From contig PWHN01000099.1 of NCBI GenBank assembly GCA_003554945.1, forward strand, positions 1 through 64,000: a stretch of 64,000 nt of DNA, read 5' to 3'. The notes beneath the pieces were generated by a model that was not told the origin of the DNA, ran no database searches, and saw nothing but the letters and a program-made list of their open reading frames with translations. Position 1 is the stretch's first letter, and every line of letters begins with the position of its first letter. The DNA is from a bacterium. Its GTDB lineage: Bacteria; T1Sed10-126. Position numbers and translations under genes: made by a program. This document shows, piece after piece, positions 1-64,000 of the stretch.

Positions 1-140
1 ATCATCTCGATTGAAGGCGCGGTTAACCGAGCACTCAAGCTGTTGTCATGTGGAGTGAAAAAACACTCTGTAAAATTGGCATACTTATTTTAATTTGCTT
101 TATTTGCCAAATAAAGCTTGATTGCTACCTCGTAGAGGCA
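1..140. other. Left-edge intergenic DNA with small hairpins
   Basis: No gene is visible here. Two small inverted repeats can be seen: GGAGTG/CACTCT around an A6 loop near 53-70, and GCTTTATTT/AAATAAAGC near 98-118. Either could belong to the terminator or leader of a gene beyond the left edge, but nothing in the window decides this. Confidence 0.4.
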
Positions 141-175
141 GATTATGCACGAAAAAGTATTTTTCGTGCATAATC
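141..175 (-). terminator. Hairpin terminator after pbpC
   Basis: A perfect 16-bp inverted repeat (141-156 with 160-175) encloses a 3-base loop GTA. The arms end in A5/T5 next to the loop and carry TGCACG in the middle. It starts 5 bases beyond the pbpC stop codon, so it fits a factor-independent terminator for the minus-strand transcript, although the T-run is inside the stem and not after it. Confidence 0.7.
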
Positions 176-179
176 CGGG

Positions 180-2501
180 TTAAGGATCTTTTACAAGGAC
201 CCGGTGGGTTTTTGAGCGGCCGTGACTGTCGAGAACCGTAATTTCGTGTTCGCCGGGCGAGGGTGAGAGCCAGTGATTTTCTCCTGACTCAATCTGACCG
301 AGGTAATCTTCATTTTTAAACAGATGTAGGTTTTGTTTTTGTCCGCCGGCGGCAAGGACGGGGACACGTGCCTCACCGCTGTGCCAGTAAATAGTTTCGT
401 CACCCGGATCAACAAGCCGTAAATCGTCTGATTCCTGGTGATAGGGGCAATCGGGATGATGGGGCGGAAGCTGGTTAGTAAGCCGACCGCGGCTGGCCAG
501 GTGTTGTTTCAGGAGCGGTGGATAGTCAGCAAAGACTTGCGATTCAGCATCATCGGGAGCGCAGGCGGCGCAGTAGCTGTAGGGTGAATCTTCAGAGACC
601 AGAACCTGCTTGTGCAGGTTGCATGTGGGACCGGCCGGCTGGTCGGCGGGAGCCAGGGTTTTTATAGTGTCCGGGCAGTGAGGCGAAGCAGGGCGACCGC
701 TAATTGCGCAAACTTCCCTTTCCACAAATCCTTCCGGTTTTTGAAAAGAAGGGCCAGTCCCGCCGGGGTGCAGTGCCCGCATAATCCGGCGGGCAATCGG
801 TTTGGCAGTCTGCCGGCCAATTAGCGCCTGTGAACTACGGCGGTTGAAATTGCCTGTCCAGACACCGACAGTTAGACGCGGATTGTAAACTACCGTCCAG
901 GCGTCCCGGCGCCCGGTTGAAGTGCCGGTTTTTAAGCTGGCAGGCAGCTTGAATTCGTCGAGATGATCACGTCCTAGCATATCTGTAACCAGGTAAGCGG
1001 ATTCGGGAGAAGTAAGCGAAGTTTTTGAAGTCTCACTGCCGGCTGAGTAAAGCCAGCGAACGGGTTTGTATCTTCCTTTGTCTGCAAGACTGGCGTAGGC
1101 GTTAGTTAAATTAAGCAGCGTAACGTCGCCGCCGCCAAGAGCAAGCCCGAGCCCGTATCTTTCTGAGGGGCCGGAGAGTTGAAATCCGGCCTGGCGCATG
1201 AACTTGTGAAATCTTTCCACGCCGACCTCCCTGAGTAGTCGAACAGCGGGAATATTCAAGGAACCACGCAGGGCCTGGCGGGCGCTTATAAGACCGTAAA
1301 AATCTCGGTCAAAGTTTTCGGGACGGAAGCTTGAATAGCGTGTGGGCACGTCAATTAAACGCCGCTCCGGCGTGAGGTGATTTTCGTCAATCGCCAGCGC
1401 GTAGAGGAAGGGTTTAAGTGCCGAACCGGGGCTGCGGAGGGCAAGTGGCCCTTGAACCTGGCTCTCGGTCCCTTCTGCGTAAAAATTGCCGGAGCCTTCA
1501 TAAGCCAGAATTTCCCGGTTTTGGTTGTCGAGGACAACTACCGCCAGGTGTTGTATACCGCGGTTATGGAGCCGGTCCAGGGCCGAGTTTACAATTTTTT
1601 CAACACGTCTCTGCTTTCTTAAATCAAGGCTACTGCGCAGGCTGGCTTCTGGCATTTGTGCTCTAATAACGTCGGTAAAGTGAGGAGCGATATGTGGGAA
1701 GGGGTGCGCCTCAGCGGTCAGGGGACGCTCTTTTAGAGCTGTCAAAACGTCAGCGGACCAATTGTAATAACGGGCAGCTTGAGAGAGAACGAAATTACGT
1801 CTCTGGCGAGCCGGGCGAGGATTTCTGAGTGGATTTAATTCGCGAGGCGAGCGAGGAATTGCGGCCAGCAGGGCCGCCTGGTCGTGGCTGAGGGCTGAGG
1901 CGGGGCGATTGAAGTAGTAGCGGGCACCGGTCTGGATGCCGCGTAGATTCCCCCCCACCGGCAGGCGGTTAAGGTAAGCCCGCAGGATGTCTTCTTTTGA
2001 GTGACGTATTTCTATAATTATGGCGCGCAGCGTTTCGCGCAGTTTGCTGCTGAAAGTGCGGGGAGCCGGTTGGAGCATCCGGGCCAGTTGCATTGTAATA
2101 GTGGAGGCACCGGATTTGATTTGACCGTGTCGGAGGTTCTGGTAAGTTGCCCGCAGGACGGCGAGGGGATCAACTCCGGGATGAGACCAGAAGCGGCGGT
2201 CCTCGGCCGCGATAATTGCGCGCTGAACTGACTGAGGAATTTCAGTGGTCGGTAGCGGAAATAGATACTCTTCGCTGTCGTTCAGGTCGGCGCGGATGAG
2301 CGTTCCATCGCGAGCGTAAATCCGGGGGCTGGGTGAGGGGGCGATGGTTGTGGTTAAATTTATCTCGATCCAGAGTAATCCGCTGATAAGCAGGGTCAGT
2401 CCGCCGGCCAGCAAGAATATGATTGCCAGCCATTTACCCCTCTTTTGTATTTTCTTCCCCAGGAGGGGAGAAAAGATGTGAGAGACTAAATAATTTTTCA
2501 T
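180..2501 (-). CDS. pbpC: Penicillin-binding protein 1C (bifunctional)
   Basis: This is a class A penicillin-binding protein that polymerises lipid II and cross-links peptidoglycan at the outer face of the inner membrane. A single membrane anchor lies at about residues 24-45. The glycosyltransferase-51 motifs EDRRFWSHPGVD (about 100) and GASTITMQLARML (about 131) are intact. The transpeptidase shows SPGSALKP (SxxK), SLN and KTGTSTG. A C-terminal region rich in Cys and Pro matches the PbpC-specific domain. At 773 residues it has the usual family length. The ATG at 2501 is used. It lies downstream of the alpha-2-macroglobulin gene on the same strand, the arrangement known in enterobacteria (yfhM-pbpC), where the macroglobulin is thought to protect the periplasm and PbpC to repair the wall after protease attack. 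Confidence 0.93.
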   Translation of the reverse strand: MKNYLVSHIFSPLLGKKIQKRGKWLAIIFLLAGGLTLLISGLLWIEINLTTTIAPSPSPRIYARDGTLIRADLNDSEEYLFPLPTTEIPQSVQRAIIAAEDRRFWSHPGVDPLAVLRATYQNLRHGQIKSGASTITMQLARMLQPAPRTFSSKLRETLRAIIIEIRHSKEDILRAYLNRLPVGGNLRGIQTGARYYFNRPASALSHDQAALLAAIPRSPRELNPLRNPRPARQRRNFVLSQAARYYNWSADVLTALKERPLTAEAHPFPHIAPHFTDVIRAQMPEASLRSSLDLRKQRRVEKIVNSALDRLHNRGIQHLAVVVLDNQNREILAYEGSGNFYAEGTESQVQGPLALRSPGSALKPFLYALAIDENHLTPERRLIDVPTRYSSFRPENFDRDFYGLISARQALRGSLNIPAVRLLREVGVERFHKFMRQAGFQLSGPSERYGLGLALGGGDVTLLNLTNAYASLADKGRYKPVRWLYSAGSETSKTSLTSPESAYLVTDMLGRDHLDEFKLPASLKTGTSTGRRDAWTVVYNPRLTVGVWTGNFNRRSSQALIGRQTAKPIARRIMRALHPGGTGPSFQKPEGFVEREVCAISGRPASPHCPDTIKTLAPADQPAGPTCNLHKQVLVSEDSPYSYCAACAPDDAESQVFADYPPLLKQHLASRGRLTNQLPPHHPDCPYHQESDDLRLVDPGDETIYWHSGEARVPVLAAGGQKQNLHLFKNEDYLGQIESGENHWLSPSPGEHEITVLDSHGRSKTHRVLVKDP

Positions 2502-2552
2502 TCATGTTCACCCAGGGTTCTGATTTTATACGGGTTTGATCTATTGGTCGTC

Positions 2553-2693
2553 ATTGTCCGGCTTGACCGGACAATCCAGTGACTTTGACATTGACTTTTT
2601 CTTAATTCAAATTCAACGCCGCTGGATTCCCGCTTCCGCGGGAATGACAATCAAAAGCGCAACGCCTCTGGATTCCGGCTCGGAGGCCGGAAT
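2553..2693. repeat. Cluster of three REP-like palindromes
   Basis: Three short palindromes of one style follow each other: ATTGTCCGG/CCGGACAAT (2553-2575), ATTCCCGC/GCGGGAAT (2626-2645) and ATTCCGGC/GCCGGAAT (2672-2693), the last followed by ATGACGTCAAGTTCAAG. The outer bases ATT..AAT are constant while the inner GC bases change in a paired way. The same family recurs at least ten times in this window, always between genes. Confidence 0.8.
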
Positions 2694-2727
2694 GACGTCA
2701 AGTTCAAGATAAATTTCGGGTCTTTCG

Positions 2728-2754
2728 CCGGGGCAAGTTTGGAAGTTGCCCCGG
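2728..2754 (-). terminator. Possible terminator hairpin after the macroglobulin gene
   Basis: A perfect 9-bp inverted repeat, CCGGGGCAA with TTGCCCCGG, has a 9-base loop. It lies 31 bases past the stop of the macroglobulin gene on its strand. There is no clear U-run after it, so it could be a Rho-related or processing hairpin. Confidence 0.45.
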
Positions 2755-2784
2755 ATGCCAAAATTGGGAGTATGCTGATAGAAT

Positions 2785-5700
2785 TCATTCAATAATTACC
2801 GGGTCGCGGAAGGAGAGATAACCGACGCTGGGGTCATGCAGGGCGCCGCCTGCAAGAGCGGGAGCGACGAATTTCCCCTGGGAGACGGCGCGGACGGCGT
2901 AGCGGAAGCGATAGTTATTGCCCCAGCGACCGGAATCAAAATAAAGAAGCATCCGATCGTCGCGCACATCCATGTAGTTGGGAGAGTCGCCTTCCTCAAG
3001 CGCGGGGACTTCCATGACGTCGGAGGCAAGCCGCTGGTTTTCCAGCTCAAAACCGCCGGGCAGCATGTCCTCGACGTAGAGGTCTTCCTGCCGGACGGGA
3101 GTGGTGACGTAGGATTCTATCACGTAAATTTTTCCCTGTTCAAATTTACGGTCCTCGATCTGGTTACCTTCGCTGTCCAGGTAGCGGTGGCGAATGTGAA
3201 AGTCCTGCTCACGTTCTTCCCGGTATTGTGGTCGGGGGACACCAAGCGCGTAATGATAAGCGAGAGCCGTTCCCTGGCCGGTAAGCTCGACAAGTGCATC
3301 GTCAAACCCACCCGCGTGGTGGTAGACGGTATCGGCGTCCGAATCAAACTCAAGCACCGGGTTATTATCAAGTAGAAGCCGGCCGTCAAAATCGGGGTCC
3401 TCGGGCTGAGTTACTTCAAAGTAGCGCCCCAGGGCAACCAGCCCCCGGGAGAGGGAGCGGGGGACCCAGTAGCGCCAGCGTCTATCGCCCCAGCTTTCGA
3501 GATTATTCATGATTTTGATAGCTAACTGCTCGACAATGACGTGCTCCGGATCCACCTCGAGCATAGCCATGAGGACGGAAGCGCGGGCAGAGTGAGTGCA
3601 GGTATACCAGCCGCGGGTACGCCGGCCCACCTCTTCGAGGTCGGGTGGTTTAACCCGAGCGTATTCCTCGACCGGTTTCTCGCGGCCGGCGAGGGCAAGG
3701 GCGGCGAGCAGATAGTAGTTTTCATAGCCGTCAAATTCCTCCAGCAGTTTCTCCGCTATTGTTTCCCGGTAGTCACCGGCGCGGGCCAGTATATAAGCTG
3801 CCCGGGCACGAGCGCGGTCATTTTGGTCTTTATTTTCAAGCAGACTGCGCTGAGTGTTTAGAAGCTGGTCGAGAGCAAGTTCGGGGATAACGTAGCCGGC
3901 ACGATCGGCTTCAACCAGGAAGTGAGCGGTCTGTTGAGTAGTGTAGTCGTGTCGCTGGTCATGGCCGGGATAGCGGGGGAAGTAACCGTCGGGCAGTGAG
4001 AGCCGCAGTAGCCGTTCAATTGCCTCCTCAACGTTCATTTCTATTTCCTCCTGGCGGTCCCGGTCCCAGTCGGCAGCCTCCAGCAAGTCGCGCAGGTATA
4101 GCTGTGGGAAGGCGCGTTCAACTATAGTGCTGACGTTGCCGCGCGGATAACGTATAAGGTCGGTCAGGGGGCCAAATACTTCCGCTCCCGGCCGGCTGGA
4201 GAACATAAACTGGTGTGACTCAGTTGAAGGATACAGCCGCTGTGGTGGGGAATAGTGCCATTCGGTGTCGGCTTCAAGCCGGCGAATATCGGTCAGGACG
4301 GTAGGCGGTACGGCCGGGCGGACGGGAAGTATTTCCTGGCGTTCTCTTTCGTAAACGGCGGAGTTAAGACTCAGGGTTAACTTGACGTTTCCGAGGCCGG
4401 TATCGACCGTGGAGTCGAAGTAAACCATGGTTCGTTCGCCCGGGGAGAGGCTCGTGGTCCGGCTTTCCGGTTCTGTCCGCAGAGGAAACTCGGAAGTTAA
4501 TTTCACTTCAATTTCTTCGGTTTTTTCTGTTGTGTTCATTATTTCTACCGGCAAACTAAACCTGTCGCCCGGGGAGAGTGCTCGCGGCAGGGTAGGTTCC
4601 ATAATAATTGGTTCCTGGACGGTTGCCTTGTCTTCACCGGAGCCGACTGCAAATTGTGAACTACTCCAGGCACGGAAAGTAAGCAACCCACTGAACTCAG
4701 GCACCGGGAGATCCACCGTCGCCTCACCATCCTCAATATAGAGGTCCGGATACCAGTCGTGAATTGTTTCGACGGCCTCAACATCGTCCGGAACGTCCTC
4801 AACCTCCTCTTCCGGTTCTGCGACTGCCTCAGCCAGCCGTGGCTCACCACCGGGAGGGTGCAGACGTTCGCCCGGGGGCAGCTCTTCCTCCGGGACAAGT
4901 AGCGAGTAAATATCGTAAAAACTGGTGGGTAGCCCGCGCTGGCGCAGAAAACGCCGGTAGGCGTCCTCAAACTCGTGTTCGGTCTGCTGAAGGATGCCTT
5001 CGTCAACTACTGACAGGGCGACAACTCCGTTGACCGGGGACCCCTGTTTTTGAGCAGTGAGATGGATGGGGACAGTCTCACCGGGCTGAAGCTCGCCGGC
5101 CGGATCAATTTCCAGATCGATTTGCCGTTCCGGGACGTCAACCTTTAACGGTTCGATGCCCAGGCTGCGAAAAGCAGGGCTACCATCAGTGTAGACGTCT
5201 CTTATCACGTAGACGACAAGGTAACGGTTGGGTGCGTAGCCGGCTCTGACAGGAATAGCAAATTCTGCCTCTTCATCGCTTATTTCCAGCCGTTTTAAGA
5301 ATTCAGTCTCTTGACCTTCAAGAAAGACGTAGCCATTGCCGTCAAAGGGGGCTTGCAGGTGAACGTGGGCCTCTTCTCCGGGCGCATAGCGGTCACGGTC
5401 AAGCTCCAGGTCGAGCCGGTCAAAGTCTACCCTTCGTCCGTCGCCGCGCAGCCACCATCTGCCAACAGAAAAGTCTTGCACGGTTGCTGAACCGGATTCG
5501 GGGTCTTCGACGACCACCTGGTATCTTGTCTCATAGGGAAGCTGAAAATCTATCTCGTCAGTGGTTCTGTCAAGCTTTATACTCTTTTCCTGAAGCGGTA
5601 TTTCTTCGCGCTGCCAGTCGTAGCTGACGCGGCCGTTTTGCTCTTCGAGGCTGTAACGCCACTGGATTTCGTAGAGTGTGAAATCCAGTTCCAGGCCGGT

Positions 5701-8289
5701 GACATCCCTGTCATCCATGTCGACGGCGGTTAAACTCATAGTCACGGTATCGCCGGGATCGGCGTGTTCGGGATCGCGGTGGGGGAAGCGTGAGCCAAGA
5801 TAAAACGGATATGGTGAAATTTTTAAAGAATCCCTGGCGGTAACTCCGCGGGCCCCCATGTCAAGGACGGTGGATTCCAGGGTTAGTTCGAGTAGAGAAG
5901 GGGGACGATAGTCTTCATCAACCGGAAAAGAAACAGTGGTTTGACCGTCATCGTCCAGCTTTTCGTCATCCAACGACTCCCAGATTTGGTCGAAATCAAT
6001 TCGACTGTCGCCAAAACTATAGTCGGGGTAACGTTCTGAACTGTAGGTAAGGGGGCTGAGGCGGAACTGATTCTGGACTTTGTTGCCGGCAGTGGGTTCT
6101 CCGTGCAGGAAAGTACCGGTAACTCTGAAATCAACCGTATCGCCGGTCGCGACCATCTCGGTCAGGGCTTCCACGTTGGCTTCAATGCGGTCGGGCACAA
6201 ACTCTTCAACCTGGAAATCCTGTTCCGCTAAGCGCTCGTCGTTATGAGCCCGGCTAACGTACAACCGGTAACGTCCCGTCGGGGCGTCGAGCGGGGTTGC
6301 TTGTTCAATATCGATCCGGCCGTAGTCGTCCGGTTCGTGGGTGTTTTCGTAAATTTTGTCACCGTCTGCATTATAAATTGTAGCTGTGATTGGTTGACTG
6401 GCCGTTCGGGTCAGGTCATGGCTGCGAATTAAGGCCTGAAAGAGCAGAGTTTCACCGGGGCGGTAAAGTTCTCTTTCACCGTAAATTAAAGCGTCCAGCT
6501 CGTCGTCTTCCGGGTAAGGGTCACCGTGGACGTCAAAATCACCGGTCCCCAGGGAACCTTCTTCAAGAACTAAATAATTTACATCCTGCTCACGGCGGGC
6601 AAGGGCGACGGTTACTTCCTCAGGCTCCAGGTCGCTTATTTCAGCCAGTCCGTCCTGGTCGGTAACGGCCGAGCCAAGCAGGGTGTTGGCGCGGGAATAG
6701 AGATCTACTTCCACACCGGCCGCCGGTTGAGCTGTCTCAAGCTCGGTTGTCATAACGGTAACGTGATCATTGCCCCGGTGGACGGTCAAACCCAGGTCGG
6801 TTAAAACTAAGAGGTAAGTTTCGGTCCGATGGGTGTTTAAGTCGCTAACCATAACCTTTTTGACTCCGGACCAGTCCTGGTCAACTAATTCCTGGAGTTC
6901 AATGTGATCGCGGCGGAATTCATTTTTCTCACCGGGCAGCTCGTAATAGAGAGATTCTTGTTCTTTAAACCAGTCCCTCTTGCCGGTTGAGTATTTCTGT
7001 TCGTTGGCGAAGTGGACCAGGTTTTCCTTATGAAGGTCAAAAACCGTAATGTGCAGGGTGTCGGCATTGACGTGTTCGACCGGCAGGTGGCCACCGCCGC
7101 CCCAATTTTTCATCTCCCGGCTCAGGCCCAGTCCCACCATGGGATCAGCGTCGTCCATAGTTATAGTATCGGTGACCGGTTCCTTTAACTCGTAGAAACC
7201 AAAGTCAATGTCTTTACTAATTTCGACTTCAACTTCGTCGCCCCAGTCAAGTTCGTCCGAAAAGACGTAAATTTGTGAGCGCCGCCAGCGCCGGGTTTCG
7301 AGCCGGTCGGCCTTCTTGCCGTTTATCAAAAAATACTTCTCAGAGTCACGTATTTGTGGAAAATCGTGATTAAATCTGATACTGACCACCGGTTGATTGT
7401 CGCGGCTGGTTGAGCTGATTTGTCTCACCTGTACTTTGCCCACCGTATGTTCCTGAACAAACTCTTTCTCGGTGGGAATATTGCCGCCGGTGGGGATTAA
7501 TCCTTCGCTCAAAGTTATTTCAAGTGTCTGGCCGGAGAGACCGGCCTGTTCGGACAGGACAACACGGTGGGAGAGCTGATCGTCGTTATCAGCATCCGGG
7601 TCGTCAATTTCAAAGTAAACCGTGTCACCGGCTTCGTCTTTGATTGTGAGATGCTGACGCATCTCTGACCAGTCGGTCGGTGCGTCGGTGCGCAGGGTCA
7701 GGTGCAGTTCCGGGGGCGAGTGACTGACCCGACGCACTTCAAAATCCGATAATGGTTTGTATTTGAGTTCACTAACGTGCTCAGAAGCCAGTCTTCGACC
7801 GTCAATATCGGTCATGTCGACCGGGATGATTATTTTAAGGAAAGTTCCCTGGGGAATAGATTCTCGGGCAACAATTTCCGCTGATTTCGGGGAGTGCCAG
7901 ATAACTGCTTCGTCCATCGAGGGGTCAAGACGAATTTCGGGGTCGGTCTGAAGTTCGCCCACATTATCTTCCGGCACCATCGGCCGGCTAAAGGTGACCT
8001 GGAGCCGGTCCATATCGTCCTCAATTAACCCGGTTGGAGTAACATCTACAACCCGGGGTCGTTCCCGGGTAAAAGAGGCGAAAAAATCGCTTACGATATA
8101 TTTTTCTGAGACAAACCAGAAGCTGCTGGCAATGAGGGCACCCACCAGGATCATTAAAATTGATAGTCCCCAGAACCATTTGCGTCGGAAAGAAAGCAAA
8201 CGCTGGTATTCTTCCTCGCCGATACGGCCCTCTTCCTTGAGGTTGGTTAATTCGTCCCATTCACCGAAAACTTTTTTTAAAAAATTAAT
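2785..8289 (-). CDS. Alpha-2-macroglobulin family protein, thioester-less
   Basis: A very large periplasmic or surface anti-protease-like protein of about 1,834 residues. From the proposed AUU start at 8289 the first 35 residues are cytoplasmic and resemble a SHOCT-type module (LTNLKEEGRIGEEEYQRLLS), followed by one membrane anchor at about 38-60. The rest is acidic and contains MG-type repeats, the MG2 and bait regions, and the alpha-helical complement-like domain. Where thioester-bearing relatives have YPYGCxEQ, this protein reads RYPRGNVST (about residue 1380), so the reactive thioester is absent, as in the YfaS-type subgroup. Start choice: GGGAGG (8298-8303) lies 8 bases before ATT; no ATG, GTG or TTG occurs in frame until a TTG at 8199, which has no ribosome binding site and would cut the module. 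Neighbour pbpC supports the periplasmic defence role. Confidence 0.88.
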   Translation of the reverse strand: MNFLKKVFGEWDELTNLKEEGRIGEEEYQRLLSFRRKWFWGLSILMILVGALIASSFWFVSEKYIVSDFFASFTRERPRVVDVTPTGLIEDDMDRLQVTFSRPMVPEDNVGELQTDPEIRLDPSMDEAVIWHSPKSAEIVARESIPQGTFLKIIIPVDMTDIDGRRLASEHVSELKYKPLSDFEVRRVSHSPPELHLTLRTDAPTDWSEMRQHLTIKDEAGDTVYFEIDDPDADNDDQLSHRVVLSEQAGLSGQTLEITLSEGLIPTGGNIPTEKEFVQEHTVGKVQVRQISSTSRDNQPVVSIRFNHDFPQIRDSEKYFLINGKKADRLETRRWRRSQIYVFSDELDWGDEVEVEISKDIDFGFYELKEPVTDTITMDDADPMVGLGLSREMKNWGGGGHLPVEHVNADTLHITVFDLHKENLVHFANEQKYSTGKRDWFKEQESLYYELPGEKNEFRRDHIELQELVDQDWSGVKKVMVSDLNTHRTETYLLVLTDLGLTVHRGNDHVTVMTTELETAQPAAGVEVDLYSRANTLLGSAVTDQDGLAEISDLEPEEVTVALARREQDVNYLVLEEGSLGTGDFDVHGDPYPEDDELDALIYGERELYRPGETLLFQALIRSHDLTRTASQPITATIYNADGDKIYENTHEPDDYGRIDIEQATPLDAPTGRYRLYVSRAHNDERLAEQDFQVEEFVPDRIEANVEALTEMVATGDTVDFRVTGTFLHGEPTAGNKVQNQFRLSPLTYSSERYPDYSFGDSRIDFDQIWESLDDEKLDDDGQTTVSFPVDEDYRPPSLLELTLESTVLDMGARGVTARDSLKISPYPFYLGSRFPHRDPEHADPGDTVTMSLTAVDMDDRDVTGLELDFTLYEIQWRYSLEEQNGRVSYDWQREEIPLQEKSIKLDRTTDEIDFQLPYETRYQVVVEDPESGSATVQDFSVGRWWLRGDGRRVDFDRLDLELDRDRYAPGEEAHVHLQAPFDGNGYVFLEGQETEFLKRLEISDEEAEFAIPVRAGYAPNRYLVVYVIRDVYTDGSPAFRSLGIEPLKVDVPERQIDLEIDPAGELQPGETVPIHLTAQKQGSPVNGVVALSVVDEGILQQTEHEFEDAYRRFLRQRGLPTSFYDIYSLLVPEEELPPGERLHPPGGEPRLAEAVAEPEEEVEDVPDDVEAVETIHDWYPDLYIEDGEATVDLPVPEFSGLLTFRAWSSSQFAVGSGEDKATVQEPIIMEPTLPRALSPGDRFSLPVEIMNTTEKTEEIEVKLTSEFPLRTEPESRTTSLSPGERTMVYFDSTVDTGLGNVKLTLSLNSAVYERERQEILPVRPAVPPTVLTDIRRLEADTEWHYSPPQRLYPSTESHQFMFSSRPGAEVFGPLTDLIRYPRGNVSTIVERAFPQLYLRDLLEAADWDRDRQEEIEMNVEEAIERLLRLSLPDGYFPRYPGHDQRHDYTTQQTAHFLVEADRAGYVIPELALDQLLNTQRSLLENKDQNDRARARAAYILARAGDYRETIAEKLLEEFDGYENYYLLAALALAGREKPVEEYARVKPPDLEEVGRRTRGWYTCTHSARASVLMAMLEVDPEHVIVEQLAIKIMNNLESWGDRRWRYWVPRSLSRGLVALGRYFEVTQPEDPDFDGRLLLDNNPVLEFDSDADTVYHHAGGFDDALVELTGQGTALAYHYALGVPRPQYREEREQDFHIRHRYLDSEGNQIEDRKFEQGKIYVIESYVTTPVRQEDLYVEDMLPGGFELENQRLASDVMEVPALEEGDSPNYMDVRDDRMLLYFDSGRWGNNYRFRYAVRAVSQGKFVAPALAGGALHDPSVGYLSFRDPVIIE

Positions 8290-8700
8290 TACAAAAACCT
8301 CCCTTTAGGTTGGCTTCGCGGGTTTTAGAATATTCTCGTCATTTGCAGTGTCGGGTTAATTACAGAATGACGTTGGGAAATTATTTAAAGCTGTTTAAAT
8401 CATAACAAAATATCTTACCTTCCGCACCCCGGAGCCATTCCGGAGGGTGGAAAGCGCGAAGAGGCGAGCGGGCGATAGGGCGAGGGGTAGAGCTCGAAGA
8501 GGCGAGCAGGCGAAGAGGCGAGCATGCGAAAATTCGGGAAAATCAAGATCAAGTTCAAGAGCAAGTTCAAGAGGGAGTTCAAGAGGAAGGGAGATGCTTC
8601 GGTGGGTTGTGGCTCGAAACGGGGAAATCTGGACAGGAGAAACGAAAATGGTTAAGCTATTATATTGTCAATAAAAATTTAATTAAAGGAGCGGAATATT
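8290..8700. other. Divergent intergenic region with minisatellite-like DNA
   Basis: This 410-base gap separates divergently transcribed genes. From about 8455 to 8530 it holds imperfect copies of GAGGCGAGC, and from about 8540 to 8595 imperfect copies of AAGTTCAAGAG. Similar phrases occur in other gaps of the window. A ribosome binding site AAAGGAG (8686-8692) precedes the plus-strand gene. No promoter stands out. Confidence 0.5.
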
Positions 8701-10845
8701 ATGAACTTAAAAGCTATAGTGGGAGTAATTGTCGTTGTAGTAGCGGCGGCTGTGGTTGGTGCTGTTATATATCTGCAGCCGGTCGTGGAGCTGGAGCGTA
8801 ACTATCATTCAATCATGCCGGATGAATATCTGCTTCAGGTTGAGGTGACGTCGCTGCGTCGCCTGCCGGCGGCCGTACGGGATCTGCGTCTGGTTGAGGC
8901 ATTTCGTGAGTCAGCATTTTATGACCCGTTTGTAGAAGAGATCTGGCCGGAGATTCGTGAAGAGGCTGTTACCGAAAAGTTTGACGAGGCCCGTTCAGTT
9001 TATGAAGGGTTTGCAGAAAAACTCAGCGGTTTTGGTGGTGGCTATATCGAGGGAAGCGGTTTTAGTCCCGAAGAGCTTGAAGAGATTGTTTTTGCTTTTG
9101 AATTATCTCCTGATTTTGCCTCTGATGGCGAAAGGGCCGGTGAGTTGGAGCAATTTTTTGAAGAAAAGGTCCTTGATTTGATAAAGGAGCTACCGCCGGT
9201 TAAAGAATTTGAAGAGCTGGAGCATCGTGAGGCTTTAATTTACCGGTTTACATCTGCAGATGAAGACCTGGAGATTAGCTTTGTCGGCGACGTCCTGATA
9301 TTGACTCTTGGTGACGAGGCCGCCGAGCGGGTAATTGATCGTTACCTTGAACAGCCGTCGGCGGGCCGTTCTATCGTCAGCCGTGGGCGAGGGGAGAAAC
9401 CGGGGTTTCACCTGGAGTTCAGCAGCAAAATGTATCAAGCTTTCGACTGGGTGGAACAATTTGATGATGAGGAGATACCGGCTCCGGACTTTGGTCTGCA
9501 CGGCTGGCTGGAAGATATGTATGAAATGGTTGATAGTTCAGTGGCTCATTTGATGATTGACGAGGGCCTGTTTCGAGTCGTCACTGAAGCTCGATATCGT
9601 CCTGAAATAGAAGATCCATACTGGGAGGCAATACTCAGTGTTGAGGCGGGAGAAATAGAGTCGGTCAAATTTTTCCCCGAAGAAACACTTGCTTATTATG
9701 GGGCGCGTCTACCGGACGGAGAACAGCTTTTTGCCGGTTTGACCCAGATGATGGATGAGACGGTTTTTGACCAGGAAAATGACGATCATGCGGAGATGGC
9801 CCGGACGATGTTTGAACAGACGCTGAGCGGTCCCTTCGCCGACCTCGGGGAAGAAATTGCCGTGGGAATAAGTCTAAAACCTGAAACAATAGTAGAATTT
9901 GAAGAAAATCCCGCCGGGTTGCTGCGGGCGGTTTTGATCACTCTGCAGACAGAGACACCTGAAACTTACACGAACCTGTTAGAACAGTTTCAGATGCTGC
10001 CCGGTGTAGAAGTCAGTGAAGACGAGTTAAAGGTTACAGAGGGGCTTGAGGAGCCCCTGTCTATCTATTACGACTACGTGGAAGGATTCCTGATCTTTGC
10101 CGGGAGCCGGGATGAAATGGAGGCAGCCGCAGCTCGTTTTGACAGTAATGAGGGGCTTGTTACAACCGAACACTACAAAGACCTGGCGGCTCGCACCACG
10201 GATAATTTAACCGGTAAAATTTATCTTACATTGACCCCATTCGCCGGTCCTATCCGGGACGGTCTAATCGAGGAGCTGGCTCCGGGGGCTTTAGAAGATG
10301 TGTCTGAAGAGCTGGCCGAGCGCGGCTACGAGATCGAGCCCGCCCCGGAAATAGCGGCAATGCTGGAAAAAATCCCCGGTTTATATGCTGCCGGCTGGTT
10401 TGAAGAGGGCGAACTGGTCAAAGGTCACTCAGAACTCTATTCCGGTCTACTGGCTGAAATGGGGCTCTTTTCGATTTTTAGTTACGCTGCAGTGCAGGAC
10501 GATTTTGGCGAAGCTGTTTTAGGGGCGGGTGAAGCAGTCTGTGACGCCCAGGTTTCCTCCGCCAAGGGAGATATCGCTGTAATCCAGACCGCCGCTGTCC
10601 AATGTCGAATGGCGGATGATTGTGACCTCGAGGCGGGGATGGGGGAGCAGTTGAGTAACTATCTGCCCGAACGGATCTGGAGCGCCGACCAGGAGCCGGT
10701 TTTTGAGATCGATACCAGAGACGGCGAATTGACAGCAGTTTATGTCGATGACGTCGGCTGTCCTCACGGACCGGCAGGCGAACGGGGAATGATGTATGAC
10801 GTAGAAACCGGCGAGTTTGAGCCCTGGGCTGATGGAATTAATTAG
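8701..10845 (+). CDS. Large acidic membrane-anchored protein of unknown function
   Basis: I do not recognise the family with certainty. The 714-residue product begins with a signal anchor (residues 4-27, AIVGVIVVVVAAAVVGAVIY) and is then a long acidic soluble region outside the cytoplasmic membrane. Its opening, with a sentence-like YLLQVEVTSLRRLPAAV segment, recalls proteins annotated DUF3352, in which a repeated alpha/beta unit follows a signal peptide, but this is a weak resemblance. Four cysteines near the C-terminal end (about 605-685) may form disulfides. The start ATG is supported by AAAGGAG 8 bases upstream. It is followed after 17 bases by another large exported acidic protein, so the two are probably one operon. 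Confidence 0.75.
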   Translation: MNLKAIVGVIVVVVAAAVVGAVIYLQPVVELERNYHSIMPDEYLLQVEVTSLRRLPAAVRDLRLVEAFRESAFYDPFVEEIWPEIREEAVTEKFDEARSVYEGFAEKLSGFGGGYIEGSGFSPEELEEIVFAFELSPDFASDGERAGELEQFFEEKVLDLIKELPPVKEFEELEHREALIYRFTSADEDLEISFVGDVLILTLGDEAAERVIDRYLEQPSAGRSIVSRGRGEKPGFHLEFSSKMYQAFDWVEQFDDEEIPAPDFGLHGWLEDMYEMVDSSVAHLMIDEGLFRVVTEARYRPEIEDPYWEAILSVEAGEIESVKFFPEETLAYYGARLPDGEQLFAGLTQMMDETVFDQENDDHAEMARTMFEQTLSGPFADLGEEIAVGISLKPETIVEFEENPAGLLRAVLITLQTETPETYTNLLEQFQMLPGVEVSEDELKVTEGLEEPLSIYYDYVEGFLIFAGSRDEMEAAAARFDSNEGLVTTEHYKDLAARTTDNLTGKIYLTLTPFAGPIRDGLIEELAPGALEDVSEELAERGYEIEPAPEIAAMLEKIPGLYAAGWFEEGELVKGHSELYSGLLAEMGLFSIFSYAAVQDDFGEAVLGAGEAVCDAQVSSAKGDIAVIQTAAVQCRMADDCDLEAGMGEQLSNYLPERIWSADQEPVFEIDTRDGELTAVYVDDVGCPHGPAGERGMMYDVETGEFEPWADGIN

Positions 10846-10862
10846 TAAGGAGATTGTGAAAA

Positions 10863-13800
10863 TTGGATAAGCCAATCGATCTTTCGGAGCGCCAGGAAAA
10901 ACCTGATTTTGGTATCAACTTCCGGCATTTTATAGTTGCCGGTGGTGTCCTGGCCCTGGTATTGATAGTTACAGTTCCGCTTTTCTGGGGATATTTTAAT
11001 AATAAAGTAGATTCATATTTTCCTCCGGACGAAAGCATAGAAGATGATTCTGTTTCCGCTCCCGTGCCAGTGGAAGCGGTTCGCCCGACAAAGAGAAAAA
11101 CTAAGCAGGAGAGAGCCAAAGATAAACTGCCTGACCTGTCGCTACCAACAGATTATGAGAAAAAAGAAGCAGAACAGCAGATAACTTCTGAAACCGAAGA
11201 TATATCTCCGGAAGAAGAAATTGAGGCAAAATTTGCCGTTGGCAAGCAGTTGTTTGAACTACTTTATCAGGATTTTGAAGAGGCGAGCGACTCCATCCGG
11301 ACTTTTAAGATTGTTTATCCTTTTGATCCTGATGCCTCCGATACAAAGCCGTCGCGACAAATTGCTGATTTAATGGTTGATAGGGCAGAGGAGGGGCTTG
11401 ATGTTCAGGTGCTAACCAGCGCTTCGGAAGTAGAGATTATAGATAAAGACATTGTTGACGCCGAGACCTTTTTTGGGCCTACCTCCGTTGATTTTCTCCG
11501 CGAACCAACATTAGAAAAACTAAAATTTGACGGGCAGTCGGTTTTAGAATCAAATCAAGGAGGTTCGATCATCTATGGTAACGCAGTGCTCATAGACAGT
11601 GAGATACTTTACCTGGGGAATTTTGTTTTGTCGGAAAATGACCTGGGAGCGCCAAACTCACCGGGGTTGCGCCTGCTTGGGAGTGAAATTGATTCGATCA
11701 CCGAACAGTTGACGAAACTTTTTGATGAACATTTTGCCGGTATACCACCACACTGGAGTCAGTCGAAAGTAATCGAAGTAGAAGACTTTGATATTTATTT
11801 TGCCGAAGATATCACAGGAGAAATCTACTCTATGGTAAAAGAGGCCGAAGAGCGGATTGACATCGGTCAATACCGGCTTAGTATGGCTCGCTTTCGGCGC
11901 TGGCGCAGCATTCTGGACGAGCTGGTGAAGGCCCACCATTTGCGGGACGTGGAAGTTAACGTAGGCGTTCATGAGTCTGAAAACGGTAGTTCGAAGGACA
12001 TTGAATATTTAACCGAGCGGGGCTTACCTGTACATATTTACGACCATCCCGACAAACAATACCATCGATTCATGGTGGTGGATGGAGTACAAGTTTACCT
12101 GGGGTCAAAAAAATTCTCTTCTGAACTGAGCGGCCGTGGGTATGGAATTAGCTTTATTGGACAATCTCCGCAGTTAGCCGGTCAGATTTCCGGCTATCTT
12201 GACTACTGGCTGGAGCAGAGTAAAAAGGTGGAGGCCGACACAGATCCCGAACTTTTACCGGAACCAGAACCAGAACCTGAACCTGAACCAGAGCCTGAGC
12301 CAGAACCGGAGCCCGAGCCAGATAGGGAACCGGAGAAAATAACCCTGGAACATTTCAGAGAGGGGGACCTACCGGTGGGGGCGCAACCTGATTCCGAACA
12401 ACCGGTTGGCAGGCTGGAACTTTCCAAACCGGAAAGATACAGGGAAGAACTGGATCTGGATGATTATACGAAGCTGGAAGCGGCGTCTGTTGGACTGGAT
12501 TTTAACCGGCTGAGTCACGGGTGGGGGACTTACCGGCTTAATTTAGAGGTAAAAATTCCTCGCTACTCTCCGCTGGACTTCAATCGTCTTGTCCCGTTGA
12601 CACACCTTTCCCGTTTTTATTGGGATAATTTTATAGACGTGCATAGAGATGAAGATATTTTAACGAGGACTCAAGGGAGATACTTGCTCTCCTCTCTCGG
12701 TTCCGCAAACAAATTTTCCCACCATCTTAATTTGGCTGAATTGCCCGAGCGGGTCAACGCCGTGGGAACACATCATTACTTAAAACCAATTGAAGTTTCC
12801 GGAGTTTTGCTTTCGTTTGAAGAAGATTTGCCGTGGGAAATATCCTCGAGTGAAGTTGAGATACGAAATGTTAACGAGTCGGAGCTAAAGATAAGTCCGT
12901 TCAAAGATGGCGAATTACTGGGGGTAATAGGGTTTGACGAGGAGAGAGAGCGAATTTTTGGCAGCGCCTCTTTTTCGTCTAAAAATTCCGGCACCCTAAG
13001 AGTCAACTTTTTTGATGAACCTGAAGTTATGCTGCTGCTTGTGCTTAAAGATTATGAAAAAATTGCAAATCCATTTCAACTTAATTTCACATCTAAAGTT
13101 GAAGTCCTGCCGGCCGAAGCCGGAGAAGAGATTAGTCTGCTGGGACAGGAGTTTAAGCTTGCTGAGGTCGAAAAAGCAAAATCTGCCGATACCTCTTCAA
13201 CCAGGGTTGTGGCCGAAGATAGGGATAGTGTTTTACACGGTCTGCTGGCCCGTGACCAGCAGGGCAACTATCTGAATCCCACTTCACAGAGCTGGGGGCG
13301 CGGGAGAAGAAACGGGTTTGGCTTTCGTTGGACTGCGACCTGGGACGGACTGGTCGATGAGTTAGAATTTTACGGTTTAGTAATAGAAGAGTTCAGTCAA
13401 GCTGATCACGAGCCCGGGGGAGAGCTTTTCGAGAAAACTGATTTGCCCCGTGAGGAGCCGGAGGAAGTAAAACAGGAAAAGTTAGAAATAATTGACTATG
13501 ATATAACAGCCCGGGGGCATGAACTCGTGCTGAAGTTTGAATACGATTATGAGCCGGGGACTGATGCCGAGCTGGCAGTCGTTCGATTTGATTCCGAATG
13601 GATGCAGAGGCAAGATTTTGAGTCACCACCCTTTTCGGGCCAGTTCGCCCGTGTGTTGCCACCGGGGCGTTCAACCGCCCGGTTGTGGATAAGAGGGGCG
13701 GATAAGCCGGACCTGGAAGAACCGCACGTAGAGGGCTTAAAGCTTGAAAAGTTTGGACCTCCGTCCAGAACTTTACTGGAACTTGAGGATTTCGAACATT

Positions 13801-14279
13801 CTTTTGAACCCCTTATTTTGTATGAAGACGACCGACCGGACAGTCCGGAAGTGAACGATATTGAGATAAATAATTTTGATCCCGATCCTTACTCTCCCAC
13901 GGCTGATTTCACAGTCGATTACCGTTCTGATCACGGCCAGAGGATAATGATAATTGCTCGCGTTGATGACGAGGACCTGTCCGAAGTTGTCCCCGATCGA
14001 CCGCTGTTTGCTGTCCTTAGCCATATGCTGGAGAGCAGTGAGGAGTTTTCTCTGGATCTTATCCCAACCCATAGGAGAGATTCAAAATTAACTGAGCAAG
14101 AGTTAATTGAACGGCTGGACGAGGCCACAAATTTGACGATTGAAATTCATGCGCTGGAGGAACAGGACTGGAGTGAAATTCGTTCAGGCCCGCCCGAACC
14201 GTTGTATAGGAAAGGGGTCGATCTACAGGAACTGGAAGAGAGACAGGGTTTTATCGAGTATTTTTTAGACTTTTTGTGA
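10863..14279 (+). CDS. Exported protein with two degenerate phospholipase-D motifs
   Basis: A 1,138-residue protein with a membrane anchor at about residues 28-48. Residues 110-460 look like a phospholipase-D-type double domain: the two expected HxK(x4)D motifs read YGNAVLID (about 235) and YHRFMVVD (about 397), each followed by the typical LYLGN or VYLGS strand. Histidine is replaced by tyrosine in both and lysine by asparagine or arginine, so catalysis is unlikely. A run of alternating Glu and Pro (about 465-486) forms a rigid linker to about 650 residues of acidic beta-rich sequence. The TTG at 10863 follows AAGGAG by 9-10 bases. It is co-directional with the preceding exported protein and probably surface-located. 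Function unknown; a binding or structural role is more likely than hydrolysis. Confidence 0.72.
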   Translation: MDKPIDLSERQEKPDFGINFRHFIVAGGVLALVLIVTVPLFWGYFNNKVDSYFPPDESIEDDSVSAPVPVEAVRPTKRKTKQERAKDKLPDLSLPTDYEKKEAEQQITSETEDISPEEEIEAKFAVGKQLFELLYQDFEEASDSIRTFKIVYPFDPDASDTKPSRQIADLMVDRAEEGLDVQVLTSASEVEIIDKDIVDAETFFGPTSVDFLREPTLEKLKFDGQSVLESNQGGSIIYGNAVLIDSEILYLGNFVLSENDLGAPNSPGLRLLGSEIDSITEQLTKLFDEHFAGIPPHWSQSKVIEVEDFDIYFAEDITGEIYSMVKEAEERIDIGQYRLSMARFRRWRSILDELVKAHHLRDVEVNVGVHESENGSSKDIEYLTERGLPVHIYDHPDKQYHRFMVVDGVQVYLGSKKFSSELSGRGYGISFIGQSPQLAGQISGYLDYWLEQSKKVEADTDPELLPEPEPEPEPEPEPEPEPEPEPDREPEKITLEHFREGDLPVGAQPDSEQPVGRLELSKPERYREELDLDDYTKLEAASVGLDFNRLSHGWGTYRLNLEVKIPRYSPLDFNRLVPLTHLSRFYWDNFIDVHRDEDILTRTQGRYLLSSLGSANKFSHHLNLAELPERVNAVGTHHYLKPIEVSGVLLSFEEDLPWEISSSEVEIRNVNESELKISPFKDGELLGVIGFDEERERIFGSASFSSKNSGTLRVNFFDEPEVMLLLVLKDYEKIANPFQLNFTSKVEVLPAEAGEEISLLGQEFKLAEVEKAKSADTSSTRVVAEDRDSVLHGLLARDQQGNYLNPTSQSWGRGRRNGFGFRWTATWDGLVDELEFYGLVIEEFSQADHEPGGELFEKTDLPREEPEEVKQEKLEIIDYDITARGHELVLKFEYDYEPGTDAELAVVRFDSEWMQRQDFESPPFSGQFARVLPPGRSTARLWIRGADKPDLEEPHVEGLKLEKFGPPSRTLLELEDFEHSFEPLILYEDDRPDSPEVNDIEINNFDPDPYSPTADFTVDYRSDHGQRIMIIARVDDEDLSEVVPDRPLFAVLSHMLESSEEFSLDLIPTHRRDSKLTEQELIERLDEATNLTIEIHALEEQDWSEIRSGPPEPLYRKGVDLQELEERQGFIEYFLDFL

Positions 14280-14776
14280 GTGTTTGGTTTTATTTTAAAC
14301 TCTACCTGTTCTCATTAACAGCAGAGCGCTGGGCGCAGGGCGCGGGGCGTAAAATATCGGATGAGCGAAAGGCGAAGAGCGCTAAGGCAAAAGAAAAAAG
14401 CATAGTCATAGATGATAAGAATTGATGATTCCGGCTCGGAGGCCGGAATGACGTCAAGTTCAAGATGGATTCCGGATCGCGCTCCCTTCGGTTGCTTGTC
14501 CGGAATGACGTCAAGTTCAAGAGCATGAGCGAGATTATGAGCACTTAATGAATTTGAATTAGCTTTCAGCTTTTGGCTTTGAGCTTTAAGCTGGTGTTTT
14601 CCGGCTCGGAGGCCGGAATGACGCGCAATTCATTTCACCCCCCTTTGTTTTTCCTCCCTTCAAGGGGGGAAAAGGAATGGGGGGATGGTTTTCGGGTCGC
14701 TTGTCCGGGGTGACGAAACACGGGATATTTTTTCAGGGCCACACTAAACAGGTATTCTGAAAGAAAATGGTGAAAT
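14280..14776. repeat. Repeat-filled spacer (REP palindromes and C-rich element)
   Basis: Nearly 500 bases without a gene. It contains REP-like palindromes at 14428-14449 and 14598-14619, a longer 38-base variant at 14469-14506 with TTCCGGATCGCGCTCCC and its closing TCCGGAAT, and a purine/pyrimidine element around 14637-14690 (CCTCCCTTCAAGGGGGG). The phrase GAGCACTTAATGAATTTG followed by AGCTTTCAGCTTTTGGC also appears near 16735 and in part near 28375. The last 60 bases resemble the sequence just before korA (16805-16870). Confidence 0.7.
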
Positions 14777-15166
14777 ATGAACTTATATTATCTACTGGTG
14801 CTCATTGTTATTGCGGTGCTTGTTTTTGGCAGATATATATTAGCGGGGGCGAAATTTACCGCTGAAGATTTAGAGCAGTCAGACAACGATTTATTGCCGC
14901 CTGAGGAGGACAGGGCAGAAAAAGTTCAAACAACGGGGAAAGAGTGGCCGATAATTGCCGAAAGTCCGCTGGACTATGAAATCCAGACAATGAAAGCGCG
15001 GCTTGAGGCCGAAGAAATTCCGGTAGTTGTTGAAATTCAGAATCCAAACGTCACAAAAGGAGCGGCGAACCTGTTGAAGCACCGGCTGAGGGTTAAACCG
15101 GACCGCGTTCGGGAGGCTCTAAAACTGCTGCGGGAAGAAGGGTTAGACGATTATTTGAAGGAGTAA
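14777..15166 (+). CDS. Membrane-anchored DUF2007-like protein
   Basis: A 129-residue protein with one N-terminal membrane segment (about residues 4-24) and a small cytoplasmic alpha/beta domain (about 55-125). The domain pattern WPIIAESPLDYEIQTMKARL and the closing LRVKPDRVREALKLLREEG resemble DUF2007, a putative signal-transducing fold in which a strand-helix unit reports on the other end of the protein. This is a family-level guess and no catalytic residue is visible. It is a single-gene unit between two repeat-rich spacers. Confidence 0.65.
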   Translation: MNLYYLLVLIVIAVLVFGRYILAGAKFTAEDLEQSDNDLLPPEEDRAEKVQTTGKEWPIIAESPLDYEIQTMKARLEAEEIPVVVEIQNPNVTKGAANLLKHRLRVKPDRVREALKLLREEGLDDYLKE

Positions 15167-15250
15167 GTGGGAAAGTGTGAAAGTGTGAAAGTGGGAAAGT
15201 GTGAAAGTGTGAAAGTGGGAAAGTGTGAAAGTGTGAAAGTGGGAAAGTGT
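15167..15250 (+). repeat. 24-bp tandem repeat, 3.5 copies
   Basis: The unit is three octamers, GTGGGAAA, GTGTGAAA, GTGTGAAA, present perfectly at 15167-15190, 15191-15214 and 15215-15238, with a half unit to 15250. It begins directly after the stop codon of the DUF2007-like gene. A diverged copy in the opposite orientation is at 46201-46236. Confidence 0.9.
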
Positions 15251-15610
15251 AGTTGCGAAGAGGGCGATGGGGCGGTGAGGCGCAAGTTCGAGGGAATCAA
15301 GGTCAAAGTCACTGGATTCCGGCTCGGAGGCCGGAATGACGAGCGGGCAATCAAGGTCAAGATCAAAATCAAGTTCAAGAACATGAACAAGATTATCAGC
15401 ACTTAATGAATTGAGTCTTCTCCAAAAAGCCCTCTCCCTCGAAGGGGAGAGGAATTAAGCCAAAAACGGCTTGTAGTTTGCGATGACAGAATCATTGAGG
15501 TCTGGGCTGCCGAACTCTTTGCTGATATTACTGACAATTAATGTTAAAATTTTTTTGGTAAGTAATGACGATTAAAAACAGCAGAGGAATCTCGAGTTAA
15601 GGAAGCGATT
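15251..15610. other. Intergenic spacer with a REP palindrome
   Basis: A REP-like palindrome is at 15316-15337, followed by phrases of the AAGTTCAAGAACATGAACAA type and CACTTAATGAATT, and a C-rich element near 15425-15450 (CCCTCTCCCTCGAAGGGGAG). No gene or clear promoter was found. Confidence 0.5.
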
Positions 15611-16489
15611 ATGGAAGCTATAAGTAAAGTTTGGACGGCCTGTTACAGGGTAGCCCGTCTTTTTAAGCTGGACCGGGTTATGTTGTTTTTTTTCTTTATG
15701 ACCGGCAGTTACCTGGCCTTTTCTCCCGACGATGTAAATGGCGCGGTAGTTTTATATTTCTTGCCGCTTTCCTTTTTGCTGCACCTGCTATACATGCTCT
15801 ATCTGGCGCGGACTAAGAATCCCGTCCCTTCAAGATCCAACGTAGCGGCGCGTAAAATATTTTCTTACATCACACCTGTGCTCGGAGAACAGCCCTGGCT
15901 GGAACTGATACTGACACTGCTTTTTCTGGCAGTAATTTATTTTACCGGTTTCTACCCCTACTGGTCGCTGTTGTTAGCTTTTTTGTTTGTGCTCGGAGCT
16001 GCTTACCTCCAGTGCCGGAGGTTACTGGGTCCTGTTTTTTTGGGACTGACCTACGCCTTAACTGTGCCCGCCGGAGCTTTGCCGGCCGGCGGTGAGCTTT
16101 TTTCCGGAGAGCTTTTTTTACTTGCCGGGGTGCCCTTTTTCTGGGGGATAGCGTCAGACCTTTTCCGGCAGGCCATCGTTTCCTACCACGGTGAAATATC
16201 GTCTCAAAATCTACTGGTAGAGATACTGGGTGACGGGGTTATACTCTGGCTGGTACGTATTCTATACGTTGTTGTTTTTCTATGCTGGCTGGCCTTCGCC
16301 CGGTTACAAAATATGACGGATGTTTATCTTGGAGCGGTTGTCCTGCTCGCAATATTTGTCTTTCTCCGACATTTTTATACGGATTACAGCAGTGTACGTT
16401 CAATGAGTTTGCAGCGTCGCCGGATAGGACCGCTGTTTGGTATTGGTTTTTTAATAATAAATTTTTTCCGGGCTATTTATGGTATTTAG
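15611..16489 (+). CDS. Polytopic membrane protein, unknown
   Basis: A 292-residue protein with about eight hydrophobic segments. The spacing of helices and the opening RLFKLDRVMLFFFFMTGSYLAF recall UbiA-type prenyltransferases, but the two aspartate-rich motifs that bind prenyl diphosphate in that family are not present. The segment WGIASDLFRQAIVSYHGEIS lies where the first motif would be expected. I therefore give no function. It is a single-gene unit flanked by repeat spacers. Confidence 0.65.
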   Translation: MEAISKVWTACYRVARLFKLDRVMLFFFFMTGSYLAFSPDDVNGAVVLYFLPLSFLLHLLYMLYLARTKNPVPSRSNVAARKIFSYITPVLGEQPWLELILTLLFLAVIYFTGFYPYWSLLLAFLFVLGAAYLQCRRLLGPVFLGLTYALTVPAGALPAGGELFSGELFLLAGVPFFWGIASDLFRQAIVSYHGEISSQNLLVEILGDGVILWLVRILYVVVFLCWLAFARLQNMTDVYLGAVVLLAIFVFLRHFYTDYSSVRSMSLQRRRIGPLFGIGFLIINFFRAIYGI

Positions 16490-16872
16490 TCTTATTTTAT
16501 GGGTTTGAATTCAAGATTGTCATTGCGGGCCCCGACCCGCAATCCATTTTCAGTTTTTAGTTATTGGCTTCAACCAGTAACTTGCACCCCGAAACCCGCA
16601 ACTAATTTTTATGGTTTTGCACGAAAACCGCTTAAAATTCAAGATGGTTTCCGGATCGCGCTCCCTACGGTCGCTTGCCCGGAATGACGTCAAAATCAAG
16701 TTCAAGAGCAAGAGCGAGGTTTTGAAAACTTAATGAATTTGAATTAGCTTTCAGCTTTTGGCTTTGAGCTTTAAGCTGGTGTATTCCGGGTCGCTTGTTT
16801 AGGATAACGGGACACGGGATATTTTGTCAGGATCACGCTAAAAAGTATTAATCGTCTGAAAGGCGGTAAAAC
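16490..16872. repeat. Repeat-rich spacer before korA
   Basis: The spacer holds ATTGCGGG/CCCGCAAT (16522-16543), a 38-base variant palindrome opening TTTCCGGATCGCG (16648-16685), and a stretch (about 16690-16870) that repeats the spacer before the DUF2007-like gene in the same order: CACTTAATGAATT phrase, AGCTTTCAGCTTTTGGC, then ACACGGGATATTTT just before the gene. Confidence 0.65.
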
Positions 16873-18693
16873 ATGTCGTCTGGTGCTCGTGAAGACCTGC
16901 AGATAGCCGTATTAACAGAAAACGGTGATTACAGCGTCTCTACGAACGATACCTTTGCACGGGTTCTGTATGATTTAGGGCTAAAGACAACAACCCGTCG
17001 TATTTTCCCTTCCAATATAAAGGGAGCGCCAAGCCGGTATTTTATCAGAACCGGTCAGAACGCAAAAATGGCTCTCCGCTCCAATTCTGATATAGCCATA
17101 ATTTTAATTGAAGAGCGAGCTGAACGTGTTTTGTCCCGTCTTCGTCCCGGAGGGCTGGTCATTTACGACCCCGACAGTTATATCGGAGAAAAAATAGACC
17201 CCGCCCGGGATGATAAAGATATCAGTTCAAGATTTTATCGTGATGCGCTTAATTACCGTGCGGTTCCGCTCAAAAAGTTGGCCGCCGATAATTTTGAAGA
17301 TTATTTAATGAAGCGAGTAATGCGGAACGTGATATACGTTGGATTTTTATCTTCACTGCTGGGGATTGGATTTACGGAAGCGAGCGAGGGATTTGCAGAA
17401 AATTTTGCAGACAAGGGAGAAAAAATAGTTGATAACAATTTAAAGGCTCTTAAATTGGGACGGGATTATGCTGAAAACTTAAATTCATTAACTGATGAAT
17501 TTCAATTGACCCGCAGCCGATGTGAAAGAGATACGCTATTTATGCGAGGAAACGATGCGACGGCGCTGGGGGCGGTAATGGGCGGTTGTACTTATGCCAG
17601 TTGGTATCCGATTACCCCGGCTACATCGCACGGTGAAAACCTCGAACGTTACGCTCAGAGATATCCCCTGGTAGTAGAACAGGGAGAAAACGAGGACTCA
17701 TGTTTAGGTCGGGCTCTCGGAGCCGCCTGGGCGGGCGCCCGGGCCTCGGTATCAACCAGCGGTCCCGGTTTTTCAAACATGGCGGAGTTTGTAGGCTATA
17801 GTTCTTTTGCTGAAATTCCCGTAGTAATTTTTAACATACAGCGCTGCGGCCCCTCGACTGGTATGCCAACCCATACCAAGCAGGGAGATCTACGTGCGGC
17901 GCTTCATATTAGCCACGACGAATCACCGCGGGTCGTTTTAACGCCGAGTACAGTCGAACAGCTTTACAGCTACTCCTGGCAGGCTTTTAACATAGCCGCC
18001 CGCTATCAGATGCCCGTAATTTTGCTTTCAGACCTGGAGCTGGGTTTATCCCATTTCACAACAGAAAAGTTGGATTATCCAGATGAACCGGTTGATGAAG
18101 GAAAAGTTTTATCTCCGGCGGAACTGGAGGAGCTTGAGAAATACAGCCGCTATGAGGACGTTGACGGCGATGGCGTCTGTCCGCGAACTTTACCGGGCCA
18201 GGGGCCGACCTACGTTACCCGTGGAGCTTATCATGCAGCGGACGGCAGGCTTTCGGAAGCGCCGGAAGATGCGCGAGAAAAGATGGAAAGACTTTTTAAA
18301 AAAATGACAACTATGAAAGAAAACAACGACCTGCCGGCGCCCGAGGTTGAAATTTGCAATTCAGCAGGAGCGGGGGCGATAGTTTTCGGGTCGACCCGTT
18401 ACGCGTTTGAGGAGGCTCGGGAAAATTTGACGACGGAAGGAATAGAGCTCAGCCTGTTTGATTTACCGGTTTTATCCCCTTTCCCAACGAAAGAGTTACA
18501 CGAATTTTTGAATCAACACAAGAAGATTTTTATAATCGAACAGAACTACAGCGGTCAGCTAATGTCATTAATCCAAGAAAAAGTGAGCCACGACCACGAT
18601 TTTCAGCCATTGCGTTCTTACGACGGCAGATATATGAACGCCAGCATAATTGAAGAAAGAGTGAAGGAGAGTTTGCTCAATGAGCGAAAATAG
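16873..18693 (+). CDS. korA: 2-oxoacid:ferredoxin oxidoreductase, fused gamma-alpha subunit
   Basis: Cytoplasmic subunit of a two-subunit 2-oxoacid (probably 2-oxoglutarate) ferredoxin oxidoreductase, which decarboxylates a 2-oxoacid to acyl-CoA or runs in reverse. The N-terminal 180 residues are the gamma domain, and from about residue 215 the alpha domain follows: MRGNDATALGAVMGGCTYAS, YPITPATSHGENLERYA and VEQGENEDSCLGRALGAA are typical, and the ISTSGPG-like element reads VSTSGPGFSNM. At 606 residues it has the normal length for the fused KorA type. It overlaps the beta-subunit gene by 14 bases, implying translational coupling. Substrate cannot be fixed from sequence by eye. Confidence 0.88.
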   Translation: MSSGAREDLQIAVLTENGDYSVSTNDTFARVLYDLGLKTTTRRIFPSNIKGAPSRYFIRTGQNAKMALRSNSDIAIILIEERAERVLSRLRPGGLVIYDPDSYIGEKIDPARDDKDISSRFYRDALNYRAVPLKKLAADNFEDYLMKRVMRNVIYVGFLSSLLGIGFTEASEGFAENFADKGEKIVDNNLKALKLGRDYAENLNSLTDEFQLTRSRCERDTLFMRGNDATALGAVMGGCTYASWYPITPATSHGENLERYAQRYPLVVEQGENEDSCLGRALGAAWAGARASVSTSGPGFSNMAEFVGYSSFAEIPVVIFNIQRCGPSTGMPTHTKQGDLRAALHISHDESPRVVLTPSTVEQLYSYSWQAFNIAARYQMPVILLSDLELGLSHFTTEKLDYPDEPVDEGKVLSPAELEELEKYSRYEDVDGDGVCPRTLPGQGPTYVTRGAYHAADGRLSEAPEDAREKMERLFKKMTTMKENNDLPAPEVEICNSAGAGAIVFGSTRYAFEEARENLTTEGIELSLFDLPVLSPFPTKELHEFLNQHKKIFIIEQNYSGQLMSLIQEKVSHDHDFQPLRSYDGRYMNASIIEERVKESLLNERK

Positions 18694-19714
18694 AGGGAGT
18701 AAGAATAAATATAGTCCGGTGGATTACGAGACGAATAGCTCGGCCAACCTTTGTCCGGGGTGTGGGCATGCTCTTATAACCAGGGCGCTCAGGCAGGCAG
18801 TTTCGGAGTTGAATCTTCCGCCGGAGAAGCTCAACGTAGTCGCCGGGATCGGCTGCAGCGGTAAAACTGTGGCTGAAATTAAGGCGAACGGCATTCATAC
18901 ACTGCACGGCTGTGCGGCCCCGGTGGCCATGGGCTCGCAGGTTGCCAACCCGGACCAGGAGCATATTTTGATAAGCGGAGACGGTGACAGCTGGGCGATT
19001 GGGTCGGGGAAGATGATAGCCTTGCTGCGGACTAACCTTGATCTGCTTTACATCTGTGAAAACAACGGCACTTATGGTTTAACCCGGGGACAGTTATCGC
19101 CAACTACAAAAATTGATAGTCCGACACGCTGGGGAATGGTAAGCGATATACCGCCGGTAGACGGTATTGGGATTGCCATGGTAACGGGCGCCACTTACGT
19201 AGCCCGGGGTTTTTCTGCGCGGCAGGAGCTGTTGGTGGAGCAGATAAAAGGGGGGATTTTACACGACGGGCTGGCCTACCTGGAAGTTTTCAGCCCCTGT
19301 CGAACCTTTAATGACCACGAGGGTAGTCATCACAGCTACAAATACTGCCAGAGACATGCTGCCGACTTCCCCAAAATATCGGTCAACGATATCGAAGCAG
19401 ATTATCCGAGCGATTCAGAACTGGAGCACGAATTTACCTACGAGGAAGATGGGCGGCAGTTTGGACTGGAGTTCGACAACCTGGACGAGATGCCCGAATA
19501 CGACCCGACCGATTTGAACCTGGCTCTTAAAACCTGGGAGGATTACTGGACTGAACAGATAATTCCACTTGGCTTGCTTTATATTGACGAATCCCAGAAG
19601 GCTCATCACGAACGTTTTTACAGCGAAGAAGACGATTATATAGCTACTTTAGAACCGGAAGAAACACGTCCCTCCCGCGAGGATTTTTCAATCATACTTG
19701 ACCAGTTCCGCTAA
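18680..19714 (+). CDS. korB: 2-oxoacid:ferredoxin oxidoreductase, beta subunit
   Basis: The thiamine-diphosphate-binding subunit, partner of the gamma-alpha gene just upstream. CPGCGHALI near residue 25 and GIGCSGKT near 58 supply cysteine ligands for the [4Fe-4S] cluster, and GDGDSWAIGSG (about 100) with ENNGTYGLTRGQ (about 128) is the TPP/Mg signature. EVFSPCRTFND and the acidic C-terminal extension of about 60 residues complete the 344-residue chain. The beta subunit lacks a separate ferredoxin domain, so electrons go to external ferredoxin. Confidence 0.88.
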   Translation: MSENRGSKNKYSPVDYETNSSANLCPGCGHALITRALRQAVSELNLPPEKLNVVAGIGCSGKTVAEIKANGIHTLHGCAAPVAMGSQVANPDQEHILISGDGDSWAIGSGKMIALLRTNLDLLYICENNGTYGLTRGQLSPTTKIDSPTRWGMVSDIPPVDGIGIAMVTGATYVARGFSARQELLVEQIKGGILHDGLAYLEVFSPCRTFNDHEGSHHSYKYCQRHAADFPKISVNDIEADYPSDSELEHEFTYEEDGRQFGLEFDNLDEMPEYDPTDLNLALKTWEDYWTEQIIPLGLLYIDESQKAHHERFYSEEDDYIATLEPEETRPSREDFSIILDQFR

Positions 19715-19732
19715 AAAATAAATCATTAAAAA

Positions 19733-20491
19733 TCAATCGTACCAGAACTTTTTGCAGGCGCTGCGGAAGAAGACAAGCCAGGGAGCGAGGATGAACTTAG
19801 CAAACCAGAGGAAAGACTGCAAACAGTTAAAACGGCGGAACTTGCGGGCTGATGTTTTTGCCGGTGGATCGACAATAAGTCCAAATCTTTTGTTCTGGTT
19901 CCAGGCTTTGCGTGCCAGACTCAGGGCCAGCCAGATTTCCTCAGAAGCGTAAACTTTTTCACTAAATTTACCCGCCTGAAAGAAGGCCTTATTTTCAACC
20001 CAGAAATAGCTGCCTGCGGCGAGGGGGAGAAGTTTCATCAGCACGTTCCAGCACCACAGGCCCAGGCGAGCATACCAGGGAGCGTGACGGCGGAACTCCA
20101 ATTGAGCGCCACCCGCCAGGTAGTCACCAGAGTTCATCTGTTGGATAGTTGCACGCAGCAGAGCCGGAGAGAGGTGGGTGTCGGCGTCGAGGAAAAGAAA
20201 CCAGTCGCCCCGGGCCTGCTCGGCGCCGGCGTTTCTTACCCGTGAAATCTGTCTTTTTGGTTCCCGGACAAGGCGGGCACCGGCCTGCTGCGCTATTTTT
20301 GCTGTCTGATCCGTGGAGCCGTTATCGACGACAATAACTTCTGTTTTCAATTCAAGTCCCTCGACGCTATCGCGGAGAGCGTTTAAAGTTTGAGGGAGCT
20401 GTTCCGCCTCGTTATAGGCGGGTATAATTATACTGAGGAAGACATCATTTATTGGCCGGTCAGGCTGCGAAGCCTGAAAATTTTCTTTCAA
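19733..20491 (-). CDS. Family 2 glycosyltransferase
   Basis: A 252-residue GT-A fold glycosyltransferase. SIIIPAYNEAEQLPQTLNAL (about 20-40) is the nucleotide-sugar-binding strand, VIVVDNGSTDQT follows, and FLFLDADTHL holds the DxD-type metal site. It lacks strong membrane helices except one near the C-terminus (about 230-245). The TTG start overlaps the stop of the upstream MTH938-like gene (TTGA), so the two are translationally coupled. It ends 18 bases from the convergent korB stop. The acceptor is unknown; similar enzymes are linked to polyprenyl-phosphate or hopanoid/carotenoid sugar transfer. Confidence 0.85.
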   Translation of the reverse strand: MKENFQASQPDRPINDVFLSIIIPAYNEAEQLPQTLNALRDSVEGLELKTEVIVVDNGSTDQTAKIAQQAGARLVREPKRQISRVRNAGAEQARGDWFLFLDADTHLSPALLRATIQQMNSGDYLAGGAQLEFRRHAPWYARLGLWCWNVLMKLLPLAAGSYFWVENKAFFQAGKFSEKVYASEEIWLALSLARKAWNQNKRFGLIVDPPAKTSARKFRRFNCLQSFLWFAKFILAPWLVFFRSACKKFWYD

Positions 20492-20829
20492 CAGGTCAGG
20501 TGGAGAGCGGCAGCGGCGTCTACACCCTCGTCATCCAGTTCATTAAACTTCTTTACGGCCCGCGCCGTGGGCAGACTTTTAAAATCTATCTTCTGTTCTT
20601 TTAACAGTTTTTTTGCGCTTGAAGTCAGGCTCATCCGGCTGTTAGCCCCTTCGCCGAAGACAATAAAGTCGGGCTCGCGGGCGATAATTTTTTCAAGGTC
20701 CGCGGGAATCACCCGGTGACCGCTTTCTCGCCACCAGTCGTGTAGCCAGTCACGGTGCAGGATAAAATCACTGCTTTTGGTATTGCCGTCCACCTTAACC
20801 CGGCCAAAACTGTAATCGCTCAACCTCAT
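20488..20829 (-). CDS. MTH938/NDUFAF3-like domain protein (DUF498)
   Basis: A small (about 113-residue) single-domain protein. The pattern LSDYSFGRVKVDGNTKSSDF, then DFIVFGEGANSRMSLTSSAK and a closing KKFNELDDEGVDAAAALHLTC fits the MTH938-like fold, whose archaeal members are of unknown function and whose mitochondrial relative assists complex I assembly. The ATG at 20829 is preferred to an upstream GTG because AGGTGAT precedes it by 4-6 bases. It is the first gene of a two-gene unit with a GT2 glycosyltransferase. Confidence 0.75.
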   Translation of the reverse strand: MRLSDYSFGRVKVDGNTKSSDFILHRDWLHDWWRESGHRVIPADLEKIIAREPDFIVFGEGANSRMSLTSSAKKLLKEQKIDFKSLPTARAVKKFNELDDEGVDAAAALHLTC

Positions 20830-20838
20830 TGGTATCAC

Positions 20839-21284
20839 CTCATAGTCTACAAAACCTTCCGCCGGTTTCTGTCATTTCCGGCAAACCATCTTCTTCACCC
20901 CCCTTGTCTTTCCCCCCTTCAAGGGGGGGAAGAAAGAGACCCCCCGTTGTCTTTCCCCTTTCGAGGAAAAAGAGGTTTCCTTTATCTTTCCCCCTCAAGG
21001 GGAAAACAGGAGCTTATCCGTAATGACGTTAGAAGGTTTTGACAGTCTGAAGTAGGGCTATTTTTTTGTTTGCTTTAATGTTAAAATACATATCAATTTT
21101 TGACCAGAAGATAGTTACTTATGACAAAAACGTCTATCAATTCCCTCTCCCCTGGGGGGAGAGGGTTAGTGAGAGGGGAAAACAGTCTTAAAACCGTAAT
21201 TTCACCCCCCTTTGGGTTTCCCCCCGTCAAGGGGGGAAAGATGCGTTGGAAGATTCTATACTTATGAAAAAATAATTTTAGGAG
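20839..21284. repeat. C-rich spacer repeats before glyA
   Basis: About 445 bases between divergent genes. It is dominated by elements of the CCCCCTTGTCTTTCCCCCC / CCTTCAAGGGGGG type (20896-21010 and 21139-21245), several copies in alternating orientation that could fold into long purine-pyrimidine hairpins. Related elements are near 14650, 25310-25520 and 56780-56850. Between them is AT-rich DNA (21055-21130) that may hold the glyA promoter, but no box pair is convincing. Confidence 0.6.
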
Positions 21285-21293
21285 ATGATCGAG

Positions 21294-22574
21294 TTGTTTT
21301 CTGATAGTGTTGGTGAAGTTGATCCGGAAGTAGCAGAAGCATTGGAGGCGGAAGTAGACAGACAGGAAAATAATATAGAACTGATTGCTTCCGAAAATTT
21401 TGTCAGCCGGGCAGTGCTTGAAGCCGCCGGCTCAGTGATGACTAACAAATACGCCGAGGGTTACCCCGGCAAGCGTTACTACGGTGGCTGTGAGAACATG
21501 GACACAGTCGAAGACCTGGCAATTGAAAGGGCCTGTGAACTTTTTGACTGCGAGTATGCCAACGTGCAGTCCCACTCGGGAAGCGGCGCTAACATGGCTA
21601 CATACATGGCGCTGATTGAACCCGGGGATACAATCATGAGCATGGATCTCAGTCACGGTGGTCACCTGTCGCACGGTGCTCCGGTTAGCTTTAGTGGTGA
21701 GCTGTACAATATTGCCCACTATGGTGTGAACGAGGAGTCGGAAGTAATCGAAGCGGAGGAACTTTTTCGGGTGGCTGACGAATGTGACCCGGATATTGTT
21801 CTTGCCGGTTACAGCGCTTATCCTCGTGAAATTCCTTTTGACGTCTTCCGTGAGGTGGCCGACAAACACGACGCTTATTTTGTGGTTGACATAGCGCACA
21901 TCGCCGGACTTGTTGCGACCGGTCATCATTCGAGCCCTTTCCCCGAGGCGGACGTTGTTACTTCCACTACTCACAAGACGCTACGAGGCGCTCGCGGTGG
22001 GCTCATTTTAACCAACAACGGTGAAATCGCTGAAAAAATTGATAAAACTATCTTTCCGGGCACCCAGGGTGGGCCTTTAATGCACCAGATAGCAGCCAAG
22101 GCGGTTGCTTTCAAGGAGGCTCTGAAGCCGGAGTTTTCCGACTACCAGGAACAGGTTAAGAAAAACGCCGTTCGGTTCGGCGAGGAGCTTGCTGAGCGTA
22201 ACTTTCACATCGTTTCCGGGGGCACCGACAACCACCTTCTGCTGGTCAATCTCAATCCTAAGGAGATAACCGGCAAAAAGGCGGAAAACATTCTTGACGA
22301 GGTGGGTATCACGGCGAATAAAAATACTGTGCCGGGAGAGACACGTTCGCCTTTTGTTACCAGCGGAATAAGACTGGGCACTCCGGCAGTTACTACAAGA
22401 GGGATGAAAGAGGAGGAAATGGCCAAAATAGCAGAATTAATAGATCGAGTCGTTTCCAATCCGGAAGCGGAGGAAGAACACCGGGCAGTTGCCAGTGAAG
22501 TCAGTGAGCTGACCGCCAATTTTCCGCTTTATCCTTTTATTGAGGAAGGATTCGCTGCCGCCGGTATTAGTTGA
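21294..22574 (+). CDS. glyA: Serine hydroxymethyltransferase
   Basis: Cytoplasmic PLP enzyme that converts serine and tetrahydrofolate to glycine and methylene-tetrahydrofolate. Signature stretches are [51 protein letters not shown] and the PLP lysine motif [13 protein letters not shown]. The length of about 426 residues is usual. Start: an ATG at 21285 lies inside the ribosome binding site AGGAG (21280-21284), so the TTG at 21294, 9 bases downstream of AGGAG, is the likelier start. It stands alone as a transcription unit. Confidence 0.96.
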
Positions 22575-22878
22575 AGTAGATCGCCGCAAGGACAATGTTC
22601 AGTTACAGTCGAAAATGTGATTGAGTCTGGTTGTCATTCCCGCGCAAGCGGGAATCCAGTGACGTTGATGTCTAACCGTTTATAGTCAATAGTTAAAAGT
22701 CTATAGTTGAAATTCAAGGTCAAGTTCAAAGTCACTGGATTGCCCGGTCAAGACTTGGGACGTTATTGGTTCCGGGCAATGACGAGCTTGCGAGACTGGA
22801 TTGTTCAGGCGAGTGGTCTGTAGGCGGTCATATTAGGTAAGTCAAGTTAGAGCGTAATCTAAAGGAGCGTGGGGAAAA
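22575..22878. repeat. Spacer with two REP-like palindromes
   Basis: ATTCCCGC-GCAA-GCGGGAAT lies at 22636-22655. A longer variant at 22739-22780 opens ATTGCCCGG and closes CCGGGCAAT around an insert containing CTTGGGACGTTATT; the same insert phrase occurs at about 25545. Ribosome binding site AAAGGAG (22861-22867) precedes the next gene. Confidence 0.6.
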
Positions 22879-23100
22879 ATGTTCAGTAACTCGGTTGCGG
22901 GAATAAGTGACGCTTTTAGAAGACAGGCTGCGTCGGCAGAACGTCTGGCGGGCCTGGGAACTTCCGAAGCCGCCGGTGAGGTGGATCTTGCTGGGGAAAC
23001 AACCGAACAGCTAATTAACAGGCATGCTGTTGCTGCAAATACGAGGGCGATAAACACCACCGACGAGATGCTGGGAGAGCTGCTGGATATTATCGGTTAG
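22879..23100 (+). CDS. Small protein resembling flagellar rod protein ends
   Basis: A 73-residue protein with the layout of a flagellar basal-body rod protein reduced to its two terminal helices: an N-terminal MFSNSVAGISDAFRRQAASA segment and a C-terminal ANTRAINTTDEMLGELLDII segment that matches the conserved end of FlgC/FlgG/FlgE-type axial proteins (ANxxVIxTxDEMLxxLLDI). The central domain and rod N-terminal signature are missing. The ATG follows AAAGGAG by 11 bases, so it is probably expressed. It is unlinked to other flagellar genes; its stop overlaps that of convergent ftsH. It could be a minimal axial or adaptor protein, or a relic. Confidence 0.75.
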   Translation: MFSNSVAGISDAFRRQAASAERLAGLGTSEAAGEVDLAGETTEQLINRHAVAANTRAINTTDEMLGELLDIIG

Positions 23101-25127
23101 TTCGCGTCTTCGTTTTCCTGCCGTTTTTTCTCTCTTTCTATAATCCCCTTGAGTTCATTGATTTTTTCTGCAACCGAATTATCTTCAGTTTCTGTTTTTT
23201 CTTCCTCTTCTTCGTCAATGGAGTCGGTTTCGGATTTTCCCGCGGATTCCTCTGCGTCTTGTTTTTCGTCCTCATCTTCGGTTTCCATTGGCGGCAATTC
23301 TTCGCCTGCCATCAGGGCTTCTATTTCTTCCGCGTTAAGGGTCTCACGTTCGGAGAGGATTTCAATCAGGCGATCCAGCTTGTCCTCATTTTCAATCATA
23401 ATTCCCCGGGCGTGTTCAGTTGCTTCATCAATAATTTCCGAAACGGCCTGATCGATTTTCTGTGAAGTTTCCTCACTGTATTCCCGTTTGTGGCCCATTT
23501 CTTCCCCGAGAAAGACGTTGCCATTAGAGTCCTGGAAGGCAACATTGCCAAGAGCGGTGCTCATTCCCCACTGTAGAACCATTTTACGGGCCATTTTAGT
23601 AGCGCGGCGTAGATCGTCCTGGGCGCCGTTGGTGACAGTATCGAGTTTGAGCTGTTCGGCGACCCGCCCGGCCATCAGAACGGCCAGGCGATCCATCAGA
23701 TCCTCCCGGGTATACATCTTTTTTTCTTCGAGAGGCAGCTGCTGAGTTGCCCCGAGAGCACGTCCACGGGGGATGATAGTAACTTTATGAACGGGATCGG
23801 AATTTTCAGCACAGAAGGCGACAATAGTGTGGCCCGACTCATGAGTGGCCATTGTTTTCTTTTCTTCTTCGCTGATTGCCATTTCTTCCCTCTGCAGGCC
23901 CATAATCACTTTATCTCGAGCCTCGTCAAGAATTTCACGAGAAATTTCATCTACATCTTTCTCGGCAGCAAGCAGAGCAGCTTCATTTAGCAGGTTGCGT
24001 AAATCGGCGCCAGAAAATCCAGGAGTACCACTGGCAATTTCGTCCAGATCTACGTCGTCGCCCAGCGGTTTGTTTTCAGCGTGCAGAGAAAGTATTTGCC
24101 GCCGTTCCTTGAGGGTCGGCATTTCGAAGGTTATCTGTCGGTCAAAGCGTCCAGAACGTAGAAGAGCTGGGTCAAGAATGTCTGGGCGGTTAGTTGCAGC
24201 AAGTAGAATAACGCCAGTGTTGGGCTCAAAACCGTCCATCTCGGAGAGCAACTGGTTAAGAGTCTGTTCACGCTCATCGTGTCCGCCACCCAGTCCAGCG
24301 CCCCGCTTGCGTCCGACGGAGTCAATTTCGTCGATAAATATTATTGCCGGGGCCAGTTCTTTGGCACGTTCAAAAAGATCACGGACGCGGCTGGCTCCAA
24401 CACCGACGAACATTTCCATAAAATCTGAGCCTTCGGTAGAGAGAAAAGCAACGCCGGCTTCACCGGCGATTGCCCGTGCAGTAAGTGTTTTCCCCGTTCC
24501 AGGTGGGCCCACCATAAGGATACCTTTTGGAATTTCGCCGCCGAGCCGATCAAATTTTTCCGGTTCTTTAAGGAACTGGATCACCTGTTGAACTTCGTTT
24601 TTCGGCCCGGAATATCCGGCTACATTTTCAAAAGTAACGTCCGGTGTCTCTTCCTGGTAGAGTTTCGCCTTGCTTTCGCCAACTCCCATCATCCCACCTC
24701 CGCCCATACTTTTCCTGGTTCGGTAAATGAAGTAGAGCCAGATACCGATTATGAGCAGTATGGGGAGAGAGTTTATCAAAAGCATGGTCCACCAGGTTTC
24801 TTCTTCTATCTCCGTTTTGATTTCTACGTCCATTTGACGCAGTTTATTGGTTATTTCTTCTCCCGTGCCGGGAAGGCTTAGCGGCGCAAGTTCAAACCTT
24901 GAATATCCTTCTACGTCGGTAGAATAAATCCCTTTAACATTACGAGCAAATCCCTCGGGCGAGGAGACAATGGTCACTTCGTCTAAGTTTCCTTCATCAA
25001 TTTGTCGTTCAAATTCTGACCATGTGGGCTGGTGAATCTGACGGGTATCGGTGACGTAGTCATAGATCACCAGGACCAGTATTACCGAAGCTATTACAAA
25101 AACAATTCTTTTAACGTTGTCGTTCAT
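23097..25127 (-). CDS. ftsH: ATP-dependent zinc metalloprotease FtsH
   Basis: Membrane AAA+ protease that degrades damaged membrane proteins and short-lived regulators. Two membrane helices (about residues 8-24 and 115-132) flank the periplasmic domain. Walker A GPPGTGKT, Walker B IIFIDEID and the second region of homology [15 protein letters not shown] precede the zinc-binding HESGH (about 425). The C-terminal 80 residues are an extremely acidic tail with Glu/Asp/Lys and coiled-coil character, longer than usual. The ATG at 25127 is favoured over an in-frame TTG at 25136 by an AGGG 9 bases upstream. Confidence 0.95.
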
Positions 25128-25136
25128 TATTATCAA

Positions 25137-25607
25137 CCCTGATTTTATGAAAATGATAAACAGTTTTGTTAACGGCTTTCCCCCGAATGAGGAAAGTAGG
25201 GAAGGGAGAATACCAGCTCTGGTAGGCCCTTCAAAATTACTAAATTCTACTTAGAAGCTGCTCGTATGTCAACCCCGCCACCACCAGAGGCAGAACCTAC
25301 CGAAGCATCTCCCCTCCCCTGGAGGGAGGGGATTAAGGGGAGGGGGGAAAGATCTTTTGACTCCAAATTCAACCCCTTATCCCCCCATCCTAACCTTCCC
25401 CCTCCAGGGGGGAAGGAATTTGGGAAGCCCTTCGGTAGGTTCTGAACCAGAGGTGAAACCTACTGACGTCATTCCCCCCTTTCTTGTCCCCCTTGAAGGG
25501 GGGAAAGACAAAGGGGGGGGAAAAATGGATTGCGGGTCCAGCCTTGGGACGTTATTCGTTTCCGCAATAACTGGAGTTCGGTAGGTTATGAATTAGCTTG
25601 GAAAGGT
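25137..25607. repeat. Spacer full of C-rich hairpin elements
   Basis: About 470 bases without a gene. Several elements of the CCCCTCCCCTGGAGGGAGGGG / CCCCTTGAAGGGGGGAAAG kind occur between 25308 and 25520, interleaved with three copies of a CGGTAGGTTCTGAA-like phrase (near 25295, 25432 and 25570). A degenerate REP relative with GGATTGCGGGTCC and CTTGGGACGTTATT is at 25527-25572. Confidence 0.6.
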
Positions 25608-26747
25608 TTAAGTATCAACTATTTGGGGACCGGTTTCTGGAGTAATGGCGATTTCAGGTGGGTCAACTAATTTTTCGCCGTCACGGGAAAGGATACGAAC
25701 TATTGGCCGGCCCTGGTGGTCATGGTCGCAGACGATGCCGTGTGATCCGTCGTCAAGGTCGACCTCCAGGCCGCGGGGAAAGGGTTCTATAAATTCAAGG
25801 AAAAGCCGAAGTATTTCAGGGTCGAAGTGCCTGTCTTCAGCTTGCATGGTTTCCATTGTTTTCAATGCCCGTGAAGGCAGCAGGCCGTCGCGATAGGCGC
25901 GGTTAGAAGTCAGGGCAGAGTAGACGTCGCAGACGGCAACTATGCGTCCGTGGAGGTGAATTTGGTTTTCTTTTCGACCGGCAGGATATCCCCCGCCGCC
26001 GTATTTTTCGTGGTGGTGGAGAGAAGCCTGCCGGACAAGGGGACGGATAATATTTTTTCGTCGTAGCTTTCTCAAAAAATTGGCGCCGAGCGAAGGATGG
26101 CGTTTCATCGCCTCCCACTCGTCGTCGGACAAGGGGCCCTCTTTAGTCAATATATAGCGGGGTATGCGCCACTTACCAATGTCGTGTAGAAGTGCTCCCA
26201 GCCCAAGATCTCTCAACCAGTATTTAAGTGTAAAGGAGGCGGAGGCACCTGTTTGTGAGGTTGCAAAACGATAGAACTTATCCTCGTAAGCCATAACAAA
26301 AAAGAGAGCCAGTCTTGCGACGTCAAGAGAGTGTTTGGCGGTGTAATCGTTATGAGACTTAAGTGAGGTGAAGGCGGCCTGAACAGGAGAGTTTTTAAGG
26401 CTTTCAATCAAACCTTCTACAGAATTATTCAAATTTTCTGCTGAAATTTGGTCAAGTTTTTCCTGACGGAAACCATCGACCGTCTTTTTCAGTTCGGCGT
26501 TAAGTTCCTCTTCGGCGGCGGCCAGTTCCTCGTCGTGGACTAATTCATCTAGATCAGCCGTTCTCTCGTCTTCAATGAAAAGATAACTCTGCCCCAGGGT
26601 TTTTAGCCGTTTCAGATCCCGCCGGGTGAGCGAACGTCCCACCGGCAGACGAAGCTTGTAGAGTGTTCCGGGATGTTCCGATTGAATTTTTACGTCGACA
26701 GCAAGTTCGTCGCCCGGTTGGACCTGGTCCAGAGGAATTCTTCTCAT
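25608..26747 (-). CDS. HD-GYP domain protein, probable c-di-GMP phosphodiesterase
   Basis: A 379-residue cytoplasmic protein. Residues 1-70 form a small beta-rich N-terminal domain of the kind often joined to HD-GYP (DUF3391-like position), followed by a charged linker and the HD-GYP core: HNDYTAKHSLDVARLA, HDIGKWRIPRYIL and HHHEKYGGGGYP, with ICDVYSALTSNRAYR-like VCDVYSALTSNRAYRDG. Metal ligands are intact; the usual HERxDGxGYP is changed to HEKYGGGGYP. HD-GYP enzymes linearise cyclic di-GMP and so favour motility, which fits the flagellar locus nearby. ATG at 26747 with GAGGT upstream. Confidence 0.9.
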   Translation of the reverse strand: MRRIPLDQVQPGDELAVDVKIQSEHPGTLYKLRLPVGRSLTRRDLKRLKTLGQSYLFIEDERTADLDELVHDEELAAAEEELNAELKKTVDGFRQEKLDQISAENLNNSVEGLIESLKNSPVQAAFTSLKSHNDYTAKHSLDVARLALFFVMAYEDKFYRFATSQTGASASFTLKYWLRDLGLGALLHDIGKWRIPRYILTKEGPLSDDEWEAMKRHPSLGANFLRKLRRKNIIRPLVRQASLHHHEKYGGGGYPAGRKENQIHLHGRIVAVCDVYSALTSNRAYRDGLLPSRALKTMETMQAEDRHFDPEILRLFLEFIEPFPRGLEVDLDDGSHGIVCDHDHQGRPIVRILSRDGEKLVDPPEIAITPETGPQIVDT

Positions 26748-26820
26748 AGGTTACCTCAGCGAACAGAGAGTAAGAATTGCAACGGTCGGTTTTTTGCTTT
26801 TTCTCCCGCCGCCGAGGAGC

Positions 26821-28149
26821 TCAGGAGATACGCTGCCAGAGATCGCCGGCTATTTCGCGGCATTCCCGTGCAACTTCAGGAACGTCGAAGACTTTTACTT
26901 CTTTATCCTGCATCAGAATATTGCCGTTAACTATCGTGGTGTCAACGGTAGCGTCAACGAGACCGTAAATGAGATGTCCGAGGAAAGTATCGCCGCTCAA
27001 CTCGGTTGGCGCGCTGTAATCAAGAATAGCAAAATCAGCGGCCGCGCCGGGTTCTATCTTACCCAGTTCAACGGGGAACAGTCGGTTGGCTATTTCGACG
27101 TTATTTTGGATAAGTAGTTCAGGGGCTTCCACAAACGCGACGCGGGGGTCGGATTTGTCGAGTTGATGGAGCAGGTGAGCGACGCGCATCTGGGAAGGCA
27201 TGTCGGAGGCCATACCATCAGTGCCAAGCCCAACAGTAATTCCTTCCTCCAGCATTTCGAGAACGGGGGCAACGCCAACGGCGTTGTTCATGTTGGATTC
27301 AGGGTTATGAACTACCATAGTGCCGGTGTCGCGGATAAGCTCAATCTCTTTTTCATTCACGTTAACGCAGTGGATGTAAAGCGTATCATCACCGCAAATA
27401 TCGTTTTCAACAAGCCGTTCAACGGTGCGCATTCCGTAATTTTCAAGAGCGTCCTGATGGTCCTCAACACCCTCGGCGACGTGCAGGTGATAGCCGACAT
27501 CAAACTCTTCGGCGACTTCCCGACAGCGGGCCAGTGTATCGTCGGAGACAGTGAGGGAGGCATGAATTCCAACCATGCCACCGATAAATTCAGAGTCCCG
27601 TGAAGAAAGGCTGTCGAGGAAGCGTCGATTTTCCTCGACCCCCTGTCCGGGTTCGTTGCGGTCCGAAACTTCATAGCTGAGGTTAGCCCGTAAGCCGGCT
27701 TGTTCGACGGCGTCAGCCAGTATATCCAGGCTACCGTCAACACAGGAAGGGCTGGCGTGGTGGTCAAGAAAGGTGGTGGTTCCGTTACGAATGCACTCAA
27801 TCAGGGGAATGTAGGCGCTGTATTCAACTGCCTCTTCCGTTAGAGCGCGGTCAAGTTTCCACCATAATCTCTCCAGTATTTCCTCAAAAGTATAGGCCGG
27901 TTCACCGGGTGGAGTGAATCCCCGCGCCATGGTGCTGTAAAGGTGGTGATGGGCACAGATGAATCCGGGCATGACAACCTGGTCGGTTGCGTCAACTTTA
28001 ACCGGACAGTCGTATTTTTCCTTGAGTTCTGCTGTTTTACCAACGTCCTCAATAGAACCATTTTTAACGTAGACTGCTCCATCGTCGATAATCTCATCGT
28101 TATCGCCCAGCGTAACAACAGTTCCATTAGCTATTAGGTACTCGTCCAT
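26821..28149 (-). CDS. ssnA: SsnA-like amidohydrolase
   Basis: A cytoplasmic metal-dependent amidohydrolase of about 442 residues, related to chlorohydrolase/cytosine-deaminase-type enzymes. It shows the early metal motif ICAHHHLYSTMARG, later HLHVAEGVEDH, HCVNVNEKEI and VGLGTDGMASDM, all of the family. The early AHHHLYS, long W-K-L-D segment and downstream partner point to SsnA, a deaminase-like enzyme placed in purine/pyrimidine catabolic clusters in anaerobes. The ATG at 28149 follows GAGGAGG by 9 bases and is preferred to an upstream start. It lies downstream of a dihydropyrimidine-dehydrogenase-like gene on the same strand, separated by a 300-base repeat spacer, so a joint role in nucleobase breakdown is likely. 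Confidence 0.85.
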   Translation of the reverse strand: MDEYLIANGTVVTLGDNDEIIDDGAVYVKNGSIEDVGKTAELKEKYDCPVKVDATDQVVMPGFICAHHHLYSTMARGFTPPGEPAYTFEEILERLWWKLDRALTEEAVEYSAYIPLIECIRNGTTTFLDHHASPSCVDGSLDILADAVEQAGLRANLSYEVSDRNEPGQGVEENRRFLDSLSSRDSEFIGGMVGIHASLTVSDDTLARCREVAEEFDVGYHLHVAEGVEDHQDALENYGMRTVERLVENDICGDDTLYIHCVNVNEKEIELIRDTGTMVVHNPESNMNNAVGVAPVLEMLEEGITVGLGTDGMASDMPSQMRVAHLLHQLDKSDPRVAFVEAPELLIQNNVEIANRLFPVELGKIEPGAAADFAILDYSAPTELSGDTFLGHLIYGLVDATVDTTIVNGNILMQDKEVKVFDVPEVARECREIAGDLWQRIS

Positions 28150-28251
28150 TGTAAAAAGCCTCCTCAGTAAATTATATTTACAAGAATCCACTCCAAAAAC
28201 TTACTTGTTTAGCGCCACCAGCGACGTTACAGGTATGATCTATCGCTCGTC

Positions 28252-28339
28252 ATTGCGGGCTTGACCCGCAATCCATTTTTACGGGGTTGATCTATAATCA
28301 CGTCAAGTTCAACATGGATTCCGGCTCGGAGGCCGGAAT
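28252..28339. repeat. Two REP-like palindromes between ssnA and the dehydrogenase gene
   Basis: ATTGCGGG-CTTGA-CCCGCAAT is at 28252-28272 and ATTCCGGC-6-GCCGGAAT at 28318-28339; the second is followed by ATGACGTCAAGTTCAAGAAC and a CACTTAATGAATTTG phrase, as at 14.4 kb. Confidence 0.75.
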
Positions 28340-28447
28340 GACGTCAAGTTCAAGAACATTAACAAAATTATGAGCACTTAATGAATTTGAATTAGCTTTC
28401 AGCATAACCAGTATTTGACAGTAGGCGCTAAACAGTTACAAATTTTT

Positions 28448-31000
28448 TCAACCTTCAGAAAGAAGTTCAGCCTCTTCAGCGGTGCGTTCTCGCATTTCAA
28501 TGGCTCCCACGGGACAGAGTTTGTGACACATGCCACAACCGATACAGAGTTCGGCGTCTGTCTCGGGGTAATTTTCATCATCCATTTCAATAGCCAGGTA
28601 AGGACAGCGAGTGCAGTTTCCACACTGCACACAGAGGTCTCGATCCTGGTCGGAAATCGGTTTTTCATCGGACAGCTCCATAAAGTCGCGGACAGGTTCG
28701 GGCAGCATAACCCCGATGAGTTCGTCCATCGACTCGATACCACGTTCGGCCATCAAGTGACTGACACCGGAAGTAAGTTCTTTGACGATGTCATAACCCA
28801 TAGCCGTGGGCATGGTGCAGAACTGAGCTGTTTCACAGCCGAGAGCCAGGAAGTCAGCGGCCGTTTTGTAGTTCATCGGGCCGCCATTACCGGATATGGC
28901 AACGTTAAGAGGCGTTGCTTTGGCCAGGGTGTGGTAGTTGATGTTGAGAACCCCGCGGCCACTCATGCCGGCGACAACTCCTTCTTCCCAGGTTTTCTCC
29001 TCGTTATCCTGCAGGGCAAGAGAAGGGAAGGTGTTGCCCAGTGTGATACCGGCTCGTTGTTCCGGATATTCAGCAAAGACTTCTTTAATTCGATTGATTA
29101 CAGTTTCGATTGCGGTTACGGCCGGAGTAAGTTTAAAAAGCTTGGGTACTTCGGGATCACTTTCGCTTAGCACCCACTCAATCACCTGTGCCGAGAGGTC
29201 GGGACTCTGGGCGACGATGTCACCCTCAGTGCCTTCGCCCCCCTGCGGACAGGAGAGGCTGTATTCAATCAGTTGAGCGCCGGCATCTTCCAGCCGCTTG
29301 GTGTTACTCTGCCAGCCTTTGGCGTCCTCGCTTTCATTACCGGTAACCGGTCCGCCAGTCGAGGCGGCAACCAGTTTGTCGGGAAATTCCTGGCGCAGTT
29401 CATCAATTTCTCCACAAACACGGTCAAGCAGGTGGCCGGAGACGTTGTCGCAGTTGGCATAAGTCTCGTCGTCGTATTGATACATGTAATGACCGGGGAT
29501 GTGGATAGGACCTTCAGCAAAAGAGGTTTTCATAATTCCGCCGGCCCAGCCTGCTTCAAAAGCCAGCTTCATCTGTTCGTAGCCGTCCGTCGGAGGCGCG
29601 GCGGATAGCAGGAAGGGGTGTTCAAGTTCCAGGTTGAAGAAAGTGGTGTTCAGCGGAACCGGATGTCTACCAAACCCGGGTATTTCTATGGTGCTTTTAA
29701 CGGCTCCAAACTCGTTACGCTCAAACTCGGGAATATTTTCACCGTCGAAATAGGCGCTGACCTGTTCAGCGGTGTTTTTTCCAGCGGCTGAACCTTCGAC
29801 TACCGTGGTAGGACCTTCGGCACAGTCGCCAGCGTAAAAAATTGCGTCGTTGTCTGAGGTTTCTACCTCCGAGGTGGCGCCAATAGCGAAAATAACAGTG
29901 TCGATATCGTTACGGGTGATTTCCGAGTTGGGGATTGGCTCAATTGCGTCAAGCGAGAACTCATCGCCGTTTAATTCTATTTTTCGGGCTGTAATTCCAA
30001 CTATCTTGTCGGAAGAGTTGGAGTGAATAGTATCCACCTGAACTCGACCGTTAACGTCAATTCCACTACCGGTTAGCTCATCCATTTCTTTGGCGGTGAG
30101 CGGCATCTCACTTAGTTTCTCCAGGGAAAACAGTTCTACTCTTTCAGCTCCCTGCTGGTCGGCCACAACTGCACAGTCGTAGGCTGTGGCACCGCCGCCA
30201 ATAACCGCGACGTTATCGCCCAGTTCAAATTCTTCCGGTGATTCCAAAAACTCCAGCCCGGCAATTCCTAACTCCTGGTTCGGTATACCCGGATAAAGTG
30301 GATTCCAGAGTCCAACAGCGACTACAACAGCCTCAAAATCGTCAAGAAGCTGTTCGGGGTCTTCAATTTCAACTCCGGTTTCAAGAGTGATATTGTCAAG
30401 TTCCAACAGCCACTCAATATCCGTGCGCAGAGTTTCATCGTCAAGTCGAAACTCAGGGATCAAACGGCACATACCACCGGGTTCGTCGGCCCGTTCATAA
30501 ATTGTTACCGGATGACCTCGTTGAGCTAACAGAGCGGCGGCACCGAGTCCAGCGGGTCCGGAACCAATTACCGCAACCGGCTCGCCTGTGGCTTCCGGTG
30601 ACTCCAGCACCGGCATAACGCCGAGCTGCTTGGCTTTTTCAACAACTGTTGCCTGGACGGCGGGTATTTCTACCGGACCGTCAAAATCTTTGTGAGTACA
30701 TTGTGCCATGCAGTGTTTGTCAGGACAGACTAAACCACAAATGCCACCAAAAGGGTTGTAAGTCATTATTTCGGCGGCGGAGCGGCGGTAGTCGGCGTCT
30801 TCACCAACTTCAGCGGCTTTTATAAAGTCTGCGGGTGAACAGTCGGCGGGACAGCCGTCACGGCAAGGTTTTTCCTCACAATATTCACATTTCTCAATTT
30901 CAGCTTTAAGCTGTGCGTCGGTAAGAAAAAGGTTGGTGTGATAGACTGAATCGTCGGGATCACTGGGGATGGGTTCTCTCTGTTTTATAATGTCACTCAC
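28448..31000 (-). CDS. Single-chain dihydropyrimidine dehydrogenase (PreT-PreA fusion)
   Basis: An 850-residue iron-sulfur flavoenzyme. The N-terminal part has cysteine motifs CEYCEEKPCRDGCPADC and CGLVCPDKHC for two [4Fe-4S] clusters, then an FAD Rossmann site GSGPAGLGAAALLA (about 147) and a second nucleotide site VIGGGATAYDCAVV. From about 450 a TIM-barrel FMN domain follows with the catalytic-loop cysteine in SLSCPQGGEGTEG (about 585, equivalent to NLSCPHGMGERG). The C-terminus holds two ferredoxin motifs, CVQCGNCTRCPY and CIGCGMCHKLCPVG. The domain order equals mammalian DPD, whereas E. coli splits it into PreT and PreA. It should reduce uracil/thymine with NAD(P)H, though some barrel motifs are divergent (ISGNGGPMN), so a related substrate is possible. 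GTG start after AAGGAGG. Confidence 0.85.
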   Translation of the reverse strand: MSDIIKQREPIPSDPDDSVYHTNLFLTDAQLKAEIEKCEYCEEKPCRDGCPADCSPADFIKAAEVGEDADYRRSAAEIMTYNPFGGICGLVCPDKHCMAQCTHKDFDGPVEIPAVQATVVEKAKQLGVMPVLESPEATGEPVAVIGSGPAGLGAAALLAQRGHPVTIYERADEPGGMCRLIPEFRLDDETLRTDIEWLLELDNITLETGVEIEDPEQLLDDFEAVVVAVGLWNPLYPGIPNQELGIAGLEFLESPEEFELGDNVAVIGGGATAYDCAVVADQQGAERVELFSLEKLSEMPLTAKEMDELTGSGIDVNGRVQVDTIHSNSSDKIVGITARKIELNGDEFSLDAIEPIPNSEITRNDIDTVIFAIGATSEVETSDNDAIFYAGDCAEGPTTVVEGSAAGKNTAEQVSAYFDGENIPEFERNEFGAVKSTIEIPGFGRHPVPLNTTFFNLELEHPFLLSAAPPTDGYEQMKLAFEAGWAGGIMKTSFAEGPIHIPGHYMYQYDDETYANCDNVSGHLLDRVCGEIDELRQEFPDKLVAASTGGPVTGNESEDAKGWQSNTKRLEDAGAQLIEYSLSCPQGGEGTEGDIVAQSPDLSAQVIEWVLSESDPEVPKLFKLTPAVTAIETVINRIKEVFAEYPEQRAGITLGNTFPSLALQDNEEKTWEEGVVAGMSGRGVLNINYHTLAKATPLNVAISGNGGPMNYKTAADFLALGCETAQFCTMPTAMGYDIVKELTSGVSHLMAERGIESMDELIGVMLPEPVRDFMELSDEKPISDQDRDLCVQCGNCTRCPYLAIEMDDENYPETDAELCIGCGMCHKLCPVGAIEMRERTAEEAELLSEG

Positions 31001-31046
31001 GTTAACGCCTCCTTAAAAGATAGGTATTCATTTTCTACACCAGTAA

Positions 31047-31077
31047 ATTATAATCACGAAGTATGGTAAAAAGTCAA
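31047..31077 (-). promoter_or_regulatory. Possible sigma-70 promoter of the dehydrogenase gene
   Basis: On the minus strand TTGACT (31077-31072) and a perfect TATAAT (31052-31047) are 19 bases apart, about 45 bases upstream of the GTG start. The spacing is longer than ideal, so confidence is limited. Confidence 0.4.
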
Positions 31078-31177
31078 GTCAGTAATACGAAAATCGCAGA
31101 AAATAAATGAAGGTTATCCGCTAAAGTTCTGCCTGAAGAGCTAAAAAACTCATCTTGCATTACCTGCAAAAGGAGGA

Positions 31178-31333
31178 ATGCATGGTAACCGGTGTGCGAA
31201 CATGAATTGCCGACTTAAGTCTGGCCTGACGTTATTTGAACGGGAACCGACAATTTCGGACTTCTTGGAGTGGGTTCAAAGTTTTTTTAGTGGTTGTGCT
31301 GTGATAAAATTAGTTTATCGCACAGATTTTTAA
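31178..31333 (+). CDS. Possible 51-residue protein, weakly supported
   Basis: An open frame of 51 codons starts at ATG 31178, with a second in-frame ATG at 31202, and ends 20 bases before the DHH phosphoesterase start. The product ends SDFLEWVQSFFSGCAVIKLV. AAGGAGG (31171-31176) is too close to the first ATG but well placed for an overlapping 7-codon frame at 31182 whose stop overlaps ATG 31202 (ATGA), so a leader peptide coupled to the second ATG is conceivable. No family recognised. The rest of the 31001-31353 gap shows nothing else. Confidence 0.25.
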   Translation: MHGNRCANMNCRLKSGLTLFEREPTISDFLEWVQSFFSGCAVIKLVYRTDF

Positions 31334-31353
31334 TTTTCGGTGAGGAGAGTGCT

Positions 31354-32271
31354 ATGGAAAACAGAGATCTGGTTCGGATTGTTACTAATTCAGACCTCGA
31401 TGCAATTGTATCAGCAGTGCTATTGCGGCGTGTCCTGCCGGTGGGGGCGGTAAAATTTGTTCCCCTGGAAGACGTCAAAACGGGTAAGTTCAAGGTGAGT
31501 CCTGTAGACGTAGTTGTAAATATGCCCTATATTGAAGGATGCAGCCTCTGGTTTGACCATCACGCCAGCAACCGCGAACCGGATGAATTTGAAGGGCGTT
31601 ACAATCCTAAAGCACCGAGTGCCGCCCGGGTTATTTACAACTACTATCGCAAACGTGATCTTGCCACCAGGTTCGCCGGACTGGAACACCTCTTGAAGGA
31701 GACCGACCGGGTAGATAACGCTGATTTTAAGCGTGACGATATCATAAATCCGAGTGGTGCTGTGTTGTTGAGTTTCCTTATCGATTCTCATCCACTGGCC
31801 AACCACAGCGTTGCTGAAAATCAGCTTCTGATTGAGCTATTGGATAAAGGTGGAGCTAAAGCTGCTCTCGATCATACCATTTTCAACAAAAGAGCCGAAA
31901 GATTTTTGAAGAATCTTGAACGAGGCAAAAAAATCATGGCCCAACATATCAGGAATGAAAACGGGCTGTTGATAATGGACTATCGTAAATTGACCGAAAA
32001 ACAGCGCCAGCTCTGTCAAAATAAATTTATCCCTTTTATCCTTGACCCTGAAGCACATTCGTTTCTCAGGATAAAAGAGCTTAATGAGAATAAAGTGAAA
32101 CTGGGTTTAGGCTACAATATGTTTTGGCCTGAAGAAGAGTGTCCGGCCCATTTTGGTAATCTCCTGGCTCGTTTTGAGGGCGGCGGCCACCGACGCGCCG
32201 CCGGTTGTGCAGTCAAAAAGTCCCGATTAAAAGTAGTGATTCAACAGATCAAGTCCGCCTTGAAAAAATAA
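31354..32271 (+). CDS. DHH-family phosphoesterase
   Basis: A 305-residue cytoplasmic protein of the DHH/DHHA1 superfamily (exopolyphosphatase- or nanoRNase-like). RIVTNSDLDAIVSAVLL opens the Rossmann-type domain; WFDHHASN supplies the DHH motif, and the DHHA1 end GGGHRRAAGCAVKKS is intact. The first DxD element reads NSDLDAI, as in exopolyphosphatase-like members. The ATG at 31354 follows GAGGAG by 6 bases; a longer frame to 31294 lacks a ribosome binding site. It precedes ruvAB in the same direction. Whether the substrate is polyphosphate, oligonucleotides or a cyclic dinucleotide product cannot be told. Confidence 0.82.
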   Translation: MENRDLVRIVTNSDLDAIVSAVLLRRVLPVGAVKFVPLEDVKTGKFKVSPVDVVVNMPYIEGCSLWFDHHASNREPDEFEGRYNPKAPSAARVIYNYYRKRDLATRFAGLEHLLKETDRVDNADFKRDDIINPSGAVLLSFLIDSHPLANHSVAENQLLIELLDKGGAKAALDHTIFNKRAERFLKNLERGKKIMAQHIRNENGLLIMDYRKLTEKQRQLCQNKFIPFILDPEAHSFLRIKELNENKVKLGLGYNMFWPEEECPAHFGNLLARFEGGGHRRAAGCAVKKSRLKVVIQQIKSALKK

Positions 32272-32303
32272 TTTGACTAATCTTTATTACAGGAGTTTGA
32301 CAC

Positions 32304-32894
32304 ATGTATTCATACGTTTGTGGCGAGTTGATAGAAAAAGGAAAAGATAGGGCTATAGTGGAAACCAAAGGTGGAATTGGCTACGAACTTTTTATCGCCG
32401 ACGGTGAACGGGCCCGTTTCCCTTCGGCCGGTGATCCCGTTAAGCTATATACTCATCTGTATGTGCGCGAGGATCAACAGAAACTGTATGGATTTATTAA
32501 GCGTGCCAACCGGGATTTTTTTCGTCAGTTACAGCAGTTATCAGGAGTAGGGCCAAGCATGGCGCTGGCCGTTCTCTCCGATCTCGGGGCTGATCGTTTT
32601 CGGAAAGCCGTCCAGGAACAGGACCTGGATACCTTAAAAACAATAAAAGGGGTTGGCAAAAAAACAGCGCAGCGTTTGATTGTTGAGCTGGCCGAGAAAT
32701 TACCTGCTCAACCAGTTGCCGCTGACAGCGGAACACAAAAGATGAGCGAAGAGGCTCTGGAGGCCCTGCTGGGCCTTGGTTTTCCACAGAAAGAAGCAAC
32801 CCGTATGGTTAAAAAAGCGCTGGAGGCAGAGGACCACGAGACGCTTGAAGATCTAATAAGTGCGGCACTTCGGGGTTCGGAGACGGCCTCTTAA
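32304..32894 (+). CDS. ruvA: Holliday junction DNA helicase RuvA
   Basis: The 196-residue junction-binding subunit. The N-terminal OB fold (MYSYVCGELIEKGKDRAIVE...) is followed by two helix-hairpin-helix motifs, LQQLSGVGPSMALAVLS and LKTIKGVGKKTAQRLIVEL, and by a C-terminal UBA-like domain (ALEALLGLGFPQKEATRMV) that contacts RuvB. It lies 120 bases upstream of ruvB; ruvC is not adjacent. CAGGAG precedes the ATG. Confidence 0.96.
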   Translation: MYSYVCGELIEKGKDRAIVETKGGIGYELFIADGERARFPSAGDPVKLYTHLYVREDQQKLYGFIKRANRDFFRQLQQLSGVGPSMALAVLSDLGADRFRKAVQEQDLDTLKTIKGVGKKTAQRLIVELAEKLPAQPVAADSGTQKMSEEALEALLGLGFPQKEATRMVKKALEAEDHETLEDLISAALRGSETAS

Positions 32895-33013
32895 ACTAAC
32901 ATTTCATTCAGATCAACAAGCAGTCGATAATCGTTACCAAGAGTGGTATGTCAAAATAGCCGGGAGATAATCCGGAAGATTAGATGGCGTGAAACGAATT
33001 AGGGAGGAAACAG

Positions 33014-34096
33014 ATGAGTGATTTCGAAAGTGCGAATATAAACGAATCCAGTGACTTTGAAGAGCCGCTTACACGAGACGTGGCAAGTCCGGAGGAGGCG
33101 CGGGGGGAGGAAACATTGCGCCCCGCCAAACTCGATGAGTTCATTGGTCAACAGACGGAGAAGGACAACCTGCGGGTATTTATCGAGGCGACGAGGCAGC
33201 GGGGGGAAGCGCTTGACCACGTCCTTTTGCACGGGCCGCCCGGTTTGGGGAAGACTACGCTTGCTCACATTATTGCCAATGAACTCGAGGTGCCGATTAA
33301 ATCCACTGCCGGTCCAACGCTTGAACAACCGGGTGATCTGGCTGCCGTGTTGACAAATATTGAATCACGAAGCGTGTTGTTCATTGATGAAATTCACCGG
33401 TTGTCCCACGTGGTGGAAGAATTTCTCTATCCGGCGATGGAAGATAAAAAAATTGATATTACGATTGGCGAGGGGCCCTCGGCTCGAGCGGTAAGTCTGG
33501 ATCTCAACGAATTTACGCTTGTCGGCGCCACAACCCGGGCGGGGCTGTTGACTGAACCTCTCCGCTCTCGTTTTGGTGTCCATACCCGTCTCAGGTTTTA
33601 CGAAGAGCCTGAAATGCGCCGAATTATCAGGCGCTCATCCAAAATTCTAGATATTGAGATTAAAGAAGAGGGGGTTGACGAGATAGCCCGACGTTCCCGG
33701 GGAACACCGCGAATAGCTAACCGTCTGTTACGAAGGGTGCGCGATTTTGCTGAAGTTGAGGGAGACGGTCTGATCGACAACGATATAGCTCAGCATGCTC
33801 TGGAGCGACTGGCCGTAGATCAGCAGGGTTTGAAGAGGATGGATAGGGAAATACTTTCCACAATTATTAATCATTTTGACGGGGGACCGGTAGGAATAAA
33901 GACCCTTGCGACAGCAGTTGGAGAAGAAGCCGGAACCATTGAGGAACTGCACGAACCATTTTTGATTCAATCCGGTTATCTTAAGCGAACAACCCGGGGT
34001 CGAGTTACTACTCGCCGGGCTCGTGAACATCTCGGGATTAAAACAGAGGACAGCGGCCCGAGTCAACCCGGGGAGAGGAGTCTTTTTGACGAGTAA
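33014..34096 (+). CDS. ruvB: Holliday junction DNA helicase RuvB
   Basis: AAA+ motor of branch migration, 360 residues. Walker [12 protein letters not shown], Walker [11 protein letters not shown], sensor-1 GATTRAG and arginine-finger region LRSRFG are present, followed by the winged-helix DNA-binding domain ([23 protein letters not shown]). The N-terminal extension of about 30 residues is acidic. AGGGAGG 6 bases before the ATG. Its stop codon directly abuts the ATG of the next gene. Confidence 0.97.
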
Positions 34097-36274
34097 ATGT
34101 TTTTAACCCGCCTGTTACTGCTCAGCCGTTTATATCTGGAAGTGAGGGGGCGCTGTCTTGAGTTTTTGCCGCTGGCGGTCCGTGATATTATTTTTCCCCG
34201 CCCGGGAATTCCCTCGGTTTCACTGACGATTGTTTTAATATTGTCTGCTTTATTATTTGTGACGCCGCTTTATGGCGAAGGTTTTAGCTGGCCTCTTGGC
34301 GAACCGACCCAAATTTCGGGATCGTTTGCTGAAATTCGAGGACGCGGCCTGCATGACGGAATAGATTTCTCAACTTTCCATCAGTCCGGGCGGCGCGTTA
34401 AAGCCGTCAAATCCGGCTGGATTGACGAAGTCTATTTTGACCCGGTTCGTTACGGAAAAACGGTTGTGATCGAACATGAATCCGGTTATAGAAGCTCCTA
34501 TTCCCATCTGGCCGGGCTTGCTCCAGAAATAAAAGAAGAACTGCAGGAAGAAATACTACCACGTATGCATATACAGCCGGACAAGCGGATAAAAATCAAC
34601 CGAGGCCAGATTTTAGGTGAAGCCGGGGATACCGGCCGCGGGCCTGTTCACCTGCACTTCAGTTTGAGAGATCCGGAAGGCAATTTCGTCAATCCTGTCG
34701 GTTATTTCGATCCGCCACTTCCTTATAACCCCCGGCCACGAATAGAGGAGGTTGTTTTTATTCCTCTTGACGGTTCGAGTTGGGTTGAAAATCGCGGGCA
34801 GGTTGTCAGTGTCTCACCGACGCGAGAAGATCCCGTAACACTCTGGGGGCGTGTTGCTGTGGCTGTAAAACTCTATAATCTGCATCCGGGGTCAGCCAAT
34901 CGTACTCTTCCATACAGGACAGAAATTTTTGTGGACGATGTACTGGTCGGCCACCGGACCTTTAATGAACTATCTCCTGAAGAGACATCAGCCGGTGCCT
35001 CTGCCAATTATTTAAAAAATAGTTCAAATATTGGGCCGACTAAATATTTTCTTAAGTTAACCGAAGTTGGTCAGACCGACTCCGGGAATCGGTATTTAAG
35101 TTTTTTTGAGGCTGGGAACAGCGGTGAAATTCGTATTGAGAGTCGTACTAAAACCGGAGAAAAAACCTCTGCAACTATTCCTTATGAAACAAAATTACCG
35201 CCGCGTCCTCACGATTGGAGCTATCTGAGAAATCAAGCTGCTGAATCTACAGACGGCGGTGAGGGGGAATTTGTCACGACAACCATGAACGCTCATCAGC
35301 GTGTGCAAAAACAATACTCGCCCCCCCTTGCAGAAGTAGCGGAAGAGACTACTACAATGGACCTTGATATAAGCCGGCTTCATAACCGGCTTGAGATTCT
35401 GGTTGATGTTGAGGGCGGCTGGAAAGACTTTCCAGATTTACATTTGAATAAAGGCGGAGAAACGGAAACGATTGATTTAATTCACAAGGAACCTGGACGT
35501 TTTATAGGCTGGTGGGCGCCGGATTACGACGAACAGGGGTGGTTTTCATTAAAAGCTTCTCTAGACGGTCCAGGCGGCCAAAATAATACTGTATCTGATT
35601 CTGTTTATGTTCAGGCCATACGCCGCAACCGGCCCGGTGCAGTTGCCAGTCCTGACGGCACTTTTTCATTGTTCTCCGACGGTCGTGGGCTCAATCATAA
35701 TTCATTGGTATTCTTTCAAGAACGACCTGAACTTCTCGATAAGGCTGAGGAAGGGCTGGAACCGGTTAGCAGTGCTTTTAAAATTTCTCCGTCTCATGTC
35801 CAGACAACCGGTGAGTTTTATCTGTATGCTTTTGTGCCTGATACTGTTGACCGGCCCAGGCAGGTGGGATTATATCGCTGGAACGAAACCGCAGAACGCT
35901 GGGAAAACTTGACTTTTGAAAGTTACACCCGGGGGCCAAAGTGGGAACGGGAAGCCAGGGTTTCATCTCTGCCCACTGTGGCTCTGTTTCACGACCAGAT
36001 TCCACCCGAAATAGAAGAAGTGAGTTTTCTTTCCGCCGGCCATGAGTTGAAGATTGGTCTCTCGGAGACGCCCTCCGGTTACCACGACGAGGACCAGAAA
36101 GTATTGTATCAGGGACGAGAGCTTAGCGTTTACTACCACGAGAGCGAGAACAGTCTTATCGTTGATGCCCGACCTCTGGAAAGTGGCGGCGAAAACGAAG
36201 TGCTTGTTAAAGTAAAGGACCGAGCCAGCAACCTTGTTGAAGAAAAAATAACAGTGGAGTCCCGGCAGAATTAA
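34097..36274 (+). CDS. M23-type peptidase with long C-terminal extension
   Basis: A 725-residue exported protein. Basic N-terminus, one membrane/signal segment at about 42-62, then a LytM/M23 fold: GRGLHDGIDF (zinc His and Asp), IEHESGYRSSYSHLAG and HLHFSLRD (HxH) are intact, so it should be a zinc endopeptidase on peptidoglycan. The region between about 150 and 175 inserts a charged loop. The remaining 500 residues are beta-rich with no recognised family; similar multi-domain M23 proteins occur downstream of ruvB in spirochaetes and Halanaerobiales. The ATG abuts the ruvB stop (TAAATG), so it is co-transcribed. Confidence 0.85.
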   Translation: MFLTRLLLLSRLYLEVRGRCLEFLPLAVRDIIFPRPGIPSVSLTIVLILSALLFVTPLYGEGFSWPLGEPTQISGSFAEIRGRGLHDGIDFSTFHQSGRRVKAVKSGWIDEVYFDPVRYGKTVVIEHESGYRSSYSHLAGLAPEIKEELQEEILPRMHIQPDKRIKINRGQILGEAGDTGRGPVHLHFSLRDPEGNFVNPVGYFDPPLPYNPRPRIEEVVFIPLDGSSWVENRGQVVSVSPTREDPVTLWGRVAVAVKLYNLHPGSANRTLPYRTEIFVDDVLVGHRTFNELSPEETSAGASANYLKNSSNIGPTKYFLKLTEVGQTDSGNRYLSFFEAGNSGEIRIESRTKTGEKTSATIPYETKLPPRPHDWSYLRNQAAESTDGGEGEFVTTTMNAHQRVQKQYSPPLAEVAEETTTMDLDISRLHNRLEILVDVEGGWKDFPDLHLNKGGETETIDLIHKEPGRFIGWWAPDYDEQGWFSLKASLDGPGGQNNTVSDSVYVQAIRRNRPGAVASPDGTFSLFSDGRGLNHNSLVFFQERPELLDKAEEGLEPVSSAFKISPSHVQTTGEFYLYAFVPDTVDRPRQVGLYRWNETAERWENLTFESYTRGPKWEREARVSSLPTVALFHDQIPPEIEEVSFLSAGHELKIGLSETPSGYHDEDQKVLYQGRELSVYYHESENSLIVDARPLESGGENEVLVKVKDRASNLVEEKITVESRQN

Positions 36275-36290
36275 ATATCTTCTGAAGTTT

Positions 36291-37079
36291 TTGCGCGGCT
36301 TGCTCGATTTAATTTTACCGGTTAAATGTCTGTTTTGTGACAAACCGGTCAGCTCAAAAAATATTATACCGCTGCCTATTTGTGCAGAACACGAGCGTGA
36401 ACTTCCCCGACTAAATCCGCCCCTTTGCAGATTGTGTGCGCTGCCCCTGGGTGCCCGGGTTGTTCGCCGTCCAAATGAAGCGTCCAGTCCAGAACCTGAT
36501 ATTAAAAAAATACCCCCCGAGGTCCCTCTCTGTGGAGATTGCCGGCTATCCGTCGTAAAATTTGATTTTGTGCTCGCCTCCTATGCTTACTGTGACGAGT
36601 TGCGAACTATCGTCCACGACTGGAAATTTAACTCATTTAAATACTGGGGAAGCTGGCTGGGCAGACGCATGGCCCATCAGTTAGAGGGGGAGTTTGTTCC
36701 AGAAAAATGGGATTACCTGGTTCCGTTGCCCCTTTACTTCCGAAAACTCCGTCAGCGAGGCTTTAATCAGGCAGTTCAACTTGCCGAACAACTCTCCTAT
36801 CATTTTGAATTGCCCCTCTTGAAAGCACTGAGAAAGAGCCATGCCACACGCGCTCAGTCAGAGTTAAAATTTAGCGAGCGGTTGGCCAACCTGGCCGGTT
36901 GTTTTTGCATTTTAGAAGAACAGAAAAGCAAAGTTGTGGACAGTTCCATACTGCTGGTAGACGATATTTATACGACGGGCGCTACCTTGAAGTGTGCCGC
37001 CGATGAACTTCAAAAAGCTGGGGCAAACAGAGTCGCCGGGTTAGTATTGGCCCGTTCGCTTCCTCCCGGTTTTGATTAA
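36291..37079 (+). CDS. comFC: ComF-family phosphoribosyltransferase-like protein
   Basis: A 262-residue cytoplasmic protein. N-terminal zinc-finger-like cysteine pairs (CLFCDKP, CRLCALP, CGDC) and a C-terminal PRTase fold with the PRPP-loop motif ILLVDDIYTTGATLK place it in the ComFC/GntX group, linked to DNA uptake. An in-frame TGA just upstream limits the start to the TTG at 36291 or the next TTG. Its position right before flgN-flgK-flgL repeats the B. subtilis comF-flg gene order; comFA and flgM are missing here. Confidence 0.88.
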   Translation: MRGLLDLILPVKCLFCDKPVSSKNIIPLPICAEHERELPRLNPPLCRLCALPLGARVVRRPNEASSPEPDIKKIPPEVPLCGDCRLSVVKFDFVLASYAYCDELRTIVHDWKFNSFKYWGSWLGRRMAHQLEGEFVPEKWDYLVPLPLYFRKLRQRGFNQAVQLAEQLSYHFELPLLKALRKSHATRAQSELKFSERLANLAGCFCILEEQKSKVVDSSILLVDDIYTTGATLKCAADELQKAGANRVAGLVLARSLPPGFD

Positions 37080-37196
37080 TTTTCAATATAGTCGTTTCAC
37101 CAGGTGACATTTCTTTCCTGAGTTTCCTCTAAAAAGCTTTTTTCCTCTGCGGAGGCGAGGAGAAAAAATTTTGAGCGAGAACTCTTTCCTTTTTTC

Positions 37197-37224
37197 TTTA
37201 GCTTTCTTGAATAGTGGCCGAAAA
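37197..37224 (+). promoter_or_regulatory. Sigma-28-like promoter before flgN
   Basis: TTTAGCTT and GCCGAAAA are separated by 12 bases, against the flagellar sigma consensus TAAAGTTT-11-GCCGATAA. The -10 matches 7 of 8, the -35 about 5 of 8. It starts 69 bases before the flgN start codon, after an A/T-rich imperfect inverted repeat (37131-37178) that may terminate the comF transcript. Confidence 0.55.
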
Positions 37225-37265
37225 TTAACTATGAAAACCACTATTATCGTCGGGAGGAATTTACC

Positions 37266-37760
37266 TTGAGCAAAGAAACGAAACTAATAGAAAATTTAGA
37301 AGAACTCAATGAAAGACACGAAGTGCTCTTATCTCTACTGGATCGTAAGCTGGAAGCAGTAATTGAACGAGAAATAGATAAGCTTGCTGAGATTACTGAA
37401 GAGGGTAGGGGGCTGGTCAATGATATCAAGAGCTTGCACGAGACGAGGCGCAACCTCTGGGTTGAAGTTGGCGGCGAAGCGGTTATAACGGTGGAAGATT
37501 TAAGTTCAGAGTTGGACTCGAAGACTGTTGAAAGACTGCAGTCGCTTGCGGAAGATTTACGCCGGAAAAACCGAAAAGTACAGCTCAAAACTGAACGTAT
37601 TTCTGAGGTTTTACGCTCAAGAATAGGTGATATAGACCAGGTTTTTGAAACTGTTTTTGAGGTTTTAAACGGTGAGGGACAAGAACAGACATACGATGAG
37701 AGCGGGCGAAAAAGCGACAAGGAGAACAAACAATCAATGGTTTTTGACGAGGCGGTGTAA
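37266..37760 (+). CDS. flgN: Flagellar export chaperone FlgN-like protein
   Basis: A 164-residue, almost all-helical acidic protein at the position and length of FlgN, the chaperone that holds FlgK and FlgL before export. The first 140 residues are heptad-rich (LIENLEELNERHEVLLSLLDRK). The TTG start has GGGAGGA 9 bases upstream. It is followed after 6 bases by flgK, its expected client. Assignment rests on context, size and helix content, since FlgN sequences are poorly conserved. Confidence 0.8.
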   Translation: MSKETKLIENLEELNERHEVLLSLLDRKLEAVIEREIDKLAEITEEGRGLVNDIKSLHETRRNLWVEVGGEAVITVEDLSSELDSKTVERLQSLAEDLRRKNRKVQLKTERISEVLRSRIGDIDQVFETVFEVLNGEGQEQTYDESGRKSDKENKQSMVFDEAV

Positions 37761-37766
37761 GAGAAA

Positions 37767-40499
37767 ATGGCCGGTTTTCAGGCGATGGACAACGCTCTGT
37801 CGGGGCTTTTAGCGTCCAGGAGGTCTCTGGACACCACCGCTCACAATATCGCCAATGCGGGTAATAAGAGTTATTCTCGTCAGCGGGCTGAACTACAGAC
37901 CAACCGTCCCCAGGTTATTGGCGGGCTCACCATTGGGACCGGCGTTCATGTTGCTGAGATTACCCGGGCGCGCGATCATATGCTTGATACGCGCATGAGA
38001 CAATCTACATCGACGCTTGATCGATACGATCAGTTAACTACACTTTACGATGATATAGAGACAGCTCTTAACGAACCATCGGACGAAGGGTTACGGGGAA
38101 CTTTTGGTGATTTAAATGCCGCCATGCAGGAGCTGGCCAACGAGCCGGAAAACCGAGGCAGCCGGAGGACAGTTATCGGGCAGGCCGAAACTTTTGCCAG
38201 TGGGATAAGAAGGTTTTATCGGACTTTAAATGATATCGGCGGCGGTGAAGGTGAAAACAGTATAAATGTACAGATAGAATCCACTCTGGATGAGATAAAT
38301 AATATCGCTGAGAATATTGCTTCGCTTAACAGAGAGATTAATGCCTCTGAGGCCCGCGGGACAAACCCGAACGATTTACTTGACCAACGAACCGAATTGA
38401 CCCGTGAGCTTTCCGAATATATAGACGTTACAGTTCAGGAAACATCGGAACAATTTCGCGTGAACGTTGCAGGTTTCACCCTTGTGCAGGGCAGTGAGTC
38501 CCATGAACTTGACTTTCGGCAGCCCGGCCCCGGAGAACCGCGCAAAATTGTTTATGATGATCATTTGGAAAGTGTTGTCACACCGCAAAATGGTAAGCTG
38601 AAAGCACTTATGGATATGCGGGAGGAAGGCATTCCAGACATTATTGACGATCTTAATGACCTGACTGTACGGCTGGTTGACCGTTTCAACGACATCCACC
38701 GGAGCGGTTTTGGTATGCAGGAGCAGAGCCGCAACAACTTCTGGTCGGAGCTTCCGACCGCTGATGAGGGGATGTTCAGGTTTGAAGGTCTGGGAGACGT
38801 TGGTGGTGATTATCCGGAACGTAAGGCCGGTCACGTCGATGCACCGGACGAGCTTCTGTTTATTGACGGAGAGTCCGATGACGCCCGAGAAATGCCCCGT
38901 AATTTTGACGGTGACAGCGGGATATCAGATAACCCGGACGGAACGCTTTTAATTAACGGCCATTCAATTAATTACAACATGAAAGAGGATTCGCTGGACG
39001 ACATAATTGACCGCATTAATGAGTCGCCCAACCACGCACAGGCCTACTGGAGCGCCGATGAACGGCTGGTAATCACCGGAACACAGGAAAATGACTATCG
39101 AATTGACGAAATGCGTGATAACGGGCTTTTACTCGACAAAACCAATATTCTTTCCGTCGGCGGAAGCAATCGAAGCAGTTCGAGGTCCGTGGACGACGTG
39201 GAAGAAGACATTGCCTCTGAACTTGAAAGTTTTTTTGATGACGTGGATTATGCCGATGGGACGCTGGAGTTTTCTTCCCAACGTGAAGAAGACTTTACAA
39301 TAAATTACGACGCTGAAGAGGATTCTCTGGTGGAATTGGTCGATAGAATCAACAACGCAAGCGAAGCGGCAGATTCAGACGTGGTTGCCTCGGTTACTAG
39401 TAACGACGAACTACGGTTGTTTACTGCTCATGAAGAAGAGCTTGATGAAGACGAAGGTCCTATTTATGGTGCTGGAGAAGAGATAGACCTGCATGTTTCA
39501 AATGTTCATGACGTTCAACGGGGTGATACTGTTCGAGTCTCTGATAACGATGGAGCCGAAGAAGCTCGTGTTATTCATGTTAATCGTGACGACGGTATCA
39601 TTACGGTAGATGAACTTGACGAAGAGTATGATACTGGCGAAGACGCAGTAGTCCATATCAACAATAAACAGGACGATTTCAGGGTTAATGACACGTCTAG
39701 TTTTGGTATTGATGATACGGACGTCGACGAGCATGATGACGAAGATTGGTATGGAATATATTTAACAGATGACGATGATTCCAGCAATTTTACTGAAGGC
39801 GACACGGTGATAGTGGCGAATGACACTGAAACAGCGGGTGATGAGATCCGTGGCCGGGTGATGGAAGTCGACGACGAGGAGGGCATAGTCTACATTGATG
39901 AGGAGGTCGACGCAGCAGATATAGATGAGGGCGCAACAATAAGAAATACCAGGGATGAACATGAGACCCGTAATTTGTTGGCGGGCCTGGGAATGGACCG
40001 GCTTTATCGAGACGACAGCAGCTACGAGTATGCGATCACCGGTCAGTCGCAGCGGCCGCCCCTGGCCGATCAGGCGGCGGCTCTTGAGGTGGACAGCCTG
40101 ATTGATGCCAATCCGGATCTGATTGCCGCTTCTGGCGGTGACGATATTGATAACACGGGAATTGCCGACACGATGAAAGGTGAAGGCGACGGTTCAGTGA
40201 TGAACGAACTGTCCAATCTTCACGATAAAAATGTAATGGCCCAGGGTGAAAAATCAATGGACGATCACCTGAGTGAAATGGCCGCTGAGATTGGCAGCGA
40301 CTCCTCTCTGGTTCGCCGCGAAAAACGTGCATCTGAACAATTGGTTCATCAGCTTGAGGACCAGATACAGAGCGTCTCCGGCGTTAGCCTGGACGAAGAA
40401 ATGAGCAAATTGATACGCGAACAGCAGGGGTTCCAGGCGGCCAGCCGGGTGATTGGGGCAGTGCGTGATATGTCTAATGAAATTATGCAGTTGATTTAA
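37767..40499 (+). CDS. flgK: Flagellar hook-associated protein 1 (FlgK), enlarged
   Basis: First hook-filament junction protein, exported and placed between hook and filament. The N-terminal GFQAMDNALSGLLASRRSLDTTAHNIANAGNKSYSRQRAE and C-terminal VSGVSLDEEMSKLIREQQGFQAASRVI coil ends are classical. At 910 residues it is much longer than the usual 450-650. The extra 430 residues (about 330-760) are extremely acidic and modular: two IN-type units (LLINGHSINYNMKEDSLDD; FTINYDAEEDSLVELVDRIN) and at least two small beta-barrel-like units opening GDTVRVSDND and GDTVIVANDT. Related modules appear in FlgL. Such enlargement should expose a bulky, negatively charged collar, fitting a saline habitat. 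Confidence 0.93.
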   Translation: MAGFQAMDNALSGLLASRRSLDTTAHNIANAGNKSYSRQRAELQTNRPQVIGGLTIGTGVHVAEITRARDHMLDTRMRQSTSTLDRYDQLTTLYDDIETALNEPSDEGLRGTFGDLNAAMQELANEPENRGSRRTVIGQAETFASGIRRFYRTLNDIGGGEGENSINVQIESTLDEINNIAENIASLNREINASEARGTNPNDLLDQRTELTRELSEYIDVTVQETSEQFRVNVAGFTLVQGSESHELDFRQPGPGEPRKIVYDDHLESVVTPQNGKLKALMDMREEGIPDIIDDLNDLTVRLVDRFNDIHRSGFGMQEQSRNNFWSELPTADEGMFRFEGLGDVGGDYPERKAGHVDAPDELLFIDGESDDAREMPRNFDGDSGISDNPDGTLLINGHSINYNMKEDSLDDIIDRINESPNHAQAYWSADERLVITGTQENDYRIDEMRDNGLLLDKTNILSVGGSNRSSSRSVDDVEEDIASELESFFDDVDYADGTLEFSSQREEDFTINYDAEEDSLVELVDRINNASEAADSDVVASVTSNDELRLFTAHEEELDEDEGPIYGAGEEIDLHVSNVHDVQRGDTVRVSDNDGAEEARVIHVNRDDGIITVDELDEEYDTGEDAVVHINNKQDDFRVNDTSSFGIDDTDVDEHDDEDWYGIYLTDDDDSSNFTEGDTVIVANDTETAGDEIRGRVMEVDDEEGIVYIDEEVDAADIDEGATIRNTRDEHETRNLLAGLGMDRLYRDDSSYEYAITGQSQRPPLADQAAALEVDSLIDANPDLIAASGGDDIDNTGIADTMKGEGDGSVMNELSNLHDKNVMAQGEKSMDDHLSEMAAEIGSDSSLVRREKRASEQLVHQLEDQIQSVSGVSLDEEMSKLIREQQGFQAASRVIGAVRDMSNEIMQLI

Positions 40500-40525
40500 T
40501 CATGCCAAAAAAGGAGGTGGTGTAA

Positions 40526-42187
40526 ATGGGGCGAGTCTCGTTCATAACTCAGTTTGAGCAGCCAAAAAGAAACCTGATGTCAAATACTAACGATATCCAG
40601 CAGACAATGGAACAAATATCGACCGGAAAACAGATTAGCAGACCGTCGGATAGCCCACCTGATATGGTGCGGCTGTTTGAACACCACAACGAACAGGGAA
40701 GAATTGGCCAGTATAAAGACAATATAACCTCAGCCCGAAATGAACTTGAGACAGCCGAGGGTTCTCTGGGTGAAGTGACTAATCTGTTGCAACGCGTGCG
40801 AGAGCTTTCAGTCCAGGCGGCTAACGATTCTTTAAGTGACCGGGACAGGGAATTGATTAGTGCTGAAGTCGACGAGCGAATTGAGGAGTTGGTGGATGTT
40901 GCTAACAATCGACTGGCCGGGCAGTTCTTGTTTGGAGGCACAGAAACGGAAGACCTCGATCAGTTGTTCACTGTTGAAAGAGATGGCCAGGATCAAATCC
41001 AGGAAGTCCAATTTAACGGCGATTTCAACCCCACGAACAAACAAATTGGTGACGGGGAATTCATTCCCTCCAATTTAATTGGTAGCGAAATATTTCAGGC
41101 AACCAACGAGAGTGCCCGCGGAGATTTTGAAACAGTAGCTTTTGATACTGACCCCGATGTAGATGAATACGATTTTGCCGAAGACCCGTTAAAGGATCAT
41201 AACAATATCCCCAAAAGCAAAGGTTACTTTCAGCTCAACGATAGGCAGGTTTACTACGATACAAACGAAGATACTATCATTGATGTCGCGGAACGTATTA
41301 ACGACATGGGAATCACGGTTGAGTCAATGTTTGAAGAGGTGCGTGGGGTTCACGAAGATGACGTGGTAGACTTGGAAGATAACGAAATAACTATCGCCCA
41401 GGATGACCTGCCGGTGGATGTTGAAGTCGGGGATAGGATTAGAATTAAGGATGACGACGGCGACCAGCAAATATTAAGGATAGAAGAGCTGGAGTTTGAT
41501 GACGATGAAGATGAGGTTACTATTAGGTTAGACGATGATGTTGATGACCCGGACGATGTTCAAAGCGTTCAATTCATTGATTCGGCCGGGATTGAACACT
41601 CCCCGACTGAAGCGCGGGAACTTGATGAAGACAACCATGACGTCCAGTTCAAGCTCAAGTCTCGAACCCCTCATGAAATATATCTGCGAGATTTTGACCG
41701 CAATCCGGCCAACGGTGACGGCGAGCAGGGGCTGCTGAATGATCTTGGAATAATCGGCCAGAACGGCGAACCCCCTGAACCTCGGGAGAGACAAAATTAT
41801 CCTGTTGAATACCACGACGGTGCTTTCCGGGAAGGAAAATCAATTTTTGATACCTTAATTGATTTCAGAAATACCCTCCAGGGTGAGCCGCCGGCAGACG
41901 TTGAAAATGAGGCGGAGGGTTTCCAGCAGTCTATTGAAGAGATTCAACTGGGGGTCGAAAACATACTGGTTCACCGCAGTATTGCCGGTGCTCGTGTTAA
42001 CAGATTGGATTCGGCTGAAAACCGGATTGAAGACCGGGAATTGCATACGCAGGAATTAATATCACAGCTTGAGGACGCTGATCTGGCGGAAGTAATAACT
42101 GAACACGAGCGTTTGCGGACAGTTCAGGAGGCTTCGCTTCAAATGTCCTCAAATATTATGCAACTGAGCCTGGCAAATTTTATCTAA
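40526..42187 (+). CDS. flgL: Flagellar hook-associated protein 3 (FlgL), enlarged
   Basis: Second junction protein, related to flagellin. N-terminal ISTGKQISRPSDSPPDMVR and LQRVRELSVQAANDSLSDRDR and C-terminal SQLEDADLAEVITEHERLRTVQEASLQMS are typical. Length is 553, against about 300 usually; the insertion (about 200-440) is acidic and contains an IN-type unit (GYFQLNDRQVYYDTNEDTII) and a unit opening VGDRIRIKDDDG, matching the insertion of FlgK. AAGGAGG precedes the ATG. It is followed by 215 bases before fliW. Confidence 0.93.
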   Translation: MGRVSFITQFEQPKRNLMSNTNDIQQTMEQISTGKQISRPSDSPPDMVRLFEHHNEQGRIGQYKDNITSARNELETAEGSLGEVTNLLQRVRELSVQAANDSLSDRDRELISAEVDERIEELVDVANNRLAGQFLFGGTETEDLDQLFTVERDGQDQIQEVQFNGDFNPTNKQIGDGEFIPSNLIGSEIFQATNESARGDFETVAFDTDPDVDEYDFAEDPLKDHNNIPKSKGYFQLNDRQVYYDTNEDTIIDVAERINDMGITVESMFEEVRGVHEDDVVDLEDNEITIAQDDLPVDVEVGDRIRIKDDDGDQQILRIEELEFDDDEDEVTIRLDDDVDDPDDVQSVQFIDSAGIEHSPTEARELDEDNHDVQFKLKSRTPHEIYLRDFDRNPANGDGEQGLLNDLGIIGQNGEPPEPRERQNYPVEYHDGAFREGKSIFDTLIDFRNTLQGEPPADVENEAEGFQQSIEEIQLGVENILVHRSIAGARVNRLDSAENRIEDRELHTQELISQLEDADLAEVITEHERLRTVQEASLQMSSNIMQLSLANFI

Positions 42188-42330
42188 CAATTTTATCTAA
42201 ATTATTCAGACTGACAAAATCAGCTAAAGGGGGGAGACAAAAGGGGAGAAAAGATGGCTTGCCGGGTCAAGCAGCGTCATGCCGGACTTGATCCGGTATC
42301 GAAAGTGATGAAATCGTTGGAAAGTCTGAG

Positions 42331-42357
42331 TTGCATTTTATCACTATTTTGTATAAA
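42331..42357 (+). promoter_or_regulatory. Weak promoter candidate before fliW
   Basis: TTGCAT (42331-42336) and TATAAA (42352-42357) are 15 bases apart, shorter than ideal. A second AT-rich box TATATT follows. It would give fliW-csrA their own transcript. Reported with low certainty. Confidence 0.3.
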
Positions 42358-42404
42358 CTTATATTAACAGCTTAACAGATATGCGGAAAGGGTTTGATCA
42401 AACC

Positions 42405-42878
42405 GTGAAAATTAAGTCGAAGCCCTACGGCGAAATTGAAATTGACAGGGATAAAATAGTTACAGTCCGAGGCGGACTGTTTGGGTTTGAAGACCAGGAG
42501 GAATACGTAATCATAGGAAGAGAGAGCGAACAGCCCTTTGAGTGGTTACAGGCGGTAAACGATCCCGACCTGGCTTTTGTTGTAGTGCCTCCTAACCTCA
42601 TACGACCGGATTACGAGCTTTCTATTCTGCCGGAAGATCTCAAGCAGATAGAAGCGGATTCGACCGACGATTTGATGCTTTATTCGATCGTGGTTGTGCC
42701 ACAAAATCCGGACGCGATGACAATTAACTTTCGCGGACCGGTAATAGTAAATCAGGAAAATTTTCTGGCCAAACAGGTGATTAACCAGGTAGATGAATAT
42801 ACGGTGCGTCATCGGGTTCTTGATGAGCTGGAAGCTTCCGGTCGGCAGGGACTGGTCGCGAAGGGCGGGAGCGAGTAA
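42405..42878 (+). CDS. fliW: Flagellar assembly factor FliW
   Basis: A 157-residue protein that binds flagellin and, when flagellin is exported, releases and inhibits CsrA, giving feedback on flagellin translation. The N-terminus [19 protein letters not shown], followed by [15 protein letters not shown], and the core [19 protein letters not shown] are family features. Start: the GTG at 42405 matches the usual FliW N-terminus and is preferred to an ATG at 42381. A perfect palindrome GGTTTGATCAAACC (42391-42404) fills the gap between GGAAAGG and this GTG; folding it would shorten an otherwise long spacer. The stop overlaps the csrA start (TAATG). Confidence 0.93.
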
Positions 42879-43129
42879 TGCTTGTTCTTACCCGAAAAGT
42901 TGACGAACGCGTTATGATTGGCGACGACATTGAGATTATGATTGTCGATCAGGACGGCGATCAGGTCAAACTGGGAATTGAAGCACCGCGTGAGATACCG
43001 ATTCATCGCCGCGAGGTTTATGAAGAAATCCAGAAAGAAAACATCGAAGCAGCCCGCGCAAGCGGGGAGGAGACCCGTTCTGTGGCAGAGTTTCTTAAAC
43101 AACAAAGTGAAGAAAAAAAAGAATCTTAA
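42878..43129 (+). CDS. csrA: Translational regulator CsrA
   Basis: An 83-residue RNA-binding homodimer that represses flagellin translation by covering GGA motifs at the ribosome binding site. [45 protein letters not shown] is canonical, with the RNA-contacting Arg44-like residue in IHRREVY. The C-terminal 20 residues are a charged tail. It overlaps fliW and lies immediately upstream of the flagellin genes, whose leaders carry matching hairpin targets (43641-43660, 45098-45117, 46381-46400, 48562-48581). Confidence 0.96.
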
Positions 43130-43137
43130 AAAAATAT

Positions 43138-43166
43138 TTGACAAACGGCGATTGATGTCCGATAAT
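43138..43166 (+). promoter_or_regulatory. Strong sigma-70-type promoter downstream of csrA
   Basis: TTGACA (43138-43143) and GATAAT (43161-43166) are exactly 17 bases apart. The -10 region also reads TCCGATAA, 7 of 8 with the sigma-28 -10, but no sigma-28 -35 is at the right distance. Transcription would start near 43173 and read through a GGA-rich segment and towards flagellin 1. Confidence 0.7.
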
Positions 43167-43172
43167 TAGATT

Positions 43173-43310
43173 GACATAAGAAAAAGTCAGCAAGGATGCT
43201 GGCTGGAGGACAATTTTTTCACATGGAGGTTTGATAATATTACACTTGTAAACTTAGCCTATTCTTGGTGTGCAGTCTCGGACTGCGCAGGCAGGGGTAG
43301 GTTTTTTTTG
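43173..43310 (+). ncRNA. GGA-rich leader or small RNA, possible CsrA target or sponge
   Basis: Just after the promoter a hairpin UCAGC-AAGGAU-GCUGG (43187-43202) shows GGA in the loop, with further GGA motifs at 43205-43210 (GGAGGA) and 43225-43227. A 9-bp hairpin with loop TCG (43269-43289) follows, then T8 at 43302-43309, 12 bases after the stem, an imperfect terminator. No reading frame is evident. It may be a small CsrA-binding RNA or simply the first part of the flagellin 1 leader. Confidence 0.4.
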
Positions 43311-43454
43311 TGCACCATGTTGTATACGCGCTTTTTTTGGGGCTCATGAGAGTTAAAGTTGGATTAGTAGTATTTGTAGTAACTCTGGATTGATCTTTTT
43401 TCTTTTTTGCTCTACGGGGTAAACGGTTCGACGTCATTTGACGGCCGGACTGAA

Positions 43455-43498
43455 GCTCTTTGACATTCAAATATAGTCGATAGGTTGAGACAGCCTGG
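43455..43498 (+). promoter_or_regulatory. Flagellin 1 leader: boxA-like element and 5' arm of long-range helix
   Basis: GCTCTTTGACA (43455-43465) matches the boxA antitermination element of rRNA leaders. After an AT-rich link the 5' arm (43473-43498) pairs with 44604-44628 beyond the stop codon: 25 pairs, of which 3 are G.U, with one bulged U (43486). The arms are 1.1 kb apart. Between the arm and the gene a further stem-loop is visible (CCGGTA 43502-43507 with TACCGG 43552-43557; GTTGT with ACAAC inside). Confidence 0.8.
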
Positions 43499-43640
43499 AC
43501 GCCGGTATGGTGGTTGTATCCTCCGCCGCTTTAGTGGGGAACAACTGCTGTTACCGGACTGTTTTACCACGTTTTTTTTACATCATTAGTGCTTGACTGC
43601 ACAGGACTATCAGTACAATTTAGCACAATCTTAGCACAAT

Positions 43641-43660
43641 TCGAATCAAGGACGATTCGA
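43641..43660 (+). promoter_or_regulatory. CsrA-type hairpin, flagellin 1 leader
   Basis: TCGAATC and GATTCGA form a 7-bp stem with loop AAGGAC. The GGA in a hairpin loop, preceded by CA, matches the CsrA binding preference. Ten bases further on AGGAGGG (43671-43677) offers a second GGA at the ribosome binding site, 13 bases before the ATG. Confidence 0.8.
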
Positions 43661-43689
43661 TCTTAACTCCAGGAGGGAGTGTTCTACCG

Positions 43690-44583
43690 ATGGGTGGTAT
43701 GTTTAGAATTAACACTAACGTTCAGGCTACATTTGCACAACGACAGTTACACAGAAGTTCTGGTGATCTTGACCAGGCGCAGGAGCGTCTGTCCAGTGGT
43801 TTACGTATTAACGTGGCTGCTGATGACGCCGCTGGACTGGCCATTGCTGAGAAATTGAGCATGGCCGGCCGTGGTCTTGACCAGGCGCAGTCTAACGCTC
43901 AGGACGGTATATCAGTACTTCAGACCGCCGAGGGTGGTCTTGAGTCTATTGGTGACGACCTGCAGCGGATGCGTGAGCTGGCTGTTCAGGCAGCTAACGA
44001 CAGCTTGACTGACGATGACCGTGAACTGATCCAGACTGAGATTTCTCAGCTGGTAGATGAGGTTGACCGAACCGCCTCCACGGTTCAGTTTAACCAGCGT
44101 CAACTGCTTACCAATCAATTTGGTGAAGTTGACGAGGCTGGACGAGCTACTGCTGGAGAGGCATCACTGACTTTCCACATTGGCGCTAACCGTGACGAGA
44201 CAATCACGGTGGCCATGGGAGACGGTCAAGCTATTCAGACGGCTACCTCGCAAGCGCTTGGTATTCGTGTCGACGACGCCCCGATAAGCGTTGAATCACG
44301 TGAGGGTGCTGAATCGGCGATCGAAACGGTTACCCAGGCGATTAACGAAGTTTCGGAAACTCGCGCTAACATTGGTGCCGTTCAGAACCGTCTCGAGGGA
44401 GCTGTTGACTTCCTGCAGATCCAGGGAGAGAACACCGAGGCTTCCGAGAGCGCGATTCGTGACGCTGACATTGCCGCGGAAGCGGTCAACCAGACCCGAG
44501 CTAACATCTTGACTCAAGCCGGTACTTCCGTGCTTGCACAGGCCCAGCAGACGCCGCAGATGGCGCTGCAGTTGCTCGGTTAA
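43690..44583 (+). CDS. hag: Flagellin 1
   Basis: Filament subunit of 297 residues. The N-terminal INTNVQATFAQRQLHRSSG, the LSSGLRINVAADDAAGLAIAEKL block and the C-terminal NQTRANILTQAGTSVLAQAQQ coil are standard; the middle is short, so only the D0/D1 core plus a small loop is present. It is the first of four flagellins and about as similar to flagellin 3 as a recent duplicate. Its mRNA has a boxA-like element, long-range 5'/3' helix arms and a CsrA-type hairpin. The 43130-43689 gap before it holds those elements and no gene. Confidence 0.96.
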   Translation: MGGMFRINTNVQATFAQRQLHRSSGDLDQAQERLSSGLRINVAADDAAGLAIAEKLSMAGRGLDQAQSNAQDGISVLQTAEGGLESIGDDLQRMRELAVQAANDSLTDDDRELIQTEISQLVDEVDRTASTVQFNQRQLLTNQFGEVDEAGRATAGEASLTFHIGANRDETITVAMGDGQAIQTATSQALGIRVDDAPISVESREGAESAIETVTQAINEVSETRANIGAVQNRLEGAVDFLQIQGENTEASESAIRDADIAAEAVNQTRANILTQAGTSVLAQAQQTPQMALQLLG

Positions 44584-44603
44584 CTTTTTTAGTTCTTTTT
44601 TAC

Positions 44604-44628
44604 CCGGGCTGTCTCGCCTATCGGCTAT
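44604..44628 (+). other. 3' arm of flagellin 1 long-range helix
   Basis: This segment, 20 bases beyond the flagellin 1 stop, is complementary to the leader segment 43473-43498. It is followed by TCTTTTATTTTTA, so the helix plus U-rich tail could also act as the 3' end of the mRNA. The arm is not self-complementary enough to be an ordinary terminator. Confidence 0.8.
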
Positions 44629-44690
44629 CTTTTATTTTTACGAAAAACTGCTGGTGCGGTTTATGCCACAGCGGATGGGAATGAGATGAA

Positions 44691-45080
44691 ATGAATCATG
44701 GGACCGGAGCGATTGAGGGACCCGAGTTTCAAAATAGTTTGATCCAAAATAATAATTTGAACAGAGCCGAAACTACGGCTGAAACAGACCGACCGGATAA
44801 CTCTGCCGGAGCAGCGGTCGAGCGACCGGTTGCTGAGACTACCGTAAGTGTAGAGGATCAGGCAGTTGCCGAAGCTGTTGAAGAACTCGATCAGGCGGCC
44901 GCCGAAGCCTCTTTTTACGGGATTGATTTTAATATCTTGCCCGATGACAACCTGGTCCAGGCACGGTTGATCAGCCAGGAGAATGAGGAGTTGATTCGCG
45001 CTATCCCGCCTGATGAACTGCTGGAAATAAGGCAGCGCGTTGACGCTTTCATAGGACTGTTGTTTGATGTGACAAGATAA
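44691..45080 (+). CDS. flaG: FlaG family protein
   Basis: A 129-residue protein with a disordered acidic N-terminal half and a C-terminal FlaG domain: FNILPDDNLVQARLISQENEELIRAIPPDELLEIRQRVDAFIGLLFD, where the IRxIPPxElL element is the signature. FlaG limits filament length or stabilises the filament and is commonly encoded next to flagellin. It lies 70 bases upstream of flagellin 2 and is probably co-transcribed with it. Confidence 0.85.
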   Translation: MNHGTGAIEGPEFQNSLIQNNNLNRAETTAETDRPDNSAGAAVERPVAETTVSVEDQAVAEAVEELDQAAAEASFYGIDFNILPDDNLVQARLISQENEELIRAIPPDELLEIRQRVDAFIGLLFDVTR

Positions 45081-45097
45081 CAAAACTTCATCGCCGC

Positions 45098-45117
45098 CCG
45101 GGTCACGGAAGACCTGG
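45098..45117 (+). promoter_or_regulatory. CsrA-type hairpin, flagellin 2 leader
   Basis: CCGGGTC and GACCTGG form a 7-bp stem (one G.U) around the loop ACGGAA, again with GGA in the loop. AGGAGGG follows at 45130-45136. The stem sequence is unrelated to the other three flagellin leaders, while the architecture is the same. Confidence 0.7.
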
Positions 45118-45149
45118 TTAAAAATCTCCAGGAGGGAGCTGAAGCCGCT

Positions 45150-46040
45150 ATGGGCGGTTTATTTCGTGTTAACACCAATACGCAGGCGACCTTTATTGAG
45201 CGCCAGCTCTATCGCAATACCCGGCAACTGGATCGGGCGCAGGAACGTCTGGCCAGTGGCTTCAGGATTAATCGGGCAGCTGACGATGCAGCCGGGCTGG
45301 CTATTTCTGAAAAGTTGCGCATGGCCGAGCGCGGCCTGAGTCAGGCTCAGGCCAACGCTCAGGACGGGATCTCACTCCTTCAGACTGCCGAAGGTGGTAT
45401 GGAGACAGTTACAGAAGATTTACAGAGAATTCGTGAGCTCAGCTTACAAGCGGCCAACGACAGTCTTACCGACTCCGATCGTGAATTAATTCAGGCTGAA
45501 ATAAATCAACTTGTCCAGGAGATAGACCGTACGGCCTCTACCGTGCAGTTTAACCAGCGTCAGCTGCTTAAAAATGATTTTGGAACTGTTGATGCTGGCG
45601 GTCGGGTCCAGGATGACGGCCGAGCTTCCCTTGCTTTCCACATTGGTGCCAACCGTAACGAAATTATCAGGGTTACTACAAACGAATTAGGAACTACTAC
45701 CTCACGTTCTTTGAACCTGAGAACCGAGGATACTTCGCTAAGTATCAGTACACGCGAGGCCGCCGAGTCGGCAATCGAAGTGGCTACCCGGGCAATTAAC
45801 CAGGTCTCCCGGCAGAGGGCTAATATTGGAGCACTTCAGAATCGACTCGAGGGTGCGGTCGATTTTCTCCAAATTCAAGAAGAAAATACTCAACGTGCCG
45901 ACAGCCGCATACGTGACGCTGACATCGCCCGGGAGACGATGAATATGACCCGCTCTCAAATTCTTGTCCAGGCCGGCACCTCGCTGCTTGCCCAGGCCCA
46001 GGAACTGCCCCGCACCATCCTCCAAATACTGGGCATCTAA
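45150..46040 (+). CDS. Flagellin 2
   Basis: A 296-residue flagellin with the typical termini (VNTNTQATFIERQLYRNTR; LASGFRINRAADDAAGLAISEKL; MTRSQILVQAGTSLLAQAQE) and a short centre. It is the most divergent of the four in the D1 helices and its C-terminal end reads PRTILQILGI instead of PQMALQLL. It follows flaG. Unlike its three paralogues it has no boxA-like element and no pairing arm on either side. Confidence 0.95.
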   Translation: MGGLFRVNTNTQATFIERQLYRNTRQLDRAQERLASGFRINRAADDAAGLAISEKLRMAERGLSQAQANAQDGISLLQTAEGGMETVTEDLQRIRELSLQAANDSLTDSDRELIQAEINQLVQEIDRTASTVQFNQRQLLKNDFGTVDAGGRVQDDGRASLAFHIGANRNEIIRVTTNELGTTTSRSLNLRTEDTSLSISTREAAESAIEVATRAINQVSRQRANIGALQNRLEGAVDFLQIQEENTQRADSRIRDADIARETMNMTRSQILVQAGTSLLAQAQELPRTILQILGI

Positions 46041-46250
46041 CTTTTTTCTTTTTTCTAAAGCTATCTTTGAAGTTTTTAGATTCCAGTTCCAGGTTTTAAC
46101 TCGCAACACGCAACACGCAATAAGGTTTATGGTTTTGAAGTTTGATTTCAACTTTAAACTAAAAACTATAAACTGGAAACTAATTTTATCCCGCAACTAC
46201 ACTTTTACACTTTCCCACTTTCTAACTTTCCCACTAACAAATTTCTCCAC
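46041..46250. other. AT-rich spacer after flagellin 2
   Basis: No gene. It contains short direct repeats (CGCAACA in tandem near 46101-46120; AAACTA-like words near 46155-46180) and, at 46201-46236, an inverted relative of the tandem repeat seen at 15.2 kb (CACTTTCCCACTTT...). Confidence 0.5.
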
Positions 46251-46277
46251 TCAAGATTTTTCCTCCGTAGTCGATAA
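46251..46277 (+). promoter_or_regulatory. Sigma-28-type promoter of flagellin 3
   Basis: TCAAGATT (46251-46258), 11 bases, GTCGATAA (46270-46277): 6 of 8 and 7 of 8 matches to the flagellar sigma consensus at the exact consensus spacing. Expected start near 46284, about 24 bases before the boxA-like element. Confidence 0.75.
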
Positions 46278-46307
46278 TTAAGAACAGGATTATTACGAGA
46301 CGACAGG

Positions 46308-46351
46308 GATCTTTGACATGTGAATACAGCCGGCGAACGGGGACCTGGCCC
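46308..46351 (+). promoter_or_regulatory. Flagellin 3 leader: boxA-like element and 5' arm of long-range helix
   Basis: GATCTTTGACA (46308-46318) is boxA-like. The 5' arm 46323-46351 pairs without interruption with 47350-47378 after the gene: 29 pairs, 28 Watson-Crick and a single G.U (46341 with 47360). The intervening distance is about 1 kb. Confidence 0.88.
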
Positions 46352-46380
46352 TTTTGTAGCATCAGTACGACCGTTGAACT

Positions 46381-46400
46381 TCGAATCAAGGATGATTCGA
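46381..46400 (+). promoter_or_regulatory. CsrA-type hairpin, flagellin 3 leader
   Basis: Same 7-bp stem as flagellin 1 (TCGAATC/GATTCGA) with loop AAGGAT. AGGAGGG follows (46413-46419), 13 bases before ATG. Confidence 0.8.
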
Positions 46401-46431
46401 TTCTAAAATTCCAGGAGGGAGTGTTCTAATT

Positions 46432-47331
46432 ATGGGAGGTCTATTTCGAATCAACACAAACGTGCAGGCCACGTTCTCTCAACGTCAACTGCACAGAAGT
46501 TCCGCTGATCTTGACAGAGCACAGGAGCGTTTGTCCAGCGGGTTAAGGATTAACGTCGCCGCAGACGATGCCGCAGGACTGGCTATTGCTGAGAAGTTAG
46601 AAATGGCTGGCCGCGGTTTAAGCCAAGCCCAGGACAACGCTCAGGACGGTATATCCGTCCTGCAAACCGCTGAGGGTGGTCTTGAATCCATTGGAGACGA
46701 CCTGCAGCGGATGCGTGAGCTGGCCGTGCAAGCTGCTAACGACAGTTTGACTGACGACGATCGTGAACTGATCCAGACTGAGATTTCTCAGCTGGTCGAT
46801 GAGATCGATCGCACAGCTTCCACGGTGCAGTTCAACCAGCGTCAGCTTTTAACCAACGAGTTTACAACCGTTGACGAATCTGGCGAGGCCCAAGAAGGTG
46901 AAGGCCCGGGTTCGCTTTCTTTTCACATTGGAGCGAACCGTGACGAGGTCATTACCGTGGACGTGGAAGACGACATTCAGACCGCAACTGCTACAGCACT
47001 CGGTATTCGCGACGCTGACACGGGAGAACCCGTGAGCGTTGAAACCCGAGAACTTGCCGAATCCACGATCCAAACCGTTTCCGAGGCGATTAACGAGGTC
47101 TCGGAAAGTCGGGCCAACATCGGTGCCGTTCAGAATCGGCTCGAAGGTGCCGTCGATTTTCTCCAGATTCAGTATGAGAATACCGAGGCATCGGAGAGCG
47201 CGATTCGTGACGCTGACATTGCCGAAGAAGCTGTTAACCAGACAAGGGCCAACATTTTGACCCAGGCCGGTACTTCCGTTCTTGGTCAGGCACAGCAAAC
47301 GCCACAGATGGCCCTGCAGCTTCTGCAGTAG
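46432..47331 (+). CDS. Flagellin 3
   Basis: A 299-residue flagellin very close to flagellin 1 in its ends (INTNVQATFSQRQLHRSSA; NQTRANILTQAGTSVLGQAQQ) with a slightly different acidic centre (VDVEDDIQTATATALGIRDA). It has its own sigma-28 promoter, boxA-like element, pairing arms and CsrA-type hairpin, so it is an independent unit. It is a probable major filament component along with flagellin 1. Confidence 0.96.
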   Translation: MGGLFRINTNVQATFSQRQLHRSSADLDRAQERLSSGLRINVAADDAAGLAIAEKLEMAGRGLSQAQDNAQDGISVLQTAEGGLESIGDDLQRMRELAVQAANDSLTDDDRELIQTEISQLVDEIDRTASTVQFNQRQLLTNEFTTVDESGEAQEGEGPGSLSFHIGANRDEVITVDVEDDIQTATATALGIRDADTGEPVSVETRELAESTIQTVSEAINEVSESRANIGAVQNRLEGAVDFLQIQYENTEASESAIRDADIAEEAVNQTRANILTQAGTSVLGQAQQTPQMALQLLQ

Positions 47332-47349
47332 TTTTTTACTGACCTTTCC

Positions 47350-47378
47350 GGGCCAGGTCTCCGTTCGCCGGCTGTATT
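47350..47378 (+). other. 3' arm of flagellin 3 long-range helix
   Basis: The 29-base segment begins 19 bases beyond the stop and is the full complement (one G.U) of leader segment 46323-46351. TTTTTG follows immediately. It lies between the stop of flagellin 3 and the ribosome binding site of the next gene. Confidence 0.88.
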
Positions 47379-47413
47379 TTTGAGCTGATTTTCTCCAAGG
47401 GAGTTTTATTTCC

Positions 47414-48376
47414 ATGAAAGTAACTTTTTCTTCTGAACAGCCGCTTGAAATTGAAGCGCCTGACCCCGAGCAGAAGCTGGGAGATTATATCGATTTTGTA
47501 AATAAAAAATTAAGCGATGTAAACCGGTTTATTTTTTCTGCCGAGGTCGACGGCGAACAAATTACAGAAGAACGCTGCCGGCAGAAATGTGATTCGTTTG
47601 AAGAATTAAAGCTGGAAGCCCGCTCTTTCGAAGAGATGACCATCGACACCATTGGCCGCTTAGGAGCTTATTGCCAGGAATACCTGGCTAAACTTCCACA
47701 GGTCATTGACGAGTGGAAAAAAAAGAGCGACGAAGAGAAAAATGCATTGCGTCGTCAAGTGCTTGAAGCTATAAATCTGGCCGGTAAGGTTCTGGACTCG
47801 ATTGATGATTTTCTTGACGTCGCAGTGGAAGAACATGACACAATAAAAAGCAGAACAGAAAAATTGGCGGGGCAGTTTCGTGAGGCAGGGAGAGAAGAAT
47901 TGAAGTCCTTGCTAACAGAGCAGGGGAGCGAATATTTTTCTGAATTATTTGACCACCTCAGAGCTGTACTGGATTACGTTGACGGGCAAAAAGATGCTGA
48001 GTCAGACCAGCTTTCACGTCTGGGCCGCCAGCTCGATGAACTGCACGAAGAACTAACCAACCTTATTAATAAATTCCAGGGCGGGGATATTGCCGACGCT
48101 TACGACCAATTGACTGATCGAGCTACTGAAATAGATGAATTGCTTGCTGTTATCGGCGGGTTGGACAAGACTGGTTTCCTCAAACGTAATTTCACACCGG
48201 AAACTCAGGACGAATTAAGTCAGGCCCATACAGAACTTCACCGCGGTCTCACCGAATTACTTCAGGCCGTGGAGGAGCGCGATCCGATAATGGTCTGCGA
48301 CATACTTGAGTATGAGTTTTTACCCTACCTTGAATCTCTCCAAAAACTCTTTGGCAGCGTCGACGAAGCGGAATAG
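47414..48376 (+). CDS. Unknown helical acidic protein between flagellin genes
   Basis: I do not recognise this 320-residue protein. The first 70 residues look like a small alpha/beta domain (MKVTFSSEQPLEIEAPDPEQ; NRFIFSAEVDGEQITEE) and the remainder is mostly charged amphipathic helix with heptad character. There is no signal peptide, membrane segment or cysteine-rich motif, apart from two Cys near 55-60. AAGGGAG precedes the ATG by 11 bases. Position between flagellins 3 and 4 suggests a flagellin-related cytoplasmic helper such as a chaperone or filament regulator, but that is inference. Confidence 0.75.
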   Translation: MKVTFSSEQPLEIEAPDPEQKLGDYIDFVNKKLSDVNRFIFSAEVDGEQITEERCRQKCDSFEELKLEARSFEEMTIDTIGRLGAYCQEYLAKLPQVIDEWKKKSDEEKNALRRQVLEAINLAGKVLDSIDDFLDVAVEEHDTIKSRTEKLAGQFREAGREELKSLLTEQGSEYFSELFDHLRAVLDYVDGQKDAESDQLSRLGRQLDELHEELTNLINKFQGGDIADAYDQLTDRATEIDELLAVIGGLDKTGFLKRNFTPETQDELSQAHTELHRGLTELLQAVEERDPIMVCDILEYEFLPYLESLQKLFGSVDEAE

Positions 48377-48381
48377 ATCGC

Positions 48382-48409
48382 TAAAGAATTTTTTTAATCA
48401 AACCGATAA
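48382..48409 (+). promoter_or_regulatory. Sigma-28-type promoter of flagellin 4
   Basis: TAAAGAAT (48382-48389) and ACCGATAA (48402-48409), 12 bases apart, one more than consensus. Expected start near 48416, about 33 bases before the boxA-like element. Confidence 0.65.
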
Positions 48410-48448
48410 TATAACTCAAAGCTAAGTACTATACCTCAATAAAACTAT

Positions 48449-48494
48449 GTTCTCTGACAATTAAATACGGCCGGTGTGACGTTTCCTCTCCCGG
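48449..48494 (+). promoter_or_regulatory. Flagellin 4 leader: boxA-like element and 5' arm of long-range helix
   Basis: GTTCTCTGACA (48449-48459) is boxA-like. The first block 48463-48476 pairs perfectly with 49607-49620 (14 bp); after an internal loop CCTCTC (48485-48490) pairs with GAGAGG (49596-49601) and CCGG (48491-48494) with CCGG (49591-49594), with one bulged base. Confidence 0.8.
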
Positions 48495-48537
48495 AGTTGT
48501 TCTTTTTTTAGCATTTATTTATCTTTTTTATCCTTTT

Positions 48538-48581
48538 TGGAACAGCTCTCTGCTGTTCCAATCGAATCAAGGACGATTCGA
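48538..48581 (+). promoter_or_regulatory. Hairpin plus CsrA-type hairpin, flagellin 4 leader
   Basis: A 9-bp stem (GGAACAGC with GCTGTTCC, loop TCTCT) at 48538-48560 is followed directly by the CsrA-type hairpin TCGAATC-AAGGAC-GATTCGA (48562-48581). The ribosome binding site GAGGGAGG (48595-48602) is 7 bases before ATG 48610. Confidence 0.75.
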
Positions 48582-48609
48582 TTACACTCCATAGAGGGAG
48601 GCATGTACT

Positions 48610-49578
48610 ATGTCAGAACTTTTTCGTATTCAGAATAACATTGCCGCTCAGTTTGCACAGCGGCAACTTAACCGCTCTGATTCTACATTAAACGAAGCCC
48701 AGGAAAGGCTTTCCAGTGGTTACAGAATTAACACCGCCTCGGACGATGCTGCCGGTCTTGCTATTTCGGAACGACTGCGAATGGCAGACCGAGGCCTCGG
48801 TCAGGCGGAGAGAAACGCACAGGACGCTATTTCAGTTCTGCAGACCGCCGAAGGAGGCCTGGAAACTATTGGCGATAACCTTCAGCGGATGCGCGAACTG
48901 GCCGTTCAAGCGGCTAACGACAGCCTGACCTGGGATGACCGGAGGTTGATCCAGACTGAGGTTGATCAGCTGGTCGAGGAGATCGATCGTAGTGCCTCGA
49001 GCGTGCAGTTCAACCAGCGACAGCTTCTTAAGAACGACTTTGGAACTGTCGACGCGTCTGGTGAAACTGAAGAAGGTTCGGGATCATTAGTCTTTCACGT
49101 CGGGGCTAACCGGGATGAAGTCATGGAGATTACAACCGATGAACTGCGAACCATGACTTCGGTTAACCTTGGTCTCCGACTCACGGAAGACCGGAATGAG
49201 ATCATTGAATATCCCGGCGGTACTCTCTTGTATGGCCCCGACGATCAGTATTATGCTCTCAGTCTTTACCGGGACTCAGCCGGTAATTTGGATCGTAATG
49301 CTGCTGAATCCGCTATCGAGCGGATTACCCGGGCCATTGACCAGGTTTCAGACTCGAGAGCACGAATTGGTGCTGTTCAGAACCGTGTTGAGTCTACTAT
49401 TGACTTCCTGCAACTTCAGCAGGAGAACACGCAGGCTTCTGAAAGCAGAATTCGTGACGCTGATTTGGCGGAAGAGTCCGTCCGACGGACTCAAGCCGAC
49501 ATCCTGATGCAGGCCGGTACTTCCGTGCTTGCCCAGGCTAATCAGCAGCCTCAACTGGCATTACAGTTGTTGGCTTAG
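48610..49578 (+). CDS. Flagellin 4
   Basis: A 322-residue flagellin; ends IQNNIAAQFAQRQLNRSD, LSSGYRINTASDDAAGLAISERL and RRTQADILMQAGTSVLAQANQQPQLALQLLA are typical. The centre is about 25 residues longer than in the others (IIEYPGGTLLYGPDDQYYAL). It has its own sigma-28-type promoter, boxA-like element, pairing arms and CsrA-type hairpin. It is likely a minor or position-specific filament subunit, though this is not testable by eye. Confidence 0.95.
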   Translation: MSELFRIQNNIAAQFAQRQLNRSDSTLNEAQERLSSGYRINTASDDAAGLAISERLRMADRGLGQAERNAQDAISVLQTAEGGLETIGDNLQRMRELAVQAANDSLTWDDRRLIQTEVDQLVEEIDRSASSVQFNQRQLLKNDFGTVDASGETEEGSGSLVFHVGANRDEVMEITTDELRTMTSVNLGLRLTEDRNEIIEYPGGTLLYGPDDQYYALSLYRDSAGNLDRNAAESAIERITRAIDQVSDSRARIGAVQNRVESTIDFLQLQQENTQASESRIRDADLAEESVRRTQADILMQAGTSVLAQANQQPQLALQLLA

Positions 49579-49590
49579 AAAGAATTTTCA

Positions 49591-49620
49591 CCGGCGAGAG
49601 GTTCGCCACCGGCCGTATTT
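49591..49620 (+). other. 3' arm of flagellin 4 long-range helix
   Basis: Blocks CCGG, GAGAGG and a final 14-base block are complementary, in reverse order, to the leader blocks 48463-48494. The arm starts 12 bases after the stop; CTTTCCTTATTTTC follows. Confidence 0.8.
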
Positions 49621-49703
49621 CTTTCCTTATTTTCGCCTTTTCGCTATACTTACAGACCACCGATTACCGATCACCGAATACTGACACAGAAGGAGCCTTT
49701 AGT

Positions 49704-51311
49704 TTGCAATATCCGACTCAAATTATTAAAACCGTTGTTAATAATTTCAAAAATCAATATCCAGAAATTGAGCAAATTCCCGCCGGTATAGAACCGCCAC
49801 CCGAAACAGAAACCGGGGATCTGGCCGTTGCCTTACCAATGCGAGCAGCCGGTGCTCTTCAGCGCTCCCCCCGGGAAATTGCCACCGAGCTGTCAGAAAT
49901 GCTAAAGCAACGCTCTGAACTCAAATCGGTTGAAGTGGCCGGTCCCGGTTTTGTTAATTGTACCTTCACTGATTCTTTTCTCTTAAAAAGCGTTGCGAAG
50001 ATTATCGAACAACAAACGGTAGAATTTCCTGAACCTGGTTCAAACAAACGGGTGCTGATAGAATTTGTTAGTGCTAACCCGACCGGACCGTTGCACGTGG
50101 GCCACGGTCGCGGGGCTATCTATGGCGACGTGCTCGCCCGTTTGTTTGAAGTCTTTGGCTATCAGGTTGAGCGGGAGTATTACGTCAATGACGGTGGTTC
50201 TCAAATTGAGCGGCTCGCCGAAAGTATGCTCTTGCGGTCCCGGCAGGCAGAGGGCGAAGCTGTGGAATTATCCGAGGACCACTACCGGGGCGACTATTTA
50301 AAAGAAATAGTCGCTGATTCTGGTATTAGTCCCGGGGATTCTATTGAAACAGTTGCCCGCCGGGGAAAAGAGGAAATAATTGCCTGGATTTTTTCGACCC
50401 TTGAACGGTTCCGGATAAATTTTGACAACACTGTTTATGAATCTGAAGTGGCACCTCCAGAGGCGGTAGGTGAGCTGGTCAAACGTCTGGAAGCGGAGGG
50501 GCTGGTTCGCCGGGAAGACGGCGCTACTTACTTGTCCACCTCGAAGCTGGGCGACGATAAGGACCGCGTGCTCATACGCAGCAACGGTGAGCCGACATAC
50601 TTTGCCAATGACCTGGTCTATCATCTGGACAAGTATAACCGGGGAGCTGATCAGTTTATAGATATCTGGGGGCACGACCATCACGGCTATCAGCAGCGCC
50701 TTCGCTCGGGATTACAGGCGCTGGGCTGCGCTACTGAACGGTTGGAGATCGAGCTCTATCAGCTCGTCGACCTTTACCGTGGAGGTGAGCCGCTGCAGAT
50801 GTCTACCCGCCGGGGTGAATTTGTCACTCTGGACGAGTTGATTGATGAAGTCGGGGTGGACGCTGTTCGTTTTAACTTTTTGACTAAAAATCATAACAGT
50901 CCGCTTGATTTTGATATTGAGGTCGCCACCTCGCAGAGCGAGGACAATCCCGTCTATTACGTTCAATACGCTCACACCCGCCTGGCCGGCATTCTACGAA
51001 AAGCCGACGGGCAGTTTGACGACGTTGAACCGGAGGATAGTCTCTCCGAAGCTGGCCACAGACTGGTCTTCAAAGCGCTCGGGTTTGTTCCCTTCCTGCA
51101 ACAGACTCTGGCCGGCCGTGAACCGCATCGTATAACCTTCTGGCTTCGAGAGTTGGCCCGCCATTTTCATACCTATTATACTGCGCATCGGGTTGTTGAC
51201 CCGTCGGCGCCGGCGATTAGTGCCCGCCGGCTGGAGCTGGTTAAATTTCTCAAAATAATCTTTAAGACCGGCCTGGACCTGCTCGACGTTAATGCGCCGG
51301 AGCGCATGTGA
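49704..51311 (+). CDS. argS: Arginyl-tRNA synthetase
   Basis: Class I enzyme that charges tRNA-Arg, cytoplasmic. ANPTGPLHVGHGRGA contains the HIGH-equivalent HVGH; the KMSKS loop reads QMSTRRG; the DALR-type anticodon domain is seen at the C-terminus (YYVQYAHTRLAGIL onwards). The length of 535 residues is slightly below the usual 550-590. The TTG start follows AAGGAG by 8-9 bases. It overlaps the following glycosyltransferase start (GTGA), so argS heads an operon that also holds flagellin-glycosylation genes. Confidence 0.96.
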   Translation: MQYPTQIIKTVVNNFKNQYPEIEQIPAGIEPPPETETGDLAVALPMRAAGALQRSPREIATELSEMLKQRSELKSVEVAGPGFVNCTFTDSFLLKSVAKIIEQQTVEFPEPGSNKRVLIEFVSANPTGPLHVGHGRGAIYGDVLARLFEVFGYQVEREYYVNDGGSQIERLAESMLLRSRQAEGEAVELSEDHYRGDYLKEIVADSGISPGDSIETVARRGKEEIIAWIFSTLERFRINFDNTVYESEVAPPEAVGELVKRLEAEGLVRREDGATYLSTSKLGDDKDRVLIRSNGEPTYFANDLVYHLDKYNRGADQFIDIWGHDHHGYQQRLRSGLQALGCATERLEIELYQLVDLYRGGEPLQMSTRRGEFVTLDELIDEVGVDAVRFNFLTKNHNSPLDFDIEVATSQSEDNPVYYVQYAHTRLAGILRKADGQFDDVEPEDSLSEAGHRLVFKALGFVPFLQQTLAGREPHRITFWLRELARHFHTYYTAHRVVDPSAPAISARRLELVKFLKIIFKTGLDLLDVNAPERM

Positions 51312-52804
51312 AAAAGGAACGCTTTCTCCGTCGGCTGCGGCAGCAGAAAAAAACACTGGGCCGGACTGAACTATATTCCCTGTTTCAATACCACCTTTTG
51401 ATTCGTCAGTGGGATAATTATCCACGCTTTAAATTCCAACCAAAGCCGCCGCCGGCTAAAGTTGAAAATATGCTTGTCGTTCAGCTCAGCTCTATTGGTG
51501 ACGTTACCTGCACAATCCCGGCCCTCTTTGCTCTTAAGGAGCGCTTCCCGGCCGCGGAGTTGCATTTTTTGACCGAAGCTGAATCTACCGTTGGCGTGCT
51601 AAATCATCCGGCTATAGATAAACTCTGGACTTTACCTGCGGAGAGTTGGATTGGACTGCTGAAATCAGGTCAAAAACAAAATTTTGTTTCTGAACTGCGC
51701 GCCTGGCTTCATCAATTGAAAAAGCAGCGGTTTGATTTTTTACTTAATCTGCACAGCTCGCCGCTCTCCGCTCTAATTGGTAATCTGCTCGACCCGGACA
51801 GCTACTCTGGTTGCCTGATCGATAATAATCTACAGCCGGTTGTAATCGGCAGTCCGCATCAGTTTGCCCGCTATCTGGATCAGCCACCGCCCGTGCACAC
51901 TCTGGGAGCCACCTGTCTTTACGCTGACGCTGTTCCCGAAAAGATGCAGTTTTATCGTCGTCAAGACGATAAAATAGAAAACAAAGTGGAAGAAATTTTT
52001 GCAAATAAACATCAGGACAATCGCCCGCACGTCTTGATAAATACAGGCTCCCGCATGAAGGGGCGTGTCTGGCCGCCCGACCACTGCTCGCAGGTGGTTG
52101 AGCAGTTGCTGGAAGCAGGCTGTGAAGTCGGTTTGATCGGTGGCCCCAGTGATTTTGAACGACTTGAGAAAATAGACAAACAAATTAAAAATCCACGTTT
52201 AATTAGCTGGTATAAAATTAACGATAGCTTGCTTGCGGACTTACACCTGTCTGACCAAGCTAACCTAACTGTTACTACTGATTCGGGTCCCCAGCACCTG
52301 ATATCCGCCCGGGATAACCGCTGCTTGGTTTTGGCCGGAGACATCTGGGTTGGCCCCTGGACGGACCGCAGCTTAACGTTACAATCTACTGAAAAGAAGA
52401 TTGGGAGTTTGCCGGTAGAATTAATTGTTCAAACGGTCCTGGCACAATTGGAGCATGGTGAGCCCCCACAGCCCGGGGCAGGCGTTGATTTGTTTCGCGG
52501 AGTAGGAGGGCGAAGCTTCTGGTTTCGTAACATACCGGTTGGTCAGAAAAGTTCGAATGAAACAAAAATGCGGCGCTGGCTTAAAAAGATTTATCTTTAC
52601 TCACTGCTGGAACAGGTCGGCAGCAGCCTGGGTTGGAAAGGGCTGGGGGAGTCCCCCCTGGAGCACCTGGAGGAATTATACGAGCTATACTGGTCGGTCG
52701 AGAAGCCTGATATACCTTACCCGAAAATTGATCAAGTGCTGCCCCCGGGACTATCTTTTCTGGCGGAAGATTACGAACTTAAATGGAGTTATGAAGATGG
52801 CTAA
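51308..52804 (+). CDS. Family 9 glycosyltransferase (heptosyltransferase-like)
   Basis: A 498-residue GT-B enzyme related to ADP-heptose:LPS heptosyltransferases. NMLVVQLSSIGDVTCTIPAL opens the first Rossmann domain at about residue 55; the second has HVLINTGSRMKGRVWPPDHC, GCEVGLIGGPSDFERL and TTDSGPQHLISARDN, typical of the family. The final 90 residues are an extra region with no clear homology. GTG start overlapping the argS stop; its own stop overlaps the Maf gene. Given the neighbours, it probably transfers a sugar to flagellin or to an outer-membrane glycan. Confidence 0.85.
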   Translation: MKKERFLRRLRQQKKTLGRTELYSLFQYHLLIRQWDNYPRFKFQPKPPPAKVENMLVVQLSSIGDVTCTIPALFALKERFPAAELHFLTEAESTVGVLNHPAIDKLWTLPAESWIGLLKSGQKQNFVSELRAWLHQLKKQRFDFLLNLHSSPLSALIGNLLDPDSYSGCLIDNNLQPVVIGSPHQFARYLDQPPPVHTLGATCLYADAVPEKMQFYRRQDDKIENKVEEIFANKHQDNRPHVLINTGSRMKGRVWPPDHCSQVVEQLLEAGCEVGLIGGPSDFERLEKIDKQIKNPRLISWYKINDSLLADLHLSDQANLTVTTDSGPQHLISARDNRCLVLAGDIWVGPWTDRSLTLQSTEKKIGSLPVELIVQTVLAQLEHGEPPQPGAGVDLFRGVGGRSFWFRNIPVGQKSSNETKMRRWLKKIYLYSLLEQVGSSLGWKGLGESPLEHLEELYELYWSVEKPDIPYPKIDQVLPPGLSFLAEDYELKWSYEDG

Positions 52805-54491
52805 TATAAACCAACAGCTAAAACCGGCTGAGGAACTGGGGCAAAAACTAAAACAGGCGGGGGTCAAGAAAAAAGAACTATCCGTTCTGAGTCAAATTTC
52901 AGCACGGACTCCACAGGCAGGTTATAGAAGCGCGGAGGCAACCGCCGGTGTTGAGGCTCTAAAGACTCCTTTGCTGGTCTTTTGCGGTGTTGAAAATTTT
53001 CCTTTGATGCAGACCAGTGACCCTCGAGCGCGCATGAGTTCCGTGGTTCTGGTCGAGCCCGAGCTTGATTATTTTAAAGATTTTCTTGAAAATTTCGATC
53101 TGCTTTCTCTTCTGCGTGAACGGACTGTTTTTATTGTGCTCGGAGATCGTGTTGATCGCTTGGGCGACGAGCTTGAGTGCTTGTTTGGTCTTGCTGCCAG
53201 CAATGAAGTCTGTACTGTCAAACCTATTCCCTCCCGCTCATCGCAGTTTAATGAGGCCCTGGACAGCTTTGAGAAGTTCAAGCAGATATCGAGCAGTAAC
53301 ATTGATACAATGGATAAGTTTCTTGAAGACTGGCATCTTAATTTTGCCGCTAATCTACCCCGGTATTTAAGCGAAAAAAATCTCCGCTCTCTCGAAGGTG
53401 CTCTGTCCGGTCAGACGGCTCTCCTTATTGGTCCCGGGCCGACCCTTGAGAAACGGCGTCCCTATATTGAAAAATTAAAAGACAGACCCGTTATTGCTCT
53501 CGATACAGCTCTGCCCACCCTGATTAATATAGGTGTTGAGCCTGATTTTGTGGTCAGTGTTGACGTCGGCGAGAGCAACCTGAAATACTTGCGTGAAATA
53601 CCTGACTCTACTGCACTTGTCGCTCCCGCTTATATGCGTCCCGACGTGCTGGAAAGAGCTGCGGAAAATTATCTTTTTGAACCTAACTTTCCGCCCGCCA
53701 CCTGGCTGACGCCGGAGCTCGACTCGCCCGGTTTTCTTGCCGTCTCCGGGACGGTAGCCGTCACGGCCATTGACCTCGTCAGGCTGCTTGCCCCGGCCGA
53801 ATGTTTTATGATCGGGGTTGACCTTAGCTATCCCGATGCTCTTGCTGTTAGTCGCCTCAGCCCTGTTTACAACGACTATGTTTCTAAACTCAATCGCTTC
53901 AAGACGCTGCCCGCCCAGAATCTGGCTAAAATATCTGAAAAAGAGCCCATTACCGTTGAGGTTGACGGAGAAAATTTATTGACTTCGGTCCCGTTTTATC
54001 GCTGGAGGCGTTTTTTTGATTATCTGATCGGTGAGATGGAGACAAAATTTTATCGTGACACAAAATTAGTCCTGCCGGTGGAAAATACACACCCTTTCCC
54101 CCCGCTGACCAGCCTTGAAGAAAACGCAGAGTCTGAACTTAAAGTAAAATCTTTTAGCTCAAAAACGGATGTATCATCCCTGAAGCGTCGCCTGAAGCAA
54201 TTTGAGCAAGATTTACGTCAGCTTGAAATGGATCTTAAACCACTGGCGGTCTTTCAGCAGCGGAACGAGGAGATGTTTCTCAATCGCTGGCTTCAGTTCA
54301 CACGTTTGCTGGTAGCTTTTGATGAAGTGGTCCGTTACTTTCACTGGGAAGTGGACCGTTTAACACGGGAACTGCAGGAAATAAACTCTGAAAATAAGCT
54401 GGCGTTTTTTCAGCGCCAGTACGAACGGTGGAAAAAATTGATTACTCAGACACGCAAAGGAGTTGAACAGGGTTTAAATTCCCTCGAATGA
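52797..54491 (+). CDS. Motility-associated factor (Maf) glycosyltransferase-like protein
   Basis: A 564-residue cytoplasmic protein of the DUF115/MptE-like family that glycosylates flagellin with nonulosonic-acid-type sugars in several bacteria. The core GQTALLIGPGPTLEKRRPYIEKL, VIALDTALPTLINIGVEPDFVVSVD and CFMIGVDLSYPD is diagnostic. The N-terminal 170 residues and the helical C-terminus (about 450-564) are as usual. The ATG at 52797 is 8 bases after GGAG and overlaps the upstream stop by 8 bases; an ATG 6 bases earlier is too close to the ribosome binding site. No nonulosonic-acid synthesis genes are in the window. Confidence 0.9.
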   Translation: MANINQQLKPAEELGQKLKQAGVKKKELSVLSQISARTPQAGYRSAEATAGVEALKTPLLVFCGVENFPLMQTSDPRARMSSVVLVEPELDYFKDFLENFDLLSLLRERTVFIVLGDRVDRLGDELECLFGLAASNEVCTVKPIPSRSSQFNEALDSFEKFKQISSSNIDTMDKFLEDWHLNFAANLPRYLSEKNLRSLEGALSGQTALLIGPGPTLEKRRPYIEKLKDRPVIALDTALPTLINIGVEPDFVVSVDVGESNLKYLREIPDSTALVAPAYMRPDVLERAAENYLFEPNFPPATWLTPELDSPGFLAVSGTVAVTAIDLVRLLAPAECFMIGVDLSYPDALAVSRLSPVYNDYVSKLNRFKTLPAQNLAKISEKEPITVEVDGENLLTSVPFYRWRRFFDYLIGEMETKFYRDTKLVLPVENTHPFPPLTSLEENAESELKVKSFSSKTDVSSLKRRLKQFEQDLRQLEMDLKPLAVFQQRNEEMFLNRWLQFTRLLVAFDEVVRYFHWEVDRLTRELQEINSENKLAFFQRQYERWKKLITQTRKGVEQGLNSLE

Positions 54492-54502
54492 CAGATTTTT
54501 AC

Positions 54503-54531
54503 TTGACAATAGCTTTTTTTGTAAGTATATT
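54503..54531 (+). promoter_or_regulatory. Sigma-70 promoter of the CBS/HTH operon
   Basis: TTGACA (54503-54508) and TATATT (54526-54531) are 17 bases apart, just after the end of the Maf gene. Predicted start near 54538, 70-80 bases before the first gene. Confidence 0.75.
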
Positions 54532-54619
54532 TAGTTAGCTCTTAGACATTCCTGCCATTACTGTTGTATCAGAGTTAATTTATTCTTCTCTTCGGACGAG
54601 GGAAATCCAACTGAAGCCT

Positions 54620-55351
54620 ATGCAAATAAATAGCCCGGACGAGCTTATGGGACTCTTTTTCAAGCATCGAATTAATGAGCTCCCCGTAGTTGATGAGGGG
54701 GAAGTTCGAGGTAGTATTAAGAAGAATGATCTGGTCGGTCGGCTCCGGAAGACAGACCAGTTTTCCCGCGATGTGGTTAAGATTATAGACGATCTTCTTA
54801 AACCGGCCGACAAAAAGACGCTGGATAGATTGCGGGCCAAACTTAAACGTGGTGAGATTAGCGGTATACCGGTTATTAATCCCGCTGGTAAGATTCAGCG
54901 TGTTATCACGCCCGGTATTTTGCAGGCTGAGGCCAGGGCGGGTAAGTTTTTAGATCAGACTGAACAGTGTGCAGTCTTTGAAAAATTACTGGCCGGTTTT
55001 CCTTTCCCGATTAAACTGGAGGAAAACGGGCAGGAAATTTTTGTGAATAAAGCTTTTGAATCGAAAAAATTGGAGTCGGACGGGCTAAACTGGGAAAAAG
55101 TTGAATTTGAAGAGGGAAAATACTCCATAAATATTTTCATGCCCGCGGCCGTTTTCTCTTTACATCAGGCTTTCAATTCAATCGCTAACGCTGGCAGTTT
55201 TGATTTAAGAGAACTGCTGGAAGAAATTGAATTGAACTTACTTGAGCAGGCGCAGCAGAACGCTGAGACTGTTAAAGAGGCGGCCCGAATGGTTGGGCTG
55301 CCCAGGCAGACCTACAATTATCGTCTCAACAAAGACAGGAAGGACAGCTAA
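54620..55351 (+). CDS. CBS-domain, PAS-like, Fis-type HTH regulator
   Basis: A 243-residue cytoplasmic protein. Residues 1-105 are two CBS motifs (NELPVVDEGEVRGSIKKNDL; SGIPVINPAGKIQRVITPG) that usually bind adenine nucleotides. A PAS-like segment (FPFPIKLEENGQEIFVNKAF) follows and the C-terminus is a Fis-type helix-turn-helix (VKEAARMVGLPRQTYNYRL). The parts resemble a sigma-54 enhancer-binding protein without its AAA+ domain. Start uncertain: the ATG at 54620 has no good ribosome binding site; a CTG at 54611 is 8 bases after GAGGG, and the frame stays open with CBS-like residues upstream. First gene of a three-gene operon. Confidence 0.75.
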   Translation: MQINSPDELMGLFFKHRINELPVVDEGEVRGSIKKNDLVGRLRKTDQFSRDVVKIIDDLLKPADKKTLDRLRAKLKRGEISGIPVINPAGKIQRVITPGILQAEARAGKFLDQTEQCAVFEKLLAGFPFPIKLEENGQEIFVNKAFESKKLESDGLNWEKVEFEEGKYSINIFMPAAVFSLHQAFNSIANAGSFDLRELLEEIELNLLEQAQQNAETVKEAARMVGLPRQTYNYRLNKDRKDS

Positions 55352-55352
55352 C

Positions 55353-56045
55353 ATCGAAAATTTTCCCAACTGGCACGAGTGGCTGCAAGAGGTAAAAGAC
55401 AGCGGTGGTATTAATTTTGACTGGCTGGAAAAATACTTTCCCCTTGAAAAAATGGAGGATAGCCAGGAAATTGAAGCGCTTCGCTATTCACTTCAGTCAT
55501 GTCAGTCGCCACTGGTCTGTCTGGAAGATGAGACTCGCCAGTTCTTTGCTTTAAATCCACGGGATAGCTGGGAGGTTTTTGAATTTACCGGCAGTGGTGA
55601 GGAGCGAGAGATCGCCCGGTTCTTACGTTACTTAATAAATACTGAAAAAATTGTTTCGGCTGCGATTGAGAGTAGGGGAAGGGGGAACTATTATTCTGTT
55701 GATCCCCTGATTTATAGCGCCGAATATTGGCTTAATCGGGTTTGCCCTGAAGAATTTTCTGTTCATGATAGCGATAAATTTAAATTAGCTCTGCTCCTTT
55801 TTATGAGACCTCGGCGCGAGCAGATTTTTGAATTGATCGGCCGGCTTGATAATTCATCCCGGCCCGGTTTTGTCGGGGGCAACATTGCTGTTATTACTCC
55901 GTTTAACGATAGATCTGAGCTGCGTAAAATCGCCAGGAAAATTGGTCGTGATTTAGAGATCAAAGGAACACGTAACTGGGTTTTAGGCGAAGAAATCCAA
56001 AATACTCACGAGTTAAAAAGTAGAGTGAAGAAATATAATGACTGA
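55353..56045 (+). CDS. Unknown protein, probable AUC start
   Basis: About 230 residues, no recognised family. The sequence begins IENFPNWHEWLQEVKDSGG and contains a moderately hydrophobic core (KLALLLFMRPRREQIFELIG) and a basic C-terminus. AGGAAGGA (55336-55343) is 9 bases before ATC 55353, which sits 1 base after the stop of the preceding gene. The first in-frame ATG is about 100 bases later and would remove apparently coding sequence; an upstream TTG at 55242 would overlap the previous gene by 110 bases. It overlaps the next gene by 8 bases. The operon suggests a regulatory or sensory role with the CBS/HTH protein. Confidence 0.65.
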   Translation: MENFPNWHEWLQEVKDSGGINFDWLEKYFPLEKMEDSQEIEALRYSLQSCQSPLVCLEDETRQFFALNPRDSWEVFEFTGSGEEREIARFLRYLINTEKIVSAAIESRGRGNYYSVDPLIYSAEYWLNRVCPEEFSVHDSDKFKLALLLFMRPRREQIFELIGRLDNSSRPGFVGGNIAVITPFNDRSELRKIARKIGRDLEIKGTRNWVLGEEIQNTHELKSRVKKYND

Positions 56046-56754
56046 ACTCAGCGATCAAACTGGTCAAATCGAGAAATATAGTCTTTATGGTTTTGAACCC
56101 CTGGAGCTGGAAAATTTTTCTGAAGTAGAGGAAATTTTGTTAAAACTGGCGTCAAGGTTGCGTAAGAGCGGTGCCTGTTATGATATAAGCTGGCGTGGCG
56201 CAAAAACACCTTTTCGATTGCGCAGTGAGACTCCGGTGAGTGAAAATACCACTGAAATAAGCCGGGTTACGTCCCGGGGGGGACGGATTACCCTGAGGAT
56301 AAGCGGTATTTCTGAAACTGTTAAAAAGGCTCTGGTTCAGGAACTGGAACTGCTTTTTCACCTGCCTGCCGGGCCTTTTCAGGAACGCCAGGAAAAAGAT
56401 CTTAATTTGCTCTTTCCTGGCGCCTTTGAGGCCGAGGTGAAGATTGAGTTTAGCCGCTGGCATGAATATGAACTTCCCTTCTGGTTGCTGCGACTGGAAT
56501 TGTCCGAACAGCTCCAGTGGAGACGGGTTACAAAAACTTTAAAACATGCTTCCAGCCTTCGTGATAAGATCTGTAAGGTCACCGATCAGTTGCTGTTGAT
56601 TCTTTTTAGAGCTCGTTCTTATGAGGAAAGGCTGGATACTGAATTAAATACCCGGCTTAACCGTCAGCATTCCGCCCAAAAATTTAAACTGCTCTCGTTA
56701 CATGTGCCGGAAAGTTGTGAAGATTGGAATGAAATCAAGAACTTTATGAGATAA
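56038..56754 (+). CDS. Unknown protein, third gene of the CBS/HTH operon
   Basis: A 238-residue soluble protein of unknown family. Its middle shows a strand-helix alternation (RITLRISGISETVKKALVQELELLF) and a long C-terminal helix region rich in Arg and Leu (TDQLLLILFRARSYEERLD). A degenerate GGDEF or GAF-like fold is conceivable but no motif supports it. Start ATG overlaps the upstream stop. No signal peptide or membrane segment. Confidence 0.65.
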   Translation: MTELSDQTGQIEKYSLYGFEPLELENFSEVEEILLKLASRLRKSGACYDISWRGAKTPFRLRSETPVSENTTEISRVTSRGGRITLRISGISETVKKALVQELELLFHLPAGPFQERQEKDLNLLFPGAFEAEVKIEFSRWHEYELPFWLLRLELSEQLQWRRVTKTLKHASSLRDKICKVTDQLLLILFRARSYEERLDTELNTRLNRQHSAQKFKLLSLHVPESCEDWNEIKNFMR

Positions 56755-56779
56755 TAACCCAAACTTACTACTCACCTTA

Positions 56780-56855
56780 TCTTTCCCCCCCTTGAAGGGG
56801 GAAAAACAAAGGGGGGTGACCCCCGGCCCTCTCCCTCCAGGGGAGAGGGGATAGA
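56780..56855. repeat. C-rich/G-rich repeat element before rho
   Basis: TTTCCCCCCCTTGAAGGGGG and CCGGCCCTCTCCCTCCAGGGGAG, the same family as at 14.65, 20.9-21.2 and 25.3-25.5 kb. It could form a hairpin at the end of the preceding operon. Confidence 0.6.
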
Positions 56856-56901
56856 TGAGTAGTTATAACTCAAATTTTGTAATAAAGGAGTGGCTGCAAA
56901 G

Positions 56902-58185
56902 ATGTCAGGAGAATCGATTAATCTGCAGAAAATTAGCATCGAAGAGTTGAATAATATGGAGCGTGATGAGCTCGACTCGCTGGCCGCAAGTGTCGGCGTG
57001 GAAGAACTTGAAGACAAGAACCACAAAGAGGTTGCTTTTGAAGTTCTTCGGGCCAAAGCCCATGACAATGGAAACCGTTTTGGCAAGGGGGTATTGGAAA
57101 TTTTGCCCGATGGATTCGGTTTCTTGCGCCGTGAAGCTCAGAGCTATGTTCCCGGTGAAGATGACATCTATATTTCCCCTTCACAGGTAAAAAGATTTTC
57201 TCTGCGGATGGGGGATACCGTTGTCGGCCAAATTAGACCGCCCAAAAAAAGTGAACGGTTCTATGCTCTCTTAAGGGTGGAAGCTGTTAACGGCCGCGAT
57301 CCGGAGCTTGCCTCCCGGCGGACCGATTTTGACAAATTGACACCACTATATCCGGAACAAAGGCTTCAGCTTGAAACTACCAAGGAAGAGGTATCAACCC
57401 GGATTATTGATCTCTTTACTCCGATTGGTAAGGGTCAGCGTGGTCTCATCGTTTCTCCGCCGCGAACCGGGAAGACCATACTTCTGCAGAAAGCTGCTAA
57501 TAGCATTCACGCCAACCATCCCGAGTGTTATATTATTATCCTGCTTATCGACGAGCGACCGGAGGAGGTCACCGACATGGAGCGCAATGTCGGCGCCGCT
57601 GAAGTCATATCGTCAACTTTTGATGAACAGGCGGAGAGGCACACTCGCGTAGCTGAAATGGTTATTGAAAAGGCCAAACGGCTGGTTGAATACCAGCAGG
57701 ACGTTGTGATTTTTCTCGATAGTATTACCCGTCTGGCTAGAGCTTATAACCTTACAGTACCGACCAGCGGCAAAGTTCTTTCCGGTGGTGTGGACTCTAA
57801 TGCTTTACATAAACCGAAAAGATTCTTCGGCGCCGCCCGCAACATAGAGGAGGGAGGCAGTCTCACAATTCTGTCCACCGCTCTAATTGAAACCGGAAGC
57901 CGCATGGATGACGTTATTTTTGAAGAGTTCAAGGGCACCGGTAACATGGAGATTAATCTCATACGGGAACTGGCCAACAAGCGAATTTATCCGGCGATCG
58001 ATTTGAATCGCTCAGGCACGCGAAAAGAGGAACTGCTGCTTGAAGATGGCGAGCTGCGTAAGGTCTATGCCCTGCGTAAAGCTCTCAGTCAATTGCCCCC
58101 TGCGGATAGCATGGAGATGGTGCTGGAAAAGATGTATGAAAGTGAAAATAATGAAAAGTTTCTGGAAATGGTAAACTCGGGTTAG
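56902..58185 (+). CDS. rho: Transcription termination factor Rho
   Basis: Hexameric RNA-dependent ATPase that ends transcription of untranslated RNA. A Rho_N helical domain (about 5-45) precedes the cold-shock-type RNA-binding domain ([20 protein letters not shown]), then the P-loop [14 protein letters not shown], the Walker B region [15 protein letters not shown] and the R-loop [12 protein letters not shown]. About 427 residues. ATG 56902 is preferred to an overlapping GTG at 56890, which lies within AAAGGAG. Its stop overlaps that of the convergent formyltransferase gene. Its presence makes Rho protection by boxA elements at the flagellin genes plausible. Confidence 0.97.
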
Positions 58186-59108
58186 ATTACTTTACTTAAC
58201 ACGGAGAGCGCCTGCTGCTCGCGCTTTTGAAACATCTTGCCGCTGCCCTGGTAGTAATGTCCCATGCACACGGATTTTAACTTGACCCAGCCGTCGGCGC
58301 AGCGGACAAGTGGCCCGCTGTCTGTCGCTTTAATGCTCCCAGGGCTGGCCTTCTGCTCAAAATCCGCTCTCTCCACTTCGTAAATTTTTAACTCCGCACC
58401 GCGGAATGTTGTCTGAGCCCCAAAAAATGGGTTGCCCGCCCTAACATGGGCCTCAATCTCTTCGTATTTTTTATTCCAGTCAATTCTCAGGTGCTTCTCT
58501 TGAACCCGCGGTGCCTGCGGAAGATTTTCCACCTCTCGCTGTTTTTTTGCCTCTGGCATCCCGTCGTCGTTTATCTGCTTGAGCAGCTCAACTATTAACG
58601 TGCACCCCAGTTCGTTCAAAGTATAAAATAACTCGCCTACCGTTTCCGTCAAATCAAGCTCTACCCTGTGTCTGCTCAATATCGGCCCGGTGTCAAAGTT
58701 TTCGTCCATCAGGTGTAAAGTTGCTCCTGAATAAGGTTCGCGATTTTTTATCACCCAAAAATAAGGGTTGGCACCACGGTATTCGGGCAGCAGGGCCGGA
58801 TGCATGTTGACTGTCCCCAGGGGTGGCGTTTCAATGAGAAATTTAGGCAGAAGCTTGTCGTAACCTACTGATATGGCTATATCTGGTTTTTTCTCCTGCA
58901 ACCATTTTTTAACCCGGGGACTATCCAGCTCCGACGGAATAGAGTAGGGGATATTTGCTTCTTCCAAAAAATTACGCTGGTCTGTAGTTTCGGTGGGAAA
59001 TTTTTCCGGGAGAAAAGCTCCACTGACCTGGACAGAATTGAGCTCATTTAGCTCCCTTAACAGCATCATTCCCGATATCGGTAGTAAATAAAGGACAACT
59101 TTCAACAT
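58182..59108 (-). CDS. Formyltransferase-like protein (Fmt/ArnA superfamily)
   Basis: A 308-residue enzyme with the formyl-transfer fold. [20 protein letters not shown] contains the catalytic Asn-His pair, and [11 protein letters not shown] the conserved Asp. A C-terminal beta-domain of about 100 residues follows as in Fmt ([14 protein letters not shown]). The sugar-like motif GANPYFW and divergence from the tRNA formyltransferase signature NSLLP..RGAAP argue for a sugar N-formyltransferase acting on a 4-amino sugar, which would fit flagellin or cell-surface glycan decoration. A true tRNA-formylating role cannot be excluded. ATG with GGAG 8 bases upstream. Confidence 0.75.
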
Positions 59109-59185
59109 ATCTTAAACTCCTCTCCGAATATTGACGAAAATAAATTAGAAGCTTTAACCCACAACTAAAGGAGTCAAACGTACTA

Positions 59186-60253
59186 TTGAATAAGAAAAAA
59201 TATAAGCGACCACGAAATTTTAACAGTAATATTTTGAAAATTGCAGGTAGTCTGATAGCGATTGGTTTGTTATTTTATTTTTCTCTCGGATATTTTGGTC
59301 AAACAGGAGCACAAGACCGACGATTTGAACAGAACGTTGGCCGTGATCTCATGATTGCCGGCCCGGAAGCTGCACTCCATCCAACCGGGTCAAAAAATGC
59401 CGAAGGTACAGAAACGGGTGGTCCTGAACGTATTAACGGGTTGAATGGGTTTATTACTCCCTCGACTGATTATATTGATCCCTTTGAGCAGCACGAAGTG
59501 CTGGAATATATTACTCATGAAGTAAAACCCGGCGAAAGTCTCTGGGCGATTTCCAACCTTTACGGCCGCCGCCAGTATACGATCGCATCAGCAAATTACG
59601 ACCTCCTGCGCCGATATAATTCTCTGCCGGTAGGAATAGAGTTAAGAATACCGAATAGAGATGGCGTTGTAACTGAATTAAGTCATGGACAGACGCTATC
59701 GGATATTTATCTCGCCTATGGAGTAAGTCCGGATGAGATACTTGAATTTAACGAGCTGGACGATGCCGGACGACTCAGCGTTGGCCAGGAGCTCTTTATT
59801 CCCGGAGCCGAGCCGCTTAACCGCTTTGCTTTACGTTTTGACCACGGTAACAACAGTGACTATATATGGCCGCTACCGGTTGACAATCCACGGATAACCT
59901 CCGGATTTGGCGATCGGATTCATCCTGTCAAAGAAAGAGAAATTTTTCATACCGGTATAGATATTGCCGCTGCTCATGGAAAGAAAGCCTATTCAGCCAG
60001 AGACGGTCGAGTAAACTTTGTCGGTGTAATACCTGGCTACGGTAACGTTGTTACCGTTATACATTCTAACCGCTACAAGACCCTGTATGCTCACCTTTTG
60101 GAACAGCTAGTCAGGCCAAATCAGTTCGTCGAACAGGGCCAGCCGATAGGTCGAGTCGGAGCAACCGGCTATGCTACAGGCCCTCACCTTCATTTTGAAA
60201 TTAGGCGTTCAGGTAATCCCGTTAATCCCCTGGAGTATCTTCCCGACCGCTAA
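59186..60253 (+). CDS. LysM and M23 peptidase domain protein
   Basis: A 355-residue envelope protein: an N-terminal membrane segment (about 14-33), two LysM peptidoglycan-binding repeats (VKPGESLWAISNLYG at about 113; LSHGQTLSDIYLAYGVSPDEI at about 165) and a LytM/M23 domain with IFHTGIDIA (zinc ligands), YGNVVTVIHSNRYKTLYAHL and GPHLHFEIRRSG. Zinc ligands are intact, so it may be an active wall hydrolase or an NlpD-like amidase activator. TTG start with AAAGGAG 12 bases upstream. Its end is 13 bases from the convergent sulfatase-like gene. Confidence 0.9.
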   Translation: MNKKKYKRPRNFNSNILKIAGSLIAIGLLFYFSLGYFGQTGAQDRRFEQNVGRDLMIAGPEAALHPTGSKNAEGTETGGPERINGLNGFITPSTDYIDPFEQHEVLEYITHEVKPGESLWAISNLYGRRQYTIASANYDLLRRYNSLPVGIELRIPNRDGVVTELSHGQTLSDIYLAYGVSPDEILEFNELDDAGRLSVGQELFIPGAEPLNRFALRFDHGNNSDYIWPLPVDNPRITSGFGDRIHPVKEREIFHTGIDIAAAHGKKAYSARDGRVNFVGVIPGYGNVVTVIHSNRYKTLYAHLLEQLVRPNQFVEQGQPIGRVGATGYATGPHLHFEIRRSGNPVNPLEYLPDR

Positions 60254-60265
60254 ATAATATCACCT

Positions 60266-61897
60266 TTAGAGATAACCAAGGTCGGTTAACGCCTCTTTTA
60301 GCTCCTCGTTTTCGTTAGCACTTAATTTTTTATCTTCTTTTGAACGCTGTTTTTCTACTTCTTCCGGTTCTGGAAATCTCTTGTTTAGTCTTTTTTCTAA
60401 TTCCTCTGCTACTTTTTGATAACTCGGCTCCGGCGGTTTTCTCCCCAGTAAATTGTCTCTCTCCAGGTGATCTTCCCGCCAGCGTGTTAGCGTTGGCGAG
60501 TGAAAATTACGTTGTTGGTCAAGTCTTAAAACAAATTTTTCTCGCTCCTGCCGGCTGTCGTTAGCTCTAAGTTCATCTGAATATTTATTAATTACCGTCT
60601 CGTCCGGTTGAACGAGCAGACGTTTCATAAAAGCTGTTTCCACAAATTTTTCAACTGGTAATTCATAATCTTTTTCCTTTAACGGAAGACCCGCCCGGGT
60701 AAATTTATATCCCCCGGCAGTTAAGATCGTCTCCCAGTTTATAAAAGCCTCGCGTGGGAAATCATCCTTCGATTTATTTTTGTCGTCACTATATTCGCTG
60801 TAAAGTGATCTTTCTTCAGTGATGGTTTTTAAAAGATTATAACCAGAAAAATTTTGATTATTGCTGTCCAGGCCGTGTAATCCAAGCAGAGTAGGGGCCA
60901 GGTCAACCATCGAGCTGTAGCTTATCTCATCAACTGTTAGAAGCTCTTCACCGGCTGTATACAGCAGTCCGGGTATACGAATAAGATCCTGGTCGGGGGG
61001 ACCAGAATGTTCAAAGCCGAGCAGATCAGAGTTTTCTCGTATTGTCTCTCCGTGGTCGGCCGTGAGAAGAAAATTTGTATTTTTACCGTGCTCATCCTCA
61101 AACAGAAAATCAACCAGGGGAGCCAGTGAGTGGGCGTCGAAATGATTAACACCTTCCACATACCAGTTGGCCATGTATTCAATTGGATTGTCAATCTTTT
61201 GATCCCGTTTTATGTGGATGTGATAGGCGGTTTTTAAGAACTGCCAGAGCAGCTGGTCGCCGCTCGCTCGAAAGGGATAATCTTCCCCCCGCGCTCTCTC
61301 CAACGCGTCACTTCGTTTGAAATTGTAGTCAAAACCAAGTAGTTCAGCTAACTCCGTCGCCTTCTCAATTGCCCGGTCATGATAGCTACGGTTTGGTGGA
61401 TAATGAGACAGCAGGTAAGGGTGGTGGACGTCCATCGTGTGATAATATATAAAGACCGGCCGGTTATTTTCGTTATGACGTTTTATTTCCTCGATCAATC
61501 GGTTCACAGGACCTTCAAGATAGTGGTCGAATCTATCACCAAGACCATTATGTTTCAGTAATTTTATGCCGTTAAATATAATTGTGACGTAGCCGGATTC
61601 TTTGAAGTAGTCGGCGAGAGTTTTTGTTTCTTCAAAAATTTCGCACTGAAACCCGTAAAGACCGTGTTCGCGCGGATATTTACCCGTCATAAGACTTGCC
61701 ACGGCGGGCGGTGTCGCTGTGTAAGACGTGTGCAGGCGGGGGATGATCGAGCCTTTTTCGACTAATTTTTGCAGGTTTTTTAGCTCTAATTTTTCTATCA
61801 AGTCATGTTTGGCCAGCACGCCCTGGTCTTGTTCAGAGTCGGGAAGGACGTCAAAACGGAGCGAATCAACCAGGAAAAGAAGACAATTTTTTTTCAA
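60266..61897 (-). CDS. Alkaline-phosphatase-superfamily (sulfatase-like) protein
   Basis: A 543-residue soluble protein. LLFLVDSLRFDVLPD (metal site), SYTATPPAVASLMTGKYPREHGLYG (nucleophile region) and TNFLLTADHGETIRE (late metal site) outline the fold. The nucleophile position has Thr (TATPP), with neither Cys nor Ser in a CxPxR motif, so a formylglycine-dependent sulfatase is unlikely and a phosphodiesterase or phosphotransferase is favoured. The last 100 residues are charged and helical, and there is no signal peptide. TTG start with GGAGG 6 bases upstream. It is divergent from an APH-like kinase gene. Confidence 0.8.
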   Translation of the reverse strand: MKKNCLLFLVDSLRFDVLPDSEQDQGVLAKHDLIEKLELKNLQKLVEKGSIIPRLHTSYTATPPAVASLMTGKYPREHGLYGFQCEIFEETKTLADYFKESGYVTIIFNGIKLLKHNGLGDRFDHYLEGPVNRLIEEIKRHNENNRPVFIYYHTMDVHHPYLLSHYPPNRSYHDRAIEKATELAELLGFDYNFKRSDALERARGEDYPFRASGDQLLWQFLKTAYHIHIKRDQKIDNPIEYMANWYVEGVNHFDAHSLAPLVDFLFEDEHGKNTNFLLTADHGETIRENSDLLGFEHSGPPDQDLIRIPGLLYTAGEELLTVDEISYSSMVDLAPTLLGLHGLDSNNQNFSGYNLLKTITEERSLYSEYSDDKNKSKDDFPREAFINWETILTAGGYKFTRAGLPLKEKDYELPVEKFVETAFMKRLLVQPDETVINKYSDELRANDSRQEREKFVLRLDQQRNFHSPTLTRWREDHLERDNLLGRKPPEPSYQKVAEELEKRLNKRFPEPEEVEKQRSKEDKKLSANENEELKEALTDLGYL

Positions 61898-62039
61898 AAT
61901 TTTCCTCCTTGATCCAAATATTGTGTGTTTAAGAGTAGGAAGCTTGATTCAGCAACTAAATAATATACGCTAATCTGCACAAGAGCAACAGTCTCAATCG
62001 CAGAACCTACCAACATGGCCTTAGACTGGAGGATTTACC

Positions 62040-63242
62040 ATTAAAAAGCATGAACCCACTTTAACCAATGTTGAGCCGGAAGAACTGACCGAAATAATTG
62101 ATAAGCTGAGCAAGGTCGAACAATCCCTCGGGTTTTCTCTGCCGGAACCTGCTGATAGAGGTTTTTATAGTTTTGGCAAGTGGATAGTCCCGGCTGATTA
62201 CCTGGACTGGCTTTCTAAGGACAGGAAAGAGCAGGACGCTACAGCGGAGTTGAAAGAGATAGATGGGATAATTAGTCAGTTGCATCACGAAAGCGGAGGG
62301 ATACCGGATTATGAGAGTGAATTAATCGACAGCTATAAACTGCATGCGCCGCTGGTTTTTGTCGGTCCTTATCGACGCGGCCGCCAGTTCGCCCGTCTCT
62401 TCTATTTTCAACCGCAACTCGCATCGGTTAAGGTGGGACTGGAGGGAGATAAAGCCGATCAACTTCTGCATAGAGAAGTGGAGGTTAGATTGATTTTTGA
62501 AGAGATTGCTCCTGAGTTGATAACTCCCAATCTTTTTCAGGCAAAACTTGACCATGAGCCTCCATTCTATGCTGAACCGGTAATTAATTTTCGTACGTTT
62601 GATTTAAAACGGGACATACATCTTTTGCGCAGTCAGTTTTTACCTGCCTACACACGGCTGCAGAGAACCTGGGGAGTTGATGTTAAGCCTGTAAGTTCAT
62701 TCTTTACCGATTTTGCTTCAGGAGAAGATGATGAGGCAGTAAAACCCCCCGGTTTAATTGATGTTTTAAAACTCTTCAAGGAGATAACCTGGCAGCCCTG
62801 CTGGGTTGAACCTCAGAAGATGGCCGAGCAGTTGGTTACTATTTTTAACAGCGACAAAAAACTACTGATTGGCTTAATTCATGGTGATGTTCATACATCA
62901 AATTTCCTGGTTGACGAGAACAATTCTATTCTTTATTTCATTGATTGGGAGGACGCCCGGGTCTCTTATCTATTTTATGACTGGTATAAAATGCTCAGGT
63001 ATTTCCCGTCGTCTGTTGCTATTGATCTGATAGCAACAAATCATATGCTTCTTAGCGCTGAATTTCCTGATGAAGATGTCCTTGACTGGCAGTCGCAGTT
63101 AATTATATTTTTCTATCAGCAGCTTCGATACAGCGTTGAGTCCAGGCAAAAGCAGATGGAAGAAAAAATAGATATGGACTGGTTAGAGAGTAATTTAAAA
63201 AAGATCGACTATATCGATCAGTTGTTAAAGTTAAGAGAATAA
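62040..63242 (+). CDS. APH-like kinase, AUU start
   Basis: A protein of about 400 residues with an aminoglycoside-phosphotransferase-like kinase end: LLIGLIHGDVHTSNFLVDENNSILYFIDWEDARVSY carries the catalytic HGDVHxxN and the metal-binding DWE. The N-lobe is divergent. Start: GGAGG (62028-62032) is 7 bases before ATT 62040; in this frame there is no ATG, GTG or TTG until a TTG at 62250, and the 70 codons between clearly code for a folded protein (KLSKVEQSLGFSLPEPADRG). Substrate unknown; sugars, amino acids or choline-like compounds are typical. It is divergent from the sulfatase-like gene. Confidence 0.8.
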   Translation: MKKHEPTLTNVEPEELTEIIDKLSKVEQSLGFSLPEPADRGFYSFGKWIVPADYLDWLSKDRKEQDATAELKEIDGIISQLHHESGGIPDYESELIDSYKLHAPLVFVGPYRRGRQFARLFYFQPQLASVKVGLEGDKADQLLHREVEVRLIFEEIAPELITPNLFQAKLDHEPPFYAEPVINFRTFDLKRDIHLLRSQFLPAYTRLQRTWGVDVKPVSSFFTDFASGEDDEAVKPPGLIDVLKLFKEITWQPCWVEPQKMAEQLVTIFNSDKKLLIGLIHGDVHTSNFLVDENNSILYFIDWEDARVSYLFYDWYKMLRYFPSSVAIDLIATNHMLLSAEFPDEDVLDWQSQLIIFFYQQLRYSVESRQKQMEEKIDMDWLESNLKKIDYIDQLLKLRE

Positions 63243-63431
63243 GCAGTAAATCTCTCCGGGGATATTGTTTATGGCCCCGCTGATCCCACCAATTTAGTTC
63301 ACCCGTCCGCTGCCGGTTTGTAACCATAAACACGTGAGGCAGTGGAGTTTGAACCAGGTATTGAACGAATATGACGGGAACATGATATTAGGGCAGGAAG
63401 TTGAGATTATTTTCCGTTACTTCCGATAAGT

Positions 63432-63483
63432 TATATTATGTAAAATCGGAGATATGCAATTATCTCCGATTTTACATAATATA
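63432..63483. terminator. Bidirectional hairpin terminator, 23-bp stem
   Basis: A perfect 23-bp inverted repeat with a 6-base loop TGCAAT. A-runs and T-runs lie within the arms (GTAAAATCGG / CCGATTTTAC), so both strands present a stem and U-stretch. It lies between the convergent kinase and gspB-like genes and can end both transcripts. The flanks 63243-63520 contain nothing else recognised. Confidence 0.85.
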
Positions 63484-63520
63484 GTGGCAAACCTAACCCG
63501 GAATCCATCTATCTATCGGG

Positions 63521-63730
63521 TTATGACCATAGAAAGGTCAACAAAACCACGAGCTGGCTGCCCAGCGCCGTTGCTAATATTACTATCAGGACAGTCAATA
63601 CAGCCCATTTGCTGTCGGAATCGCTCTCTTTGCTAAATTGATAGTCCTCGTGTCCGGGAACTCCTGTGAGCTGGCGTTTTCCGTTGCGTCTCTTTTCGCT
63701 GCGGTCTAGCGCCTCTTTAATCAGTGACAT
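63521..63730 (-). CDS. GspB-like short membrane protein
   Basis: A 69-residue protein with the opening MSLIKEALDRSEKRR, very common at the N-terminus of GspB/ExeB-type and pilus-associated proteins, followed by a Gly/Ser-rich linker and one membrane segment (about 42-66). A full GspB has a long periplasmic part after the membrane helix, which is missing, so this is a reduced version. Its ATG overlaps the end of the upstream gene, typical of the gspA-gspB pair. Confidence 0.7.
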   Translation of the reverse strand: MSLIKEALDRSEKRRNGKRQLTGVPGHEDYQFSKESDSDSKWAVLTVLIVILATALGSQLVVLLTFLWS

Positions 63731-64000
63731 CCCTGTCGCTTAACCTCCTTATAAAAGACTTTATTTCCTCTCCTGTCCAATCTGGTTCTCCGCGTCCCGA
63801 TTCACTCAACAGCAGCGCCAGGGTCTCTTGGTCAATCTCTCCACTTGGTTCTAAGCCAACCTCATTCTGAAAATCCACTACAGAATTTTCGGTTTGTGGC
63901 CCAAAAAATTCAGTTCCAGGCAGATCATAGTCGCCGACTAAATTTAGTAATTCCTGAATCTCTTTAATTTCCTCTGTTTCCATCCAGATGCTGTAAGTTG
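63717..64000 (-). CDS. C-terminal end of a GspA/ExeA-like protein (partial)
   Basis: Only the last 94 codons are inside the window; the frame continues past the right edge. The visible part is a peptidoglycan-binding domain: EEIKEIQELLNLVGDYDL, FGPQTENSVVDFQNEVGLEP, GEIDQETLALLL, followed by a short charged tail. In ExeA/GspA this domain follows an AAA+ ATPase and a membrane helix, and helps place the type II secretion pore through the wall. The downstream overlapping gspB-like gene supports the assignment. Confidence 0.7.
   Translation of the reverse strand, partial: TYSIWMETEEIKEIQELLNLVGDYDLPGTEFFGPQTENSVVDFQNEVGLEPSGEIDQETLALLLSESGRGEPDWTGEEIKSFIRRLSDRDVTD

Follow-up and report, generated by a model that had tools for sequence, protein, structure and literature searches.

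Flagellin mRNAs with an rRNA-type boxA and a leader-trailer helix: a putative transcription-and-closure module

Introduction

boxA elements and leader-trailer helices are seen as rRNA devices. In the window, which is the whole stretch of 64,000 nucleotides analysed here, three flagellin genes carry a leader segment complementary to a segment just behind their own stop codon, which raises the question of what brings the two ends of such an mRNA together and what the closure might achieve.

The flagellin cluster

The genes of the cluster are as follows:

42381..42878, + strand, fliW (PF02623, E 1.2e-35)
42878..43129, + strand, csrA (PF02599, E 1.6e-25)
43690..44583, + strand, flagellin g1, within closed loop (ORF; Flagellin_N match 43708-44118)
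45150..46040, + strand, flagellin g2, without boxA and without closing helix (internal negative control)
46432..47331, + strand, flagellin g3, within closed loop (Pfam Flagellin_N, Flagellin_C)
48610..49578, + strand, flagellin g4, within closed loop (Pfam Flagellin_N, Flagellin_C)

The helix-free g2 (45150-46040), fourth flagellin gene of the cluster, was missing from the first-pass annotation. An Rfam search of the 64-kb window returned no match. In other bacteria CsrA represses the translation of flagellin, and FliW is its antagonist. Folding of the leaders of g1, g3 and g4 predicted two local hairpins in each:

43641..43660, + strand, g1 CsrA-site-like hairpin with AAGGA in the loop
43666-43680, + strand, g1 second hairpin with the Shine-Dalgarno sequence in the loop
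46381..46400, + strand, g3 CsrA-site-like hairpin
46408-46422, + strand, g3 Shine-Dalgarno hairpin
48560..48583, + strand, g4 CsrA-site-like hairpin
48587-48600, + strand, g4 Shine-Dalgarno hairpin

With a GGA hairpin loop, a Shine-Dalgarno site and fliW and csrA, the cluster has the sequence features of flagellin under FliW-CsrA control, its CsrA sites being predicted. We take the leader hairpins to resemble the CsrA sites of Bacillus subtilis hag, and both systems share fliW-csrA adjoining flagellin and a pair of hairpins with GGA ahead of the start codon. We know of no role for boxA or long-range pairing in the FliW-CsrA control of hag.

Leader and trailer of each mRNA pair with one another

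The maximal arms of the closing helices, each trailer arm being followed by a U-rich stretch, are:

43469..43498, + strand, g1 5' (leader) arm
44604..44632, + strand, g1 3' (trailer) arm
46322..46351, + strand, g3 5' arm
47350..47379, + strand, g3 3' arm
48463..48494, + strand, g4 5' arm
49591..49620, + strand, g4 3' arm

The arms span 25-29 pairs and enclose ~1.0-1.1 kb of RNA. The g1 helix consists of 22 Watson-Crick and three G.U pairs with one bulge, that of g3 is continuous (28 Watson-Crick pairs and one G.U) and that of g4 contains 27 Watson-Crick pairs and two mismatches, which bears out the coordinates and pair counts of the first-pass annotation. In none of 1000 dinucleotide shuffles per gene was the observed helix score reached (z 8.2 for g1, 15.0 for g3 and 7.1 for g4). 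Among 239 genes (~360 kb of the window's genome) g3 ranked top, the remaining high scorers being mostly simple or dispersed repeats. Furthermore, the global minimum free energy fold of the whole mRNA retains the helix, with 25 of 26 (g1), 29 of 29 (g3) and 27 of 32 (g4) arm bases paired with the opposite arm. The leader-trailer helices of g1, g3 and g4 are thus not due to chance.

The arms differ between the genes, and the best partner of each leader is its own trailer without cross-pairing among the flagellin genes, as had been proposed. Over 16 aligned base pairs in four genes, 93.8% of the cells are paired, compared with 37-50% when slid; half of these pairs (8/16) are altered on both sides, and none of 500 shuffles was equally good. 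The first 14 pairs of the g4 5' arm are kept in the ortholog of the only related genome (G001), including a double change from C-G to U-A, while the second helix segments of both g4 and this ortholog face competition from local hairpins. Compensatory changes are seen across paralogs and across genera, in keeping with the earlier suggestion of RNA-level pairing under selection.

An rRNA-type boxA precedes each leader arm

The first-pass annotation accounted for the leaders by the helix arms; the pairing stands, and the account is incomplete, as it missed an rRNA-type boxA (TCTTTGACA-N3-RAATA) immediately 5' of the leader arm in g1, g3 and g4. Because each 5' arm follows such an element, rrn-style antitermination with leader-trailer pairing is indicated. 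The elements, and the promoters found by consensus scan, are:

43457..43473, + strand, g1 boxA-like element TCTTTGACATTCAAATA (exact pattern; PWM rank 2 of 725,820 positions)
46251..46277, + strand, g3 sigma-28-type promoter TCAAGATT-N11-GTCGATAA
46310..46326, + strand, g3 boxA-like element TCTTTGACATGTGAATA (exact pattern; PWM rank 3 of 725,820)
48382..48409, + strand, g4 sigma-28-type promoter TAAAGAAT-N12-ACCGATAA
48451..48467, + strand, g4 boxA-like element TCTCTGACAATTAAATA (exact pattern; PWM rank 1 of 725,820)

The PWM, which thus gives its three best positions to g4, g1 and g3, was derived from 15 rrn leaders, all from other bacteria. In two whole genomes, that of the window and G001, the exact element CTYTGAMANNNRAATAYRG occurs only at the four helix-bearing flagellin leaders. 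Among ~30 near-matches to boxA in both genomes a closing helix was found only at flagellin sites, the one other site with z >4 being a repeat element; the near-match G000:C83 (L144) has no closing helix and looks like a chance match. The boxA elements start 233 (g1), 122 (g3) and 159 (g4) nt upstream of the start codon, so that all are further than 50 nt from the gene, unlike the suhB-type arrangement, and no boxB was seen with them.

The predicted promoters of g3 and g4 lie upstream of the 5' arm, which places both arms within the transcript as had been assumed, and the G001 ortholog of g4 also has a sigma-28-type promoter in the consensus scan (TAAAGTTT-N12-ACCGATAA). A reading of the 5' arm as carrier of a sigma-28 -10 box (g1 GTCGATAG) was dropped because the promoters of g3, g4 and the G001 ortholog lie further upstream and the element matches boxA. 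The claim that the helix hides both mRNA ends fails for the 5' end, where the helix leaves out boxA and tens of leader bases; end protection and mRNA stability conferred by the helix are plausible.

Occurrence in other genomes

In G001 the same boxA and helix are present on the one testable flagellin ortholog, which is spread over two contigs with the site at a contig end, leader and trailer being joined by synteny (argS downstream). Flagellins without boxA also lack the helix, as seen for g2 and five others with testable leaders in the window's genome and G001. The module appears dispensable, because it is absent from the flagellin close to csrA in G001 and from most of the 139 flagellins surveyed.

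A second lineage, from an unrelated phylum, has boxA and helix on flagellin orthologs of two genera (G133 and G270). Both share TATTTGACAATTAAATAATAA, and their arms have diverged yet still pair (z 5-8). None of the other flagellins tested in G133 and G270 carries the module. Repeated boxA-like sites were also observed at G270:C300 (L292), which matches no known RNA family and has a weak helix (z <=3.2). In G018/G165 a closing helix without boxA is followed by AAUUUUU.

Comparison with rRNA operons

Neither the window's genome nor G001 has assembled rRNA genes, so that the identity of boxA in this lineage is judged from other bacteria and from G133. The rrn operon of G133 contains GATATTTGAAAAAATAGCCCGGATC 5' of the 16S rRNA gene, with trailer GATCCGGGCTTTCTT, and TGCTATTTGAAAATTGAATATT 5' of the 23S rRNA gene; it has the same boxA, with the 16S leader-trailer helix immediately behind it. 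In the rrn leaders of other bacteria (L113, L116, L119, L120 and L123), the 16S leader-trailer helix likewise begins within or directly after the boxA element.

The flagellin genes share with rrn operons the boxA sequence, a helix arm beginning inside boxA or immediately behind it, a second arm right after the RNA that is enclosed, and more than 1 kb of looped-out RNA (PMC10250234). They differ in their sigma-28-type promoter, in the lack of a visible boxB and in enclosing a coding mRNA with a Shine-Dalgarno sequence and CsrA-type hairpins. Because the enclosed RNA is flagellin mRNA and not 16S or 23S rRNA, the module is better said to work like an rrn leader than to be one. For rrn, a tether model has been put forward, and Escherichia coli cannot do without the leader-trailer helix in 30S biogenesis (PMC10250234).

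A model for rRNA-type transcription and closure

The presence of boxA and helix as around rRNA, in two unrelated lineages, suggests manufacture by the rRNA transcription machinery. We consider it probable (roughly two in three), on sequence grounds, that an rRNA-type module of transcription and closure underlies these flagellin mRNAs, which would be made and closed like pre-rRNA. RNA polymerase would start at the sigma-28-type promoter and, ~25-35 nt after the expected start, transcribe boxA; NusB/S10 bound to boxA could then keep the leader attached to the polymerase during elongation, as has been suggested for pre-16S rRNA. The coding sequence would be looped out until the trailer arm, on leaving the polymerase, pairs with the anchored leader arm. 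The predicted product is an mRNA loop closed by 14-30 bp that encloses the coding part, the CsrA sites and a free Shine-Dalgarno sequence, and RNase III may trim the helix as it does in pre-rRNA. The likeliest benefit of such a loop would be a supply of full-length, end-protected and abundant flagellin mRNA even while CsrA blocks translation and no ribosomes protect it from Rho and nucleases. The module would then probably shield the CsrA-repressed, untranslated flagellin mRNA through resistance to termination and increased stability. boxA alone is no proof of antitermination, because the boxA on E. coli suhB mRNA causes repression and termination by Rho (PMC5725501).

Alternative explanations

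The helix could instead be a split intrinsic terminator, with its 3' half in the trailer arm and its 5' half 1.1 kb further upstream. When the two halves pair at the U-rich stretch, the polymerase would be released and the 3' end set, and boxA would just keep the 5' half near. In favour of this, the trailer arms of the window genes, of the G001 ortholog and of G133 adjoin a U-rich stretch, g1, g3 and g4 are not followed by any convincing local terminator, and the boxA-less helix of G018/G165 also runs into a U-tract. However, an intrinsic terminator normally requires a local hairpin within seconds, and the g1 and g3 trailer arms form no local GC-rich hairpin before the U-tract; g2 also has U-rich stretches behind it without a hairpin, a strong local hairpin precedes the trailer arm in G133 and G270, and the covarying helix is much longer than termination requires. 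We regard this explanation as unlikely.

With 25-30 bp the helices could plausibly serve as substrates of RNase III, and the pairing might control decay or repression, either as a cleavage site or by keeping the mRNA inert until it is cut at the 3' end. There are precedents in icaR (PMC3868564) and in type I toxin mRNAs (PMC6733600). This is rather improbable here, as the 5' arms stop 191 (g1), 80 (g3) and 115 (g4) nt short of the start codon, leaving the Shine-Dalgarno sequence uncovered, and as it does not account for the boxA before every closing helix of both lineages.

It is very improbable that the TTTGACA element serves as the -35 box of a promoter: TTGACA is contained in the g1, g3 and G133/G270 elements, but the promoter scan gave no -10 hexamer 16-18 nt behind, sigma-28-type promoters lie upstream in g3, g4 and the G001 ortholog, conservation runs on through RAATA as in rrn boxA regions, and the G001 copy reads TTTGAAA. 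DNA-level inverted repeats, such as an invertible flagellin cassette or the end of a mobile element, are strongly disfavoured even though the arms flank each gene as inverted repeats, since these are gene-specific, imperfect (with G.U pairs and a bulge), covarying, matched only to their own partner and always 3' of a coding-strand boxA, and no recombinase gene was found among the ORFs read around the cluster.

Relation to other known systems

The first-pass view that no system of this kind had been described is too strong. Closed bacterial mRNAs are already known, with the ribosome-binding site hidden: the very stable hok, aapA1 and aapA3 transcripts are closed by a long-distance interaction between leader and 3' end that sequesters the Shine-Dalgarno sequence until 3' cleavage opens it (PMC6733600), and the coding icaR mRNA of Staphylococcus aureus pairs its 5' with its 3' UTR through a UCCCCUG motif against the Shine-Dalgarno sequence, which is destabilising via RNase III (PMC3868564). 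In contrast, the 3' arms of g1, g3 and g4 do not sequester the Shine-Dalgarno sequence; it is free, the 25-30 bp helix lies far upstream of it, the coding sequence spans 0.8-1 kb and boxA is present.

The Nus factor complex has mRNA targets, suhB and CKO_00699, which likewise carry boxA within the 5' UTR of a protein-coding gene (PMC5725501). In that work boxA was searched for no further than 50 nt from the gene start, and in suhB it represses translation, whereas in the window genes it lies 122-233 nt upstream and is joined to a 5'-3' helix; the main text of that study does not contain the word 'flagell' (PMC5725501). In the literature we found no report of an mRNA that combines boxA with leader-trailer closure.

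Biological implications

Tentatively, these genes may represent a class of bacterial mRNAs in which a boxA-loaded, rRNA-type polymerase complex holds the 5' leader and joins it to the 3' end, so that the transcript is closed, Rho-resistant and translation-independent; the rRNA maturation route would then serve the most abundant flagellar structural protein, and would have arisen or been kept independently in at least two phyla. Because both signals, spaced as in rRNA, occur on flagellin mRNAs in two unrelated lineages, the module appears portable. These mRNAs are natural constructs in which antitermination and tethering are uncoupled from ribosome assembly, and whether boxA holds the leader until the trailer emerges is thus directly testable on a simple mRNA. 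For the bacteria themselves, the arrangement suggests a route by which full-length flagellin mRNA may build up while CsrA forbids its translation.

Closing helices of flagellin mRNAs

The flagellin genes considered here, four in the window and the g4 ortholog B4 of G001, a related genome of the same phylum, carry the following elements:

g1, 43690-44583 (+), flagellin; boxA-like element TCTTTGACATTCAAATA
g2, 45150-46040 (+), flagellin
g3, 46432-47331 (+), flagellin; sigma-28-type promoter 46251-46277; boxA-like element TCTTTGACATGTGAATA
g4, 48610-49578 (+), flagellin; sigma-28-type promoter 48382-48409; boxA-like element TCTCTGACAATTAAATA
B4, flagellin of G001; sigma-28-type promoter TAAAGTTT-N12-ACCGATAA; boxA-like element TCTTTGAAAATTGAATA

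The first-pass annotation had described leader segments complementary to segments behind the stop codon, and a base-pair recount confirmed arm positions and pairing for g1 (25 pairs including three G.U, one bulge), g3 (29 continuous pairs) and g4 (27 Watson-Crick pairs in three blocks). The observed pairing score was reached by none of 1000 dinucleotide-shuffled trailers (z of 8.2, 15.0 and 7.1, respectively), and when ten flagellin genes were compared in a leader-by-trailer matrix, own pairs stood out for g1, g3, g4 and B4 alone. In a leader-trailer scan of 239 genes in ~360 kb of the window's genome, g3 scored best; the hits scoring higher than or close to g1 and g4 were mostly simple or dispersed repeats, e.g. 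CCCCCTTGAGGGGGG. A dispersed intergenic repeat of the CCCCCTTTGAGGGGGG type, located at L102, L104, L109 and L170 of this genome, is the main source of false positives in such scans. The helix is present in minimum-free-energy folds of the entire predicted mRNAs, in which shuffling the 5' arm costs ~11-31 kcal/mol.

Within this phylum, the genomes compared were that of the window and G001. B4 is split over contigs C195 and C10, which were joined as one gene on the grounds that argS lies downstream in both genomes and that no more than ~ten residues are lacking. The complementarity is kept in this relative: the B4 arms (AATACGGTCGGTG with CACCGACCGTATT) differ from those of g4 (AATACGGCCGGTG with CACCGGCCGTATT) by a C-G to U-A double change. 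In an alignment of 16 base pairs from g1, g3, g4 and B4, the paired fraction of cells is 93.8% and eight pairs are altered on both sides; 0 of 500 shuffles were as good, and pairing falls to 37-50% on sliding. This covariation of arms with their own partners upholds the proposed RNA pairing under selection, and the closing helix is a real, selected feature at the RNA level.

A boxA-like element precedes the leader arm

The earlier description was incomplete, since it missed an element immediately 5' of each leader arm of g1, g3, g4 and B4, slightly overlapping the arm, which makes the feature more specific. The exact pattern CTYTGAMANNNRAATAYRG occurs at four sites in the two whole genomes, all of them these flagellin leaders. 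To judge from its sequence, the element is a form of boxA, the rRNA operon (rrn) antitermination element on which NusB/S10 act. Leaders of rrn operons in other bacteria contain TGCTCTTTGACAATTATATAGCGCGC, TGTTCTTTGACAAAGGAATAGCGTGC, TGTTCTTTGAAAGTTAAATAGTG and CGGTCTTTGACAGGAGAATAAGG, among others, and in several of those with both 16S ends the 16S leader-trailer helix begins within or directly after boxA. A position weight matrix built from 15 such rrn sites and no flagellin sites, approximate because some sites are weak, ranked g4 first, g1 second and g3 third of 725,820 positions in the window's genome. Among ~30 near-matches in both genomes (at most one mismatch to TCTTTGAMANNNNAATA), closing helices were confined to the flagellin sites, one further site with z >4 being the dispersed GC repeat; the B4 site in G001 lies too close to a contig end for this test, and its helix rests on the leader-by-trailer matrix. 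In that matrix, flagellins lacking the element (g2, B1 and those on C112, C100, C82 and C94) showed no closing helix.

Occurrence in other lineages

When 139 flagellins obtained by searching 386 genomes were surveyed, boxA plus helix recurred once more, in orthologous flagellins of G133 and G270; these are genera of an unrelated phylum and the two genomes of their order in the comparison. Both leaders read TATTTGACAATTAAATAATAA, and the arms behind boxA are nearly wholly different (AAATCCGCGACGCGGCAACGGCAA versus GCCAAACCCCTGAGAGGTTAACCGG), each pairing with its own trailer. The other tested flagellins of both genomes had neither boxA nor helix. The assembled G133 rrn operon contains GATATTTGAAAAAATAGCCCGGATC in the 16S leader, GATCCGGGCTTTCTT in the 16S trailer and TGCTATTTGAAAATTGAATATT before the 23S gene; rRNA and flagellin of one genome therefore have a variant boxA (TATTTGA) and geometry in common, which is the strongest single argument for boxA identity. 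A very stable hairpin lies between stop codon and trailer arm in G133 (L197, 2245-2310; z -6.2) and G270 (L198, ~2340-2380; z -4.5), and polymerase must therefore traverse it to make the trailer. Repeated intergenic DNA at L292 (G270:C300) contains two AATGTTATTTGAAAATTGAATATATT copies, 612 nt apart (~1517 and ~2129, minus strand), both matching boxA; no Rfam family was found there.

Closure without boxA occurs in a third lineage, G018 and G165 of one genus, whose tandem flagellin genes (L010, L176, L217, L219) have arms TCAGGGACCCCC(A/G)TAG(T/C)ATAC with GTA(A/G)CTATGCGGGGTCCCTGA. This helix lies ~63 nt upstream of the start codon, and the trailer is followed by a U-tract.

Gene neighbourhood and leader anatomy

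Genes for FliW (PF02623) and CsrA (PF02599) are located upstream of the flagellin cluster; g1 and g2 are separated by flaG. For g1, the promoter scan found no clear promoter; the nearest candidate is TTGACA-17-GATAAT at 43138, and between it and the gene, near 43258-43320, stands a terminator-like hairpin, as read by eye. The stretch from csrA to the first flagellin is conserved in both genomes (window 43138-43320; L047 ~3450-3280, minus strand) and comprises TTGACA-17-GATAAT (window's genome), hairpin GCAAGGATGC, TTTCACATGGAGGTTTGATAAT and a terminator-like AGCCTATTC...GTAGG-T run. The stretch might represent either a small RNA (~140 nt) that binds CsrA or a regulated g1 leader. Each leader folds into two hairpins, one whose loop contains GGA and another bearing the Shine-Dalgarno sequence; this matches the pair of CsrA sites in B. 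subtilis hag. Between g3 and g4, a 320-aa coiled-coil-like protein is encoded (47414-48376) that is conserved in G001 (L047 1419-454, minus strand) and matches no confident Pfam family; its position suggests a flagellar role.

Relation to known systems and putative function

The initial statement that no such system was known went too far, as closed bacterial mRNAs include hok, aapA1 and aapA3 (PMC6733600) and icaR (PMC3868564); for an mRNA that combines boxA with leader-trailer closure, no published case was found. In these four, closure hides the Shine-Dalgarno sequence, whereas in the flagellin mRNAs it is free, at least 60 nt downstream of the arm. Known mRNAs with boxA have no reported leader-trailer helix (PMC5725501). 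In full-text literature, which mostly excludes subscription papers and where absence is no proof, leader-trailer helix, boxA and mRNA together returned an rRNA paper alone, and boxA, flagellin and antitermination returned reviews alone, each with a single flagellin mention.

In the rrn model, NusB on boxA holds the leader at the polymerase RNA exit until the trailer emerges (PMC10250234). On sequence grounds, the flagellin leaders possess what this tether requires, i.e. boxA, an arm immediately behind it and a trailer arm past the stop codon (by 12-20 nt in the window's genes; farther in G133 and G270, behind the strong local hairpin). We assign a probability of about 0.88 to the architecture, flagellin mRNAs built like pre-rRNA. 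That tethering operates on them is somewhat probable; boxA-bound NusB would hold the leader arm at polymerase until the trailer arm emerges. The best rival, that the arms form a split terminator, draws on the U-rich stretch abutting most trailer arms and is compatible with tethering. In E. coli, the outcome of the suhB boxA is repression with termination by Rho (PMC5725501); the direction of the boxA effect on flagellin mRNA is therefore not given by boxA alone.

For tethering with closure, we tentatively propose a physiological role. CsrA would keep flagellin mRNA untranslated until FliW releases the block, and this ~1.1 kb untranslated mRNA would, like rRNA, be exposed to Rho and nucleases. 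BoxA-modified polymerase together with the closed end may permit the cell to make and keep flagellin mRNA while it is CsrA-blocked.
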